Shown in pieces: positions 1-43,646 of a stretch of 43,646 bases of DNA; the first letter of the stretch is position 1; each line of letters opens with the position of its first letter. The notes beneath the pieces were generated by a model, which was given only the letters and a program-made list of their open reading frames with translations, had not been told where the DNA came from and made no database searches. The stretch is from Fibrobacterota bacterium (GTDB lineage: Bacteria; Fibrobacterota; Chitinivibrionia; Chitinivibrionales; FEN-1185), in contig PLWQ01000029.1 in the NCBI GenBank assembly GCA_003165595.1, positions 1 through 43,646 on the forward strand, written 5' to 3'. Both the position numbers and the translations under genes were made by a program.

Positions 1-707
1 TCGTTTGCAATACGAGGCAGCGTGATTCTCCAGGCATGGTCGACGGGCGGCGCGTCGTACTGGCCGTTCTTGTTGAGGTCGGCCCAGAAGTCGATATTGT
101 AGGTGCGTCCGTCAATTAGTTTCTTGCCGAAGGTGAGAGTAAACGCATCGGACGGAACAGCCGCAACCATAGTGTCGGCCACCGTCGTCTTGTATACGCT
201 GTCGATCACGGATACCACAAGCATTTGCCCGATGTGCGGGGTCATGCCCGTAAAGCTCATGGTGAGCGAATGCATGGCCGATTGCGCAAAATGCACGTCT
301 GTGAAGTTGGTGTTATGCGCGAAGGCGACCGTGGTGTCGGCAGCCACATCCTTAAGGGTTATTCGCCACGCATGGTCCACGGGCGGCGGATCATACTCGC
401 CGTTCTTATTGAGGTCGGCCCAGAAATCGATATTGTACGAGTGCCCGGAGATGAGCTTGGCGCCGAAGCTGATCTGAAAAGCATCCGACGGCACGGCGGT
501 GATAGTTGTGTCGGCTGCAAGGGAGCTGTCCTTTACGTCAATCACCTTGAGGGCCATCATTTGACCGATGTGCGGGGTCATGCCCGTAAAGCTCATCGAC
601 AGGGAATACGGTCCGCCGGACGGGGCGACCGACGACGAATTCTTGGCACAATTCGCAAAGAGCAATGTGAATGCGAGAATCAGCGAGAAGCGAAATGCAC
701 GTTCCAT
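1..707 (-). CDS. Secreted lipoprotein with ~112-aa tandem repeats (3' end beyond window)
   Basis: The frame is open from the ATG at 707 to the left edge, so the gene is truncated and its C-terminus unknown. A strong ribosome binding site (GAGGAGG, 5 bases upstream) supports the start. The N-terminus is a hydrophobic signal segment ending LLFANC (Cys20), a lipoprotein-like site although Asn at -1 is not canonical. Two near-identical units of about 112 residues follow, starting at about residues 35 and 147. Each holds an SFTGMTPHIGQ strand, an acidic DLNKNGxYD loop that looks Ca-binding, and a PPVDHAWRITL end. The units are nearly identical in DNA too, which suggests recent duplication. I do not recognise the family. 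A surface or outer-membrane lipoprotein of stacked beta domains is the most I can infer. Confidence 0.75.
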   Translation of the reverse strand, partial: MERAFRFSLILAFTLLFANCAKNSSSVAPSGGPYSLSMSFTGMTPHIGQMMALKVIDVKDSSLAADTTITAVPSDAFQISFGAKLISGHSYNIDFWADLNKNGEYDPPPVDHAWRITLKDVAADTTVAFAHNTNFTDVHFAQSAMHSLTMSFTGMTPHIGQMLVVSVIDSVYKTTVADTMVAAVPSDAFTLTFGKKLIDGRTYNIDFWADLNKNGQYDAPPVDHAWRITLPRIAN

Positions 708-925
708 TGAGACCTCCTCGGGTTGGTAATTGGAAAATTCGCTCGACTGCCGGAAACACCTTGCGAAAACCGTGCCACCGACTTTCGCATTAATGGAAAT
801 AAAAGGACATAGATGAAAAGGGCCGAGCAAGAAGGGGAATGAATCGGGCTTTGCTTGCCGAAATTGGGAAAGAAATTGCCAATTTGAGAAGGAGAGGCGG
901 ATAATGGAAGGGGTTGTCGCGGTTG

Positions 926-944
926 TTCCCCTACTCGCGGGGAA
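926..944 (-). terminator. Hairpin directly after the methyltransferase stop
   Basis: TTCCCC and GGGGAA form a 6-bp stem around a 7-base loop, starting right after the stop codon of the minus-strand gene. There is no clear T-tract, so intrinsic termination is uncertain; it may only stabilise the mRNA 3' end. The rest of 708-944 shows nothing beyond the upstream region of the lipoprotein gene. Confidence 0.4.
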
Positions 945-1595
945 TCACTTCATTACTAGAAAGCAATGGCCAACTACTTCGTTGCCGTTCACAAATTGCG
1001 TCCTGGTTTCGCTCTCAATCGCGCCAAAACCGCAGGCCGATAGCACCAGCCGGAACTCCTCGGCAGTGTACTTGGTGAATACGCCGGTGTTTGTGAAGGC
1101 GCTGGCCCCCATCGAGGCTTTGTCGCTGAGGTAGAACGCGGCTTTCCCGTCTGGCTTGAGAATTCTTTTGATTTCCGATAACTCGCGCTCGGGCTTCGGC
1201 CAGAAATACGCCACGTTGACCGCGACAATTCTGTCGAAAAAATCAGCCGCAAACGGCGCGGGTGAGAGGTCGCCATTGACAATACGAACTTTCCCCGCCG
1301 CAACAGAGTCGCGGTTTCTGCGCGAGGCCATTCTTACCATGGCGGGAGAGAAGTCCAGGCCGTACACGGTCCCGTCGGCGGCGCGGGCTGCCGCCATTGC
1401 GAGCCCGTATCCCGGGCCGAACCCGATCTCCAACACGACATGGCCGGTACGGATATCGCACTTGTCTATGGCCCATTCGGTCCTGGGGATATTCCGCCCG
1501 GTCATGAACCGCGCCGCGTACATTCCGAGAATGCCCGAAGGCCTGCGGAACTGCGGCGCCAGAAGGTTTGCCAAGAGTCTCGAATTCAAGATCAT
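945..1595 (-). CDS. Class I SAM-dependent methyltransferase
   Basis: The protein has a Rossmann-type methyltransferase core. Motif I is VLEIGFGPGYG, the acidic end of strand 2 is VYGLDFS, motif post-I is IVNGDLS, and the ILKPDGKAAFYL segment is typical of Methyltransf_11/UbiE-like enzymes. The C-terminal part (TKYTAEEFRLVLSACGF) is also usual. The substrate cannot be told from sequence. The frame extends upstream into the preceding gene, so I start at ATG 1595; a TTG at 1589 sits 6 bases behind GGAG and is an equally good candidate. It lies 28 bases after the reductase gene and is probably co-transcribed with it. Confidence 0.85.
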   Translation of the reverse strand: MILNSRLLANLLAPQFRRPSGILGMYAARFMTGRNIPRTEWAIDKCDIRTGHVVLEIGFGPGYGLAMAAARAADGTVYGLDFSPAMVRMASRRNRDSVAAGKVRIVNGDLSPAPFAADFFDRIVAVNVAYFWPKPERELSEIKRILKPDGKAAFYLSDKASMGASAFTNTGVFTKYTAEEFRLVLSACGFGAIESETRTQFVNGNEVVGHCFLVMK

Positions 1596-1623
1596 CTCCA
1601 ATTTTCCCAAACCGGTGCTGTCG

Positions 1624-2199
1624 TCACGCGCCGATCTTCCTGAGGAGCCACGCGATATTCCGTGCCAGGGTTTGCATGGTGAGGACGCCTTCCTGGTCCT
1701 TCGCAACCTCGCCGATTTCGCGTCCTACGCCGATGTTCCAGTAGTTCGATCCCGCCACGATCATTTGCGTAATGGTAAAAAGATGGTTGATGGAATCGAA
1801 CGCATGGATCGCGCCTGCGCGCCGAACGGCGACAACGGCGGCACCGATCTTGCGCTTGAACATATCGCCGTTTGCCCGCGCCACGAATCCCGCACGTTCC
1901 ATGAGGGCCTTGGTCGCCGCGGTGCAATCCGCGAAATAGGTGGGCGAGCCGATGAGGATCACATCGGCCTGGTCCATTTTGGCAATACAGTCGTTGACCG
2001 CATCGTCGGTAACCGCGCAGCGTTTGTCTTTGGCCTCAAAGCATTTGTAGCAGGCGATGCAGCCCGCCACCTTCCTGCCGCCAAGCTGAAAGATTTCGGT
2101 TGCAATGCCTTCGTTCTCAAGCTCGTCGCATACATGACGAAGGAGAATGGCGGTGTTGCCGCCCGGACGCGGGCTGCCGTTGATGGCAAGGGCTTTCAT
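1624..2199 (-). CDS. NADPH-dependent FMN reductase / iron-sulfur flavoprotein family
   Basis: The N-terminus KALAINGSPRPGGNTAILL is the flavodoxin-like FMN phosphate loop of the NADPH-dependent FMN reductase superfamily. A compact cysteine motif, GCIACYKC with a further Cys in KRCAV, matches the iron-sulfur flavoprotein (Isf-like) branch and may hold a 4Fe-4S cluster. IGSPTYFADCTAATKALMER is the family's second FMN loop. The product (191 aa) is of normal length and should be a cytoplasmic electron-transfer protein or quinone/metal reductase. AAAGGA lies 7 bases before the ATG. The methyltransferase follows in the same direction. Confidence 0.85.
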   Translation of the reverse strand: MKALAINGSPRPGGNTAILLRHVCDELENEGIATEIFQLGGRKVAGCIACYKCFEAKDKRCAVTDDAVNDCIAKMDQADVILIGSPTYFADCTAATKALMERAGFVARANGDMFKRKIGAAVVAVRRAGAIHAFDSINHLFTITQMIVAGSNYWNIGVGREIGEVAKDQEGVLTMQTLARNIAWLLRKIGA

Positions 2200-2323
2200 A
2201 AAGAATTCCTTTCGAGGCTAGGGGCGAAAAAGGGCTGTGGAAGAGGAAAATACTTTGCGATGATGGGCGCATGGGAACGATTGGAAAGCGGCGGTTTTCT
2301 CAAACAAGCAAGAAACAACCGTA

Positions 2324-3055
2324 TTATTTTGCGACGGAATTCGCTTCGTCCAGCAGCCTGCAGCCTTCCATGAGGAGCACGGTGGTGACGGTGGAGATGC
2401 GCGGTTGCTCGGTGATTTCTTCCAGGGAGTTGAACGAAAACGTCCCGCGGTTGCATTTGAGCGCCTCAAAAACCGCGTTCTCGTCGACCTGGGCGCCGAA
2501 CTTGCCCGTGGTTACCTGGCCGCTGTCAAAAGTAAATGTACCGTTACCGATGTCTGTTGTGAGAGTGAGAACGCCGGTCTTTCGCGCGTATTCGAGCATT
2601 TGGAACAGCTCTACGGCATACAGGTGTTCCAGATCGCCGGAAATGGCCGCCTGCTCGGCCGCCGATTTAAGGGCCGCGATATCGATTATTTCGGTCGCTT
2701 CAAGGTGGACGCGCGAACTCAGCTCCTTGAATTCCTTCTTTACTATTGCCGGATCGTCCACGAACCGCGACGTGAACACGCACGAAGCAAGGCGAATCTT
2801 GTCCCAGTTCGCAAGCGGCCGCGCGTCCATGGGACGCAGCCGGTGACCGTTGACATAGGTGCCGTTCGAACTGCCAAGATCCGATACCGCATACGTCTGG
2901 GACCCGTCGATGTACTCTATCTGCGCATGAAAACGGCTCACACGCGGTTCGGTAAGGATCAGCGAGTTGGTATCCGCGCGGCCGATGGTCGCCTTCCCTT
3001 GTGCGGGAATGAGAAGGGGGTGCTCGGGATATCGTACGAGAAACAGGTTTGTCAT
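2324..3055 (-). CDS. FHA domain protein with C-terminal DUF4388 (PatA-like) domain
   Basis: The N-terminal half is a forkhead-associated domain, a phosphothreonine reader: GKATIGRADTNSLIL, then VSRFHAQIEY and GSSNGTYVNG. The C-terminal half (about residues 140-240: AVELFQMLEYARKTGVLTL, then FDSGQVTTGKFG) is DUF4388, found in regulators that relay signals to two-component or gliding systems. I chose ATG 3055 because the upstream extension is not FHA-like and MTNLFLVRYP begins the first strand. The gene is divergent from the GreA-like gene. No kinase is adjacent; an unlinked Ser/Thr kinase is the expected partner. Confidence 0.85.
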   Translation of the reverse strand: MTNLFLVRYPEHPLLIPAQGKATIGRADTNSLILTEPRVSRFHAQIEYIDGSQTYAVSDLGSSNGTYVNGHRLRPMDARPLANWDKIRLASCVFTSRFVDDPAIVKKEFKELSSRVHLEATEIIDIAALKSAAEQAAISGDLEHLYAVELFQMLEYARKTGVLTLTTDIGNGTFTFDSGQVTTGKFGAQVDENAVFEALKCNRGTFSFNSLEEITEQPRISTVTTVLLMEGCRLLDEANSVAK

Positions 3056-3262
3056 GTGTCGGTAGCGCCTTGTTGAGGTATCGTCGCAATACAACAAAAT
3101 ACGAGCTTGGCGCATGTACTTCAAGCAAATTCTGGACGCGCCGCTTTACATTTCGACAGCAAGATGCCGTGCGCCGAAACGTATTTTTCTGCTTCCTTCA
3201 CAACGCCGGCGACGGCAGATCGGGCGCCGGCAACCAACCCGAACCAAAGGAATGCACAACGG

Positions 3263-5398
3263 ATGACACCGGAATATAACTGGGGAAAAGGCATTGTAGG
3301 GCCTTCGCTTCCCGTGCCGCCGATCCCTGCCGAATATCAGCCGATCATCGACAAGGGCGACCTCGACGCGCTCGAAACGCTTGTGATGGGGAAGATCGAC
3401 GCCGCGGCCGGCGACATCCCCTGGTATGTTCCGGCATACAAGGTTCTGGTCAAGAAGAAGGAAACTGCGCGTGCCGAGGTTTTGCTCCAGCTCCAGATGG
3501 AGACGCTCCGGGAAAAAAACGAGATATCGTCGGAAACGGATCTCTGTTCCGCGGTCCTGGGATTCTGGCCCGATTGCAGCCAGGCCCGCGACGGCCTGCT
3601 GTTTCATCTCAAAAAGATGTATTTCGACAGCCCGGGCTTCGAAAGGATCGCGGCGCATTGTGCTGTGCTTCTTTCCCCGGGCCTCGATACGCTCCGGCTT
3701 TTTGAGGCGTGGCTTCGCTACGATGAGGGCCGGTGCGTCTATATGCCCACCAGGGGCGCGGGGCGCGTCAAAGAGGTCAATCTTGCTCTGGGTGTTTTAC
3801 GGGTCGCGTTTGAAAATGGCCCGCACATGTCGTTCAAGATCGATGAGGCGCAGCGGCTGTGCCAGTCTTTACCGCGGGAGCATTTTCTCACAAAAAAGCT
3901 GAATGCTCCCGCCGAATTGCAGAAACTGGCCGCAGAGGCCCCGGGAGATTTGCTCGCGTTTCTATTCGCAAGCGTAAACAGGCCCCTTGCCCTTGCCGAG
4001 CTGCGCGAGATGCTGGCGGGCGTAGTCCCCGACGCGGGGTGGAGCGGCTGGTGGGCAAAGGCGCGCAAGGACCCCAGGATAACCGTGGGCGAAGGAACCA
4101 GGGCTCAAATCACCTGGAGTGATTCGGCGGATCTTGCTGCCTCGGCGATTGCCGGCGTCTTTGCCAAGGCTGCGCCGGCCGACAAGCCCGACCTCATGCG
4201 CAAGCACGCCGCGCGGTCGCCTGCGCTCGCCGCGATCATGCGCGACGGCATTATTGCCGACGCCAACGCCGCGCTGGCCGGCGATCCCTCGCTGGCCCTG
4301 GAGCTTGCCCTGCAGCTCGAATCGCTTCCCGCGGCAGGCACGGGCGCTCTTGCCTTTTCGCCGGCAAGCCTTGCGGGCAGGCCCGACTGCGCGGCAATAG
4401 TCGCAGGAGTACAGGATCGGCTGTCTCGCAAAAAGGCGATGCGTCTTATCCCCGAAGCGCGAAGCGACTGGCCCGAGGTATACCTTGCGCTCGCGCGTGC
4501 GGAAACCGATACCCAGGCTCTCGCATCCATCTACGACGCGTTGCGTGACAAAGGACAGTCGGCTCTTCTGGAAAAAGCGGTTTCGAGCGCGATTTCCGAC
4601 CCCGCGTCCGCTCCGCATTTCTACGTGTGGCTATGCCGGGAAATGCCTGCGAGACCGGAGCTCAAGGCGCGCGCAAACGCCGAATTCCTTTTTGCGCTCC
4701 TGCGAATACTTGACAACAAGGCATTCAAAGGATATCATGCCGCGCTCAGGAAACTCTTTGACCTCGGCGAGGCTGCCGATTGGGCCGCCACCACCCTTGG
4801 TTCGGATGAGGCAACCCGCGTTCTCGAAGCGCTCAATCATGAGACCGGTCTCGAAGATTACCGGAAAGACCGACTGCGCCAGGAAATTTATCATCTGCAT
4901 CCGGAACTGCAGGAGAAAAAGGCGACGCTTGTGTATGTGACGGGCGAGGCGCTCGAAGCCAAGAAGAAGGAACTGGAAAAACTAGTGCGCGTGGACATTC
5001 CGCAAAACAGCCTGGAAATAAAGCGGACCCGCGAGTACGGCGATTTGCGGGAGAATTTCGAATACCACGCGGCGCGCGCGCGCCAGGAAATGCTTTCGTC
5101 GCGCGCACAATCCCTTCACGATGAGCTTGTCGACACCCGCGCGATCGATTTCAACACCGTAGAAACGTCCAAGGCCACCATCGGCACGCGAATTTACTTG
5201 CGTGATTCGGCGGACAACCGTACCGCTATCGGCCTGCTCGGGCCCTGGGATTCCGACCCGTCAAAGAACATCCTCTCCTACACATCGGTTGCGGGCAAGG
5301 CATTGCTCGGCAGCAAAACCGGCGAGAAGGTACGCGTGGGTGAAACGGACTACGTTGTGGAAAAAATCGAAGTGTGGACCAGCGGTCCCGTTACCTGA
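3263..5398 (+). CDS. greA: Long GreA-type transcription elongation factor
   Basis: The last ~160 residues of this 711-aa protein are GreA. The N-terminal coiled coil has the tip motif YGDLRENFEYHAARARQ, with Asp594 and Glu597 at the positions of the two acidic residues that stimulate RNA polymerase's transcript cleavage. An FKBP-like C-domain follows (TRIYLRDSADN, then ILSYTSVAGKALLGSKTGE). The first ~540 residues are Ala/Leu-rich and helical, with WWAKARKDPRI near the middle. Long GreA proteins with such N-terminal extensions are known in spirochaetes and chlamydiae. Start ATG 3263 (MTPEYNW) has AAAGGA 11 bases upstream; the longer frame to 3107 looks non-coding. Its 3' end overlaps the convergent methyltransferase by 8 bases. 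Confidence 0.85.
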   Translation: MTPEYNWGKGIVGPSLPVPPIPAEYQPIIDKGDLDALETLVMGKIDAAAGDIPWYVPAYKVLVKKKETARAEVLLQLQMETLREKNEISSETDLCSAVLGFWPDCSQARDGLLFHLKKMYFDSPGFERIAAHCAVLLSPGLDTLRLFEAWLRYDEGRCVYMPTRGAGRVKEVNLALGVLRVAFENGPHMSFKIDEAQRLCQSLPREHFLTKKLNAPAELQKLAAEAPGDLLAFLFASVNRPLALAELREMLAGVVPDAGWSGWWAKARKDPRITVGEGTRAQITWSDSADLAASAIAGVFAKAAPADKPDLMRKHAARSPALAAIMRDGIIADANAALAGDPSLALELALQLESLPAAGTGALAFSPASLAGRPDCAAIVAGVQDRLSRKKAMRLIPEARSDWPEVYLALARAETDTQALASIYDALRDKGQSALLEKAVSSAISDPASAPHFYVWLCREMPARPELKARANAEFLFALLRILDNKAFKGYHAALRKLFDLGEAADWAATTLGSDEATRVLEALNHETGLEDYRKDRLRQEIYHLHPELQEKKATLVYVTGEALEAKKKELEKLVRVDIPQNSLEIKRTREYGDLRENFEYHAARARQEMLSSRAQSLHDELVDTRAIDFNTVETSKATIGTRIYLRDSADNRTAIGLLGPWDSDPSKNILSYTSVAGKALLGSKTGEKVRVGETDYVVEKIEVWTSGPVT

Positions 5399-5993
5399 AC
5401 ACGAACTCGCGCCATCCGTTCATACACACAAATGAAGCGCATTGTTCCAGTGGTTTCATTGCCGTCTCGATGTCGCGGTTCGACCGGTACAGGTAGGGAT
5501 ACCGGTGCGCCTTGGATTCCCTGAGCGTCACTGAAAGATTGCTGTTGACAACAAGGTAATTCTCGAAAGGCTCCGGATCGTGCGAGGCGCTCGCCAGCAC
5601 CATAACCCGGCCGTGCTTCTTGAGCAATCTCCGGCACTGCTGGGCAATTTCCAGCAAAGCCCTGTTGTCCAGATGGTCGGGAATGTCCCACAAATGGATG
5701 CCGTCGAAGCTGCCCGGCCGGTAATCGAGAATGCGGCCCACGGTGCCGGGCCCGCGTCCCCTCGACTCGTCACCGGCAAACCGCAGCATGAAGTCGCATA
5801 CGCAAAGAAGGGCCCCGCGCTCGGCGAAAAAGGAAATGTTGGCGCCGCAGGTTGGCCCCAGGTCGAGAATCGCCGGCTTCGGGCTTTTCTGGAGGAATGC
5901 AAGATATCGATCCAACATCCTGCTGGAATACGCAGGGACGGGCGGCAAGTCGGGCGGGCGCCGGCCGCGTCCCTCAAGAACGGGCTGATGCAT
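5391..5993 (-). CDS. Class I methyltransferase-like protein
   Basis: This 200-aa protein carries a SAM-binding-type motif I (AILDLGPTCGANISFF), an acidic strand-2 end (LLCVCDF), a DGIHLWDIPDHL strand 4 and a LKKHGRVMVLAS strand 5. Motif I is looser than usual and the C-terminus is short, so both activity and substrate are uncertain. The start lies 3 bases after the bactofilin stop, so the two genes form an operon. A role in cell-envelope or cytoskeleton work is possible from this linkage alone. Confidence 0.7.
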   Translation of the reverse strand: MHQPVLEGRGRRPPDLPPVPAYSSRMLDRYLAFLQKSPKPAILDLGPTCGANISFFAERGALLCVCDFMLRFAGDESRGRGPGTVGRILDYRPGSFDGIHLWDIPDHLDNRALLEIAQQCRRLLKKHGRVMVLASASHDPEPFENYLVVNSNLSVTLRESKAHRYPYLYRSNRDIETAMKPLEQCASFVCMNGWREFVFR

Positions 5994-5996
5994 GGA

Positions 5997-6641
5997 TCAC
6001 TTCGCCTGGCGCGCCTTTAGAAGGTCTGGCGTTACCGGCGCCTTGCCCTTTTCTTCCTGGTCAAACACGATTGCTTCGGTGCGCTCCACGGTCGCGGACC
6101 GCGCAGGCTCGGCCCGTTCGAGCTCAATAGTAGCCTTCAGGTATGCGCCGTCTTCAACTGCAATGCGCTTCGCCTTTATCTGACCGGTGAAATCGGCAAA
6201 TTGCGTGATATGAACCCTGTTGTGCGCCATGATGTTTCCCACCATCTTTCCGCCGACAGTGACGTTTTCCGCTTCTACATCACCCTCGATCTTTCCCTTG
6301 GGACCAACCGCGAGCCTGTGGGATTTCACCTCAATGGTTCCCTTGAGCGTGCCCTCGATAAGGATGTCTTCATCGGCGCGAACGGTTCCTTCGATCGAGA
6401 TGTGTTCGCCGATGACTGTTTCCTCGGATGTCGACTGTGCCGGCGTTTCTGCGGACTCATACCGGTAGCCGGTTTCCTTTTCTTCGGGTTTCCCTAATTT
6501 CATCATTTTCTGCTCCTTTCGCGAATTGAGGGGAGGTTCATTGACTACGGGAGTGTCCTTGGCGTCCGGAGAGCCTGCAACTTTCCAAATCCATTCGCCT
6601 GCTTCATGCGTCCATTTGGATATTTGGTCGAGTGTGCCCAT
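5997..6641 (-). CDS. Bactofilin (polymer-forming cytoskeletal protein)
   Basis: The central domain (about residues 72-170) is the right-handed beta-helix of bactofilins (DUF583). It opens with TVIGEHISIEGTV and has repeating short strands such as ILIEGTLKGTIEV, LAVGPKGKIEGDV and VTVGGKMVGNI. Flexible charged tails flank it. Bactofilins self-assemble into filaments without nucleotide and act as scaffolds for cell-wall enzymes or polar structures. GAGGA lies about 6 bases before the ATG. The N-terminal ~70 residues, with a Trp-rich amphipathic start (WTHEAGEWIWKV), are longer than in many family members and could touch membrane. Confidence 0.9.
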   Translation of the reverse strand: MGTLDQISKWTHEAGEWIWKVAGSPDAKDTPVVNEPPLNSRKEQKMMKLGKPEEKETGYRYESAETPAQSTSEETVIGEHISIEGTVRADEDILIEGTLKGTIEVKSHRLAVGPKGKIEGDVEAENVTVGGKMVGNIMAHNRVHITQFADFTGQIKAKRIAVEDGAYLKATIELERAEPARSATVERTEAIVFDQEEKGKAPVTPDLLKARQAK

Positions 6642-6858
6642 TTTTTATCCTCGTATCCGGTACATTTACGAAAATAAGAAGATGTTCCTCTCGATTACCA
6701 CAGTTTTTTTCAACATAACATGTGCAAAGGTTGTGCCATAGGATAGTTCGCCGGTGCATCGGGTTCCTGTTCACCTTCTCGAAGCCGCAAACCTCATCTT
6801 TGAAACTCGAACAAGCACGAGAGAAAAACATGAAAGCCCGGCCCGCGGTCGCTATTCC

Positions 6859-7206
6859 TTACCCTCCGGCCTTTTTCGCGCTGAAGCCGGCGGCGATCAG
6901 CTCTTGCACGAGGACGTCTCGGTGATCGCCCTGGATCTCGATAACGCCGTCCTTGACCGTACCGCCCGAACCACAGGTGCGTTTGAGGTGACTTGCTAAA
7001 TCGGAAAGCCTGTCCAAAGGCAGGTTGAGCCCGGAGATAAGCGTGACGCACTTGCCCTTTCGGCCCTTGGTTTCCCTCGAAACCCGCGCAACGCCGATTC
7101 CCCCGGAAGAAGGCTTCCGCCGCCTGCACGTGCATAGAGCGACGGGTTGCTCGCAGGACGGGCAGGTGCGGCCGTGGGCTGTTGAGTAGACGAGTGAAGA
7201 ATCCAT
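6859..7206 (-). CDS. yciH: SUI1/eIF1-like translation factor (YciH family)
   Basis: The C-terminal ~70 residues match the SUI1 fold: LASHLKRTCGSGGTVKDG, followed by a VIEIQGDHRD segment. This is the RNA-binding core of eIF1 and its bacterial homologue YciH. Upstream is a small zinc-ribbon-like start with CPSC and CTC pairs followed by a basic RRRK stretch. The 115-aa length is normal. ATG 7206 was preferred over the extension to 7242 because AAGGCG sits about 5 bases upstream and the zinc-binding segment starts soon after. It lies downstream of the HAD gene on the same strand. Confidence 0.9.
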   Translation of the reverse strand: MDSSLVYSTAHGRTCPSCEQPVALCTCRRRKPSSGGIGVARVSRETKGRKGKCVTLISGLNLPLDRLSDLASHLKRTCGSGGTVKDGVIEIQGDHRDVLVQELIAAGFSAKKAGG

Positions 7207-7301
7207 GAGTTCGCCTTTGTTATTGACGGGTCGCTTACGCAAGGGCCTTCCGGAGCATCACCCTGTCACCCACACAAGACTCAAATGACCCGTTGTTGCT
7301 C

Positions 7302-7985
7302 TTACCTGTCAAGAATCGCCGCAAGCACTGCCTGCGTGTCGGCAAGGTTGTCAAAGACGACATCCGCGCCTGCCGATTGCAGCTGTTCCCGCGTAGGATA
7401 GCCGGTGCATACGCCGATGGAACGCGCGCCGATTGCAAGGCCCGCCGCAATGTCGTACGGCGTATCGCCGAAGAGCGTGATGGGGCTGCCCTTCGATAAA
7501 GGAAACTTTTCGTGACAGCGCCGTATCGCGGTTGCGGCCATTTCTCTCCGGTCGATGTGGTCGGAACCAAACCCGCCGAAAGAAAAATACCGGCCGATAC
7601 CGGCCTTGGCGAGTTTTCCCCATGCGATCGGCTCGAGGTTACCCGTGACCAGCCCGAGAAACATCCCGCGCTCCAGGAGCGCGCCCAGCAGGGGGATAAC
7701 GCCGGGAAGCAGCTCCACCGTATCCGACGGAATCAGCGCGTTAAATCGTTCGATCATCACCGCCATGCACCGGGAGAGCCCCGCGGCTATTGCCGCCTCG
7801 TGTACCCCCTTGACTTTGAGCACTTCGCGGATAATCTGCTGGTCGGTCATGCCGTGATGGGTAATCACGTTCGGTTCCGTTTGCACGCCGTACACTTCGC
7901 GCAGGGCAGCGAAGAACGCCGTGAGGTGCGCGCGTGAGCGGGCAACCAGGGTTTTGTCGATATCAAAAAGGACTATAGGGGTCAT
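7302..7985 (-). CDS. HAD-superfamily hydrolase (phosphoglycolate phosphatase-like)
   Basis: HAD motif I is VLFDIDKTLV, with the Asp nucleophile and the acid/base Asp two residues later. Motif II is LGLVTGN, and motif III/IV is ITLFGDTPYDIAAGLAIGA. A helical cap of about 80 residues lies between motifs I and II, as in subfamily IA phosphatases such as phosphoglycolate phosphatase. The true substrate is unknown. ATG 7985 is 2 bases after the helicase stop (TGATCATG), with GGGA upstream; a GTG at 7997 overlapping the helicase is the alternative. Translation is probably coupled to the helicase gene. Confidence 0.85.
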   Translation of the reverse strand: MTPIVLFDIDKTLVARSRAHLTAFFAALREVYGVQTEPNVITHHGMTDQQIIREVLKVKGVHEAAIAAGLSRCMAVMIERFNALIPSDTVELLPGVIPLLGALLERGMFLGLVTGNLEPIAWGKLAKAGIGRYFSFGGFGSDHIDRREMAATAIRRCHEKFPLSKGSPITLFGDTPYDIAAGLAIGARSIGVCTGYPTREQLQSAGADVVFDNLADTQAVLAAILDR

Positions 7986-7987
7986 GA

Positions 7988-10009
7988 TCAATCCCACATT
8001 TCCCTCATCTTGTCGCGAATATCGACAGGAGGCCCGGAGATTTCCGTTGCGTCTTCCTTACCCTCCTCGCCGAAGGTGACAAGCTCCATCGATTCCTGAA
8101 CCTCTTTGGAGAAGAACCGGCTCAGCTGAGCATACACGTGACGATCGGAATGGCCCGCCGGGTGCGTGTAGAACCGCAGCGGCCACGACACACACAGGTA
8201 ATCCCGGGCGCGCGTCATGGCGACATAGGCGAGCCTCAGTTCTTCCTCGATGTCGTCGGCGTTATCCGTTGACATGTCGGACGGCAGGCAGCCGTCGGCC
8301 GCGTGAATCAGGTACACGGCATCCCATTCGCACCCTTTTGCGGAGTGTATGGTAGACAATATGAGATAGTCCTCGTCGCGAAGCGGGGGACCGGCCAGGT
8401 CGCTTGTCGAAACAGGCGGGTCGAGCACGATGTCCGCGAGAAACTGGGTGCGCGACGCGTAACCGGAAGCGAGGTGGACGATGTGCTCGATGTCGGCCTG
8501 GCGGGGTTTGGAGTTTTCGTAGTTGTCTTCGAGCAAGGGAGCGTAAAAGGAAGCCACCCGCTCCAGTTGAACGGACAAAGCAAGGTCCCGGTCGCATAGA
8601 ATATCGTTGAGCAATGCAACCAGAGCCAGAACTTCGTGGTCCGCAGGCGAGGGCAGCGGCGGCAATTCCAGTGCGTCAAGAGCAAAGCCGCCGGCGGCGA
8701 GGCGCTCGAACACGGCGTTTGCCGCCGCCGGGCCGACGCCGCTGAGCAGATTGAGCACGCGAAACCAGGCCATTTCGTCGCGCATGTTTTCCAGGATGCG
8801 GACCATGGAAATGAAATCCTTGACGTGCGCCGCTTCGAGGAACTTGAGGCCGCCGTATTTGTGGAACGGAATGTCTTTCTTCATGAGCGCAATTTCGAGC
8901 GCGGCCGAATGCGTGCCTGTGCGGAACAGGACTGCCTGCTTGCGCAGCGCAGTGCCCTGCTCAAAATGCTCCAGAACCCGGCCCACCACAAACTCCGCCT
9001 CCAGTTCCTCGTCTTTGCAGGTGACAAGCTGGGGCCGGCTGCCGCCGGGCCGTGTGGAAAACAGGGTCTTGGAATACCGCTCTTTTGCCCGGGCAATAAG
9101 CCTGTTGGTGGTTGCAAGGATCTGCCCGGTGGAACGGTAATTCTGTTCGAGCGTGATCACGGCCGCGCCCGGGAAAAGGGCAGGGAAGTCGAGCATGTTC
9201 CTGATGGTTGCCGCGCGAAAGCCGTAAATGCTCTGGGCATCGTCGCCCACCGCCATGATGTTTTTGTTCACCGCCCGCATACGCGTGAGAATATCCGATT
9301 GCAGCCTGTTGGTGTCCTGGTATTCGTCAACCAGAATGTGGTCGAACCGCGACCCGCAGGCCTCCGCCACGTTCGGCAGGTCGAGCAGGTGGCGCCAGTA
9401 CAGGAGCAGGTCGTCGTAATCGAGGATGTTCTGGCGCTGCTTGAGGGTTACATACTCTTTGTAAATCAGCTTGAGTTCCTTTTTCCAGCGCTCGCACCAG
9501 GGAAACAGGGCGGGCACTATCGCGTCGAGATCCTCACCCGAGTTCATGCGACGCGAATACACGGCCGCAAGCGTGCCTTTCCCGGGGAACCGGCCCTTGC
9601 TTTTTGCATCAACCAGCTTGTGTCGAATCACATCCATCATGTCTTCGCTGTCCGATTGGTCGAGTATGGTGAAGTCGGGTGACAGCGAGATGGACCGGCC
9701 ATAGGTGCGGAGGAGCCGGTTTGCAATAGCGTGAAAGGTGCCGCCCCACACCTGCGACGTGAGGGAAGAATCCTTGCCCAATGCGGTCGCGGCCCGCGAA
9801 AGCATCTCCCGCGCGGCGCGGCGGGTAAAGGTAAGCAGCAGAATCTTGTCGGGCGGCACTCCGTTGGAAATAAGATAGGCCACCCTGGCTGCCAAAGTCT
9901 TTGTCTTCCCGCTGCCAGCCCCGGCAACAACAAGGAGCGCGCCGTCGCCGAAGGTAACGGCCTGGCGCTGCTGAGGATTGAGGTCTTTGAGGATGTCGTG
10001 GTTTTGCAT
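7988..10009 (-). CDS. UvrD/PcrA-family superfamily 1A DNA helicase
   Basis: All the SF1A helicase motifs are present in order: Q-motif LNPQQRQAV, Walker A AGAGSGKT, Ia LLLTFTRRAAREM, Walker B VDEYQDTN, III GDDAQSIYGFRAA, IV LEQNYRSTGQI, V TIHSAKGCEWD and VI AYVAMTRARDYL. The product should be an ATP-dependent 3'-5' DNA helicase in repair or replication-conflict clearing. At 673 aa it is of the usual length but lacks the long UvrD C-terminal tail, so I give no uvrD or pcrA symbol. ATG 10009 (MQNHDILKDLN) was chosen because the Q-motif follows directly; the ribosome binding site is weak. Confidence 0.93.
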   Translation of the reverse strand: MQNHDILKDLNPQQRQAVTFGDGALLVVAGAGSGKTKTLAARVAYLISNGVPPDKILLLTFTRRAAREMLSRAATALGKDSSLTSQVWGGTFHAIANRLLRTYGRSISLSPDFTILDQSDSEDMMDVIRHKLVDAKSKGRFPGKGTLAAVYSRRMNSGEDLDAIVPALFPWCERWKKELKLIYKEYVTLKQRQNILDYDDLLLYWRHLLDLPNVAEACGSRFDHILVDEYQDTNRLQSDILTRMRAVNKNIMAVGDDAQSIYGFRAATIRNMLDFPALFPGAAVITLEQNYRSTGQILATTNRLIARAKERYSKTLFSTRPGGSRPQLVTCKDEELEAEFVVGRVLEHFEQGTALRKQAVLFRTGTHSAALEIALMKKDIPFHKYGGLKFLEAAHVKDFISMVRILENMRDEMAWFRVLNLLSGVGPAAANAVFERLAAGGFALDALELPPLPSPADHEVLALVALLNDILCDRDLALSVQLERVASFYAPLLEDNYENSKPRQADIEHIVHLASGYASRTQFLADIVLDPPVSTSDLAGPPLRDEDYLILSTIHSAKGCEWDAVYLIHAADGCLPSDMSTDNADDIEEELRLAYVAMTRARDYLCVSWPLRFYTHPAGHSDRHVYAQLSRFFSKEVQESMELVTFGEEGKEDATEISGPPVDIRDKMREMWD

Positions 10010-10142
10010 GAGAATATTGGTGTAGTTCCCAAAATACTTCTGAGAAGGATTGGACAGGGGCGATTGTGGAGAATACAAGGGCCAAAGATGGGGAATGGTC
10101 GGTCAAGAATCGGGGCTTGCTAGAGTTTTTCTTCGGTGAAAC

Positions 10143-11180
10143 TCAATTTTTAGTTGTCCCATCCGGTAATAGTTCCCTTAGCGTATCAATATCAGTTTCC
10201 AATTCCTTCAAGTTGTTTTCCCGCTCTAAAAGCTTCTGGGCGTCTTTGAATTTCCGGTACTCAACGTCTGATTTTTCGAGAGCCATTTCATGGCTTATTG
10301 TACCCGCGTGCTGAAGCAGTTCCCTTCCGTTAAGATCAATAATGGTATCGAGACGCAGAATCCAGTCTTTCATATACATCGGTGTCCGCTGTTGTGCCAT
10401 GGCTTCGGCAAAGGCCAAATATTGTTCAACAATTAACCCGAGCAGTTTTATTTCATCTTCATTCAGGTAATTCTTGGCAATGCTTACATCCGTTTTCCTG
10501 ATAGCGATATCCGCTTCTTTATCGTACGATTGCATTCCCAAAAGTGGAAGCGTTGCGTCCACCCGACGATACACCAGTTCGGCAGCGGTTTGTTTGCTGA
10601 TGGCCCAAAGCAGTTTATTCTGAACGATTTTAAAAAACTCGATGGTTTTTTCATCGTCCGGGTCATAATCAATGCTCGTTGCATAAATGTCTTTGATTTT
10701 CTGGTAGAAGAACCTCTCAGAGAGGCGGATTTCCCGTATTTTGTCCTGCAACTCATTGAAATAATTCATTGAGTTACCGGACTTGAACCGCTCGGAATTA
10801 AGGGCAAAACCCTTGATGATATATTCTTTGAGCCTTTGGGTTGCCCAGATTCGGAACTGTGTACCTTGATGCGATTTCACCCGGTATCCGACCGAAATAA
10901 TGACATCAAGATTATAATAGGTTACGTCTTTCGACTGGGTTTTTCCCTCAATAGCCCCATGCTGAGTGGTATGTCGGAAATTCCGACACACCAGTTTTTC
11001 GTCCAGCTCTCCTTCTTTGAAAATATTGCTGATATGCTCTGTTATAGTGGACCGGCCCTTGCCGAACAGCTCTGCCATGTGGGCCTGCGTAAGCCACACG
11101 GTTTCGGATTCCAGACGGACGTCGAGTTTTATGTCACCGGAAGGGGATTGGTAGATGAGGAGTTGGGAGTCATTGTTCAT
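10143..11180 (-). CDS. rhuM: RhuM family protein
   Basis: The 345-aa protein fits the RhuM (virulence protein) family throughout. It has an N-terminal winged-helix-like part (VWLTQAHMAELFGKGRSTI), then VGYRVKSHQGTQFRIWATQ and a C-terminal helical region rich in Glu/Lys. RhuM proteins are found in pathogenicity islands and next to restriction or toxin-antitoxin genes; their biochemical role is not settled. The gene is lower in GC than the helicase beside it and opens an AT-rich block that continues through the Mrr gene, so it was probably acquired horizontally. GGAA lies about 9 bases before the ATG. Confidence 0.88.
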   Translation of the reverse strand: MNNDSQLLIYQSPSGDIKLDVRLESETVWLTQAHMAELFGKGRSTITEHISNIFKEGELDEKLVCRNFRHTTQHGAIEGKTQSKDVTYYNLDVIISVGYRVKSHQGTQFRIWATQRLKEYIIKGFALNSERFKSGNSMNYFNELQDKIREIRLSERFFYQKIKDIYATSIDYDPDDEKTIEFFKIVQNKLLWAISKQTAAELVYRRVDATLPLLGMQSYDKEADIAIRKTDVSIAKNYLNEDEIKLLGLIVEQYLAFAEAMAQQRTPMYMKDWILRLDTIIDLNGRELLQHAGTISHEMALEKSDVEYRKFKDAQKLLERENNLKELETDIDTLRELLPDGTTKN

Positions 11181-11315
11181 GGTGTCGATTTCCTGATTGA
11201 ATTATTCTGTTGAAGTTGGTTGAAGCGTTCATGTTATGAGGGCATGGCAAGGCTGCATGTGTTGTTTGCTGTTTTTGTGGCGCTGGTCTTTTTGTTTTCC
11301 GCGTCGGCACCGGTG

Positions 11316-12848
11316 TTATTGGTTTTCAATGTTTAGCCTCTTTGCCTCGACAAGATCAATTTTTGCCTTTATGCCGATTTGGAGTAGTAAACCAAGCAAT
11401 TCATTACCTTCCAAAAGAGTTAAAGGTTTATCTTTTGCAAACTCACGCGAATCGCTGCCAAAATGCGAGGTTGTTACTAAAATTCCGCGGTTAGCGCCTT
11501 CACTGTGTACCGTACCGTATAGATCCCTTACCGCAGAAACTGGTACAACATTCGTATATCTTTTGGCTTGAATAATGATTTTTCCTCCCTTAATCGGGTC
11601 CGGATCATATAGAACAGCGTCGACACCCTTATCTCTACTCGACTGAGTAATTTTAACTTCTTCGCCATTGGAACAATATCTCTTTTCAAATACATCTCTA
11701 ATTAAATTTTCAAAATCTTGCCAATCCATGCATGCTAAATTTGTTTCTGACTGGACATTTGATAGCACGTCGTATCCGTCAACAAATCTTGGATCATTTT
11801 TATCAAATACAATGATTGGCTGAATTGGAACAATCTCCTTTGCCTTTGTTACGCAAACACCCTTTAATCCTTTGTTAAAACATTCGATTGGATCGATATT
11901 GCTGAAATCAATGGCAGAAAAAACGTTTATGGACACTTGAAGCGTCATTATGGTTGGTTCTGAACGTTGCCCTGTTGATGGGTTTAAATAGTCTACCCAG
12001 CCTTGGAAATAAATTGTTTCAACGAACTCGAATTTATCACATCCAAAAAAGTGTTGAATAGCGGAAAGGGCTATTTGGCAAAGAGCATTGGAATAAGAGC
12101 TATTTAAATCTTTTTGCGGAAGTTCTTTCGCGGATAAAGATTGCGATTTCTTAATGAGCCGAATATCTTTTATTGAAACGAAGTTTTCTTCGGAAGGCAA
12201 TTTGCAGATTACATATAATCCCTTATTGTCGTTGTTGTAATGAATCCGGAAATCCTTTGGAAATGTATATGGGAAATGAAGGTAAAGAGCTGCGAATTGA
12301 AAATACTCGGAAACGGACTTATTATCATTGTTCTTGAACCCATTTGCAAAATACTCAGTAGCATCCTCTTTTAACTTTGAGATTCGAGCCAACACGTTTT
12401 GATAAGCTGCTAGCCGCTTTCGGTTTCTCTCATCATTCCGACTCGTTTTGGCAGAATTGAAACTTAATGTTTCTGCCCTTAATTGTTTAGACGTTGCTTC
12501 CCATTCTGTCCTAGCTGATGCGTATTGCGAAGAAATATTTGATTCCCAGTCTGACAAGCTTTTGGCATACTCATCCTCAATAGCTTTAACTTGTTCAATA
12601 TATTGACTATGAGAATAGCTATTTTCATTTTCGATTGCATTCTTTTTAGCCACCCAAGTTTGATGGTCAATTTTGAATGTCTTCATGATTATTGGGTTGA
12701 ACTTTCGAGAGGTTCGTTCGAACTGAATCAACCCACGACGAAGTTCTCCAAGAATCTCAGACAATATTCTCATTAGAAAGTGGACGATATGATAAAGCAG
12801 AAAAATTGCAAACCCTATAACTGCCAATCCAATTATAAGCCACTGCAT
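11316..12848 (-). CDS. Membrane-anchored Mrr-type restriction endonuclease
   Basis: The first ~25 residues form a transmembrane helix (LIIGLAVIGFAIFLLYHIV). A charged, probably coiled-coil region follows (about 60-150), then a mixed domain of unknown type. The C-terminal ~135 residues are an Mrr_cat nuclease: DWQDFENLIRDVF, then Asp410 in GVDAVL and Gln427-Ala-Lys429 in IIIQAKR, which together form the PD-(D/E)xK active site. Mrr-type enzymes cut modified or foreign DNA. The N-terminal anchor should place the nuclease at the inner membrane. The start lies one base after the stop of the partner gene (TAATATG), so they are translationally coupled. The block is visibly AT-rich; the 60 bases from 12541 hold 23 G/C. 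Confidence 0.85.
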   Translation of the reverse strand: MQWLIIGLAVIGFAIFLLYHIVHFLMRILSEILGELRRGLIQFERTSRKFNPIIMKTFKIDHQTWVAKKNAIENENSYSHSQYIEQVKAIEDEYAKSLSDWESNISSQYASARTEWEATSKQLRAETLSFNSAKTSRNDERNRKRLAAYQNVLARISKLKEDATEYFANGFKNNDNKSVSEYFQFAALYLHFPYTFPKDFRIHYNNDNKGLYVICKLPSEENFVSIKDIRLIKKSQSLSAKELPQKDLNSSYSNALCQIALSAIQHFFGCDKFEFVETIYFQGWVDYLNPSTGQRSEPTIMTLQVSINVFSAIDFSNIDPIECFNKGLKGVCVTKAKEIVPIQPIIVFDKNDPRFVDGYDVLSNVQSETNLACMDWQDFENLIRDVFEKRYCSNGEEVKITQSSRDKGVDAVLYDPDPIKGGKIIIQAKRYTNVVPVSAVRDLYGTVHSEGANRGILVTTSHFGSDSREFAKDKPLTLLEGNELLGLLLQIGIKAKIDLVEAKRLNIENQ

Positions 12849-12849
12849 A

Positions 12850-13407
12850 TTAATGTGCCACCGCGAAGATGATTATTGTCAGGACAACGAGTATTGACAA
12901 AAATACAAATAAGTAAGTGGTATTATCATATTTCTGGGCATTCAATATCGGTTCTGGGCTTTGAAAAACCTTCTTTACGTGTGGAGTTGGAGCGGCTGGT
13001 TTTTGTGGTCTAGGAAATTTGCGAATGAGGTCTTCCTTGGTTGGCATAGATGGCAAATTGCATTTTGTTAGCTTGGCATTTTCTTCAGTTGGCTGTTCGA
13101 CGTGGAAGTCAAAATCCTTAATGTATTGGATCACATCATGTTTTGCAAACATAACATTTTCTAATAAGATTTCTGAGTAACTGTTCTGCAAGGCTGCTAA
13201 TTGATCATTGGCTGATTTTAACAGGCTTTCTTCTCCGACACGAGCCAGTTTGATTTTACTTGATATAGTTGAATAGGCCGTTGAATTATGCCTATTATTT
13301 CGACTAATAATTTCTTGCGCAAGCTCTTGAAGGCTTGAACTTTCAAAAGTATTTCTCAAACGAATTTCAGATGGTTTTGGTATTGCGAAATCTGATTCAT
13401 CTACCAT
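12850..13407 (-). CDS. C-tail-anchored protein coupled to the Mrr-type nuclease
   Basis: I do not recognise this protein (about 185 aa). It has a largely helical N-terminal region, a Pro-rich linker (FPRPQKPAAPTPHVKK), and a C-terminal transmembrane helix (YLFVFLSILVVLTIIIFAV) ending in AVAH, so most of it should be cytoplasmic. The stop is one base before the start of the membrane-anchored nuclease, so both are made together and probably meet at the membrane. I prefer ATG 13407 (MVDESDF), with GGAG 9 bases upstream, over ATG 13422. A sensor, regulator or immunity role is possible but only inferred from this pairing. Confidence 0.7.
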   Translation of the reverse strand: MVDESDFAIPKPSEIRLRNTFESSSLQELAQEIISRNNRHNSTAYSTISSKIKLARVGEESLLKSANDQLAALQNSYSEILLENVMFAKHDVIQYIKDFDFHVEQPTEENAKLTKCNLPSMPTKEDLIRKFPRPQKPAAPTPHVKKVFQSPEPILNAQKYDNTTYLFVFLSILVVLTIIIFAVAH

Positions 13408-13422
13408 AAATCTAAACTCCAT

Positions 13423-13731
13423 CTATTGATCTTTATTCCCGCCGCCCCGCACACCCCCAAAGAAACTAGCTTTTTCTTCCCCCGCAAAGCAAGCCCGCCA
13501 TTTCCCAAAGCCTGTTCCTCTCATAAACCGCATTTGTCCCTGCCTGCCCGTTTCAAAACCCCTCGTGGCGGCCCGAAAAACCTGTTTGATTTGATTGGCG
13601 GAATTTGCCTGGCGGTTTCTGTAGCCGCTGTTGTAATGGGAAAGGCGGGCGGGGTCATTGCTTAATGCGAATTCTGGCGCAGCAAGTACGTCGGCCATTG
13701 CCACACGCATAGAGAACATAAGAATGGCAAA
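13423..13731 (-). other. Intergenic stretch with a doubtful 98-aa ORF
   Basis: A minus-strand frame runs from 13719 to 13423, with a basic, Gly/Arg-rich composition (ETGRQGQMRFMRGTGFGKW). It has no convincing ribosome binding site, no recognisable domain and an abrupt end against the next gene's start, so I doubt that it is translated. It begins just after the GGGGAAACC hairpin that also starts the stretch beyond the other side of the GH3 gene. A dispersed element or degraded insertion is the more likely reading. Nothing else is visible here. Confidence 0.3.
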
Positions 13732-13757
13732 GGGGAAACCGCCTTCGCGGTTTCCCC
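13732..13757 (-). terminator. Terminator-like hairpin after GH3 gene 1
   Basis: A perfect 11-bp inverted repeat (GGGGAAACCGC and GCGGTTTCCCC) surrounds a 4-base loop, 38 bases past the GH3 stop. On the minus strand it is followed by only TTT, so it is a plausible but not classic intrinsic terminator. Confidence 0.6.
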
Positions 13758-13794
13758 TCCAAAATTAATCGAAAGAACCGGAACCGATTACGTA

Positions 13795-16209
13795 TCAGTA
13801 CGTGAGTCCGTACCCGTACGCATACAGAGGCGCACTGGTATCGGATCCAACCGCATCGCCCATACTTCCTTCGTTAAGAGGCTCCTGGTTGTTATTTGCC
13901 GGCCAGGTGTAGGGGAGCTTGCCCACGAAATTGTAGTCGCCGTACAGTACGTCGGTGACACCTTCACCTTCGGTGCCCGGCAGCCAGGCCGCAACAAGGG
14001 CCTTGCTATCGGTGGGAATCGTTCCCAGAACATTGGGCCTGCCCGTGAGAAGGATGGTCACTACCGGCCTGCCGGAAGCTGCGCAGGCATGGACAAGGGC
14101 TATCTGATCCGCAGCAAGCGTGATATCCGCTTTGTACCCAGCGTCTTCAGCGTAGGGTGTTTCCCCAACTACAACTACCACTACATCGTCATTTGCAGTA
14201 ATCCCAGTGGCTCCGGCGGTGTAGGTAACGCTTCCCGTAGCTCCGATTCCTGCCTGCAATGCCATCAGAATGCTTGTGCCGCCCGTGATGCCATGCGCAG
14301 TAGTAGAACCTTGCCATGCATCTCCACCGGTTTCGGACCATCCGCCGCACTGCACTCCAAGGTTATCGGCCCAGGCGCCAACCACATGAATCTTTGCGGT
14401 CTTCTTTAGCGGCAGAGTGGCGCCGTCATTCTTGAGCAGCACAATCGCCTTGCGCGCGCATGCCCTTGCGACTGACCGGTACACGGGGTCGGCGAAATAA
14501 TTCTGCAATAGCGCACTCGGCATCGGGTTGGCAAACAGCCCCATTCTCAATTTCACGCGCAGTGATCTTTTTGCCGCATCGTCGAGTCTCGACTGGGGAA
14601 TCTGGCCACCAATAGCGCCTTTTACAGCAGTAATAAACTGCATTGTGTTGTCCGGCTGCATGGATACGTCCAGGCCGGCCGCAACTGCGTTGATCGGTCC
14701 CTGGGTAACGCCGCCAACAGTCGCGTCCGTTCCCATGTCCCAATCGGAAATGACGAATCCGTCAAATCCCCAGCCATTCTTGAGCGTGTCGGTAATAAGC
14801 AGCTTGTGCTCGGTCATTGCAGTACAACCGTTATCAGTCGGCGAATTCAAGAACTGGTTGTATGCCGTCATCACCGCTGCGGCACCGGCATCAACAGCCG
14901 CATGGAATTGGGGCAGATGAATCCTGCACATTTGGGCCCAGGTGCCGGTGTTCGTGCAAACATGCATTTGGCCGTCCTGGGTTCCGCCGGCGCCGGCAAA
15001 ATGCTTGAGCGTGGCCATCATAGTATAGTCGGACGATAGATCGGTTCCCTGGACTCCGCGTACAGCGGCGCGGGCAAAGTGGGCAGTGGCATCCACATTT
15101 TCGCCCCAGCCTTCGTACACTCGGCCGTTTTTGTCGTTACGCGGGACATCTATGCAGGGAGCAAAGTTTTCGTTGTTGCCCACTTTACAGCACATGGCGC
15201 ATTGACGGTACGCAAGTTCGATGAGCAGTGTGTCTGCGCCTGTGGCAAGCCCGACGTTGTGAGGATAATAGACAATCGGTCCGCCGTGAACATAATCGGT
15301 GCCCACGGAGACGGGAATCTTCATTCTTGTTGACAATCCGGCATTCTCGTATCCCTGCATGGCGGCGTAGGTGCTCCCTTTAAGCGTGGAGCCCACGAAA
15401 TTCGATGCCTCGTAGGCGCCGCCGGAAGACTGAACCGTTTGACCTACCTTCTCGTCATTGGTCATAAGGGCGAGAATACTGTCCGCCTTCCCCTCGATGT
15501 CGATAACCGTGATGGCGACATTTCCGACATTGTCCGAATAGGTGGCGAGATTCACGATGTTGGGCTTGTAACCGGTTTTGCCGACCCTGAGCCCGTCCAT
15601 GGCAGTCACCTTTGCCAGACGCGGGGCAGAGCCGATGCCGGATTCGAGCAAGGCATTGGCGGCCTGGTCCATACCAAGGTTTATCATGCGGACGAATTGG
15701 GTCTTTGTGCCGTCGCTCAGCCGAACTACATAGGTTTGCTGGGAAACGATTCCTTTGCTGCCGCCAAACGGATTAAACGAATAGCTGCAGCCGCCGGTGG
15801 TTACGATCTTGTCAAGAACTCTGGAAACGAGCTTTCCGGAAAGCGAAAACACGTCCGCAGTGATCCTTGAATTCGCTTTTGAGACGAAGAAGACAAGGTT
15901 CGATCCTTTTTGCTGTGCGAAGAAAGAGGAAGATAATGACTGTGATTGCGGGAACTGGTGCACCTGGGTTCCGCAGGACTTGTACATCGGAGGATCGTTC
16001 ACGCTCCAATCTGTTGGCGCTGGAATGCAAAACGACCCGTCGGTGTGTGAATAGACGTACACCATCCTGTTTGCGATGCTGGTGTAATACACCATTGCGT
16101 CGGCAACAGCGGCGCCATTGCCGTCCACAACTTTCCCGGTGACCGTTGCGCCTGCCGGAGCGGCAAGCGTTGCCGCACATGCAAGCATACCCAATAGCTT
16201 CACCCTCAT
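13795..16209 (-). CDS. Secreted GH3 beta-glycosidase with N-terminal accessory modules
   Basis: GGGGGAGG lies 6 bases before ATG 16209; the longer frame upstream is repeat sequence. A signal peptide probably ends at AGA (residue 21). Residues ~22-65 are a carboxypeptidase-regulatory-like domain (VTGKVVDGNGAAVADAMVYY). Residues ~105-190 resemble a T9SS/FlgD-type beta module (ADVFSLSGKLVSRVL). The rest is glycoside hydrolase family 3: ILALMTNDEKVGQTV, the LKHFAGAGG motif, and the nucleophile Asp489 in FDGFVISDWD. The C-terminal (alpha/beta) domain has ARKAIVLLKNDGATLPL and ends YAYGYGLTY. The likely action is exo-hydrolysis of beta-glucans or cello-oligosaccharides outside the cytoplasm. All key GH3 residues that I can check are kept, unlike in the second GH3 of this window. 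Confidence 0.92.
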   Translation of the reverse strand: MRVKLLGMLACAATLAAPAGATVTGKVVDGNGAAVADAMVYYTSIANRMVYVYSHTDGSFCIPAPTDWSVNDPPMYKSCGTQVHQFPQSQSLSSSFFAQQKGSNLVFFVSKANSRITADVFSLSGKLVSRVLDKIVTTGGCSYSFNPFGGSKGIVSQQTYVVRLSDGTKTQFVRMINLGMDQAANALLESGIGSAPRLAKVTAMDGLRVGKTGYKPNIVNLATYSDNVGNVAITVIDIEGKADSILALMTNDEKVGQTVQSSGGAYEASNFVGSTLKGSTYAAMQGYENAGLSTRMKIPVSVGTDYVHGGPIVYYPHNVGLATGADTLLIELAYRQCAMCCKVGNNENFAPCIDVPRNDKNGRVYEGWGENVDATAHFARAAVRGVQGTDLSSDYTMMATLKHFAGAGGTQDGQMHVCTNTGTWAQMCRIHLPQFHAAVDAGAAAVMTAYNQFLNSPTDNGCTAMTEHKLLITDTLKNGWGFDGFVISDWDMGTDATVGGVTQGPINAVAAGLDVSMQPDNTMQFITAVKGAIGGQIPQSRLDDAAKRSLRVKLRMGLFANPMPSALLQNYFADPVYRSVARACARKAIVLLKNDGATLPLKKTAKIHVVGAWADNLGVQCGGWSETGGDAWQGSTTAHGITGGTSILMALQAGIGATGSVTYTAGATGITANDDVVVVVVGETPYAEDAGYKADITLAADQIALVHACAASGRPVVTILLTGRPNVLGTIPTDSKALVAAWLPGTEGEGVTDVLYGDYNFVGKLPYTWPANNNQEPLNEGSMGDAVGSDTSAPLYAYGYGLTY

Positions 16210-16756
16210 TCGATACCTCCCCCTTTTGGATGTATTGAAATGAAATTGGAAACCGGCAGACCGATTCCTGTAACCAGCGGCCCGCCCCAACTTGTTATAC
16301 TTCAAAATATAATAGCATTTAGGTGTAGTATCTCCATATTTGTGAGCAAAGATTTTCCAATGACGAGGCGAGCAAAAGTGAAAATCAACCATTGATTTGT
16401 TTTCTTGGGTGGCCCGGCCAGGGTCGGTTCTTCGTTCACGCTCATCGTCCGGCTCAGCGTCCTCGCCGGGCGCGTATGGTATCGCACGCAATGAGGATGC
16501 CTTTTCGGCAATTTCATTGCCGCGAAGCGGCATTCCCAAGAGAAGGCGTTGCGGAAACGTGACGCGCGCGTTGCATGAGCTACGCGCACAGCGCACGGTT
16601 CCGCTGGAAGGGGTGTGCCCCCAGATCGCCGGCGCAAAGCGCCGGAAGCTGGGGGCCAGGGATTTCGCGCGCCCAATAGGAAGGGCGCAATGGCGACACG
16701 CCAGGGTTTCCCCTCCAATATATACTGAGAAATTAGCATGAATTCGAATCTCCGCC
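16210..16756. repeat. GC-rich intergenic element with nested hairpins
   Basis: About 700 bases between GH3 gene 1 and the HD-GYP gene hold no credible gene. Roughly 16475-16725 is a GC-rich block of stacked inverted repeats. The best is 16617-16656: an 8-bp outer stem (GCCCCCAG/CTGGGGGC) and a 7-bp inner stem (CCGGCGC/GCGCCGG). The block ends with GGTTTCCCCTCCAATAT, matching GGTTTCCCCTCCAAAAT on the far side of the GH3 gene, so the gene is flanked by copies of that motif. Several frames are open across it, as expected from composition, and I take none as coding. Confidence 0.5.
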
Positions 16757-16785
16757 TTGACATTCATGGAAATTCGTGGTATAAT
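16757..16785 (+). promoter_or_regulatory. Perfect consensus sigma-70 promoter for the FHA-HD-GYP gene
   Basis: TTGACA (16757-16762) and TATAAT (16780-16785) are both exact and separated by the ideal 17 bases. The predicted start near 16792 leaves a leader of about 137 bases. Inside it, GGAACTT at 16800-16806 followed by TCCAAC at 16823 resembles the ECF-type promoter at 22102, with a spacer one base shorter, so a second sigma may also act here. Confidence 0.85.
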
Positions 16786-16928
16786 CATGTAATTTGAGAG
16801 GAACTTTTGTTGGTAAAGCTGCTCCAACTTTGAGCATCAATAATAAGTTATGAGGATCGCTTAATAAGCCGATACAAATAATAGTCGGTTCGGTCAATGC
16901 AACAACCACTTGGTTCAGGGACGCGGTG

Positions 16929-18263
16929 ATGCACATCATCAAGAATATCAGGCTCCACCAGAATGTCGATGGGGGCCAGAATCTGCTGCTTGAGGGATGC
17001 GGGAGTACCGTTGTCGAGCTCGTGGGGCTCACCAGGTTTGCGCGCGTGGCGCTTGGCAGCAAGCCCCTCACCATTCTCTATTTTCCATTCCGCATTGGGC
17101 GGCTTTCCCGGACCGATTTATCGAGTTCCGCCAAGCAGGATCTTTTGCTGCCCGACAACCAGCCGTACTCCATTTCGAGAAACCATGTCGTGTTTGAGAG
17201 AGAGAACGGAAAGGTGTTTCTCGTCGACCTCGACAGCAGTTGCGGGACCATTGTCGACAACATTGCCATCGGCCAAAAAGATCGCGGCGAAGGCCGCGTC
17301 GAGCTCTCCTGCGGCCAGCACACAATAGCCATAGGCGGGGCAGATTCCCCGTTCCTGTTTCAGGCAACGGTGCGCACAATGAAACCGGCTGATTCGCTCG
17401 CTATCGACAACGATATTCCCGACAAGTTTCCCCAGGCTCGGATGCTGTACGCAAAGCTCTGCCAGTACGAGCAGAACCTTCTTAACAACAGAGAACTCTC
17501 TCCGCAGGAGCGCGGCATGGCCGCCGAGGGCATGGTGCGCGTTATCGTAAGCAGACCCGATCTTCTCGAATTGCTGCAGCGCCTGGCCTCCAATCCGGTG
17601 TCGGGCAGCGACTATCTTGCGCAACACTCCGTGAACGTAACGATTTTTTCCATTGTCCTGTTCAAGAATCTGGAATACCCCCAGGACGACATGGTGAAGA
17701 TCGCGGCAGCCACCCTGCTCCACGACATCGGCATGCAGGACATAGACCGTGCCGTGTTTCTCAAGAACACTACATTGACGGCAGAGGAATATGGCGTCAT
17801 CAAACGCCACACCGAGATCGGCGGCGAACTCCTGCGCTGTTCCGACGACGTGTGCTCGGTGGCCGCCGCGCTCGCGCGCGACCATCACGAGAGAATAGAC
17901 AAGAGCGGGTATCCGCGCGGAATCAACATCCTTTCGGACGTCACGCGGTTCGTGGGAATCCTCGATTGCTATGAGGCAATAACCCACGACCGTCCCCAGC
18001 GCCCGGCTTTTTTGCCGCCCGAGGCCATGCGCATCCTCGCGGCGAGCAACAATACCGCCTTCGATCCCGGAACGCGCAAGGCCTTTGTCAACGTGTTCTC
18101 GTTTTACCCGGTGTCGAGCGTCGTGAAGCTTGACACGGGCGAAATAGGGCAGGTGGTGGGCGTCACGCAGGGGCAGCCGCTCGCACCCACGGTGCGCATC
18201 CTCACGGCCGCCGACGGAACCCCGGATGTCGAGCAGCGGTTGGTTGACCTCAGCAGATTATAA
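16929..18263 (+). CDS. FHA domain fused to HD-GYP cyclic-di-GMP phosphodiesterase
   Basis: The N-terminal ~150 residues hold a forkhead-associated phosphothreonine-binding domain (FRIGRLSRTD, then YSISRNHVVF and LDSSCGTIVDN). The C-terminal domain is HD-GYP. It has His265-Asp266 in LLHDIGMQDI, a second metal His in VIKRHTEIGGELL, ARDHHERIDKSGYP (GYP signature kept, although DGSGYP reads DKSGYP) and GILDCYEAITHDRPQR. With the metal ligands present, hydrolysis of c-di-GMP is likely, gated by phosphopeptide binding. The start is ATG 16929 with CAGGG 8 bases upstream; the codon before it is a GTG. It is transcribed alone from the consensus promoter. Its 3' end faces glgC across a structured repeat. 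Confidence 0.9.
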   Translation: MHIIKNIRLHQNVDGGQNLLLEGCGSTVVELVGLTRFARVALGSKPLTILYFPFRIGRLSRTDLSSSAKQDLLLPDNQPYSISRNHVVFERENGKVFLVDLDSSCGTIVDNIAIGQKDRGEGRVELSCGQHTIAIGGADSPFLFQATVRTMKPADSLAIDNDIPDKFPQARMLYAKLCQYEQNLLNNRELSPQERGMAAEGMVRVIVSRPDLLELLQRLASNPVSGSDYLAQHSVNVTIFSIVLFKNLEYPQDDMVKIAAATLLHDIGMQDIDRAVFLKNTTLTAEEYGVIKRHTEIGGELLRCSDDVCSVAAALARDHHERIDKSGYPRGINILSDVTRFVGILDCYEAITHDRPQRPAFLPPEAMRILAASNNTAFDPGTRKAFVNVFSFYPVSSVVKLDTGEIGQVVGVTQGQPLAPTVRILTAADGTPDVEQRLVDLSRL

Positions 18264-18289
18264 ATATTCCTGTAGAAAATAGTGAATAT

Positions 18290-18425
18290 GGGCGCCCCGC
18301 TGCTTCGCAGCGGCGGGCCTCCTTACGAGCTCGGCCGTTGGCCTCGGTGCCGCCTGCCGCCATGGCCTCCGGCCGCGGTCAGGCGGCCCTGCGCTCCGGC
18401 GCACTCTCCAGTCCTCCCTGGCGCG
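18290..18425 (+). repeat. Structured GC-rich repeat, copy A (between convergent genes)
   Basis: The order is GGGCG, hairpin CCGCTG/CAGCGG, GGCCTCCTT, CTCGGCC...GGCCTCGGTGCCG, a long hairpin (GCCGCCTG/CAGGCGGC), hairpin TGCGC/GCGCA, then TCCAGTCCTCCCTGGCGCG. The same linkers in the same order, with different hairpin sequences, appear on the minus strand at 32891-33031. From here to 18535 there are only short direct repeats (AACTGTCAACTGTCAAC near 18507). Confidence 0.65.
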
Positions 18426-18535
18426 TTGGCAACAGGCTGATGCAACAATTGTGAAGGCAGCCTGCGCAGACTCAACCTCATACCTCGCCTTCACGGGTAT
18501 TAAACTGTCAACTGTCAACTTTAAACTTTCAACTC

Positions 18536-19792
18536 TTATAGCACATATCTCGGCGGCACATTGACGCCCTTGGGCACGATAATGATGCCGTCCTTGATAA
18601 CGATGCCGTCCTTCTCGCCGTTGACAATTGAGTCTTTGTTGATGAGCACGGCGCCGTCGCCGATGCAGACGTCCTTGTCGATAATCGCGTTGCGGATGTG
18701 GCAGTTCTGGCCCACGCCGACACGCGGACCCGCTTGTCCGTCGGTTTCGTAGGTGTCGGCGCCCATGAGCACCACGCGCGAAAGATGGCTGCCGTCCCGG
18801 ATGATGGACCGTACGCCCACCACGCTGCTTGCGATCTTGGCGTTTTCGATCATGCAGCCTTCGCAGACAATTGACGAATCGATGTTCGACCCGGAAATCT
18901 TGGCCGCGGGCAGAAATCTCGCATTTGTGAATATCGGATGCGCCTCGTCGTAGAAATTGAACGGCGGCGCGGCGGAGGTCATTGCAATGTGCGCGTCGAA
19001 AAACGCGCGGATGGTTCCGATGTCCTCCCAGTAGCCGCCGAACGGATAGGCGTAGACGTTGTAGTCCCTCATTGCGGCCGGAATTATCTGCTTGCCGAAA
19101 TCGTCGAAATCGTACTGTTCGAGAACGTCGAAAAGTACCTTTTTGTTGAACAGGTAAATTCCCATCGACCCCACATGCGTCCGCTCTTCGCCGCCCTGTG
19201 CCGGCGGGCGCAGCGAGCCAGGCAGCGCGAATGAGTCTATGGTAGCATCGTCCTTCGGCTTTTCTTTGAAATCGAGGACACGGTGGCCTGGGTCCATTTT
19301 GAGGATGCCGAGTTCGGAAACCGCGGAACGCGGCACAGGAATCACACTCAGCGTGATGTCGGCTTTCTTTTCCGCGTGGAAGCGGATAAAATCGGTGAAA
19401 TCCATGCGGTAAAGGTGGTCGCCGGACAAAAGCAAAACCATGTCTCCCGCTTGCGCAAAGTTCGACAGGTTCTTGCGCACCGCATCTGCGGTGCCCTGAT
19501 ACCATCCTTTGTTGTCAACTGTTTGCGCCGCGGCCAGCACCGACACAAAGCCGCCGGAGAATGGGTCGAGCCTGTAGGCCTGGAATATGTGGCGGTGGAG
19601 CGACTCCGAGGCAAACTGCGTGAGGACCCATATCGTGCGGATGCCGTGGTGAAGGCAATTGCTGATGGGGATATCGATAAGCCGGAATTTCCCGCCGATC
19701 GGCACCGCAGGCTTGGAACGGGATTGTGTGAGCGGGTGCAGCCTGCTTCCCTGGCCGCCCGCCAGGATGATGGATGTGACGTTGTTGGGCAT
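18536..19792 (-). CDS. glgC: Glucose-1-phosphate adenylyltransferase (ADP-glucose pyrophosphorylase)
   Basis: The enzyme makes ADP-glucose from glucose-1-phosphate and ATP for glycogen synthesis. The N-terminal nucleotidyltransferase domain has IILAGGQGSRLHPLTQSRSK and the conserved PAVPIGGKFRLIDIPISN. GWYQGTADAVRKNL, LLSGDHLYRMD and FKEKPKDDA are in order, and GGYWEDIGTIRAFFDAH closes the domain. A left-handed beta-helix follows from about residue 290. The 418-aa length is typical. AGGA lies 8 bases before the ATG. No other glycogen gene is adjacent. Confidence 0.95.
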   Translation of the reverse strand: MPNNVTSIILAGGQGSRLHPLTQSRSKPAVPIGGKFRLIDIPISNCLHHGIRTIWVLTQFASESLHRHIFQAYRLDPFSGGFVSVLAAAQTVDNKGWYQGTADAVRKNLSNFAQAGDMVLLLSGDHLYRMDFTDFIRFHAEKKADITLSVIPVPRSAVSELGILKMDPGHRVLDFKEKPKDDATIDSFALPGSLRPPAQGGEERTHVGSMGIYLFNKKVLFDVLEQYDFDDFGKQIIPAAMRDYNVYAYPFGGYWEDIGTIRAFFDAHIAMTSAAPPFNFYDEAHPIFTNARFLPAAKISGSNIDSSIVCEGCMIENAKIASSVVGVRSIIRDGSHLSRVVLMGADTYETDGQAGPRVGVGQNCHIRNAIIDKDVCIGDGAVLINKDSIVNGEKDGIVIKDGIIIVPKGVNVPPRYVL

Positions 19793-19856
19793 GGCGGAGT
19801 TCCTGTCTGTTTATGTGTGGGTCAACTATATAAAGTATAGTTATCGAATGGATTGA

Positions 19857-20216
19857 ATTCAAGGGAGGCGTGGAGAAAATACAAGTGCGGATAGTGCCGC
19901 CGATGGAACCGGGACAATTACGGGCGGGTGCGCCGTCGCGCCCGACGATTCCGCCCAGGGCCTCGACACAATAGCAATCAAGATCGTCGATAATGGGCCG
20001 GTTTGCCTGGAGAGCAACGGGAAGACTGCGGGCAGGAATTCGAGGAGCGTGGCGGGAGCTTGGCGCTTTCGTCACGCATCGGAGCCCGAACCGCTGCAAA
20101 GATTCGTTTGCCCGCCTGCAACTATAGAGGCAGGAACAGCTTCACTTCGTGAAACTGTTCCTGCGCTCAAAAAGAGAAATTCATATTACTTTGGGCTCTC
20201 CACTTTACGCCTCTAA
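19857..20216 (+). pseudogene. Possible remnant of a secreted-protein gene without a start
   Basis: A plus-strand frame of 120 codons is open here but has no usable start codon or ribosome binding site at its head, where a TGA lies at 19854-19856. The first ~45 residues look protein-like (DGTGTITGGCAVAP, then GLDTIAIKIVDNGPVCLE); the tail does not, and it runs over a hairpin and the 3' end of the EF-hand gene. It may be chance. Otherwise 19793-20204 holds only the upstream region of glgC and the hairpin at 20130. Confidence 0.2.
20130..20164. terminator. Strong hairpin downstream of EF-hand gene 1
   Basis: A 10-bp stem (GCAGGAACAG/CTGTTCCTGC) continues after one mismatch into 5 more pairs (TTCAC/GTGAA) around a 3-base loop. 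It lies about 40 bases past the minus-strand EF-hand stop. Neither side has a clean T-tract, so a terminator or mRNA-stabilising role is likely but unproven. Confidence 0.5.
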
Positions 20217-20732
20217 ACTAATCTGGGACGATGCCCCGGTTGAAGCGGCATTCATGTTTCCCTGCGAGTCGTATCCGCTGACCTTTATCTCGTTCGGATG
20301 TTTCAGGTCGTATTTAGCTTCTTCCTGAAAAGAAACCGTTCCGTCTTTGTTCAGGTCCTTTTTGTCGTACACAGTATTGCTGTCCGAAGATGACGCGCCG
20401 GTGGAAGACGCGGAGCCCTGAGCGCCGCCGGATGGAGGAACGCCGCCCGATGGCGGCGCGCCTGCGCCGGATTTCCCGCCGCCAGTCCTTTTCATCTGGG
20501 CGGCGTTTTCGCTCTCGCTAATCTTTCCGTCGCCGTCCGTATCGGCAGCCTTGAAAATCTTGTCAACGTCGGCATTCGTTACGGTTTGCCCATTCGACCC
20601 GCTCGACAACGCGGTCTTCAATTCCGATTTATCTATTGAACCGTCGCCGTTGGTGTCCGCCTTCTTGAAGAAATTACTGGCTACCTGGGTCGGGTCGAAA
20701 CTCCCCGAACCACTGATACTGCTCACAGACAT
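20205..20732 (-). CDS. EF-hand calcium-binding protein (three EF hands)
   Basis: This 175-aa protein has three EF-hand loops with correct ligand spacing: DTNGDGSIDKSE, DTDGDGKISESE and, after a Gly/Pro/Ser-rich linker, DLNKDGTVSFQE. There is no signal peptide; the start MSVSSISGSGSFDPTQ matches that of the next EF-hand protein, which suggests duplication and perhaps a shared N-terminal export or docking signal. GGGAGG lies 6 bases before the ATG. The function is probably Ca2+ binding or sensing; the target is unknown. Confidence 0.85.
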   Translation of the reverse strand: MSVSSISGSGSFDPTQVASNFFKKADTNGDGSIDKSELKTALSSGSNGQTVTNADVDKIFKAADTDGDGKISESENAAQMKRTGGGKSGAGAPPSGGVPPSGGAQGSASSTGASSSDSNTVYDKKDLNKDGTVSFQEEAKYDLKHPNEIKVSGYDSQGNMNAASTGASSQISLEA

Positions 20733-20781
20733 ATGCTACCTCCCTGTAGAATGTAAACTGTATAGGAAAACGAATTTCACG

Positions 20782-20803
20782 AAAAACAGGACATCCCTGT
20801 CCC
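20782..20803 (-). terminator. Intrinsic terminator of EF-hand gene 2
   Basis: On the minus strand GGACA-GGGA-TGTCC is followed by TGTTTTT, 10 bases past the stop of the gene at 20812. It suggests that the two EF-hand genes are transcribed separately. Confidence 0.65.
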
Positions 20804-20811
20804 GCTGTGCA

Positions 20812-21684
20812 TCATGCATACGTGCTCAACAAGCTCTGCTGGGTGGTCGTTTCGTAGCTCAAGCTCCCGGTCTGGCTGTACTGGCTGCTTGTCTGCAACA
20901 TGGCCACAAGATCGTTGAACAGCGACGTGGTCTGGTCATCCGAGGTTCCGGTCGAAGACTTGAGCGACTGCAGCAAGTCCGAGAATTGCGTGCTGGTGCT
21001 GTTGTCCGTGGAACTGTTCGATGAACTCAGTGAGCTCAGATAATTGACCAGATCGGACAGGAGCGAATTCTCCGCTTTCAATTCAATCTGCGAAGTCGCC
21101 GATGTGGCGGACGCAGAGGTCGTGGACGCATCCGTTGTCGACGCGGAGGCGGTCGACGCGGATGCGTTGTTCGCAGGCGGCGGGGACAGGCTCATCATGG
21201 TCTGGACGCTGAACCCCTGCGACTCGATTTCATCACCAAGCGATTTGCCGAAGCTGATGCCCGCATCGCTTATGGACTGGTTGATCGCCTTGACGTCGGA
21301 AGCGGTGAGATTCGAGGCATCATACTTCGAAAGGATCGAATCAACCGTCTTCTTCTGGTCGTCGGTGAGCGCCTGGTCCTGGCCGTTTTGCGAATTGTCC
21401 ATCGGCGGCGGGGGCATGGATGCCTGCATCTGCTGCCCGAGAGACTGGAGCGCGGACATCATTTCGCTTTTGCTCACGCTTCCGTCACCGTTCGTGTCCA
21501 ATTGCTTGAACATAGCATCGGCTTCCGACGTGGTAACATTCTGACTTGATGCCATCGTGGAAATCGCTGATTCGAACTCGGTCTTGCTGATATTGCCGTC
21601 ACTGTTGGCGTCGATCTTCTTAAAAAGGTTCGCCCACAAGGTGGTGGGGTCGAAACTTCCGACGCTTCCTATGCTCGCACTCAT
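20812..21684 (-). CDS. EF-hand protein with Ser/Thr/Ala-rich C-terminal half
   Basis: This 290-aa protein has two N-terminal EF hands (DANSDGNISKTE and DTNGDGSVSKSE). A Gln/Pro/Met-rich stretch, a helical segment (LTDDQKKTVDSILSKYDAS) and a low-complexity Ala/Ser/Thr region (about residues 175-200) follow, then a Ser-rich C-terminus. The N-terminus SIGSVGSFDPTTLWANLFKK is paralogous to that of the other EF-hand protein. There is no signal peptide or membrane helix. GAGAGG lies 6 bases before the ATG. It resembles bacterial EF-hand proteins of unknown role, some of which are secreted without a classic signal. Confidence 0.82.
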   Translation of the reverse strand: MSASIGSVGSFDPTTLWANLFKKIDANSDGNISKTEFESAISTMASSQNVTTSEADAMFKQLDTNGDGSVSKSEMMSALQSLGQQMQASMPPPPMDNSQNGQDQALTDDQKKTVDSILSKYDASNLTASDVKAINQSISDAGISFGKSLGDEIESQGFSVQTMMSLSPPPANNASASTASASTTDASTTSASATSATSQIELKAENSLLSDLVNYLSSLSSSNSSTDNSTSTQFSDLLQSLKSSTGTSDDQTTSLFNDLVAMLQTSSQYSQTGSLSYETTTQQSLLSTYA

Positions 21685-22101
21685 AAATCACCTCTCAGAT
21701 TAAAATTATCCTGACTTGAGCAGTCCGTGCCTTGAGCACAACCTTTGGGCGCGTCTCGAAAAACTCTTTCATCTCCTTTCTTTGTAACTGGTTACTGCCT
21801 ACGCGTTCCCCGGCGGTACCTGAAAGCCGTCCGTTTCTTTCCTTTGGCCATCTTTGGTAATCGGATCAATTGCAGGCGTGCTTCATGAGTGCTTATGGAT
21901 GGCACGGCCTTACAACGCGCGCATGACGGACGCCAACAGGTAGGTTGGACAAAAAGAGGTTTGCGAGGGCTGTGCGGCGAAATGCCGGAAAACAAGCCAA
22001 AAAGTTGCAATCAGGGCTGGATCGTCAACCTGAGGGCGGATTGCTTGTTGCCACACACAATGGTTGCAAAGTAAACGCCGGATGAAGCAACCCGGCCATG
22101 G

Positions 22102-22130
22102 GGAACTTTTTGCTTTCTCCGTTCGTCCAA
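22102..22130 (+). promoter_or_regulatory. Candidate ECF-sigma promoter of the Spy-like/sigma/anti-sigma operon
   Basis: GGAACTT (22102-22108), 16 bases, then GTCCAA (22125-22130) fits the RpoE-type pattern (GGAACTT-N16-GTCNAA). The predicted start near 22137 leaves a leader of about 200 bases. Autoregulation by the ECF factor encoded in this operon is the obvious inference. The rest of the 650-base gap (21685-22335) shows no gene. Confidence 0.5.
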
Positions 22131-22156
22131 TGTTACATTGATAAGCATTGTAACAT
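22130..22156. promoter_or_regulatory. Inverted repeat over the predicted transcription start
   Basis: ATGTTACA and TGTAACAT are perfect 8-bp arms separated by 11 bases, directly after the candidate ECF promoter. It could be an operator for an unknown repressor or a 5'-end stem-loop of the leader. Confidence 0.4.
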
Positions 22157-22335
22157 CGATGAGGAAGCAGATGGACAGGCAATCGATAGACGCTCCAGAT
22201 GATCTCCACAGCTGCCTGTCTCTCTCGTATGATTTGGCCGACATCTTTAAGCCGGCAATATTCCTTATTGCATAAACTGCATACCTCATACTAAGGTCAA
22301 AAGGAATATTCGTCAACTGCACGAAAGGACTGTGT

Positions 22336-22887
22336 ATGAAAAGCGGCTCAACTGCAATTGCATGTATACTGATGGGCGCGGCATTGACTTTTTCACAGAA
22401 CAATCCGGGCCCCGGCGGATTGCCCGACATGCCGCCGCTTGACGGCCCTCTGGCAATGCACTCCGGGATAGAAAATCCTCCGCTCATGATGATGAATATT
22501 ACCGAGCTGCAGAGTCTCATGGCGGAAATTAACATCGACAAGGGCGTGTCGGCCAAGATCGTTGCAATTACAAGAGCTTTTGTCAAGTTTCTTGACGAAC
22601 GCATTCTCAAGATCCAGAAAGAAGAACTCAACATCAGGGAAGAGCTGCTCAAGGACAAACCCGACATGCCGGCCATACAGAACGCCATTGCGAGAAAGAC
22701 CCAGATACTCGGCGAAGTGGAATTTGCGCAAATCAAGCGTGACCTGGATATCAAGTCCTTGCTCACGGTTGATGAGTACGACCGCTGGAAATCGGCAATT
22801 ATGGTCAAATTGCGGGAGCGCATGCCCAGGGCCGCGGACAGGAACGGCCCCGGCGGACCGGCAATTAGACCCGGCGGCCAGAAGTAG
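22336..22887 (+). CDS. Periplasmic Spy/CpxP-like stress or metal-sensing protein
   Basis: This 183-aa protein has an N-terminal signal peptide (TAIACILMGAALTFSQ) and a Pro/Met/Gly-rich segment, followed by long amphipathic helices. LTVDEYDRWKSAI sits where Spy, CpxP and ZraP-like proteins have their LTxxQ motif, so I place it loosely in that group of periplasmic chaperones and metal sensors. The Gly/Pro-rich C-terminus is disordered. GAAAGGA lies 6 bases before the ATG. As first gene of an operon with an ECF sigma factor and its anti-sigma, it may sense envelope stress or be induced by it. The family call is tentative. Confidence 0.65.
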   Translation: MKSGSTAIACILMGAALTFSQNNPGPGGLPDMPPLDGPLAMHSGIENPPLMMMNITELQSLMAEINIDKGVSAKIVAITRAFVKFLDERILKIQKEELNIREELLKDKPDMPAIQNAIARKTQILGEVEFAQIKRDLDIKSLLTVDEYDRWKSAIMVKLRERMPRAADRNGPGGPAIRPGGQK

Positions 22888-22920
22888 GCAGATTCGCGGT
22901 GCACATGACGGCGCGTGCAA

Positions 22921-23502
22921 ATGAACCGTACGGCCGAATCCGCGTTAAAGCGGTTGCGGCAGTGGGAGGCGGAGTCTCTGAACATAACGTCCCGGACAAA
23001 GGATGCTCAGGGCTTTTGCACGGAGTTCGACGGGTACAGGCAGGCGCTTGTGGTCGTCGCATTCCGGATAACGGGCGATATCGAGATAAGCCGCGATATC
23101 GTGCAGGATGTTTTCGCGTCCCTGCTTGCGGCGCCGAACGATTCCTTTCGGGGCAGGTCATCGCTCAAGACATATCTGTACAGGATCGTCATCAACAGGG
23201 GCATCGACGCCAGGCGAAGGAGAGTACGCTGGTTCGGCGTGCTGGAACGGATGAGCCGGGAAGAAACGCTATGGCGCGAATCCACCCCGGATGCGAATTC
23301 GCCGGAGAACAGACTGCTTCGCGCCTCCCTTGCGAAGATGCCGGATAAGTTCCGGATTCCATTTCTCCTTGCCGAGTCGGACGGAATGTCGTACAACGAG
23401 ATAGCGGATATTATGAAATGCGGGATCAACACGGTGCGAACAAGGATTTTCAGGTGCAGGGAAAAACTGAGGCAAGAGTTCGAAAAGGCCGGGTACCTAT
23501 GA
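22921..23502 (+). CDS. ECF (sigma-24-like) RNA polymerase sigma factor
   Basis: Sigma region 2 is seen in YRQALVVVAFRITGDIEISRDIVQDVF and the following SSLKTYLYRIVINRGIDARR. Region 4 is a helix-turn-helix: MSYNEIADIMKCGINTVRTR, then RCREKLRQEF. The length (~193 aa) is right for an ECF factor. The start is uncertain (ATG 22921 or GTG 22915); neither has a good ribosome binding site, and the gene follows the Spy-like gene by about 30 bases. Its stop overlaps the anti-sigma start by 4 bases (ATGA), the usual coupled arrangement. It probably recognises the GGAACTT promoter upstream of its own operon. Confidence 0.92.
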   Translation: MNRTAESALKRLRQWEAESLNITSRTKDAQGFCTEFDGYRQALVVVAFRITGDIEISRDIVQDVFASLLAAPNDSFRGRSSLKTYLYRIVINRGIDARRRRVRWFGVLERMSREETLWRESTPDANSPENRLLRASLAKMPDKFRIPFLLAESDGMSYNEIADIMKCGINTVRTRIFRCREKLRQEFEKAGYL

Positions 23503-24077
23503 CGAACAAGTGTGCTGATTTCAAAGTGATGATAAGCAGGTACATGGATGGTGATCTCAATGCTGCTGCAATGCGAGGGGTCGATGCCCATGTGCTCTCG
23601 TGCGAGCGCTGCCGTGCAACGATGGACGCCTATACCATGATACGCGAGGGTGTAGCAGCAACGTATGTTGTCTCCGAGTCCGGGGCGGTAACCGGACATT
23701 TTCGCGTGCGCTTCGATGAGCGGCGTTCGACATGGAATCCCGGCTTAAAATTGGCGGCCATGATAGCGCTGTGCGTTACTCTATTGTCAATTGGAGTGTT
23801 CTTGCGGACATCGTACCGGCAGGTGAGGTCCCAGCCTGTTGTGCTGGGAGCGGAAAGCCGGTTGGTAATGAACACACCACTCTGCGCGCTTGTTTATTAC
23901 CAGGAACTTGCCGGGAAAACCGTGCATTCCCAATATGCAAGAATCCGGAGTGCCCCCGGTATCCTCTACCAGGGATCGGATTCGGCGGCATGCTGTTACG
24001 ACAGCCCCCTTTTCCACGATAATACGGTGGTTGGGGGCAGGTACGGGAGTTTGCGAAGAATGTCGTTCACTCAATAG
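23499..24077 (+). CDS. Membrane anti-sigma factor with ZAS-type zinc motif
   Basis: The N-terminal ~45 residues (FKVMISRYMDGDLN, then HVLSCERC) contain the H-x3-C-x2-C motif of zinc-binding anti-sigma domains that hold ECF factors. One transmembrane helix follows (LKLAAMIALCVTLLSIGVFL), then a periplasmic part of about 90 residues with two adjacent Cys (AACCYD) that I do not recognise. The start overlaps the sigma stop (ATGA). At the membrane it should sequester the sigma factor until the periplasmic part senses a signal. Confidence 0.85.
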   Translation: MTNKCADFKVMISRYMDGDLNAAAMRGVDAHVLSCERCRATMDAYTMIREGVAATYVVSESGAVTGHFRVRFDERRSTWNPGLKLAAMIALCVTLLSIGVFLRTSYRQVRSQPVVLGAESRLVMNTPLCALVYYQELAGKTVHSQYARIRSAPGILYQGSDSAACCYDSPLFHDNTVVGGRYGSLRRMSFTQ

Positions 24078-24102
24078 GCCCGGCAACCGGGGCGCAGGTC
24101 TT

Positions 24103-24477
24103 ATGGAACAGGCTCGATTCACATCCGCCGTGAAAACACGGCGCAGGTACGACGACACTTTTAAGCGGAAAGCGGTGCAGGCGCTTGTCGAAGGCGGAAA
24201 GTCGGTGACCGCGGCGGCTGGCGAAATCGGCATTGAGCGCACCGTGCTGCATAAATGGCGGCTTAAATTCGGCCGGGAATTCGATAAGGCCGGCGTGGAC
24301 ATTCGTGCGCAGGCAACAAGGGAAGACGAGATCGTTTCCCTCAGGAGAGATGTGGACTCTCTTAAATCGACCATCTTTCACTTGAAAAACATTGTAAGAC
24401 GAACGATGGAACCCAAGTGCCTGGATGAAGACCAGAAAATTGATTCTCTGATACGTTCGCTGCCCGAGGGGCAATAA
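24103..24477 (+). CDS. IS3 OrfA-like helix-turn-helix protein, no transposase partner
   Basis: RRRYDDTFKRKAVQALVEGG and ERTVLHKWRLKFG are the HTH_Tnp_1 fold of IS3-family OrfA proteins. A leucine-heptad coiled coil follows (IVSLRRDVDSLKSTIFHLKN), then a short tail. There is no OrfB integrase, terminal inverted repeat or slippery frameshift site downstream. It sits 25 bases after the anti-sigma gene on the same strand, with a CAGG ribosome binding site. It may be an orphan transposase subunit or one co-opted as a DNA-binding regulator in the sigma operon. Confidence 0.75.
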   Translation: MEQARFTSAVKTRRRYDDTFKRKAVQALVEGGKSVTAAAGEIGIERTVLHKWRLKFGREFDKAGVDIRAQATREDEIVSLRRDVDSLKSTIFHLKNIVRRTMEPKCLDEDQKIDSLIRSLPEGQ

Positions 24478-24694
24478 CCGGTATTTGATACTGTGCCGCG
24501 CTCATGAAGGAACGCCTGCTTGCTCCGGAGAATCGGCCGGAACTGCGCCTTCCCCGAAGGGGTCGTGGTCCCGGCAAAAAATGGGCGCCCTGCCTCCAAC
24601 TCCGGCGCGGGCGCCCCGCCTCCCCCTCCCGTTCGCCAACCGATCTTCTAGTCTCCCATGACAGCATTCTCCGGTCTCGCCGGAACCCGGCGTA
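24478..24694. other. Convergent intergenic region with GC-rich hairpins
   Basis: The tnpA-like gene and GH3 gene 2 end towards each other here. TTCCCCGAAGGGG forms a short hairpin near 24549, and two copies of GGGCGCCC about 26 bases apart can pair. These are probably shared terminator structures; there is no gene. Confidence 0.4.
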
Positions 24695-27442
24695 TTATTT
24701 CCCCCATCCCTGAATTCCGAACCCGTACGGGTACAGCGGCGCGCCGTAGAGCGAATCGCCCGTTGCAGTGTTGAGCGGCATGTTTGCCGCGATGAGCGAC
24801 CTGATTCTCTGGCGCTCGGCATCGGACGCGCCGATATCGTAGGGCAGGTCCCAGTGTTCCAGCATGTTTGTTTCCGTGTTTGTGCCGATCTGGTCACCGG
24901 ATCGCGGCAGTTGCCACGGCAGCCTTCCGTGCGGCGCGTAGCTGCCGAAAATAAGGCCTGCCACCGCATCGCCCGCTCCGTCGCCCGGCCGGTATGCCGC
25001 CACCAGAGCGTCCGCGCTGTCCGCAGCCCATGCAAGCGCGTACGGCCGCGGCATGATAACGACGGCGATAACCGGCACGCCCGCGTGTTTGTAACTTTGG
25101 AGCAGGGCAAGCTGGTCCTGAGGCATCTCCACGGTGTTTGCGCCCCATTGGGGAATGTTGGTGTAGCTTCCTTCGCCCAGGATGCACACGGCAGCATGAG
25201 CCGACAGGTGAACGGCAAGGGCCGAATCGTACACTGCGACAACGCCCCTTGCCGCGGCCTGCTTCTGTATTGTCAACCATATGGTCGTATCGTGGAACGA
25301 ACTGCCCCAGCCGGCATAACTGTTGCCGTCATTGGCGCGCGCTCCCGCCACAACCAGCGTATCGCCGGCCGAAAGCGCGAGAGGCAATTCGCCGTTGTTC
25401 TTGAGCAGGGTCATCGATTCCCTGGCCGCGGTTCTGGCAACCAGCAGATGGTTTGCTCCGCCGAGCACCGCGCCGGCCCAGTCGGCATTGCCGTAGGGAT
25501 TTTCGAACAACCCGAGGGAAAACTTGACACGCAGGACACGGGCGCACGCCTCGTCGATGCGGGCGTCGGGAATCTGGTTTACAAACGACGCCATGTTGAC
25601 GTCGCCCGGGCTCGCGTTTCCAAGAATGTCGGCCCCGGCGTTGAGGCAGCCTGCCCACAGTGCCGAGCCGAGGAATTCGGTACACACAATACCGTCGAAA
25701 TGGAGCGAGTCCCGCAGAAAATCGATCATCTGTTTGTTGTCGCTAGCGCCGTTGGGATTGGTGAAATACACGGTATTGGTGCCCAGCCCGGTCATTATCG
25801 CGGCGGCGCCTGCCTCTATCGCGGCTCGCCACGGCTTCAGGTGATACTGCAGGGTCACGGCGTCAAACGGTATGTCGTCCTGGCCGGCCGGCCAATGGCC
25901 GGGAATTGCAAGGATGGATTTCGGGTTGAGCTCCGGGCCGTTCTGGTAGGCGCATATCGTGGCGCGTATCATTGCCGCGCCGAAATCGGCGTTTTCGCCG
26001 CACCCGTCGCCGATCCTCGAATAGAGTACCTTCGTCCCCGTTTCCGGCGTGGGAGAAAGGGTGGCGCGAAATGCCTCGATAAGCTGCTCGTCACGCTGCA
26101 TGGTAGCGCATTTGTAAATTATGCCGAGATCGCGGGTCGCACAAAGCGCTCCCTGGGAAGGAAAGGTGGTGTAGAATCCGCTTACAAAATCGGATGTCGG
26201 GATGATGGGAATTCCCCATTTCGCCTTTGCCGCGCTTATCTGCGCCGGGCGCAGGTCCCAGGAACTCAGGTAGGTGGTCCAGCCGGCGCCGGGGAAGCGG
26301 TCTGCGGCGAAGAAAAGCTGCATGGCCTTGTCGGTTTTTGACATTCGCGACATAAGGTCGTTGACACGCACGCCTACAGGGAGGCGCCAGTTCTCGTACG
26401 GCTCGATTGTTCCGTTCTTGTCGAGGTCGCGGCAGCCGCCGATGAGGGGTACGCTGTCGGCCACGGTGGTGTCGATGGTGGGATTGTAGACGCCAAAGGT
26501 GCGCACGGCGGAATTCTTCCGGTTGCCGGCGGCGTCCACCGACACCACATACCATTTGTAGTTCCAGCGGTCGTCGAGGGTCGGTGCTGCCATGCTGTCG
26601 TCGGGAATGCCGTCGCCGATTTTGGTGTAGTTGTCAAGGAGGGGCGAGCCGCCTGCGGTCCAATCGTAGTCGGTGCGCGAGATATTGAGATAGACGTCGT
26701 AGAAAACGGCGTTCACGTCCGGGCTCCACAACAGCAGCGGCTTGCGCGTGCCGGTAATAACGGCGCTGTCGGCGGGGGAGGTCAGGCCGAAAACCGATTT
26801 TTCCAGGACGAAATCGTAGGCGCCGGCATACGAGGAAACGGGCTTTCGCGCTCGCGCAAACCCGGCTGCCGACACAAGAATGGTATCCACGGCAAAGGCC
26901 TGTTTCGCCAGAACCGGCGCACGTTCTCCGTCTCCCAGCCTTCGCAAGCCTCCCTTTCCCGTACTGCCGGTACTCGCGGTCTTGAGCAGGAAACGCGATG
27001 TCCCAATGGTTACGCGCACGCAATACGGCTGTGCCGACACATTCTTCGCATACAGCGGCGTGGCGTAGTCGCCGGGGGCGAGCTGCGCGTCGATTACGGT
27101 AGAAACATGCCTGCCCAGCAGGGTGAAGAGCTCAATGCACACCTGCCCGCTGCGTGCGGAAACGCCGAAGTAAAGGATTCCGTTGACACATGCAGGTATG
27201 CGGATCGCCGCGGCGCGCGCGCCCGGCGGGAGAGCGGCGAGGTCTTTTGTAATGGCGTAGGCGCCGTTTGCGTCTGTAAAGGCGGCAAGCCCGAGCCCGG
27301 CAAGCTTTACCGATACACCCGAAAGCGGCGATGCCGATCCGTCGCGCACCGTTCCCGTGAGGTGAATATCCTGGGAGAACGCCGGCGCGGCCGCGCCGGC
27401 CAGGCAGAGGAAGAGGATGGCTGCCGTTTGGCGGAAGATCAT
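24695..27442 (-). CDS. Secreted GH3-family protein lacking the canonical nucleophile
   Basis: ATG 27442 starts a clear signal peptide (IFRQTAAILFLCLAGAAAPAFS). The order then is a carboxypeptidase-regulatory-like domain (LTGTVRDGSASPLSGVSV), a T9SS/FlgD-like module (ELFTLLGRHVSTVI), an Fn3-like domain (about 250-350), an EF-hand-like DLDKNGTIEPYENW, and GH3 domains to the end (YPYGFGIQGWGK). Where family members have the SDW nucleophile, this one has HFDGIVCTEFLG, Glu589 instead of Asp. The KHF motif is also altered (ILAIPGHWPAG). It may be a changed enzyme or a pseudoenzyme that binds glycans. The 915-aa length is long because of the added modules. Confidence 0.85.
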   Translation of the reverse strand: MIFRQTAAILFLCLAGAAAPAFSQDIHLTGTVRDGSASPLSGVSVKLAGLGLAAFTDANGAYAITKDLAALPPGARAAAIRIPACVNGILYFGVSARSGQVCIELFTLLGRHVSTVIDAQLAPGDYATPLYAKNVSAQPYCVRVTIGTSRFLLKTASTGSTGKGGLRRLGDGERAPVLAKQAFAVDTILVSAAGFARARKPVSSYAGAYDFVLEKSVFGLTSPADSAVITGTRKPLLLWSPDVNAVFYDVYLNISRTDYDWTAGGSPLLDNYTKIGDGIPDDSMAAPTLDDRWNYKWYVVSVDAAGNRKNSAVRTFGVYNPTIDTTVADSVPLIGGCRDLDKNGTIEPYENWRLPVGVRVNDLMSRMSKTDKAMQLFFAADRFPGAGWTTYLSSWDLRPAQISAAKAKWGIPIIPTSDFVSGFYTTFPSQGALCATRDLGIIYKCATMQRDEQLIEAFRATLSPTPETGTKVLYSRIGDGCGENADFGAAMIRATICAYQNGPELNPKSILAIPGHWPAGQDDIPFDAVTLQYHLKPWRAAIEAGAAAIMTGLGTNTVYFTNPNGASDNKQMIDFLRDSLHFDGIVCTEFLGSALWAGCLNAGADILGNASPGDVNMASFVNQIPDARIDEACARVLRVKFSLGLFENPYGNADWAGAVLGGANHLLVARTAARESMTLLKNNGELPLALSAGDTLVVAGARANDGNSYAGWGSSFHDTTIWLTIQKQAAARGVVAVYDSALAVHLSAHAAVCILGEGSYTNIPQWGANTVEMPQDQLALLQSYKHAGVPVIAVVIMPRPYALAWAADSADALVAAYRPGDGAGDAVAGLIFGSYAPHGRLPWQLPRSGDQIGTNTETNMLEHWDLPYDIGASDAERQRIRSLIAANMPLNTATGDSLYGAPLYPYGFGIQGWGK

Positions 27443-27592
27443 GTTGCATGCCCTGGTTGGTTCCCGGAACCGGCCGCATCTGCAGTGCCGGCGGAACCGG
27501 ATACTCTCTCTTGCATGGACCCCCCACGTGCGCGCATTGATCATGCGCTCCATGCCGTGCCGAAAGTATCCGGTTCCGCCGGCGCCCGCATC

Positions 27593-27633
27593 AAAAATCG
27601 GCAGAGTCCCTCTTCCGGGAGAGGAACTCCGCC
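27593..27633 (-). terminator. Intrinsic terminator after the DUF2341/LamG gene
   Basis: On the minus strand a 14-bp stem (with two G-T pairs) runs from 27633 to 27600 around a 6-base loop and is followed by GATTTTTG. It lies about 125 bases past the lipoprotein stop and should separate that gene from GH3 gene 2. The rest of 27443-27756 holds only the upstream region of GH3 gene 2. Confidence 0.7.
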
Positions 27634-27756
27634 TTCAGCAAAAGAAGAGAGCCCCCCCTCTTTCTTTCGCATGTATTGAACGCCGCATCCCCGCGACCTC
27701 TTCCCGATATTTCAATCACGGGGACGCGACGATAAAAGCCGATCGGAACAAGCCCC

Positions 27757-29430
27757 TTACTTTTCCTGCGTGACAATAACCACTTTCTGGTCGGACCTCT
27801 GGTTCTCGTACGACAAGAGCAGCCAGTCGCTAGATCGCGCCGTTTTCGACACGTGCACCTCGTCGAGTGAACCGGTGAGGTACTGGATGCCGTTATAGCC
27901 GATTGTCACCTTGTCGTCCACGTTGTCCTTGGCCCCTGCGGTGTAGGTGGAAGTAATGCCCGTTTGAGCGCCATCAAGGAAGAACGATGCGGTGCCGGCC
28001 GTGCCCGACTCGTACTGCCACCTGAACACGAGAAAATGCCATTGATTGTCGAGCGGAACGTCTTTGTCCGCGAAGGCATATCCGTTGCCTTTGCCGAAGA
28101 ACGAGGGCCGAAGGCCCGTGCCGCCGGCGGGCGTTCCGTCGCTGAAATACAACTGTTTTTCCCCCGTGTTCTGCACGATGTTCTCTTTGCCTTTGGCAAG
28201 CAGCACGCCGCCGGGGGCGGAAAGGTTGACCCACGCGGCAATCGTAACGTCGCCGGCGGCCATTTCCGTTACCCCGCTGTTGGTGGAAACCTTGTCGGTG
28301 CCGCCGAAGCCGTGGCCGTTTGCCACAACGCCCGCCCGGGATGTTGACGAAATGTAATCGTCGCCGTCGGCCGCGTTCGGGGTGGCGTCTTTGTAGAGGC
28401 CGGGATTCCCGATGCCCGCCTTTTCCTCTTCGAGATGCCACACCGCGGCAAACCCGGAGGCGGTGTCGAATACGGCGTTGGGGTTCGACGCCGGTAGCGC
28501 CGCGGCATTTCCCCAGTGCATCCGGACAAATTGCGAGGCATTGTTGCCGTAGACCGTGTCGATGCTTATCCAGACAACGGCCTGATCGAGTACCGAGTCC
28601 CACTCAACAATCTCAAATGCACACGGTCTTCCGTTCGCCTTGGAAAATCTGATGTCCCTGCCGCCCGGCAGCGCCTGCGAGAAATTGAAATTGGACGCAT
28701 TGAGCCTTGCTGCAACAGGAAAATGGGTGAGGGGCAACGATGTCGCCGCGCCCGTCGCTGAGGTGTTAATGGTGATTTTTGCCGAGTGGCTCCATGAGGC
28801 GAACGGATCAAGCACGATGGTGTCCGGGGAATTCACCGGCAGATTTGCCGCAAGCACCACCGCCGAGTCCAGCGCGCTGCGCTGGAATTTGAGCTCCGGA
28901 AGCGTACACTGAGGCACCGAGACCAGTTCAACGGCGTCGGCTCCGGCGGCTATCTGCTTGCACAGCGTTGTACCCTGTATGTAAACGTACCCGGATGAAT
29001 TCTCCATGCTATCGGACAGGGGAATCACTATGGCGGCCGTGGCCCGCAGCGAATCCGGCGGAATGATAACGGGCGTCTCGTTTACCGTAATGCCCGTGCG
29101 CAGAAGCGCGCGGTCTTGCGCGTTGTTGACTGCCTGGACATTGTAGCTTCCGGGAGCGATGCCGGTAAAGCGGTACCTGCCGTCGGCTTCGGTAACCGCC
29201 AGCATGTTGCGGCTGGTCTGGCTGTCGAACGCGGGATTATGGGTACGCGCCACGAGCGACACCCAGGCGCCGGGATTTCCCTTGCCGTCAACCGTTACGA
29301 TCTTGCCGCTTACCTCGGTGTCGGACCCGCCGCCCGCCACACGCGTCGGCGAGCACGCGAACCCCGCGAGCGCAAGCGTTGCGCCTGTGAGGAGCGCACG
29401 GAGCGCAAGAAATTTATTTCTTGTCTTCAT
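27757..29430 (-). CDS. Lipoprotein with DUF2341 and LamG-like domains
   Basis: A signal peptide ends in a lipobox-like LALAGFAC (Cys26). A carboxypeptidase-regulatory-like domain follows (VSGKIVTVDGKGNPGAWVSL, YRFTGIAPGSYNVQAVN). Then comes DUF2341 (LTHFPVAARLNASNF, IRFSKANGRPCAFEIVEWD) and a concanavalin-A-like LamG fold (FAAVWHLEE, VTIAAWVNLS, WHFLVFRWQYE, GSLDEVHVSKTARS). This is a common build for surface carbohydrate-binding lipoproteins in Fibrobacterota. The ATG overlaps the end of the TIGR02147 gene by 17 bases, so expression is coupled to that regulator. Confidence 0.88.
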   Translation of the reverse strand: MKTRNKFLALRALLTGATLALAGFACSPTRVAGGGSDTEVSGKIVTVDGKGNPGAWVSLVARTHNPAFDSQTSRNMLAVTEADGRYRFTGIAPGSYNVQAVNNAQDRALLRTGITVNETPVIIPPDSLRATAAIVIPLSDSMENSSGYVYIQGTTLCKQIAAGADAVELVSVPQCTLPELKFQRSALDSAVVLAANLPVNSPDTIVLDPFASWSHSAKITINTSATGAATSLPLTHFPVAARLNASNFNFSQALPGGRDIRFSKANGRPCAFEIVEWDSVLDQAVVWISIDTVYGNNASQFVRMHWGNAAALPASNPNAVFDTASGFAAVWHLEEEKAGIGNPGLYKDATPNAADGDDYISSTSRAGVVANGHGFGGTDKVSTNSGVTEMAAGDVTIAAWVNLSAPGGVLLAKGKENIVQNTGEKQLYFSDGTPAGGTGLRPSFFGKGNGYAFADKDVPLDNQWHFLVFRWQYESGTAGTASFFLDGAQTGITSTYTAGAKDNVDDKVTIGYNGIQYLTGSLDEVHVSKTARSSDWLLLSYENQRSDQKVVIVTQEK

Positions 29431-30271
29431 CCGAGGTTTTGCTCACGGGAAACAGGTTAAAGGTGAACTGGTACACTCTGTCGGGCGCGTTGTCGAGCCG
29501 GGCTATCTCGAGCAGCTCCTTCCGGAACTCCCGGGTTTTCATCTTGAAAAGTTCGAACGTGGTCTTGGATATGCTGAAGGTGGTGGACGCGCTCATGCGG
29601 TCGTTGCGCGCAACGACGTCGTAGGCCTTAAGCGCCATCTGGAGCATTTCGCACTGGAATTTCTCTATGACAAAGGCCTCGGCCGCGTCGGGCTTTACCG
29701 AAATCACGTTGTCGGTCTGGTGGTACAGGCCTTTGTCGTCCCGCTCGAGAAACCCCAGGCGCTCCAGCAGCGTAACGGATTCCTGCGCCTCTCTGGCGGG
29801 TATTGCGGGCGCGAGCCGTGCACCAAGCCTGGCGTAGTCGTCCCGGAAATCGATCATGGTGACCACTTCGCGGATCACGCTGTGATACCACTTGCTGTAG
29901 AACTCGTACCGGTCTTTGTCGATTGTCCGTATGTCGATCGGCCGCCGGCATTCGACGATCCGGCTGTAGTACATCGTCTTTTCGGAAATATTTTTGGCTT
30001 GATTGAAGAAGACGAGGTTCTCGAAATATTCGTTTTCGTCTTTTGTGTGGCCGATGGCTCCGGAAATCTTGTCGATGCTCTTTTTTGTCAAATTCCGTTT
30101 TCCCTCGATAACATAGTAGAGAAACGCGGAAGCGTTGATCCCGGCTTTTTTCGAGAAATAGCGGTAGGAGAAATAGCGCTTTGTAGCCTTCTGGTCGTTA
30201 TAGTAATCGCGAAGGTAGGTCCGGAAATTCTGGTATTCGAAGATGTTGATCATAGAGAATGGCACCGTCAT
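29414..30271 (-). CDS. TIGR02147-family (Fibrobacter paralogous) regulator
   Basis: The protein (about 285 aa) matches the TIGR02147 family over its length: INIFEYQNFRTYLRDYYND, then FSYRYFSKKAGI, LYYVIEGKRNLTKKSI and the central EYFENLVFFNQAK. It ends in a Phe-rich segment (FKMKTREFRKELLEIA). The N-terminal part is helix-turn-helix-like; members are large paralogous sets in Fibrobacterota, usually beside genes for secreted proteins, and are taken to be transcription regulators. Starts at 30304 (TTG), 30271 (ATG) and 30253 (ATG) are all possible; none has a good ribosome binding site. Confidence 0.88.
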   Translation of the reverse strand: MTVPFSMINIFEYQNFRTYLRDYYNDQKATKRYFSYRYFSKKAGINASAFLYYVIEGKRNLTKKSIDKISGAIGHTKDENEYFENLVFFNQAKNISEKTMYYSRIVECRRPIDIRTIDKDRYEFYSKWYHSVIREVVTMIDFRDDYARLGARLAPAIPAREAQESVTLLERLGFLERDDKGLYHQTDNVISVKPDAAEAFVIEKFQCEMLQMALKAYDVVARNDRMSASTTFSISKTTFELFKMKTREFRKELLEIARLDNAPDRVYQFTFNLFPVSKTSDEDKK

Positions 30272-30351
30272 CACAAGGAAGTTGTCTTGTGATTCTGTGA
30301 ACAAAATATAAGCTATTTGACATCGTTTTGCTCATTTTATGATGTTTTTGC

Positions 30352-30367
30352 GTTCACGTCAGTGAAC
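30352..30367. promoter_or_regulatory. Perfect palindrome upstream of the TIGR02147 gene
   Basis: GTTCAC-GTCA-GTGAAC is a perfect inverted repeat 80 bases upstream of the regulator. A GTTCAC half site recurs on the minus strand at about 30295-30300 and a second repeat (CACAAG/CTTGTG) lies at about 30271-30290. Autoregulation by the TIGR02147 protein or control by another repressor is possible. Confidence 0.4.
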
Positions 30368-30481
30368 AGGTCGGGTAGATGTTTTGTAAGTTTTTGTAGA
30401 TCAAGCGATTGGCCGGAGGCTGGTGAAAACCGCAAACGGTCCGGAATCGCAGTTTTCCTGGAGGCTGATCCGATTTCGCGT

Positions 30482-30509
30482 TTGACATATCCCGCGGAGA
30501 CCGTATATT
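30482..30509 (+). promoter_or_regulatory. Sigma-70 promoter for the TPR membrane protein
   Basis: TTGACA (30482-30487), a 16-base spacer and TATATT (30504-30509) precede the TPR gene. The predicted start near 30516 gives a leader of about 110 bases. Apart from this and the palindrome, 30272-30624 shows nothing. Confidence 0.65.
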
Positions 30510-30624
30510 TTCTTGGCGGGCGGGGAGGTTTCCCTTTGGAGAATCGGGGCGATAACGAAGGTATGATCGACGCCGGAGCATCCCCGATGTTTCCAAGGAG
30601 ACCCGGGGCTGCCGGATATCAAGA

Positions 30625-32814
30625 ATGACAACCACTTCAGTCAAAGATCGTTTCCGCTTCGCGGGAGTTTGCGCGCTGCTGTGCGCAGCAACGGTGGTAG
30701 CCTATTGGCCTGTTACGCACGCGGGCTTCCTCGTCAGCTACGACGACGAACTGTACGTCACGAACAATCCTCACGTGCTTTCCGGCATTTCGCCGGAGAA
30801 TCTCCTGTGGGCCTGCACCACGTTCGAAACGGGAAACTGGCATCCGCTCACGTGGGTATCACACATGCTCGACTGTAGCCTGTTCGGGCCTCGGCCGCAG
30901 CCCCCGCACCTGGAGAATCTTGCTTTCCATCTTGTGAACGTTGTTCTGCTGTTCTGCCTCCTATGGGCGGCCACGGGCGCCGGATGGAAAAGCGCTTTTG
31001 TGGCCGCGCTGTTTGCCCTTCATCCGATGCACGTTGAGTCGGTGGCGTGGATCTCCGAACGCAAGGACGTGCTGAGCACCATGTTCTGGCTGCTCACAAC
31101 GCTGTGCTATGTACGATATGTCAAGAAACGTGAAGGCGGCTGGTACGCCGCGTCGCTCGCGTGTTTTGTTCTGGGCCTCATGGCCAAGCCCATGCTGGTG
31201 ACCCTGCCTTTTACGCTGCTTGTACTGGACGCGTGGCCGCTGGGCCGCCTCGACGCTCCTGCCAAGGCCGCCGCAGCCGGGCGCGCCGCCGGCAGGAACA
31301 CCACGCCGCCGGGATGGCGCGCCTGGCTGCCGCCGTTGGCGGAAAAGGCGCCTTTTTTTGCACTGTCGGCGGTTTCGTCCATTATCGCCTTTGTCGCGCA
31401 AAGCAACAAGCGTGCGGTGGTGGCGGTGTCGAGCCTCTCGCCCCTTGAGCGCGCAGCGAACGCCATTCATTCGTACGGCGCCTACCTCGAAAAGCTGGTC
31501 GCTCCTGTCAATCTTGCCTGTTTTTATCCATTCCCGCAGCGACAGCCGGTTCTCGCAACGCTCGCGTCGTTGGCGGTTCTTGTCGCGATTTCGGCAGTTT
31601 GCCTCAGGGAAAGGAGGCGGGCGCCGTACTTGCTTGCGGGATGGCTGTGGTACCTGGGCACGCTCGTGCCGGTGATCGGCCTTGTGCAGGTTGGCGTGCA
31701 GGCCATGGCCGACCGGTACACCTACGTTCCCTTTATCGGGCCCTTCGTAATGATCGCATGGGGAATTTCGGGCGCCCTTGCGCAATGGCGCATTCCCCGG
31801 CCCGCGATTTTCGCCGGCGCAACTGCGGCGGTGTTTGCGCTGGCCGGGGTAACGCATGCCACGGCCGGCTACTGGAAAAACAGCATGACGCTCTTTGAGC
31901 GCGCCGCTTCGGTCACCAGGAACAACGACGTGGCGTATCTCAACCTCGGGGTTGCCCTGTCGTCGGCCGGGAAAACTGATTCCGCAATAGCAAGCTTTAA
32001 CCGCGCCCTTGCGGCAAAACCGGGTGACGCCGGCGTTGCCTACGACGCGTACAACAACCTGGGCATCGCCAGTGCCCGGGCGGGCAGGACAAACGAGGCG
32101 CTTTCGTATTACCGCAGGGCGCTGAGGGCGGCGCCGGACCTTCCCGAGGCGTATTTCAACCTTGCCGCGGCGCTTGCAGCCGCGGGCAACGGCTTAAAGG
32201 CCGTCGAGAACTACCGGCTCGGGCTGCAGCGCGATCCCGGCGATTTTGATGCCCGCAGCAATCTGGGAGACCTGCTGGCGCGCGCCGCGAAACCGGGCGA
32301 GGCGATTGACGAATACAAGGCCGCGCTCCGGTTGCGGCCGAATTCGGCCGCAACGCTGTGCAGCCTGGGACGGCTGCTTGCCGACGCGGGCCATCTCGAC
32401 GAATCGATCGCCTGCTTCACAAAAGCGCTCGTGCTGCGGCCCGACCTCACGGTTGCGCACATCAATCTCGGTGTCGCGTTTGCCATGAAAAGCGACATGA
32501 ACGATGCGCTCCTTCATTTCCGGGAGGCGATTCGCCAAACTCCGCGGAGCTCCGAAGCGCATGCCGATTGTGCGCGGGCCCTTGCTTCGATGAACGACAC
32601 CGCGGCAGCTTTGAGCCAGTACGAGGAGGCTGTCCGACTCGACTCGCTGAATGTGGATGCACGGCTCAATTTTGGCGCACTATTGGCCGGCCAGGGGAAA
32701 ACCGCGGATGCGGCAAGGCAATTCGGAGCGGTTCTTGCGATCGATCCCGGGAATACCGCGGCGAAAAGGGATTTGGGTCTGGTGACAAGAAGTTGGGGCA
32801 GTCAGAGGAGGTGA
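30625..32814 (+). CDS. Multi-pass membrane protein with C-terminal TPR repeats (GT-C/TMTC-like)
   Basis: The first ~430 residues hold about ten hydrophobic helices. SYDDELYVTNNPHV and NWHPLTWVSHMLDCSLFG at the first outer loop, and LHPMHVESVAWISERKDVLS, fit the GT-C-type glycosyltransferase/TMTC (DUF1736) group, which uses lipid-linked sugars. From about residue 430 at least eight TPR units follow (VAYLNLGVALSSAGKTDSAI, AYNNLGIASARAGRTNEAL, TLCSLGRLLADAGHLDESI). A sugar transferase or a protein-assembly scaffold is likely; acceptor and donor are unknown. The 729-aa length is usual for the group. The ribosome binding site is weak. Confidence 0.82.
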   Translation: MTTTSVKDRFRFAGVCALLCAATVVAYWPVTHAGFLVSYDDELYVTNNPHVLSGISPENLLWACTTFETGNWHPLTWVSHMLDCSLFGPRPQPPHLENLAFHLVNVVLLFCLLWAATGAGWKSAFVAALFALHPMHVESVAWISERKDVLSTMFWLLTTLCYVRYVKKREGGWYAASLACFVLGLMAKPMLVTLPFTLLVLDAWPLGRLDAPAKAAAAGRAAGRNTTPPGWRAWLPPLAEKAPFFALSAVSSIIAFVAQSNKRAVVAVSSLSPLERAANAIHSYGAYLEKLVAPVNLACFYPFPQRQPVLATLASLAVLVAISAVCLRERRRAPYLLAGWLWYLGTLVPVIGLVQVGVQAMADRYTYVPFIGPFVMIAWGISGALAQWRIPRPAIFAGATAAVFALAGVTHATAGYWKNSMTLFERAASVTRNNDVAYLNLGVALSSAGKTDSAIASFNRALAAKPGDAGVAYDAYNNLGIASARAGRTNEALSYYRRALRAAPDLPEAYFNLAAALAAAGNGLKAVENYRLGLQRDPGDFDARSNLGDLLARAAKPGEAIDEYKAALRLRPNSAATLCSLGRLLADAGHLDESIACFTKALVLRPDLTVAHINLGVAFAMKSDMNDALLHFREAIRQTPRSSEAHADCARALASMNDTAAALSQYEEAVRLDSLNVDARLNFGALLAGQGKTADAARQFGAVLAIDPGNTAAKRDLGLVTRSWGSQRR

Positions 32815-32890
32815 TGTTGCGCTTGCTGCGCAGTGTGTACCCTTCGTCCGTTCCCGGAGGACTTGACACAAGGAGAAATGAACTTCTGCT

Positions 32891-33031
32891 CCGCGTTAGG
32901 ACGGACTGGAAGGGGCGCTAAAGCGCCGTGCCGGTCGACCCCGCCGAAAGGCAGCGGGGCGATCCGGCACCGAGGCCGACTGGCCGAGCCTGCAAGGAGG
33001 GCCGACCCGAGCGAAAGCGAGGGGGACGCCC
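32891..33031 (-). repeat. Structured GC-rich repeat, copy B (between convergent genes)
   Basis: Read on the minus strand the order is GGGCG, a hairpin-like CTCGC/GCTCG arm, GGCCCTCCTT, CTCGGCC...GGCCTCGGTGCCG, hairpin CCCCGC/GCGGGG, hairpin GGCGC-TTTA-GCGCC, then TTCCAGTCCGTCCTAACGCGG. The linkers match copy A at 18290-18425; the stems differ but still pair. The repeat fills most of the gap between the TPR gene and the E2-like gene. Confidence 0.65.
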
Positions 33032-33068
33032 AACTCCATTTCTCCCATCCGAAGCGAAAATCCCCGCC

Positions 33069-34610
33069 CTACTTTTTTCCCTTTGCCGAATCCGCACTCG
33101 CCTTGTCCTTTGCGTCTCTCACCGCCTGAAGGCCGTCGAGCGCATCATCGTTCTTGGGGTCAAGCTTCAAAACATACATATACTTGTTGAGCGCTTCGTC
33201 GTAGGACCCCAGATTCACATAGGTTTGTGCGGTCTTGAGGGCCTCATCGATTCTTGCCTGTTTCTGTTCTGCAGTGAGCGCACCTGCTCTCGGCGCCTTT
33301 GGTGCGTTTGTTAATGCGGCGGCGGGCTCTTTCGGCAAAGTCCTGGCTTCAAGAGTGTCTTTGGCAGGGGCGAAAGGCTTTTCCACCGCCGGCGGGGCAG
33401 CAGGAGTCGCGGGAACGGGCGCACTGGCAACGGGCGACGTCTCGATGATACTTACCGGTGCGGGCCGGGTTTGGCTTACGATAATGAGCGTGAGTCCCAC
33501 GGAGATGATCGCAACGGGAACCGAGACCAAAATGGAAACCAGCAGGACTTTGGCCATGGGGAATCCGGGTTGAAATGACTCGTGACGAATTCTTGTTCCG
33601 CAATTGGAACAGAAGTTCGCGACCCCCGCGTTCCGGCTGGAGCATTTTGGGCAGATTATGCCTTGGCTGCGCGGAACCGCGTCGATCTCTTTCGGCTGGC
33701 GGCGGGGAAGATCTTCCTGCATAACTGCCGGCATCGACACCTCGGTATCCTTCTCTCTTTCGTGTGAAACAGGCGGTTCGGGCGCCGGCGCAGGCGATGT
33801 GCCGGGGTGTGCCACCGAAGGCGCGGGGGGTTCGGCTTTCTTTTCCACCTGAGCCGGCCGCGCGCCGGCGGGCTGCGCTGGAGCAACGATGGCGGTGTCG
33901 GTCTTGTCGTCCCGCAGCACCGCGGTTTCGCGCATTTCAACATTGGGCGAAGAAGACGCGGAATCATCCGCTATGGTAATTTGTTCGGTGCCGGTGTCCA
34001 CGATAATTCCCTCGGTCCTCCGGCCGTCTTCGGGACGCGGGGTGTCGTCGGGCTCCTGTTCCTGGATTATAACGTCGGACCCCGGCGCGTCGACGTGCAT
34101 CTGCTCGGGTTCCTTGTACCTGAGGTCGGCTTTCGACAGCGGCAGCATCGAGGTGTTCCTGTCGGCCCATTTCGCCGCTTCGGCATTGATGGGGGTGCGC
34201 GTATCGTATTTCTGAAACGCGATCATTTCCCCGATTGTCACAACCAGATCGGCAAGCGTGACGCCCGGCTTCCAGTATTCCTTAATATCAATTTGGTCGT
34301 CGGAAATATTGGGGTGGAACAGCGCCGTTACCCGCTTGCACAGCGGGGCTGCGTCCGGATATTTCGGGGGAAGGGCGATTTCCACGACGTGTTCGTTCTT
34401 CACCTCGATGGTGTTCTTGATCTTTTCCAGCCCGTCAATTCGATAGAGAAAGTGATATTTCTCGGGCGGCGCGCCGAACACTTCCCTGATGGCGATGAAG
34501 GGGTGGGTCTTGAACAGCTCGGTGACGCGTTTGTAATCGGACAGGAGCTGGCTGGTGCGGTCCAGGTTTTTCCTGGCGTCGAGAACGTTCTTCTTCCTGA
34601 AGAGTGCCAT
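33069..34610 (-). CDS. E2/UBC-like domain fused to zinc ribbon, membrane helix and TPR
   Basis: Residues ~25-150 look like a ubiquitin-conjugating enzyme (E2/UBC, RWD-like) fold. The E2 order is kept: HVVEIALPPKYPDAAPL (like the YPFKPP strand), the HPN tripeptide at 99-101 in LFHPNISDD, a W-x-P-x-x-T loop (YWKPGVTLADL) and the PINAEAAKWADRN helix (like LNPEAA). The catalytic Cys site (IC in E2s) is Asp108 in QIDIKEY, so ligation chemistry is not expected. Then come a disordered Pro/Glu-rich linker, a zinc ribbon (Cys320, 323, 334, 337), one membrane helix (about 352-378) and TPR-like repeats near the C-terminus. GGGAG lies 9-10 bases before ATG 34610. It stands alone behind its own promoter. 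The role is unknown; binding of a Ub-like or peptide ligand is inferred. Confidence 0.75.
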   Translation of the reverse strand: MALFRKKNVLDARKNLDRTSQLLSDYKRVTELFKTHPFIAIREVFGAPPEKYHFLYRIDGLEKIKNTIEVKNEHVVEIALPPKYPDAAPLCKRVTALFHPNISDDQIDIKEYWKPGVTLADLVVTIGEMIAFQKYDTRTPINAEAAKWADRNTSMLPLSKADLRYKEPEQMHVDAPGSDVIIQEQEPDDTPRPEDGRRTEGIIVDTGTEQITIADDSASSSPNVEMRETAVLRDDKTDTAIVAPAQPAGARPAQVEKKAEPPAPSVAHPGTSPAPAPEPPVSHEREKDTEVSMPAVMQEDLPRRQPKEIDAVPRSQGIICPKCSSRNAGVANFCSNCGTRIRHESFQPGFPMAKVLLVSILVSVPVAIISVGLTLIIVSQTRPAPVSIIETSPVASAPVPATPAAPPAVEKPFAPAKDTLEARTLPKEPAAALTNAPKAPRAGALTAEQKQARIDEALKTAQTYVNLGSYDEALNKYMYVLKLDPKNDDALDGLQAVRDAKDKASADSAKGKK

Positions 34611-34647
34611 GTGCGCTGTCTCCCAACGGAGTTGGTGGTACAACAAA

Positions 34648-34676
34648 ACTATATCGTAGCGCGCCGTATTTGTCAA
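34648..34676 (-). promoter_or_regulatory. Sigma-70 promoter of the E2-like gene
   Basis: On the minus strand TTGACA (34676-34671), 17 bases and TATAGT (34653-34648) are close to consensus. The predicted start near 34641 leaves a leader of about 30 bases. Confidence 0.8.
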
Positions 34677-34689
34677 ATTTAGCGGGTAC

Positions 34690-34726
34690 AAAAAGGGAAC
34701 GCCGGACAGTGCCGCCCGGCGTTCCC
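34690..34726 (-). terminator. Intrinsic terminator of the earP-efp operon
   Basis: On the minus strand a perfect 11-bp stem (GGGAACGCCGG/CCGGCGTTCCC) with a 10-base loop is followed by TTTTT, 20 bases past the efp stop. It isolates the operon from the E2-like gene. Confidence 0.88.
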
Positions 34727-34746
34727 AAAAGCCGATTAACGCCCGG

Positions 34747-35304
34747 TTAGGCGCGGGAGACGAAGTCGCCGTTGCGGGTGTCGATGCGGATCACGTCTCC
34801 CTCGTTGATGTAAAGCGGCACCTGCAATTCGTATCCGGTCTCCGTCTTGGCCGTCTTCATGACCTTCCCGCCGGTGTCGCCGCGGACGGCGGGCTCGGCG
34901 TAGGTGATCTTTGATTCGATGTTTATGGGCAACTCCACGCCGACGGCCCGTGCACCGTACAGCACGACGTCGATGCTCATTTGTTCCTTGAGAAAGTTGA
35001 GCGCGTCGCCGAGATCGTCCTTGGTAAGGTCCATCTGCTCGAAATTTTCCTGGTCCATGAATGTGTAAAAGTCGCCGGAAGAATACAAAAACTGCATTTT
35101 CCTACGTTCGAGCACGATGTCCTCGAACTTGTCGGACGCCTTGTGCACCGCTTCCGCGATCGAGCCGGTTTCGAGGTTTTTGAGTTTCATTTTTACCATG
35201 GAAGCGTTGCGCGCGCCCTTGTTGTAGCTGAACTTTGTCACGAGAAATAGATCGTTTCCTATTTTGAGGGTGTTGCCTACCCTCAGGTCTTGTGCCTCTC
35301 TCAC
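34747..35304 (-). CDS. efp: Translation elongation factor P, Arg32 type
   Basis: EF-P relieves ribosome stalling at polyproline. The 185-aa protein shows the three-domain order: KOW-like N-domain (LRVGNTLKIGNDLFLVTKF), FMDQENFEQMDL in the middle domain and the signature ITYAEPAVRGDTGGKVMKT, ending DTRNGDFVSRA. The tip loop reads YNKGARNASMVKMKLKNL with Arg32, like the EF-P of Neisseria and Pseudomonas that is rhamnosylated by EarP, not the Lys34 of E. coli. GTG start at 35304 with GGAGG 8 bases upstream. It follows earP by 22 bases, so enzyme and substrate are made from one message. Confidence 0.95.
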   Translation of the reverse strand: MREAQDLRVGNTLKIGNDLFLVTKFSYNKGARNASMVKMKLKNLETGSIAEAVHKASDKFEDIVLERRKMQFLYSSGDFYTFMDQENFEQMDLTKDDLGDALNFLKEQMSIDVVLYGARAVGVELPINIESKITYAEPAVRGDTGGKVMKTAKTETGYELQVPLYINEGDVIRIDTRNGDFVSRA

Positions 35305-35326
35305 CTGAACATCCTCCGTTAATGTA

Positions 35327-36505
35327 CTATGAAATCTCGGAAAGAAAATCCGAGAATTTTTTCACCAGGTTGCAATTGCGGGTCATAAAATAACTCATTT
35401 CTCTTGTCGAACGCTCAACTTTTTTCAAGTCCTTGAAGAAGCAATCGAAATGCTCACCCGTGGCTTGCTCCTCCGACTCTTCTCCGCAATCGTTGAACGA
35501 CTTCAGGAGTTCCCTGTACCTGTCGAACACGAGACTGTCGCCAAAGTATTGGGCAAAAGCGGTGCAGAGGGCATCTACCTTGACCAGATGGTAGCGCTTC
35601 TCCTGAACATAGGCGCTCCAGATAAAGGGCTTGCCCGCAAGGATTGCGCGCACAAGGGAGTCTTCGCCCCGCACAAAGTTGAAGTCCGAAACGCACAGAA
35701 GCTCGTCGAACCGCTGTTGCGGCACAAAGGGCATGAACAGGACAAAGGCGGCGCCAAACCGGAACTGTGATTCACCGAGCATTTCTCCGTTGAGCCGCTG
35801 CAGGGTGGCACGCATTCCCTGTTGCGCCTTTTCTCCGCACACGAAAAGAAACGACCGTTTGCCGGCATTCTGCACATCCCGCAAAAGGGTGTCGAACCCG
35901 CGCGAATAGGTGAAGACCGTGCCCAGCAGGCAGTCGCCGGTCGCAGCGCCACCCAGGCCGAACGGCTCCAGAAACCCGTTTGCGTAGTCTGTGCGATGCG
36001 CGGCTATGTCGGGCTTGAGCTGTTCCACACGGGTATCGATTATGACGCCGCCGGTATTCTTTGTAAATCCAGGCATGTAGAAATACTTGCGGGGTCCAAA
36101 GCCGCTCCACAGCGATTGCCGCTTGTGGTAGCCGTCAACCCACGATTCAGCCGAGAGATATTCGAGGTTGATCCAGGCGCGGGCCCGGGGCAGCAGCAGC
36201 TCCCGGTACGGTTCGGGAATGTCGCAGCCGAACGCTTCCACGACGATATCCGCGGCGCCAAGTTGACCAACAGACGGCGCGAGCGCTCGTGAATCCACAA
36301 TGGTGAGGCCGCGAAGTTCCTGAAGGGGCCTGAGCACGTCGATTCCCGGGCACATGGCCGCAAGCGGTGCGAGGTCGTCGCACAGGATTCGTACCCGGCA
36401 AAGCGGATGGGCGAGGAGGAACTCCTTTGCAAAACGGTAGACTACTCCCGCATCGCCGAAATTGTCGACCACATGGCACACGATGTCGATACTTGAGAAG
36501 CGCAT
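35327..36505 (-). CDS. earP: EF-P arginine rhamnosyltransferase EarP
   Basis: EarP uses dTDP-rhamnose to modify Arg32 of EF-P. The 392-aa protein (family length ~380) has Asp14 and Asp18 in VVDNFGDAGVVYR, which match the catalytic Asp pair near the N-terminus. It also has ADIVVEAFGCDIPEPY, AWINLEYLSAESW, and the nucleotide-binding VRGEDSLVRAILAGKPF (Arg279, Glu281, Asp282). The operon with an Arg32-type efp directly downstream confirms the call. The ATG ribosome binding site is weak. EarP is best known from beta- and gammaproteobacteria, so its presence here is phylogenetically notable. Confidence 0.92.
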   Translation of the reverse strand: MRFSSIDIVCHVVDNFGDAGVVYRFAKEFLLAHPLCRVRILCDDLAPLAAMCPGIDVLRPLQELRGLTIVDSRALAPSVGQLGAADIVVEAFGCDIPEPYRELLLPRARAWINLEYLSAESWVDGYHKRQSLWSGFGPRKYFYMPGFTKNTGGVIIDTRVEQLKPDIAAHRTDYANGFLEPFGLGGAATGDCLLGTVFTYSRGFDTLLRDVQNAGKRSFLFVCGEKAQQGMRATLQRLNGEMLGESQFRFGAAFVLFMPFVPQQRFDELLCVSDFNFVRGEDSLVRAILAGKPFIWSAYVQEKRYHLVKVDALCTAFAQYFGDSLVFDRYRELLKSFNDCGEESEEQATGEHFDCFFKDLKKVERSTREMSYFMTRNCNLVKKFSDFLSEIS

Positions 36506-36646
36506 GGACGAACCAATCCCATCGGTAAAGAAAGGACGAGATCCCGACTGGAAAATACTCTACTGTTTGCTTTTTTGGCACAGAAAGCCCTATTTTTCTG
36601 ACACACAACCGATCGGAGCGCTCCTACGGAAATAACCATTGCTATC

Positions 36647-37381
36647 GTGCCGATGCTGGCGGACAATTATGCCTGGATTCTTCACAACGGCGTCGATGCG
36701 GCCGTTGTCGATCCGGGAGACGCGGAACCGGTGCTGCGATTCCTGGAACGCGTCAAGCTCAGGCTGTCGCATGTTTTCATCACGCACCACCACGCCGATC
36801 ACTGCGCCGGCGCCGTGGAACTCAAGCGCGCGTTCGGATGCCCGGTTATCGGTCCCGACGATGTTCGTGTGCCGTATGTTGACCATGCGGTTCGAGACTA
36901 TGGCGGGTTTTCGGTACTGTCCGAGAGCCTGCAGGTGATGGCCACTCCGGGCCATACCATGACGCATGTAATATTTCATTTTCCAAACCTGCGCGCCATT
37001 TTTACAGGCGATACGCTTTTTTGCGGCGGGTGCGGGCGCATTCTCGAAGGAACGCCCGCCGTCATGCTGCAATCTCTTATCAAATGCATCGGCGTCGAAG
37101 ACATCACTTCGGTGTACTGCGGACACGAATACACGGAAGAGAACCTGCTTTTCGCAACCACGGTTGAGCCGGACAACAAGGATGTCTGGCAGAGGCTCGC
37201 AGATGTTAAGTATCTGCAACGACGGAACCTGCCGACCGTTCCTTCGACCATAGCCGTTGAACGGGCCACCAACCCGTTTCTGCGCACCGGCAGCCCGGAG
37301 CTGCGAAAAAAACTGGGCATGCAATCCGCCACGGGTGTCGACGTGTTCGCTGAGCTACGGAAAAGGAAAGACAGGTTCTAG
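36647..37381 (+). CDS. gloB: Hydroxyacylglutathione hydrolase-like metallo-beta-lactamase fold protein (glyoxalase II)
   Basis: The metal motif is THHHADHCAG, with further ligands in TPGHTMTHV, FTGDTLF and CGHEYTEENL, as in glyoxalase II, which hydrolyses S-lactoylglutathione. The C-terminus (ATNPFLRTGSPELRKKLG) is also family-like, and 244 aa is close to the usual ~250. The first ATG/GTG/TTG is GTG 36647, giving MPMLADNYAW. The in-frame codons before it (TIAIV) are exactly what glyoxalase II has there, so translation may start upstream at a rare ATT (36638) or ATA (36632) behind GGA. Glutathione use in this organism is not shown; the substrate could be another thioester. Confidence 0.88.
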   Translation: MPMLADNYAWILHNGVDAAVVDPGDAEPVLRFLERVKLRLSHVFITHHHADHCAGAVELKRAFGCPVIGPDDVRVPYVDHAVRDYGGFSVLSESLQVMATPGHTMTHVIFHFPNLRAIFTGDTLFCGGCGRILEGTPAVMLQSLIKCIGVEDITSVYCGHEYTEENLLFATTVEPDNKDVWQRLADVKYLQRRNLPTVPSTIAVERATNPFLRTGSPELRKKLGMQSATGVDVFAELRKRKDRF

Positions 37382-37713
37382 TCGACACGCTCACGGTTGT
37401 CAAGGCGCTCTCCCTTCCGGCGCCGGTCTCGCAGAGCGGTGCCGGCAACGCGGGAACGAAGGTTTACATTTGCAACGGCCACATGGTTGTCGAAGGCTTG
37501 GTCTCGCGGCGTGTCGTCGTCGCGGGGTCGTGCTATAGCGCCAGCGGCATAAACCTTGGCGGGTTCAAGACCGGCGTTTTGTCCGCAGGGTGGCACCGGA
37601 TCACGGCGCCCGAGGCGATACACACGCGATTCTCCGCCGGAATGGCGCCGATGGTGGTAAGAGTGACGTTGCCTGACGGGAACGAATTGACCAGGGTGAT
37701 CGTAAAAATGTAG
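37381..37713 (+). pseudogene. Fragment of a C-terminal secreted-protein domain
   Basis: The frame is open from the gloB stop to the TAG at 37711-37713 but has no ATG, GTG or TTG before ATG 37483, and no ribosome binding site there. The reading (KVYICNGHMVVEGLVSRRV, then SAGWHRITAP and ELTRVIVKM) resembles the last beta strands of a T9SS/FlgD-like domain. It may be the tail of a lost secreted-protein gene. A real 76-aa product from 37483 is possible but less likely. Confidence 0.35.
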
Positions 37714-37818
37714 CAATTGTTGCATTGCAGACGATGGAGACAGTCATATGGAAATAGAACCGCTCATCGATGATCAATATACCGGTCTTCCTTCAAGACG
37801 TACTCTTGACCGCATCGT

Positions 37819-38853
37819 TCAAAAGCGGCGGGAAGGAAGACCATTCCCTCCTTGGAAATCACCCTCCTCCACGGCTTGCGCCATTGTCTCGTCCCATGCA
37901 TTTATCGGCAGCAGGATTTCCTTTGAGGCCTGCCGCTGAATAATGACCGCGTTTTCGGGAATCACGCGATGGGTGTAGGAGCGCATTGTGTCAATTGCGG
38001 CTTTTCTGTTCGAACCGCGGAGAAGTACCGCCGGAGCGGAAAAATTCATGGGGATCAGGAGCGCTGCGCCGGGCGGCAACATCCTTTCCAATCGTTCGCC
38101 TTCATGCTCATCCCGTGCAACGATAATCCAGTCACCGTCGTCCTTAAAGAAATGGCGACCGAGCTTCAGAAGCGCCATGTCTGCGATTTCCGGGGTTTTT
38201 GACCAAACAAAGTACTCGCGAAGCCGTGCCGCAAATTGCTCGTCTGTCAAAAGACACCCGCCTGCCGGGCACCGGTACTCGTTGATTCCCTTGTCTTTTG
38301 CCAACGCGATTTGCGGCTTTCTGGAACGTCCGGATATCGAAAGTAAGGCATTGCGGTCCACCCATCCTTGTTGCTCCGGAATAGTGGGGGAGAACAAACG
38401 GGCGGAGAGCGGCCTTAGAATCAATCCCTTCATGCCGCTATCCCGATCGATGATCGAAATCGCCGATCGATGTTGAGACATTGGACGCTGGCCGAGAACC
38501 TCGCCGGTGAATAGAAATTTTGCGTCGATCTCGCGCATGTACTCGGCTGCCTTCTTGATCTTCATAATCCTGCAGTCGATGCACGGATTCATTCCCCAGC
38601 CGTACCCGTGCTTGGGTCCTCGCACCATGTCAAGATACTCGCTGCCGAGCACAATTCGTTTGAGCGGAATGCCCCCGAGCTGACGCACGGCCGTGACGAC
38701 TGCGGCGCAGCCAGCGGATTTGGGCGTGCAGGTACAAAACGGGGAGACAAAATTGATCGCGTGGACCTCGATGCCCTGTTCGATAAGGACCTTTGCGGCC
38801 AACGTACTGTCGAGGCCGCCGGAAAGAAGTCCAACCGCCTTAATTCCGTTCAT
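37819..38853 (-). CDS. PP-loop ATPase, ThiI/2-thiouridylase-like (sulfur transfer)
   Basis: The PP-loop SGGLDSTLAAKVL starts at Ser11. A CxxC pair (NPCIDCRIMKIKKAAEYM) and FLFTGEVLGQRPMSQHRSA follow, as in tRNA-thiolating PP-loop enzymes. The C-terminal ~130 residues contain CPAGGCLLTDEQFAARLREYF and a domain that looks like the small RNA-binding part found in ThiI-like or NFACT-R proteins. I infer ATP-dependent sulfur transfer to tRNA or a metabolite; the substrate is unknown. The start overlaps the VOC stop by 4 bases (ATGA). It is the last gene of the TetR-controlled operon. Confidence 0.8.
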   Translation of the reverse strand: MNGIKAVGLLSGGLDSTLAAKVLIEQGIEVHAINFVSPFCTCTPKSAGCAAVVTAVRQLGGIPLKRIVLGSEYLDMVRGPKHGYGWGMNPCIDCRIMKIKKAAEYMREIDAKFLFTGEVLGQRPMSQHRSAISIIDRDSGMKGLILRPLSARLFSPTIPEQQGWVDRNALLSISGRSRKPQIALAKDKGINEYRCPAGGCLLTDEQFAARLREYFVWSKTPEIADMALLKLGRHFFKDDGDWIIVARDEHEGERLERMLPPGAALLIPMNFSAPAVLLRGSNRKAAIDTMRSYTHRVIPENAVIIQRQASKEILLPINAWDETMAQAVEEGDFQGGNGLPSRRF

Positions 38854-39260
38854 GAAGAACTTTCTGGCAACTGTTGTTTTGACATAATGCCAATGGGTAT
38901 TTGATCATTCTCTTTTGAATAGTCGGTTATTCCTAATCTGTTCTTGAACGGGTCTTCAAATTCGACCGCCATTCCCGTAGGAATGCGAAAAGGCTCCGAA
39001 AGAAACCTGACGCCTTTTCCGGTCAGCTCCGTGTATTTTTCCTTTACACTTTCTACCACAAGCCAGATGGCTGGTTTGACATTCTGGAATTTATTCGTAT
39101 CCTTCAAAATAATTGCTGGTTCCTGATCGCCGACTTTGAAGGCTACCATTCCTCTTTCTGAAAAATCAAATTTGATTGGTAATCCTAAAGTGTTCCTGAA
39201 GAAGTCTTTTGCCTTGCCCAGATCATTTGCGGGCAGGAAGAAATTGTCATAGTCCTTCAT
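38850..39260 (-). CDS. VOC-family (glyoxalase/bleomycin-resistance fold) protein
   Basis: The 136-aa protein has one VOC beta-alpha-beta-beta-beta unit at each end: FFLPANDLGKAKDFFRNTLG and the C-terminal AVEFEDPFKNRLGITDY. It is of the single-domain dimeric glyoxalase/dioxygenase superfamily type. The substrate is unknown. ATG 39260 was chosen, with AAAGGA 9 bases upstream; the longer frame to 39320 overlaps the preceding gene. It follows the zinc-ribbon gene by 44 bases and overlaps the PP-loop gene by 4. Confidence 0.85.
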   Translation of the reverse strand: MKDYDNFFLPANDLGKAKDFFRNTLGLPIKFDFSERGMVAFKVGDQEPAIILKDTNKFQNVKPAIWLVVESVKEKYTELTGKGVRFLSEPFRIPTGMAVEFEDPFKNRLGITDYSKENDQIPIGIMSKQQLPESSS

Positions 39261-39304
39261 GGAATCTAGTCCTTTCGAGAAAAATCCGCCATACAACCAA
39301 CACA

Positions 39305-39547
39305 CTATTTTCCTGACCATGCCGGGAGCCTGGACATCATTTCCCGAGCAGCTTCCTGGGCAGCTTCCGATGTTAACCCTTGGGTCCGCACTATGAAAGC
39401 GGTGAGCGACTTCAACTTTTCAGCAAAATCCTGCATTTTTCCGTCTGGGCGGGCGCAGAATCTGCAATAGTTCCTGGATCTGTCGCCCAAAGCAAACTCT
39501 TCAGCCTTTTCCATGGGCATGCCGCATGCAATGCAAAGTGTTGCCAT
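39305..39547 (-). CDS. Small zinc-ribbon protein
   Basis: This 80-aa protein starts ATLCIACGMPMEKAEEFALG and has a second Cys pair in YCRFCARPDGKM, the layout of the putative zinc ribbon family PF12674. A helical C-terminus follows. Role unknown. AGGAGG lies 6 bases before ATG 39547, which fixes the start; the extension to 39577 overlaps tetR. It lies 10 bases after the TetR gene and is surely co-transcribed. Confidence 0.88.
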   Translation of the reverse strand: MATLCIACGMPMEKAEEFALGDRSRNYCRFCARPDGKMQDFAEKLKSLTAFIVRTQGLTSEAAQEAAREMMSRLPAWSGK

Positions 39548-39557
39548 TGAGAACCTC

Positions 39558-40145
39558 CTACTTTTTGAGTGTGACAAGTTTCATAAAATGGTCAATCAGA
39601 TTATTGCCGTGTCTTTCAACAACAGATCCACTGACGACGAACAATTCACGGTTCATCAAATAATGGTGCAAAAGTCCGATCCACGTGTTAAAAAGCAGAT
39701 CGGATGCGACCGGTTTGATGTTCCCGTTCTCGATTTCCCGTTGTGCGGCAAGAAAAATGTGGTGAGAAACGGCCGACAAGATGCAGGTCAATTGTAGCCC
39801 GGCATTCTTGGGCAGCGAGTGAATGTCTCGCAAGAGCCGCGAGTAGAAAAACTCATTTTCTCTAATGCAATCCAGATGTGCCTCAAGAATTCCTCTCAAG
39901 GAACTTCGAGATTCTGACAAGTGATGTGTCCGTTTCGCAATCTCTTCACCAAATTTCGATATGACGGCGTTAACAAGATCGTCACGCGTGGAAAAATGCA
40001 GGAAAAGCGCGCCATGTGATATCCCCGCTTCTTCTGCTATGTCAATAGTGTTTACATCAAGAAACCCGCGCTGAGAGAACAAAGAATAGGCGGCATCCAA
40101 TATCCTCCTGCGAGTCTGATCCTTTTGTACTGTCCTTCTGTTCAT
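39558..40145 (-). CDS. TetR-family transcriptional repressor
   Basis: The N-terminal helix-turn-helix (RRRILDAAYSLFSQRGFLDV, then IAEEAGISHGALFLHFSTRD) is the TetR_N signature. The C-terminal ~140 residues form the usual all-helical ligand and dimer domain. At 195 aa it is standard. It heads an operon with the zinc-ribbon, VOC and PP-loop genes. Two 14-bp palindromes lie just upstream, so it probably represses itself and the operon until it binds a ligand. Confidence 0.93.
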   Translation of the reverse strand: MNRRTVQKDQTRRRILDAAYSLFSQRGFLDVNTIDIAEEAGISHGALFLHFSTRDDLVNAVISKFGEEIAKRTHHLSESRSSLRGILEAHLDCIRENEFFYSRLLRDIHSLPKNAGLQLTCILSAVSHHIFLAAQREIENGNIKPVASDLLFNTWIGLLHHYLMNRELFVVSGSVVERHGNNLIDHFMKLVTLKK

Positions 40146-40161
40146 CGTTACGCCATTTTGG

Positions 40162-40190
40162 TGAGTTTAAACTCAATGAGTATACACTCA
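40162..40190. promoter_or_regulatory. Tandem 14-bp TetR operators
   Basis: TGAGTTTAAACTCA (40162-40175) is a perfect palindrome. TGAGTATACACTCA (40177-40190) matches it at 12 of 14 positions. One base separates them, so the centres lie 15 bp apart. They sit between the tetR promoter and its start codon, as for autorepression. Confidence 0.75.
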
Positions 40191-40218
40191 ATATGGTTTG
40201 TTTGGCAGGAAAAGTCAA
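40190..40218 (-). promoter_or_regulatory. Sigma-70 promoter of the tetR operon
   Basis: On the minus strand TTGACT (40218-40213), 17 bases and CATATT (40195-40190). Transcription would start inside the distal operator. From here to 40396 nothing else is visible. Confidence 0.6.
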
Positions 40219-40396
40219 GAAACATCAATCTGGGCTTGGTAATTAACATTGATGCGAGAAAATGACCTTTCGCCATACTAGATGAAAAATCTTAAAGGAT
40301 CGTCACAATAGGAACCATGCGCAATGACTTCTACATGCATATCTAATGACAAAACAACATGTTAAAGCAACAGCTAATATACCTCCAGAAATAATC

Positions 40397-40425
40397 TTGA
40401 CTTATTTGGTTGGTATAGTTATATT
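40397..40425 (+). promoter_or_regulatory. Sigma-70 promoter of the yezD gene group
   Basis: TTGACT (40397-40402), 17 bases and TATATT (40420-40425). The predicted start falls at about 40432, on the ATG of yezD itself, so the message would be leaderless. The spacer holds GGTTGGTATAG, which could be a regulator site. Confidence 0.65.
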
Positions 40426-40431
40426 TACAAC

Positions 40432-40629
40432 ATGAATTCAAAAGACGAAGTTAATATTGATAAATCGAATCAGGGTGATCGGGTGAATGCTCGAATCAAT
40501 ACAGCGCTAAAAGGCGTTAGATATGGAAGTGTAATTCTTACGATTCATGATTCGAGAATTGTTCAGATTGAGCGGATCGAAAAAAGTCGGTTTGAAGATC
40601 TTTATCTTGAAAGCGGCGAAGGCATATAA
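40432..40629 (+). CDS. yezD: YezD-family protein (DUF2292)
   Basis: This 65-aa protein has the DUF2292 core ALKGVRYGSVILTIHDSRIV, then QIERIEKSRFE. YezD-type proteins are often linked to sulfur assimilation genes; no activity is known. No ribosome binding site precedes ATG 40432, and the promoter predicts a start at that codon. A GTG at 40483 with AGGG 8 bases upstream would give 48 aa and is the alternative. The next gene follows by 12 bases. Confidence 0.85.
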   Translation: MNSKDEVNIDKSNQGDRVNARINTALKGVRYGSVILTIHDSRIVQIERIEKSRFEDLYLESGEGI

Positions 40630-40641
40630 CGGGAGAATCCA

Positions 40642-40908
40642 GTGGTTACGGCAAAGATTACCTTATCGCCAAAGAGAAACGGCGTTTCGTTCCCTGCTCT
40701 GTCCATTTTTCGTATGTGCCGAAACTTCCACTCAAAAATTACGATCCGTCGCGGGAATTCAAAATTACTTGATATCAATTCTGTCGCTCAACTTCAGGAG
40801 TTCGCATCGCAACGAAGCCCTCGCATTGAGATAGTTATTACCGGAAAAGATGAGATGAAAGCCCTGGGCAGCCTTGTGGATTATTTCAATCATGGCTTGG
40901 GAATTTAA
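40642..40908 (+). CDS. HPr-fold protein without the phospho-histidine
   Basis: This 88-aa protein fits the HPr family: SKITIRRGNSKLLDINSVAQ and the KDEMKALGSLVDYF C-terminal helix. Where HPr has GLHARPAS with the phosphorylated His, this has GVSFPALS, so neither His nor Arg is present and phosphotransfer is not expected. GTG start with GGGAG about 6 bases upstream. It lies between yezD and the DsrE-like gene, so a sulfur-related binding role is a guess from context. Confidence 0.8.
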   Translation: MVTAKITLSPKRNGVSFPALSIFRMCRNFHSKITIRRGNSKLLDINSVAQLQEFASQRSPRIEIVITGKDEMKALGSLVDYFNHGLGI

Positions 40909-40922
40909 AAAGGAACCATATC

Positions 40923-41408
40923 ATGCCTCCAAAAAAACTTTCGATCATCGTCTTCAGCGGGGATTTCGACCGGGCAATTGCCGCATTTACATTGGCTACA
41001 GGGGCGGCGGCGGTCAACTGGGAGGTCAATTTGTTTTTCACGTTCTGGGGTCTGGATATCATCAAGAAAAACCGCGGCCGGGCCTTCATTGGAAAAGGAT
41101 TTCTAGCGCGTCTTTTCAATTTTCTGCTTGGCGGCAGAAAGAACCCTCCGCTTTCGCGGTTGAACTTCGGCGGCATCAGCCCACGGCTCATGACCGGCAT
41201 GATGAAGAGCAAGAATGTGGCAACGCTTGAGGAACTTATTAGTGCGGCACGACAATTGCCCATCAAATTCATTGCTTGCGAAATGGCGATGCACATTCTC
41301 GGAATAGATAGGGAAGACTTGATCGATGACGTAAAAGAGGTCGTCGGCGTGCCGACCTTCTTAAGGGGACCTCTAAAAATTGTCCCGATGTCATTGCGAG
41401 GAGCGTAG
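40923..41408 (+). CDS. DsrE/DsrF-like sulfur-carrier family protein, 3' end altered
   Basis: The N-terminus LSIIVFSGDFDRAIAAFTLA and VNLFFTFWGLDIIKKN are signatures of the DsrE/DsrF-like family 2 (PF13686). The reactive Cys is in FIACEMAMHILGI. Members bind or pass persulfide sulfur. AAAGGA lies 8 bases before the ATG. The last ~15 residues (from LRGPLKIVPMSLRGA) are read from the left part of the MITE-like element starting at 41361, so the native C-terminus has been replaced after GVPTF. Confidence 0.88.
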   Translation: MPPKKLSIIVFSGDFDRAIAAFTLATGAAAVNWEVNLFFTFWGLDIIKKNRGRAFIGKGFLARLFNFLLGGRKNPPLSRLNFGGISPRLMTGMMKSKNVATLEELISAARQLPIKFIACEMAMHILGIDREDLIDDVKEVVGVPTFLRGPLKIVPMSLRGA

Positions 41409-41508
41409 CGACGTGGCAATCTCCCGTAATTCTTTGCAAAAATGCGAGATTGCTTCGCTTTGCTCGCAATGACAAAGCGCGTTTTTGAATATTTAGAGGT
41501 CCCCTTAA
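41361..41508. mobile_element. 148-bp MITE-like palindromic element
   Basis: TTAAGGGGACCTCTAAA at 41361-41377 is repeated exactly, inverted, at 41492-41508 (17 bp). Inside, GTCATTGCGAG and CTCGCAATGAC form a second inverted pair; this GTCATTGCGAG core with GAGCGTAGCGA looks like a widespread short repeat. No transposase is present. The outermost TTAA on both sides could be target-site duplication or part of the element. The left end is translated as the tail of the DsrE-like gene. Confidence 0.82.
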
Positions 41509-41713
41509 AATATTCGGAAGATTCTCAAGTGCTTTTCATTTAATCAACCTTGGCCGAATAAAGACCCGAACTGAAAGGAGGCGAAACGCCAGCCAAAAGA
41601 TTGCTACATGATCCCCAAAACTGCAAAGGGACCACCCTTGCGAAATCCACAAATACTTGCTGAAATGTTGACCAGACCTCTGGAGACATTCTCAAAGATA
41701 GAGGAGTATCTAA
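41509..41713. other. Leader region of the porin-like gene
   Basis: This stretch shows no gene. A short hairpin (GGCG-AAA-CGCC, at about 41580-41590) sits in a GGAGGCGAAACGCCAGCC context that might belong to a structured leader, but I cannot assign it to a known riboswitch class. Confidence 0.3.
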
Positions 41714-42886
41714 ATGAGACATGTTTCCATTGTTTTTTTTGCTCTGGCAATTCTCGCCGGAGAATCGTTCGCCCAGGCTGAGCAAACAGGACCCGTTTTT
41801 ACTCCATACGGCTACGCACAATACCGTTTTAGAGTGAGATACATCGACGAAACCCCCAAATCGGGCCGCGACAGCGCTGAACTTTATTACACGCATCAAA
41901 TAGGATATTACGCCGGTCTAAAGGCAAAAATAAACGATCAAGTCAGCCTTCAAGTCCAAATCGGAAACAATTGGGTCAACACCGATCAAATAACGTATCT
42001 GTCCAGCAATCACGTCGGGAAACAAAATTCTCTCTTCCCATTCTTTAACCTTGCATATGCAAAATGGGATCCCGGATTCCTGAACATTTCGGCCGGCATC
42101 GTGCCGGAAAACGGCTATGGCGCTCTTGATTTGCTCGAACGATCCCTCAAGCTCGGCAATTATGGTACCTCAGAGGGATATGGCGCCGGTGAGGTCGGAT
42201 GGTTGACAGGAACGAATGGGTCGATTACCGGCCTGAAGCTTGGCGTGCCCATCCTTAAGTCGGACATCAAATTCAGCGCCGAATTGCTTGGAACCATCGT
42301 AGATGATTCCACGACCGCGCGTCCGCAAAAGTGGTTTACTGGTGCCAAAAACGACCCGAGCCAGCAGCTCTACATACTTGACTTGCCCTTTAGCGTTGGC
42401 TCGTTGACACTAACGCCGGAAATCGCCACTGTCATCTTCCGAAAATACAATTACGCTACACAAAAAGGCGACGACGAATTGGATATCGGGTTTGCCGGCT
42501 CCTACAAGATTAACGATATCGCGTCGGTACGCGCGAACGCCGGTTACGCCACGTTTGGCAATGCCAACAGCCATACGTCAAATAAAACCGCGGACAGTGT
42601 AGAGTTTGATCGAGTCGGAACTCTTGTGGGAGTTGGAGGAACGGTTAAGGCCGGTCCCGGTAACATTTTGCTGGATGTCAATTATAGTTCCGATCAGGAC
42701 ACAAAAACTGTAACCAGCTCGCTCAATTCATTCTATTACGGCGACCTGAAATATGTCTGGAGCGCCAACAAGAATTTCGAAATTGCTCCGCGTGTCCGCA
42801 TTTTCGAACAAAAGTATCCATCCGGTGCAGCCCTCAAGACAAAAGTTGAGACGAGACCGGAGTTGATTTTTACAGGAAAGTTTTGA
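41714..42886 (+). CDS. Porin-like outer-membrane beta-barrel protein
   Basis: A signal peptide (VSIVFFALAILAGESFA) precedes ~370 residues of alternating strands: YGYAQYRFRVRYI at the start, LEIAPRV-type strands later, and a final Phe (ELIFTGKF) as in outer-membrane barrels. Aromatic residues are frequent at strand ends. No specific porin family can be named. GAGGAG lies 7 bases before the ATG. It lies between the DsrE-like and MetQ-like genes, so it may pass a sulfur compound; that is inference. Confidence 0.72.
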   Translation: MRHVSIVFFALAILAGESFAQAEQTGPVFTPYGYAQYRFRVRYIDETPKSGRDSAELYYTHQIGYYAGLKAKINDQVSLQVQIGNNWVNTDQITYLSSNHVGKQNSLFPFFNLAYAKWDPGFLNISAGIVPENGYGALDLLERSLKLGNYGTSEGYGAGEVGWLTGTNGSITGLKLGVPILKSDIKFSAELLGTIVDDSTTARPQKWFTGAKNDPSQQLYILDLPFSVGSLTLTPEIATVIFRKYNYATQKGDDELDIGFAGSYKINDIASVRANAGYATFGNANSHTSNKTADSVEFDRVGTLVGVGGTVKAGPGNILLDVNYSSDQDTKTVTSSLNSFYYGDLKYVWSANKNFEIAPRVRIFEQKYPSGAALKTKVETRPELIFTGKF

Positions 42887-42963
42887 GAACCGAAGGCGCC
42901 GATAGGTGTAGTTGATTTGATGAACGTTTCACAACCGCTAAATTCAAACATAGGGAGATTAAA

Positions 42964-43646
42964 ATGAAACCGTTGAAAATAGTAATCTCGACAATTGTTG
43001 CGATTCTGGCCATTCTCACTTTAAGTTCCGGAATTTCGGCCGACGGCAAGAAGATCGTCTTCGGCGTGGCGCCCGGTCCTTATGGAGACTTGGTCAAGCA
43101 AGCAATAAAGCCGGGCCTTGAAAAAAAAGGATATGCGGTTGAACTGAAAGAATTCAGCGACTATGTCCAGCCCAATCTCGCGCTTGCCAACAAATCCATT
43201 GATGTGAATGTCTTTCAGCACAGGGTCTACCTTGAAAAATTCTCTGCCGATAAAGGATTGAAACTTTCACCGCTTATCACGATACCAACGGCGTCTCTGG
43301 GCGTCTACTCAAAGAAATACGCGTCCATCGCTGAAATCAAGGACGGCTCTACGGTGACAATAGCCAACGATCCGACCAACCTGGCGCGCGCCCTGCGATA
43401 TCTGCAGACGCTCGGCTTCATAAAAATCAAACCTGATATCGATGCGGCCAAAGCGTCGGAAAAGGATATCGGCGAAAATCCTCACAACCTCAAGGTAAAA
43501 CCGATTGAAGCTGCGCAGCTGCCTCGTTCGATTGAAAGCGTCGATTTCTCCCTGGTGAACGGGAATTACGCGATCGCAGCGGGAATATGGTCCACCGCTC
43601 TCAACCGTGAAACGCTCATTGAGGGCAATATCAACCTTGTCGCGGT
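42964..43646 (+). CDS. MetQ/NlpA-type substrate-binding protein (3' end beyond window)
   Basis: The frame is open to the right edge (227 codons seen). Signal peptide LKIVISTIVAILAILTLSS, then IVFGVAPGPYGDLVKQAIKP, VNVFQHRVYLEKF and TVTIANDPTNLARALRYLQ, the pattern of the NlpA (MetQ) family, which feeds methionine to an ABC importer. No lipobox Cys follows the signal, so it may be a free periplasmic protein instead of a lipoprotein. AGGGAG lies 6 bases before ATG. The ATPase and permease genes are expected beyond the edge. Confidence 0.92.
   Translation, partial: MKPLKIVISTIVAILAILTLSSGISADGKKIVFGVAPGPYGDLVKQAIKPGLEKKGYAVELKEFSDYVQPNLALANKSIDVNVFQHRVYLEKFSADKGLKLSPLITIPTASLGVYSKKYASIAEIKDGSTVTIANDPTNLARALRYLQTLGFIKIKPDIDAAKASEKDIGENPHNLKVKPIEAAQLPRSIESVDFSLVNGNYAIAAGIWSTALNRETLIEGNINLVA

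Follow-up and report, generated by a model that had tools for sequence, protein, structure and literature searches.

Among the models considered for how ubiquitin signalling arose are the gene clusters for ubiquitin-like conjugation in bacteria. The window analysed here, a stretch of 43,646 nucleotides of Fibrobacterota DNA, encodes on its minus strand (ATG at 34610, stop at 33069) a protein that an earlier, sequence-only reading had described as an E2-like domain lacking the catalytic cysteine and joined to a zinc ribbon, one membrane helix and TPR helices, with neither E1 nor JAB gene beside it. The locus raises the question of what an E2 domain is kept for when both its catalytic residue and its pathway appear to be missing.

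Results

The window protein has an E2 fold with aspartate at the catalytic position

Pfam UQ_con matched residues 74-152 of the protein, hereafter the pseudo-E2, with 34.5 bits against a curated cut-off of 27 (E 1.8e-8). Phmmer searches of the PDB with the pseudo-E2 matched E2s (best 3e-6), and the profile of its E2 family reached PDB E2s at 1e-10. The AlphaFold2 model of the E2 domain, obtained with 41 aligned homologues, had a pLDDT of 92.5; the PDB matches listed by Foldseek for this model were E2s (best 3e-7), and VIA-align superposed it on UBE2S with a Z of 14.1 and an rmsd of 2.8 over 129 residues. Given these AlphaFold2, Foldseek and VIA-align results, the UBC fold is a high-confidence prediction for the N-terminal domain. 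The sequence-only reading would have been overturned by a missing UBC match or a fold other than that of an E2, and neither outcome was seen with UQ_con, AlphaFold, Foldseek or VIA-align. No match to the Pfam models UEV, RWD or Prok-E2 was listed at E values of 10 or less, and the pseudo-E2 is the sole UQ_con match in its genome, which shows no second E2.

YPDAAP (residues 84-89), HPN, W113 and NAEAAKWA (142-149) were all present and, as had been proposed, the catalytic Cys was absent, its site being occupied by Asp108; of the features of an active E2, the HPN motif is thus retained and the Cys is not. When every fetched copy of the family was aligned by profile, this position was Cys in 107 of the 111 readable copies (HPNI....ICIGDHW), the four exceptions being Asp in L011 (genome G002) and, in Planctomycetota, Tyr in L129 and His in L135 and L137. 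The window pseudo-E2 and both copies from genome G001 were aligned apart from the 111, and each carries Asp at the site. The four Asp-type copies (the window's, two in G001 and one in G002) all come from one Fibrobacterota family, the other three sharing 45-64% identity with that of the window. All four keep Asp108, HPN and W113, while the Gly-Asp-His that follows the Cys of their relatives is now variable. They form one clade (support 100/98 and 100/99) with long branches and an unsettled exact placement; the Cys-bearing E2 of L086 in G029, a genome of the same order, lies inside a gene cluster and falls on another well supported branch. From the loss of the Cys we infer that the pseudo-E2 cannot form an E2~Ubl thioester and conjugates nothing any more.

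The remainder of the described layout was also borne out by Pfam (both matches below cut-off), hydropathy and the model (Table 1). The zinc ribbon (CPKC...CSNC) matched Zn_Ribbon_1 at 1.7e-5 over residues 320-340, just below the curated cut-off, and its four Cys ligands are kept in all four Asp-type proteins. TPR_11 matched at 1.3e-4, below its curated cut-off, over one motif plus a capping helix whose helices are confident in the model (pLDDT about 90). The same stretch is similar to part of Amuc_1098, a type IV pilus secretin of NCBIfam, at 6.4e-8, a match well short of that family's cut-off and only a hint toward an envelope partner. Lys and Arg are commoner N-terminal of the membrane helix than after it in three of the four Asp-type proteins, with a tie in the fourth, and these charge counts suggest that the E2 domain and zinc ribbon are cytosolic and the TPR outside. 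The TPR is not essential to the pseudo-E2 type, since the second G001 copy stops after the membrane helix.

Against the G001 orthologue, the zinc ribbon had a dN/dS of about 0.11, the TPR about 0.14 and the E2 domain about 0.21, compared with about 0.26-0.54 for the linkers and membrane helix; these ratios are rough because dS exceeded 1 everywhere. At the codon level, they show the E2 fold and the TPR to be conserved against drift.

Table 1. Features of the pseudo-E2 locus and of a possible partner gene, in window positions
Feature	Position	Strand	Evidence
Pseudo-E2 gene P0001, 513 aa	33069..34610	-	ORF and translation; kept in G001 (two copies) and G002
UBC/E2-fold domain, residues 18-163	34122..34559	-	Pfam UQ_con, AlphaFold, Foldseek/VIA
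HPN motif, residues 99-101	34308..34316	-	Invariant across family alignment
Asp108 codon (catalytic Cys position)	34287..34289	-	Family alignment
Zinc ribbon CxxC...CxxC, residues 320-337	33600..33653	-	Pfam Zn_Ribbon_1
Single transmembrane helix, residues 352-380	33471..33557	-	Hydropathy peak 2.76; helix in model
C-terminal TPR helices, residues 447-510, predicted periplasmic	33081..33272	-	Pfam TPR_11, model
Promoter-like TTGACA-17-TATAGT of pseudo-E2 gene	34648..34676	-	11/12 consensus matches; consensus match only
Terminator-like hairpin after EF-P, before pseudo-E2 gene	34695..34726	-	14-pair stem then TTTTT
FHA-DUF4388 gene, possible functional partner	2327..3052	-	Pfam FHA 5.6e-19, DUF4388 3.3e-16

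The parent family bears Cys and is clustered with conjugation genes

A single-sequence scan of species-genome contigs returned no relatives of the pseudo-E2; scanning 84,980 species genomes with an alignment recovered the family, at 79 loci, mostly of Planctomycetota and also of Riflebacteria, Acidobacteriota, Verrucomicrobiota, Bacteroidota and others. By tblastn, these relatives are 34-50% identical to the window's E2 domain and homologous over its whole length. Among 61 near genomes, clear relatives were present only in G001 (two copies), G002 and G029, a weak match in G008 proving to be an unrelated protein; viral contigs yielded none.

The E2 genes recur in the order YukD-type Ub-like protein, ThiF E1, JAB, FHA, RING and E2, often with a small membrane protein (DUF2752-like, by eye). 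Upstream sequence exceeded 7 kb at 37 loci; JAB was found at 30 of these, RING at 31, E1 at 29 and the Ub-like gene at 26. The Ub-like protein, of 90 residues, ends in or near ITAG; the JAB protein has a membrane helix, the FHA protein is a membrane protein, and the RING protein combines a zinc ribbon with membrane helices. Our literature search returned nothing on this E2 family; operons of this kind are reported from Planctomycetes and Acidobacteria in a passage of PMC4197634 citing Burroughs, Iyer and Aravind 2011. Sequence comparison thus shows the pseudo-E2 to descend from a Cys-type bacterial E2 family that is usually clustered with Ub-like, E1, JAB, FHA and RING genes.

Pathway partners were not found where the Cys is missing

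Tblastn with five cluster proteins detected no pathway gene in the window, in line with the earlier statement that neither E1 nor JAB lies beside the gene. At the genome level, the JAB and RING queries matched G029 at 1e-159 and 1e-94, respectively. The JAB query had no match in the window genome (G000), G001 or G002, in which the RING query gave nothing beyond chance-level fragments and the membrane-FHA query ordinary FHA domains only. The E1-like matches read in these three genomes, which were weaker and did not include L103 of the window genome, resemble MoeB, ThiF and TcdA types. The family's YukD-type Ub-like query had no match at E up to 1 in any of the three or in G029, where the contig breaks off within the E1 gene and truncates the cluster; the same query recovered the gene in two of three control genomes. 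The genomes are drafts, that of the window being 98% complete.

Forty genomes were tested for JAB, 34 of which had the Cys site of their E2 read. JAB was present in none of the six with a Cys-less E2, versus 25 of the 28 with a Cys-bearing one, a tally uncorrected for kinship in which, by the tree, the six Cys-less genomes stand for no fewer than two independent losses and perhaps three. Fisher's p of 2e-5 took in the six further genomes with an unread E2 and is not relied on. Three Cys-bearing genomes (G061, G221 and G304) also lack a detectable JAB, so the loss of the Cys and that of the pathway are not perfectly tied.

Cys-less orphans are also found in Planctomycetota

Three Planctomycetota loci (L150:7868-8542, L151:8578-9291 and L152:8174-8887) encode E2s in which the Cys is replaced by Tyr or His. 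These proteins of 225-238 residues end in a Zn_ribbon_4/5 and have no membrane helix apparent in their sequence and no TPR; they are orphans without pathway neighbours, in genomes in which no JAB was found. They branch inside a Cys-bearing Planctomycetota group, far from the window's clade. Judged from the tree, Cys-less orphan E2s arose in Planctomycetota separately from the Asp types of Fibrobacterota.

Neighbouring genes and a possible partner

The neighbours of the pseudo-E2 gene are EF-P, EarP and, by eye, a metallo-beta-lactamase-fold hydrolase and a TPR membrane protein; no conserved operon partner and no poly-Ub-like or JAB-E1 gene, adjoining or fused, was found among them. EF-P and EarP lie upstream, beyond the strong terminator-like hairpin, which together with the separate promoter-like site between rules them out as operon partners. 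The G001 orthologue, moreover, lies directly beside the metallo-hydrolase gene, with no EF-P or EarP between; that gene and the window's 557-residue gene are still its neighbours. The EF-P/EarP pair (34747-36505, minus strand) sets an EF-P gene beside the gene for the EF-P rhamnosyltransferase (Pfam EarP 3.5e-90).

About 100 bases downstream of the second G001 pseudo-E2, on the same strand, lies an FHA-DUF4388 gene (L091:11365-12159) to which the window's own FHA-DUF4388 gene is 54% identical. Its product is a possible cytosolic partner and the sole lead to one, through a link that comes from one genome, the window's FHA gene being about 30 kb from the pseudo-E2. PADLOC gave no anti-phage defence match for the E2s. 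A separate window gene (16926-18260, plus strand) encodes a protein in which, by eye, an FHA domain precedes one of HD-GYP type.

Discussion

With the Cys of the pseudo-E2 lost, and apparently the partner genes of its pathway too, the fold was probably retained as a binding scaffold rather than as an enzyme. The reading we favour, with some reserve, is that of a membrane-anchored pseudo-E2 which outlasted its pathway and serves as a non-covalent docking module at the inner membrane. Its E2 surface would dock proteins on the cytosolic face, possibly the FHA-DUF4388 protein; the single helix would hold it in the inner membrane, the zinc ribbon would add another contact in the cytosol, and the TPR would extend into the periplasm and bind an envelope protein.

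The sequence-only reading had instead seen a UEV-like reader of a Ub-like protein, for which our searches gave no support. Such a reader, of the UEV or RWD kind, would bind non-covalently a Ub-like protein that escaped detection, or a MoaD/ThiS beta-grasp sulfur carrier, and bring it to the membrane. The E2 fold and its HPN are intact, and the proposed Ub-binding inactive domains of Iyer 2006 (PMC1779556) offer a precedent; we nonetheless consider it unlikely, given that the family's Ub-like protein was found in none of the three genomes of the Fibrobacterota family (with the control at two of three), that the window genome has no second E2 and that the UEV, RWD and Prok-E2 models went unmatched. 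Catalysis could also have changed rather than disappeared. That Asp108 serves a new, non-conjugating activity would fit the way it is held constant across the four Asp types amid varying neighbours in the active site, and is very unlikely all the same: only four sequences speak for it, no other candidate catalytic residues are seen, and the Planctomycetota orphans have Tyr or His at the site. It is scarcely credible that C91, in the YPxxPxC strand, carries the thioester instead. C91 is invariant in the Asp-type copies, but it is nearly so in the Cys-bearing members too, and as a family-wide residue it was ruled out as a replacement for the lost Cys; nor was a Ub-like protein found to charge it.

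A leftover gene decaying without function would be expected to be an orphan without a pathway, as the pseudo-E2 is, yet this explanation is highly improbable in view of the purifying selection on the E2 domain and TPR and of the retention of the gene in three genomes, in two copies in one of them, with the E2 domain free of frame breaks.

Returning to the membrane-anchored docking module, how new is its arrangement? The E2s of the clusters of YukD-type Ub-like, ThiF E1, JAB, membrane FHA and Prok-RING genes have a homologous E2 domain, and many also have zinc ribbons; they keep the Cys (ICIGDHW) and usually lie beside pathway genes, whereas the pseudo-E2 carries Asp, is anchored in the membrane and comes without pathway genes. 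The Sumerlaeota E2 of L068 unites in one chain the E2 domain, a zinc-ribbon-like motif, TPR-like helices (motif and helices both unconfirmed by Pfam) and membrane helices, but its Cys is present, the full cluster is at its locus and two membrane helices follow the repeats. The Planctomycetota orphans resemble the pseudo-E2 in lacking the Cys, pathway neighbours and a JAB in the genome and in having a zinc ribbon, and differ in their site residue, their lack of an apparent membrane helix and of TPR, and their tree branch. The claim of a new arrangement therefore holds in part: the combination of E2 and zinc ribbon is already known and common in Cys-bearing relatives, and a lost Cys combined with a single membrane anchor, seen only in this Fibrobacterota family, is new.

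Eukaryotic UEVs such as Tsg101 and Mms2 bind ubiquitin, Mms2 pairing with an active E2, and likewise have a non-catalytic E2 fold, but neither a second E2 nor the family's Ub-like protein was found in the window genome. The inactive E2/RWD-like domains of bacterial poly-Ub-like operons, for which Ub binding has been proposed (Iyer 2006, PMC1779556, row 6e), are also UBC folds without Cys; they adjoin or are fused with poly-Ub-like proteins and JAB-E1 genes, unlike the pseudo-E2, which has no Prok-E2 or RWD match.

Dead E2s appear to have outlived their pathway at least twice, with different residues at the Cys site. More tentatively, and rather doubtfully as yet, this may be a recurrent fate, in which pathway-less bacterial E2s are kept as dead zinc-ribbon scaffolds and one has become a trans-membrane adaptor from a cytosolic partner, perhaps FHA and phospho-threonine, to a periplasmic TPR. 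If true, it would be a bacterial parallel of the move that gave eukaryotic UEV and RWD domains, and pseudo-E2s would offer naturally occurring cases in which to study what such a surface can do once catalysis is gone.

The Cys-type family itself includes further variants. At L012, L013 and L018, a Cys-bearing E2 is fused to arrays of Cys-rich zinc-finger-like motifs, possibly its own E3-like part. One E2 branch (L040:1284-1766 and L078:906-1346) has the active site VCTSDFH in place of ICIGDHW, and the E2 of L081:10001-10438 has an in-frame stop just past the active-site stretch (GDH*AAG), for which a sequencing error, a pseudogene or recoding are possible alternatives. A Rifleibacterium cluster carries, between RING and E2, a further gene (L024:8604-9992) that by eye encodes a second RING-like, membrane and trypsin-like protease protein.
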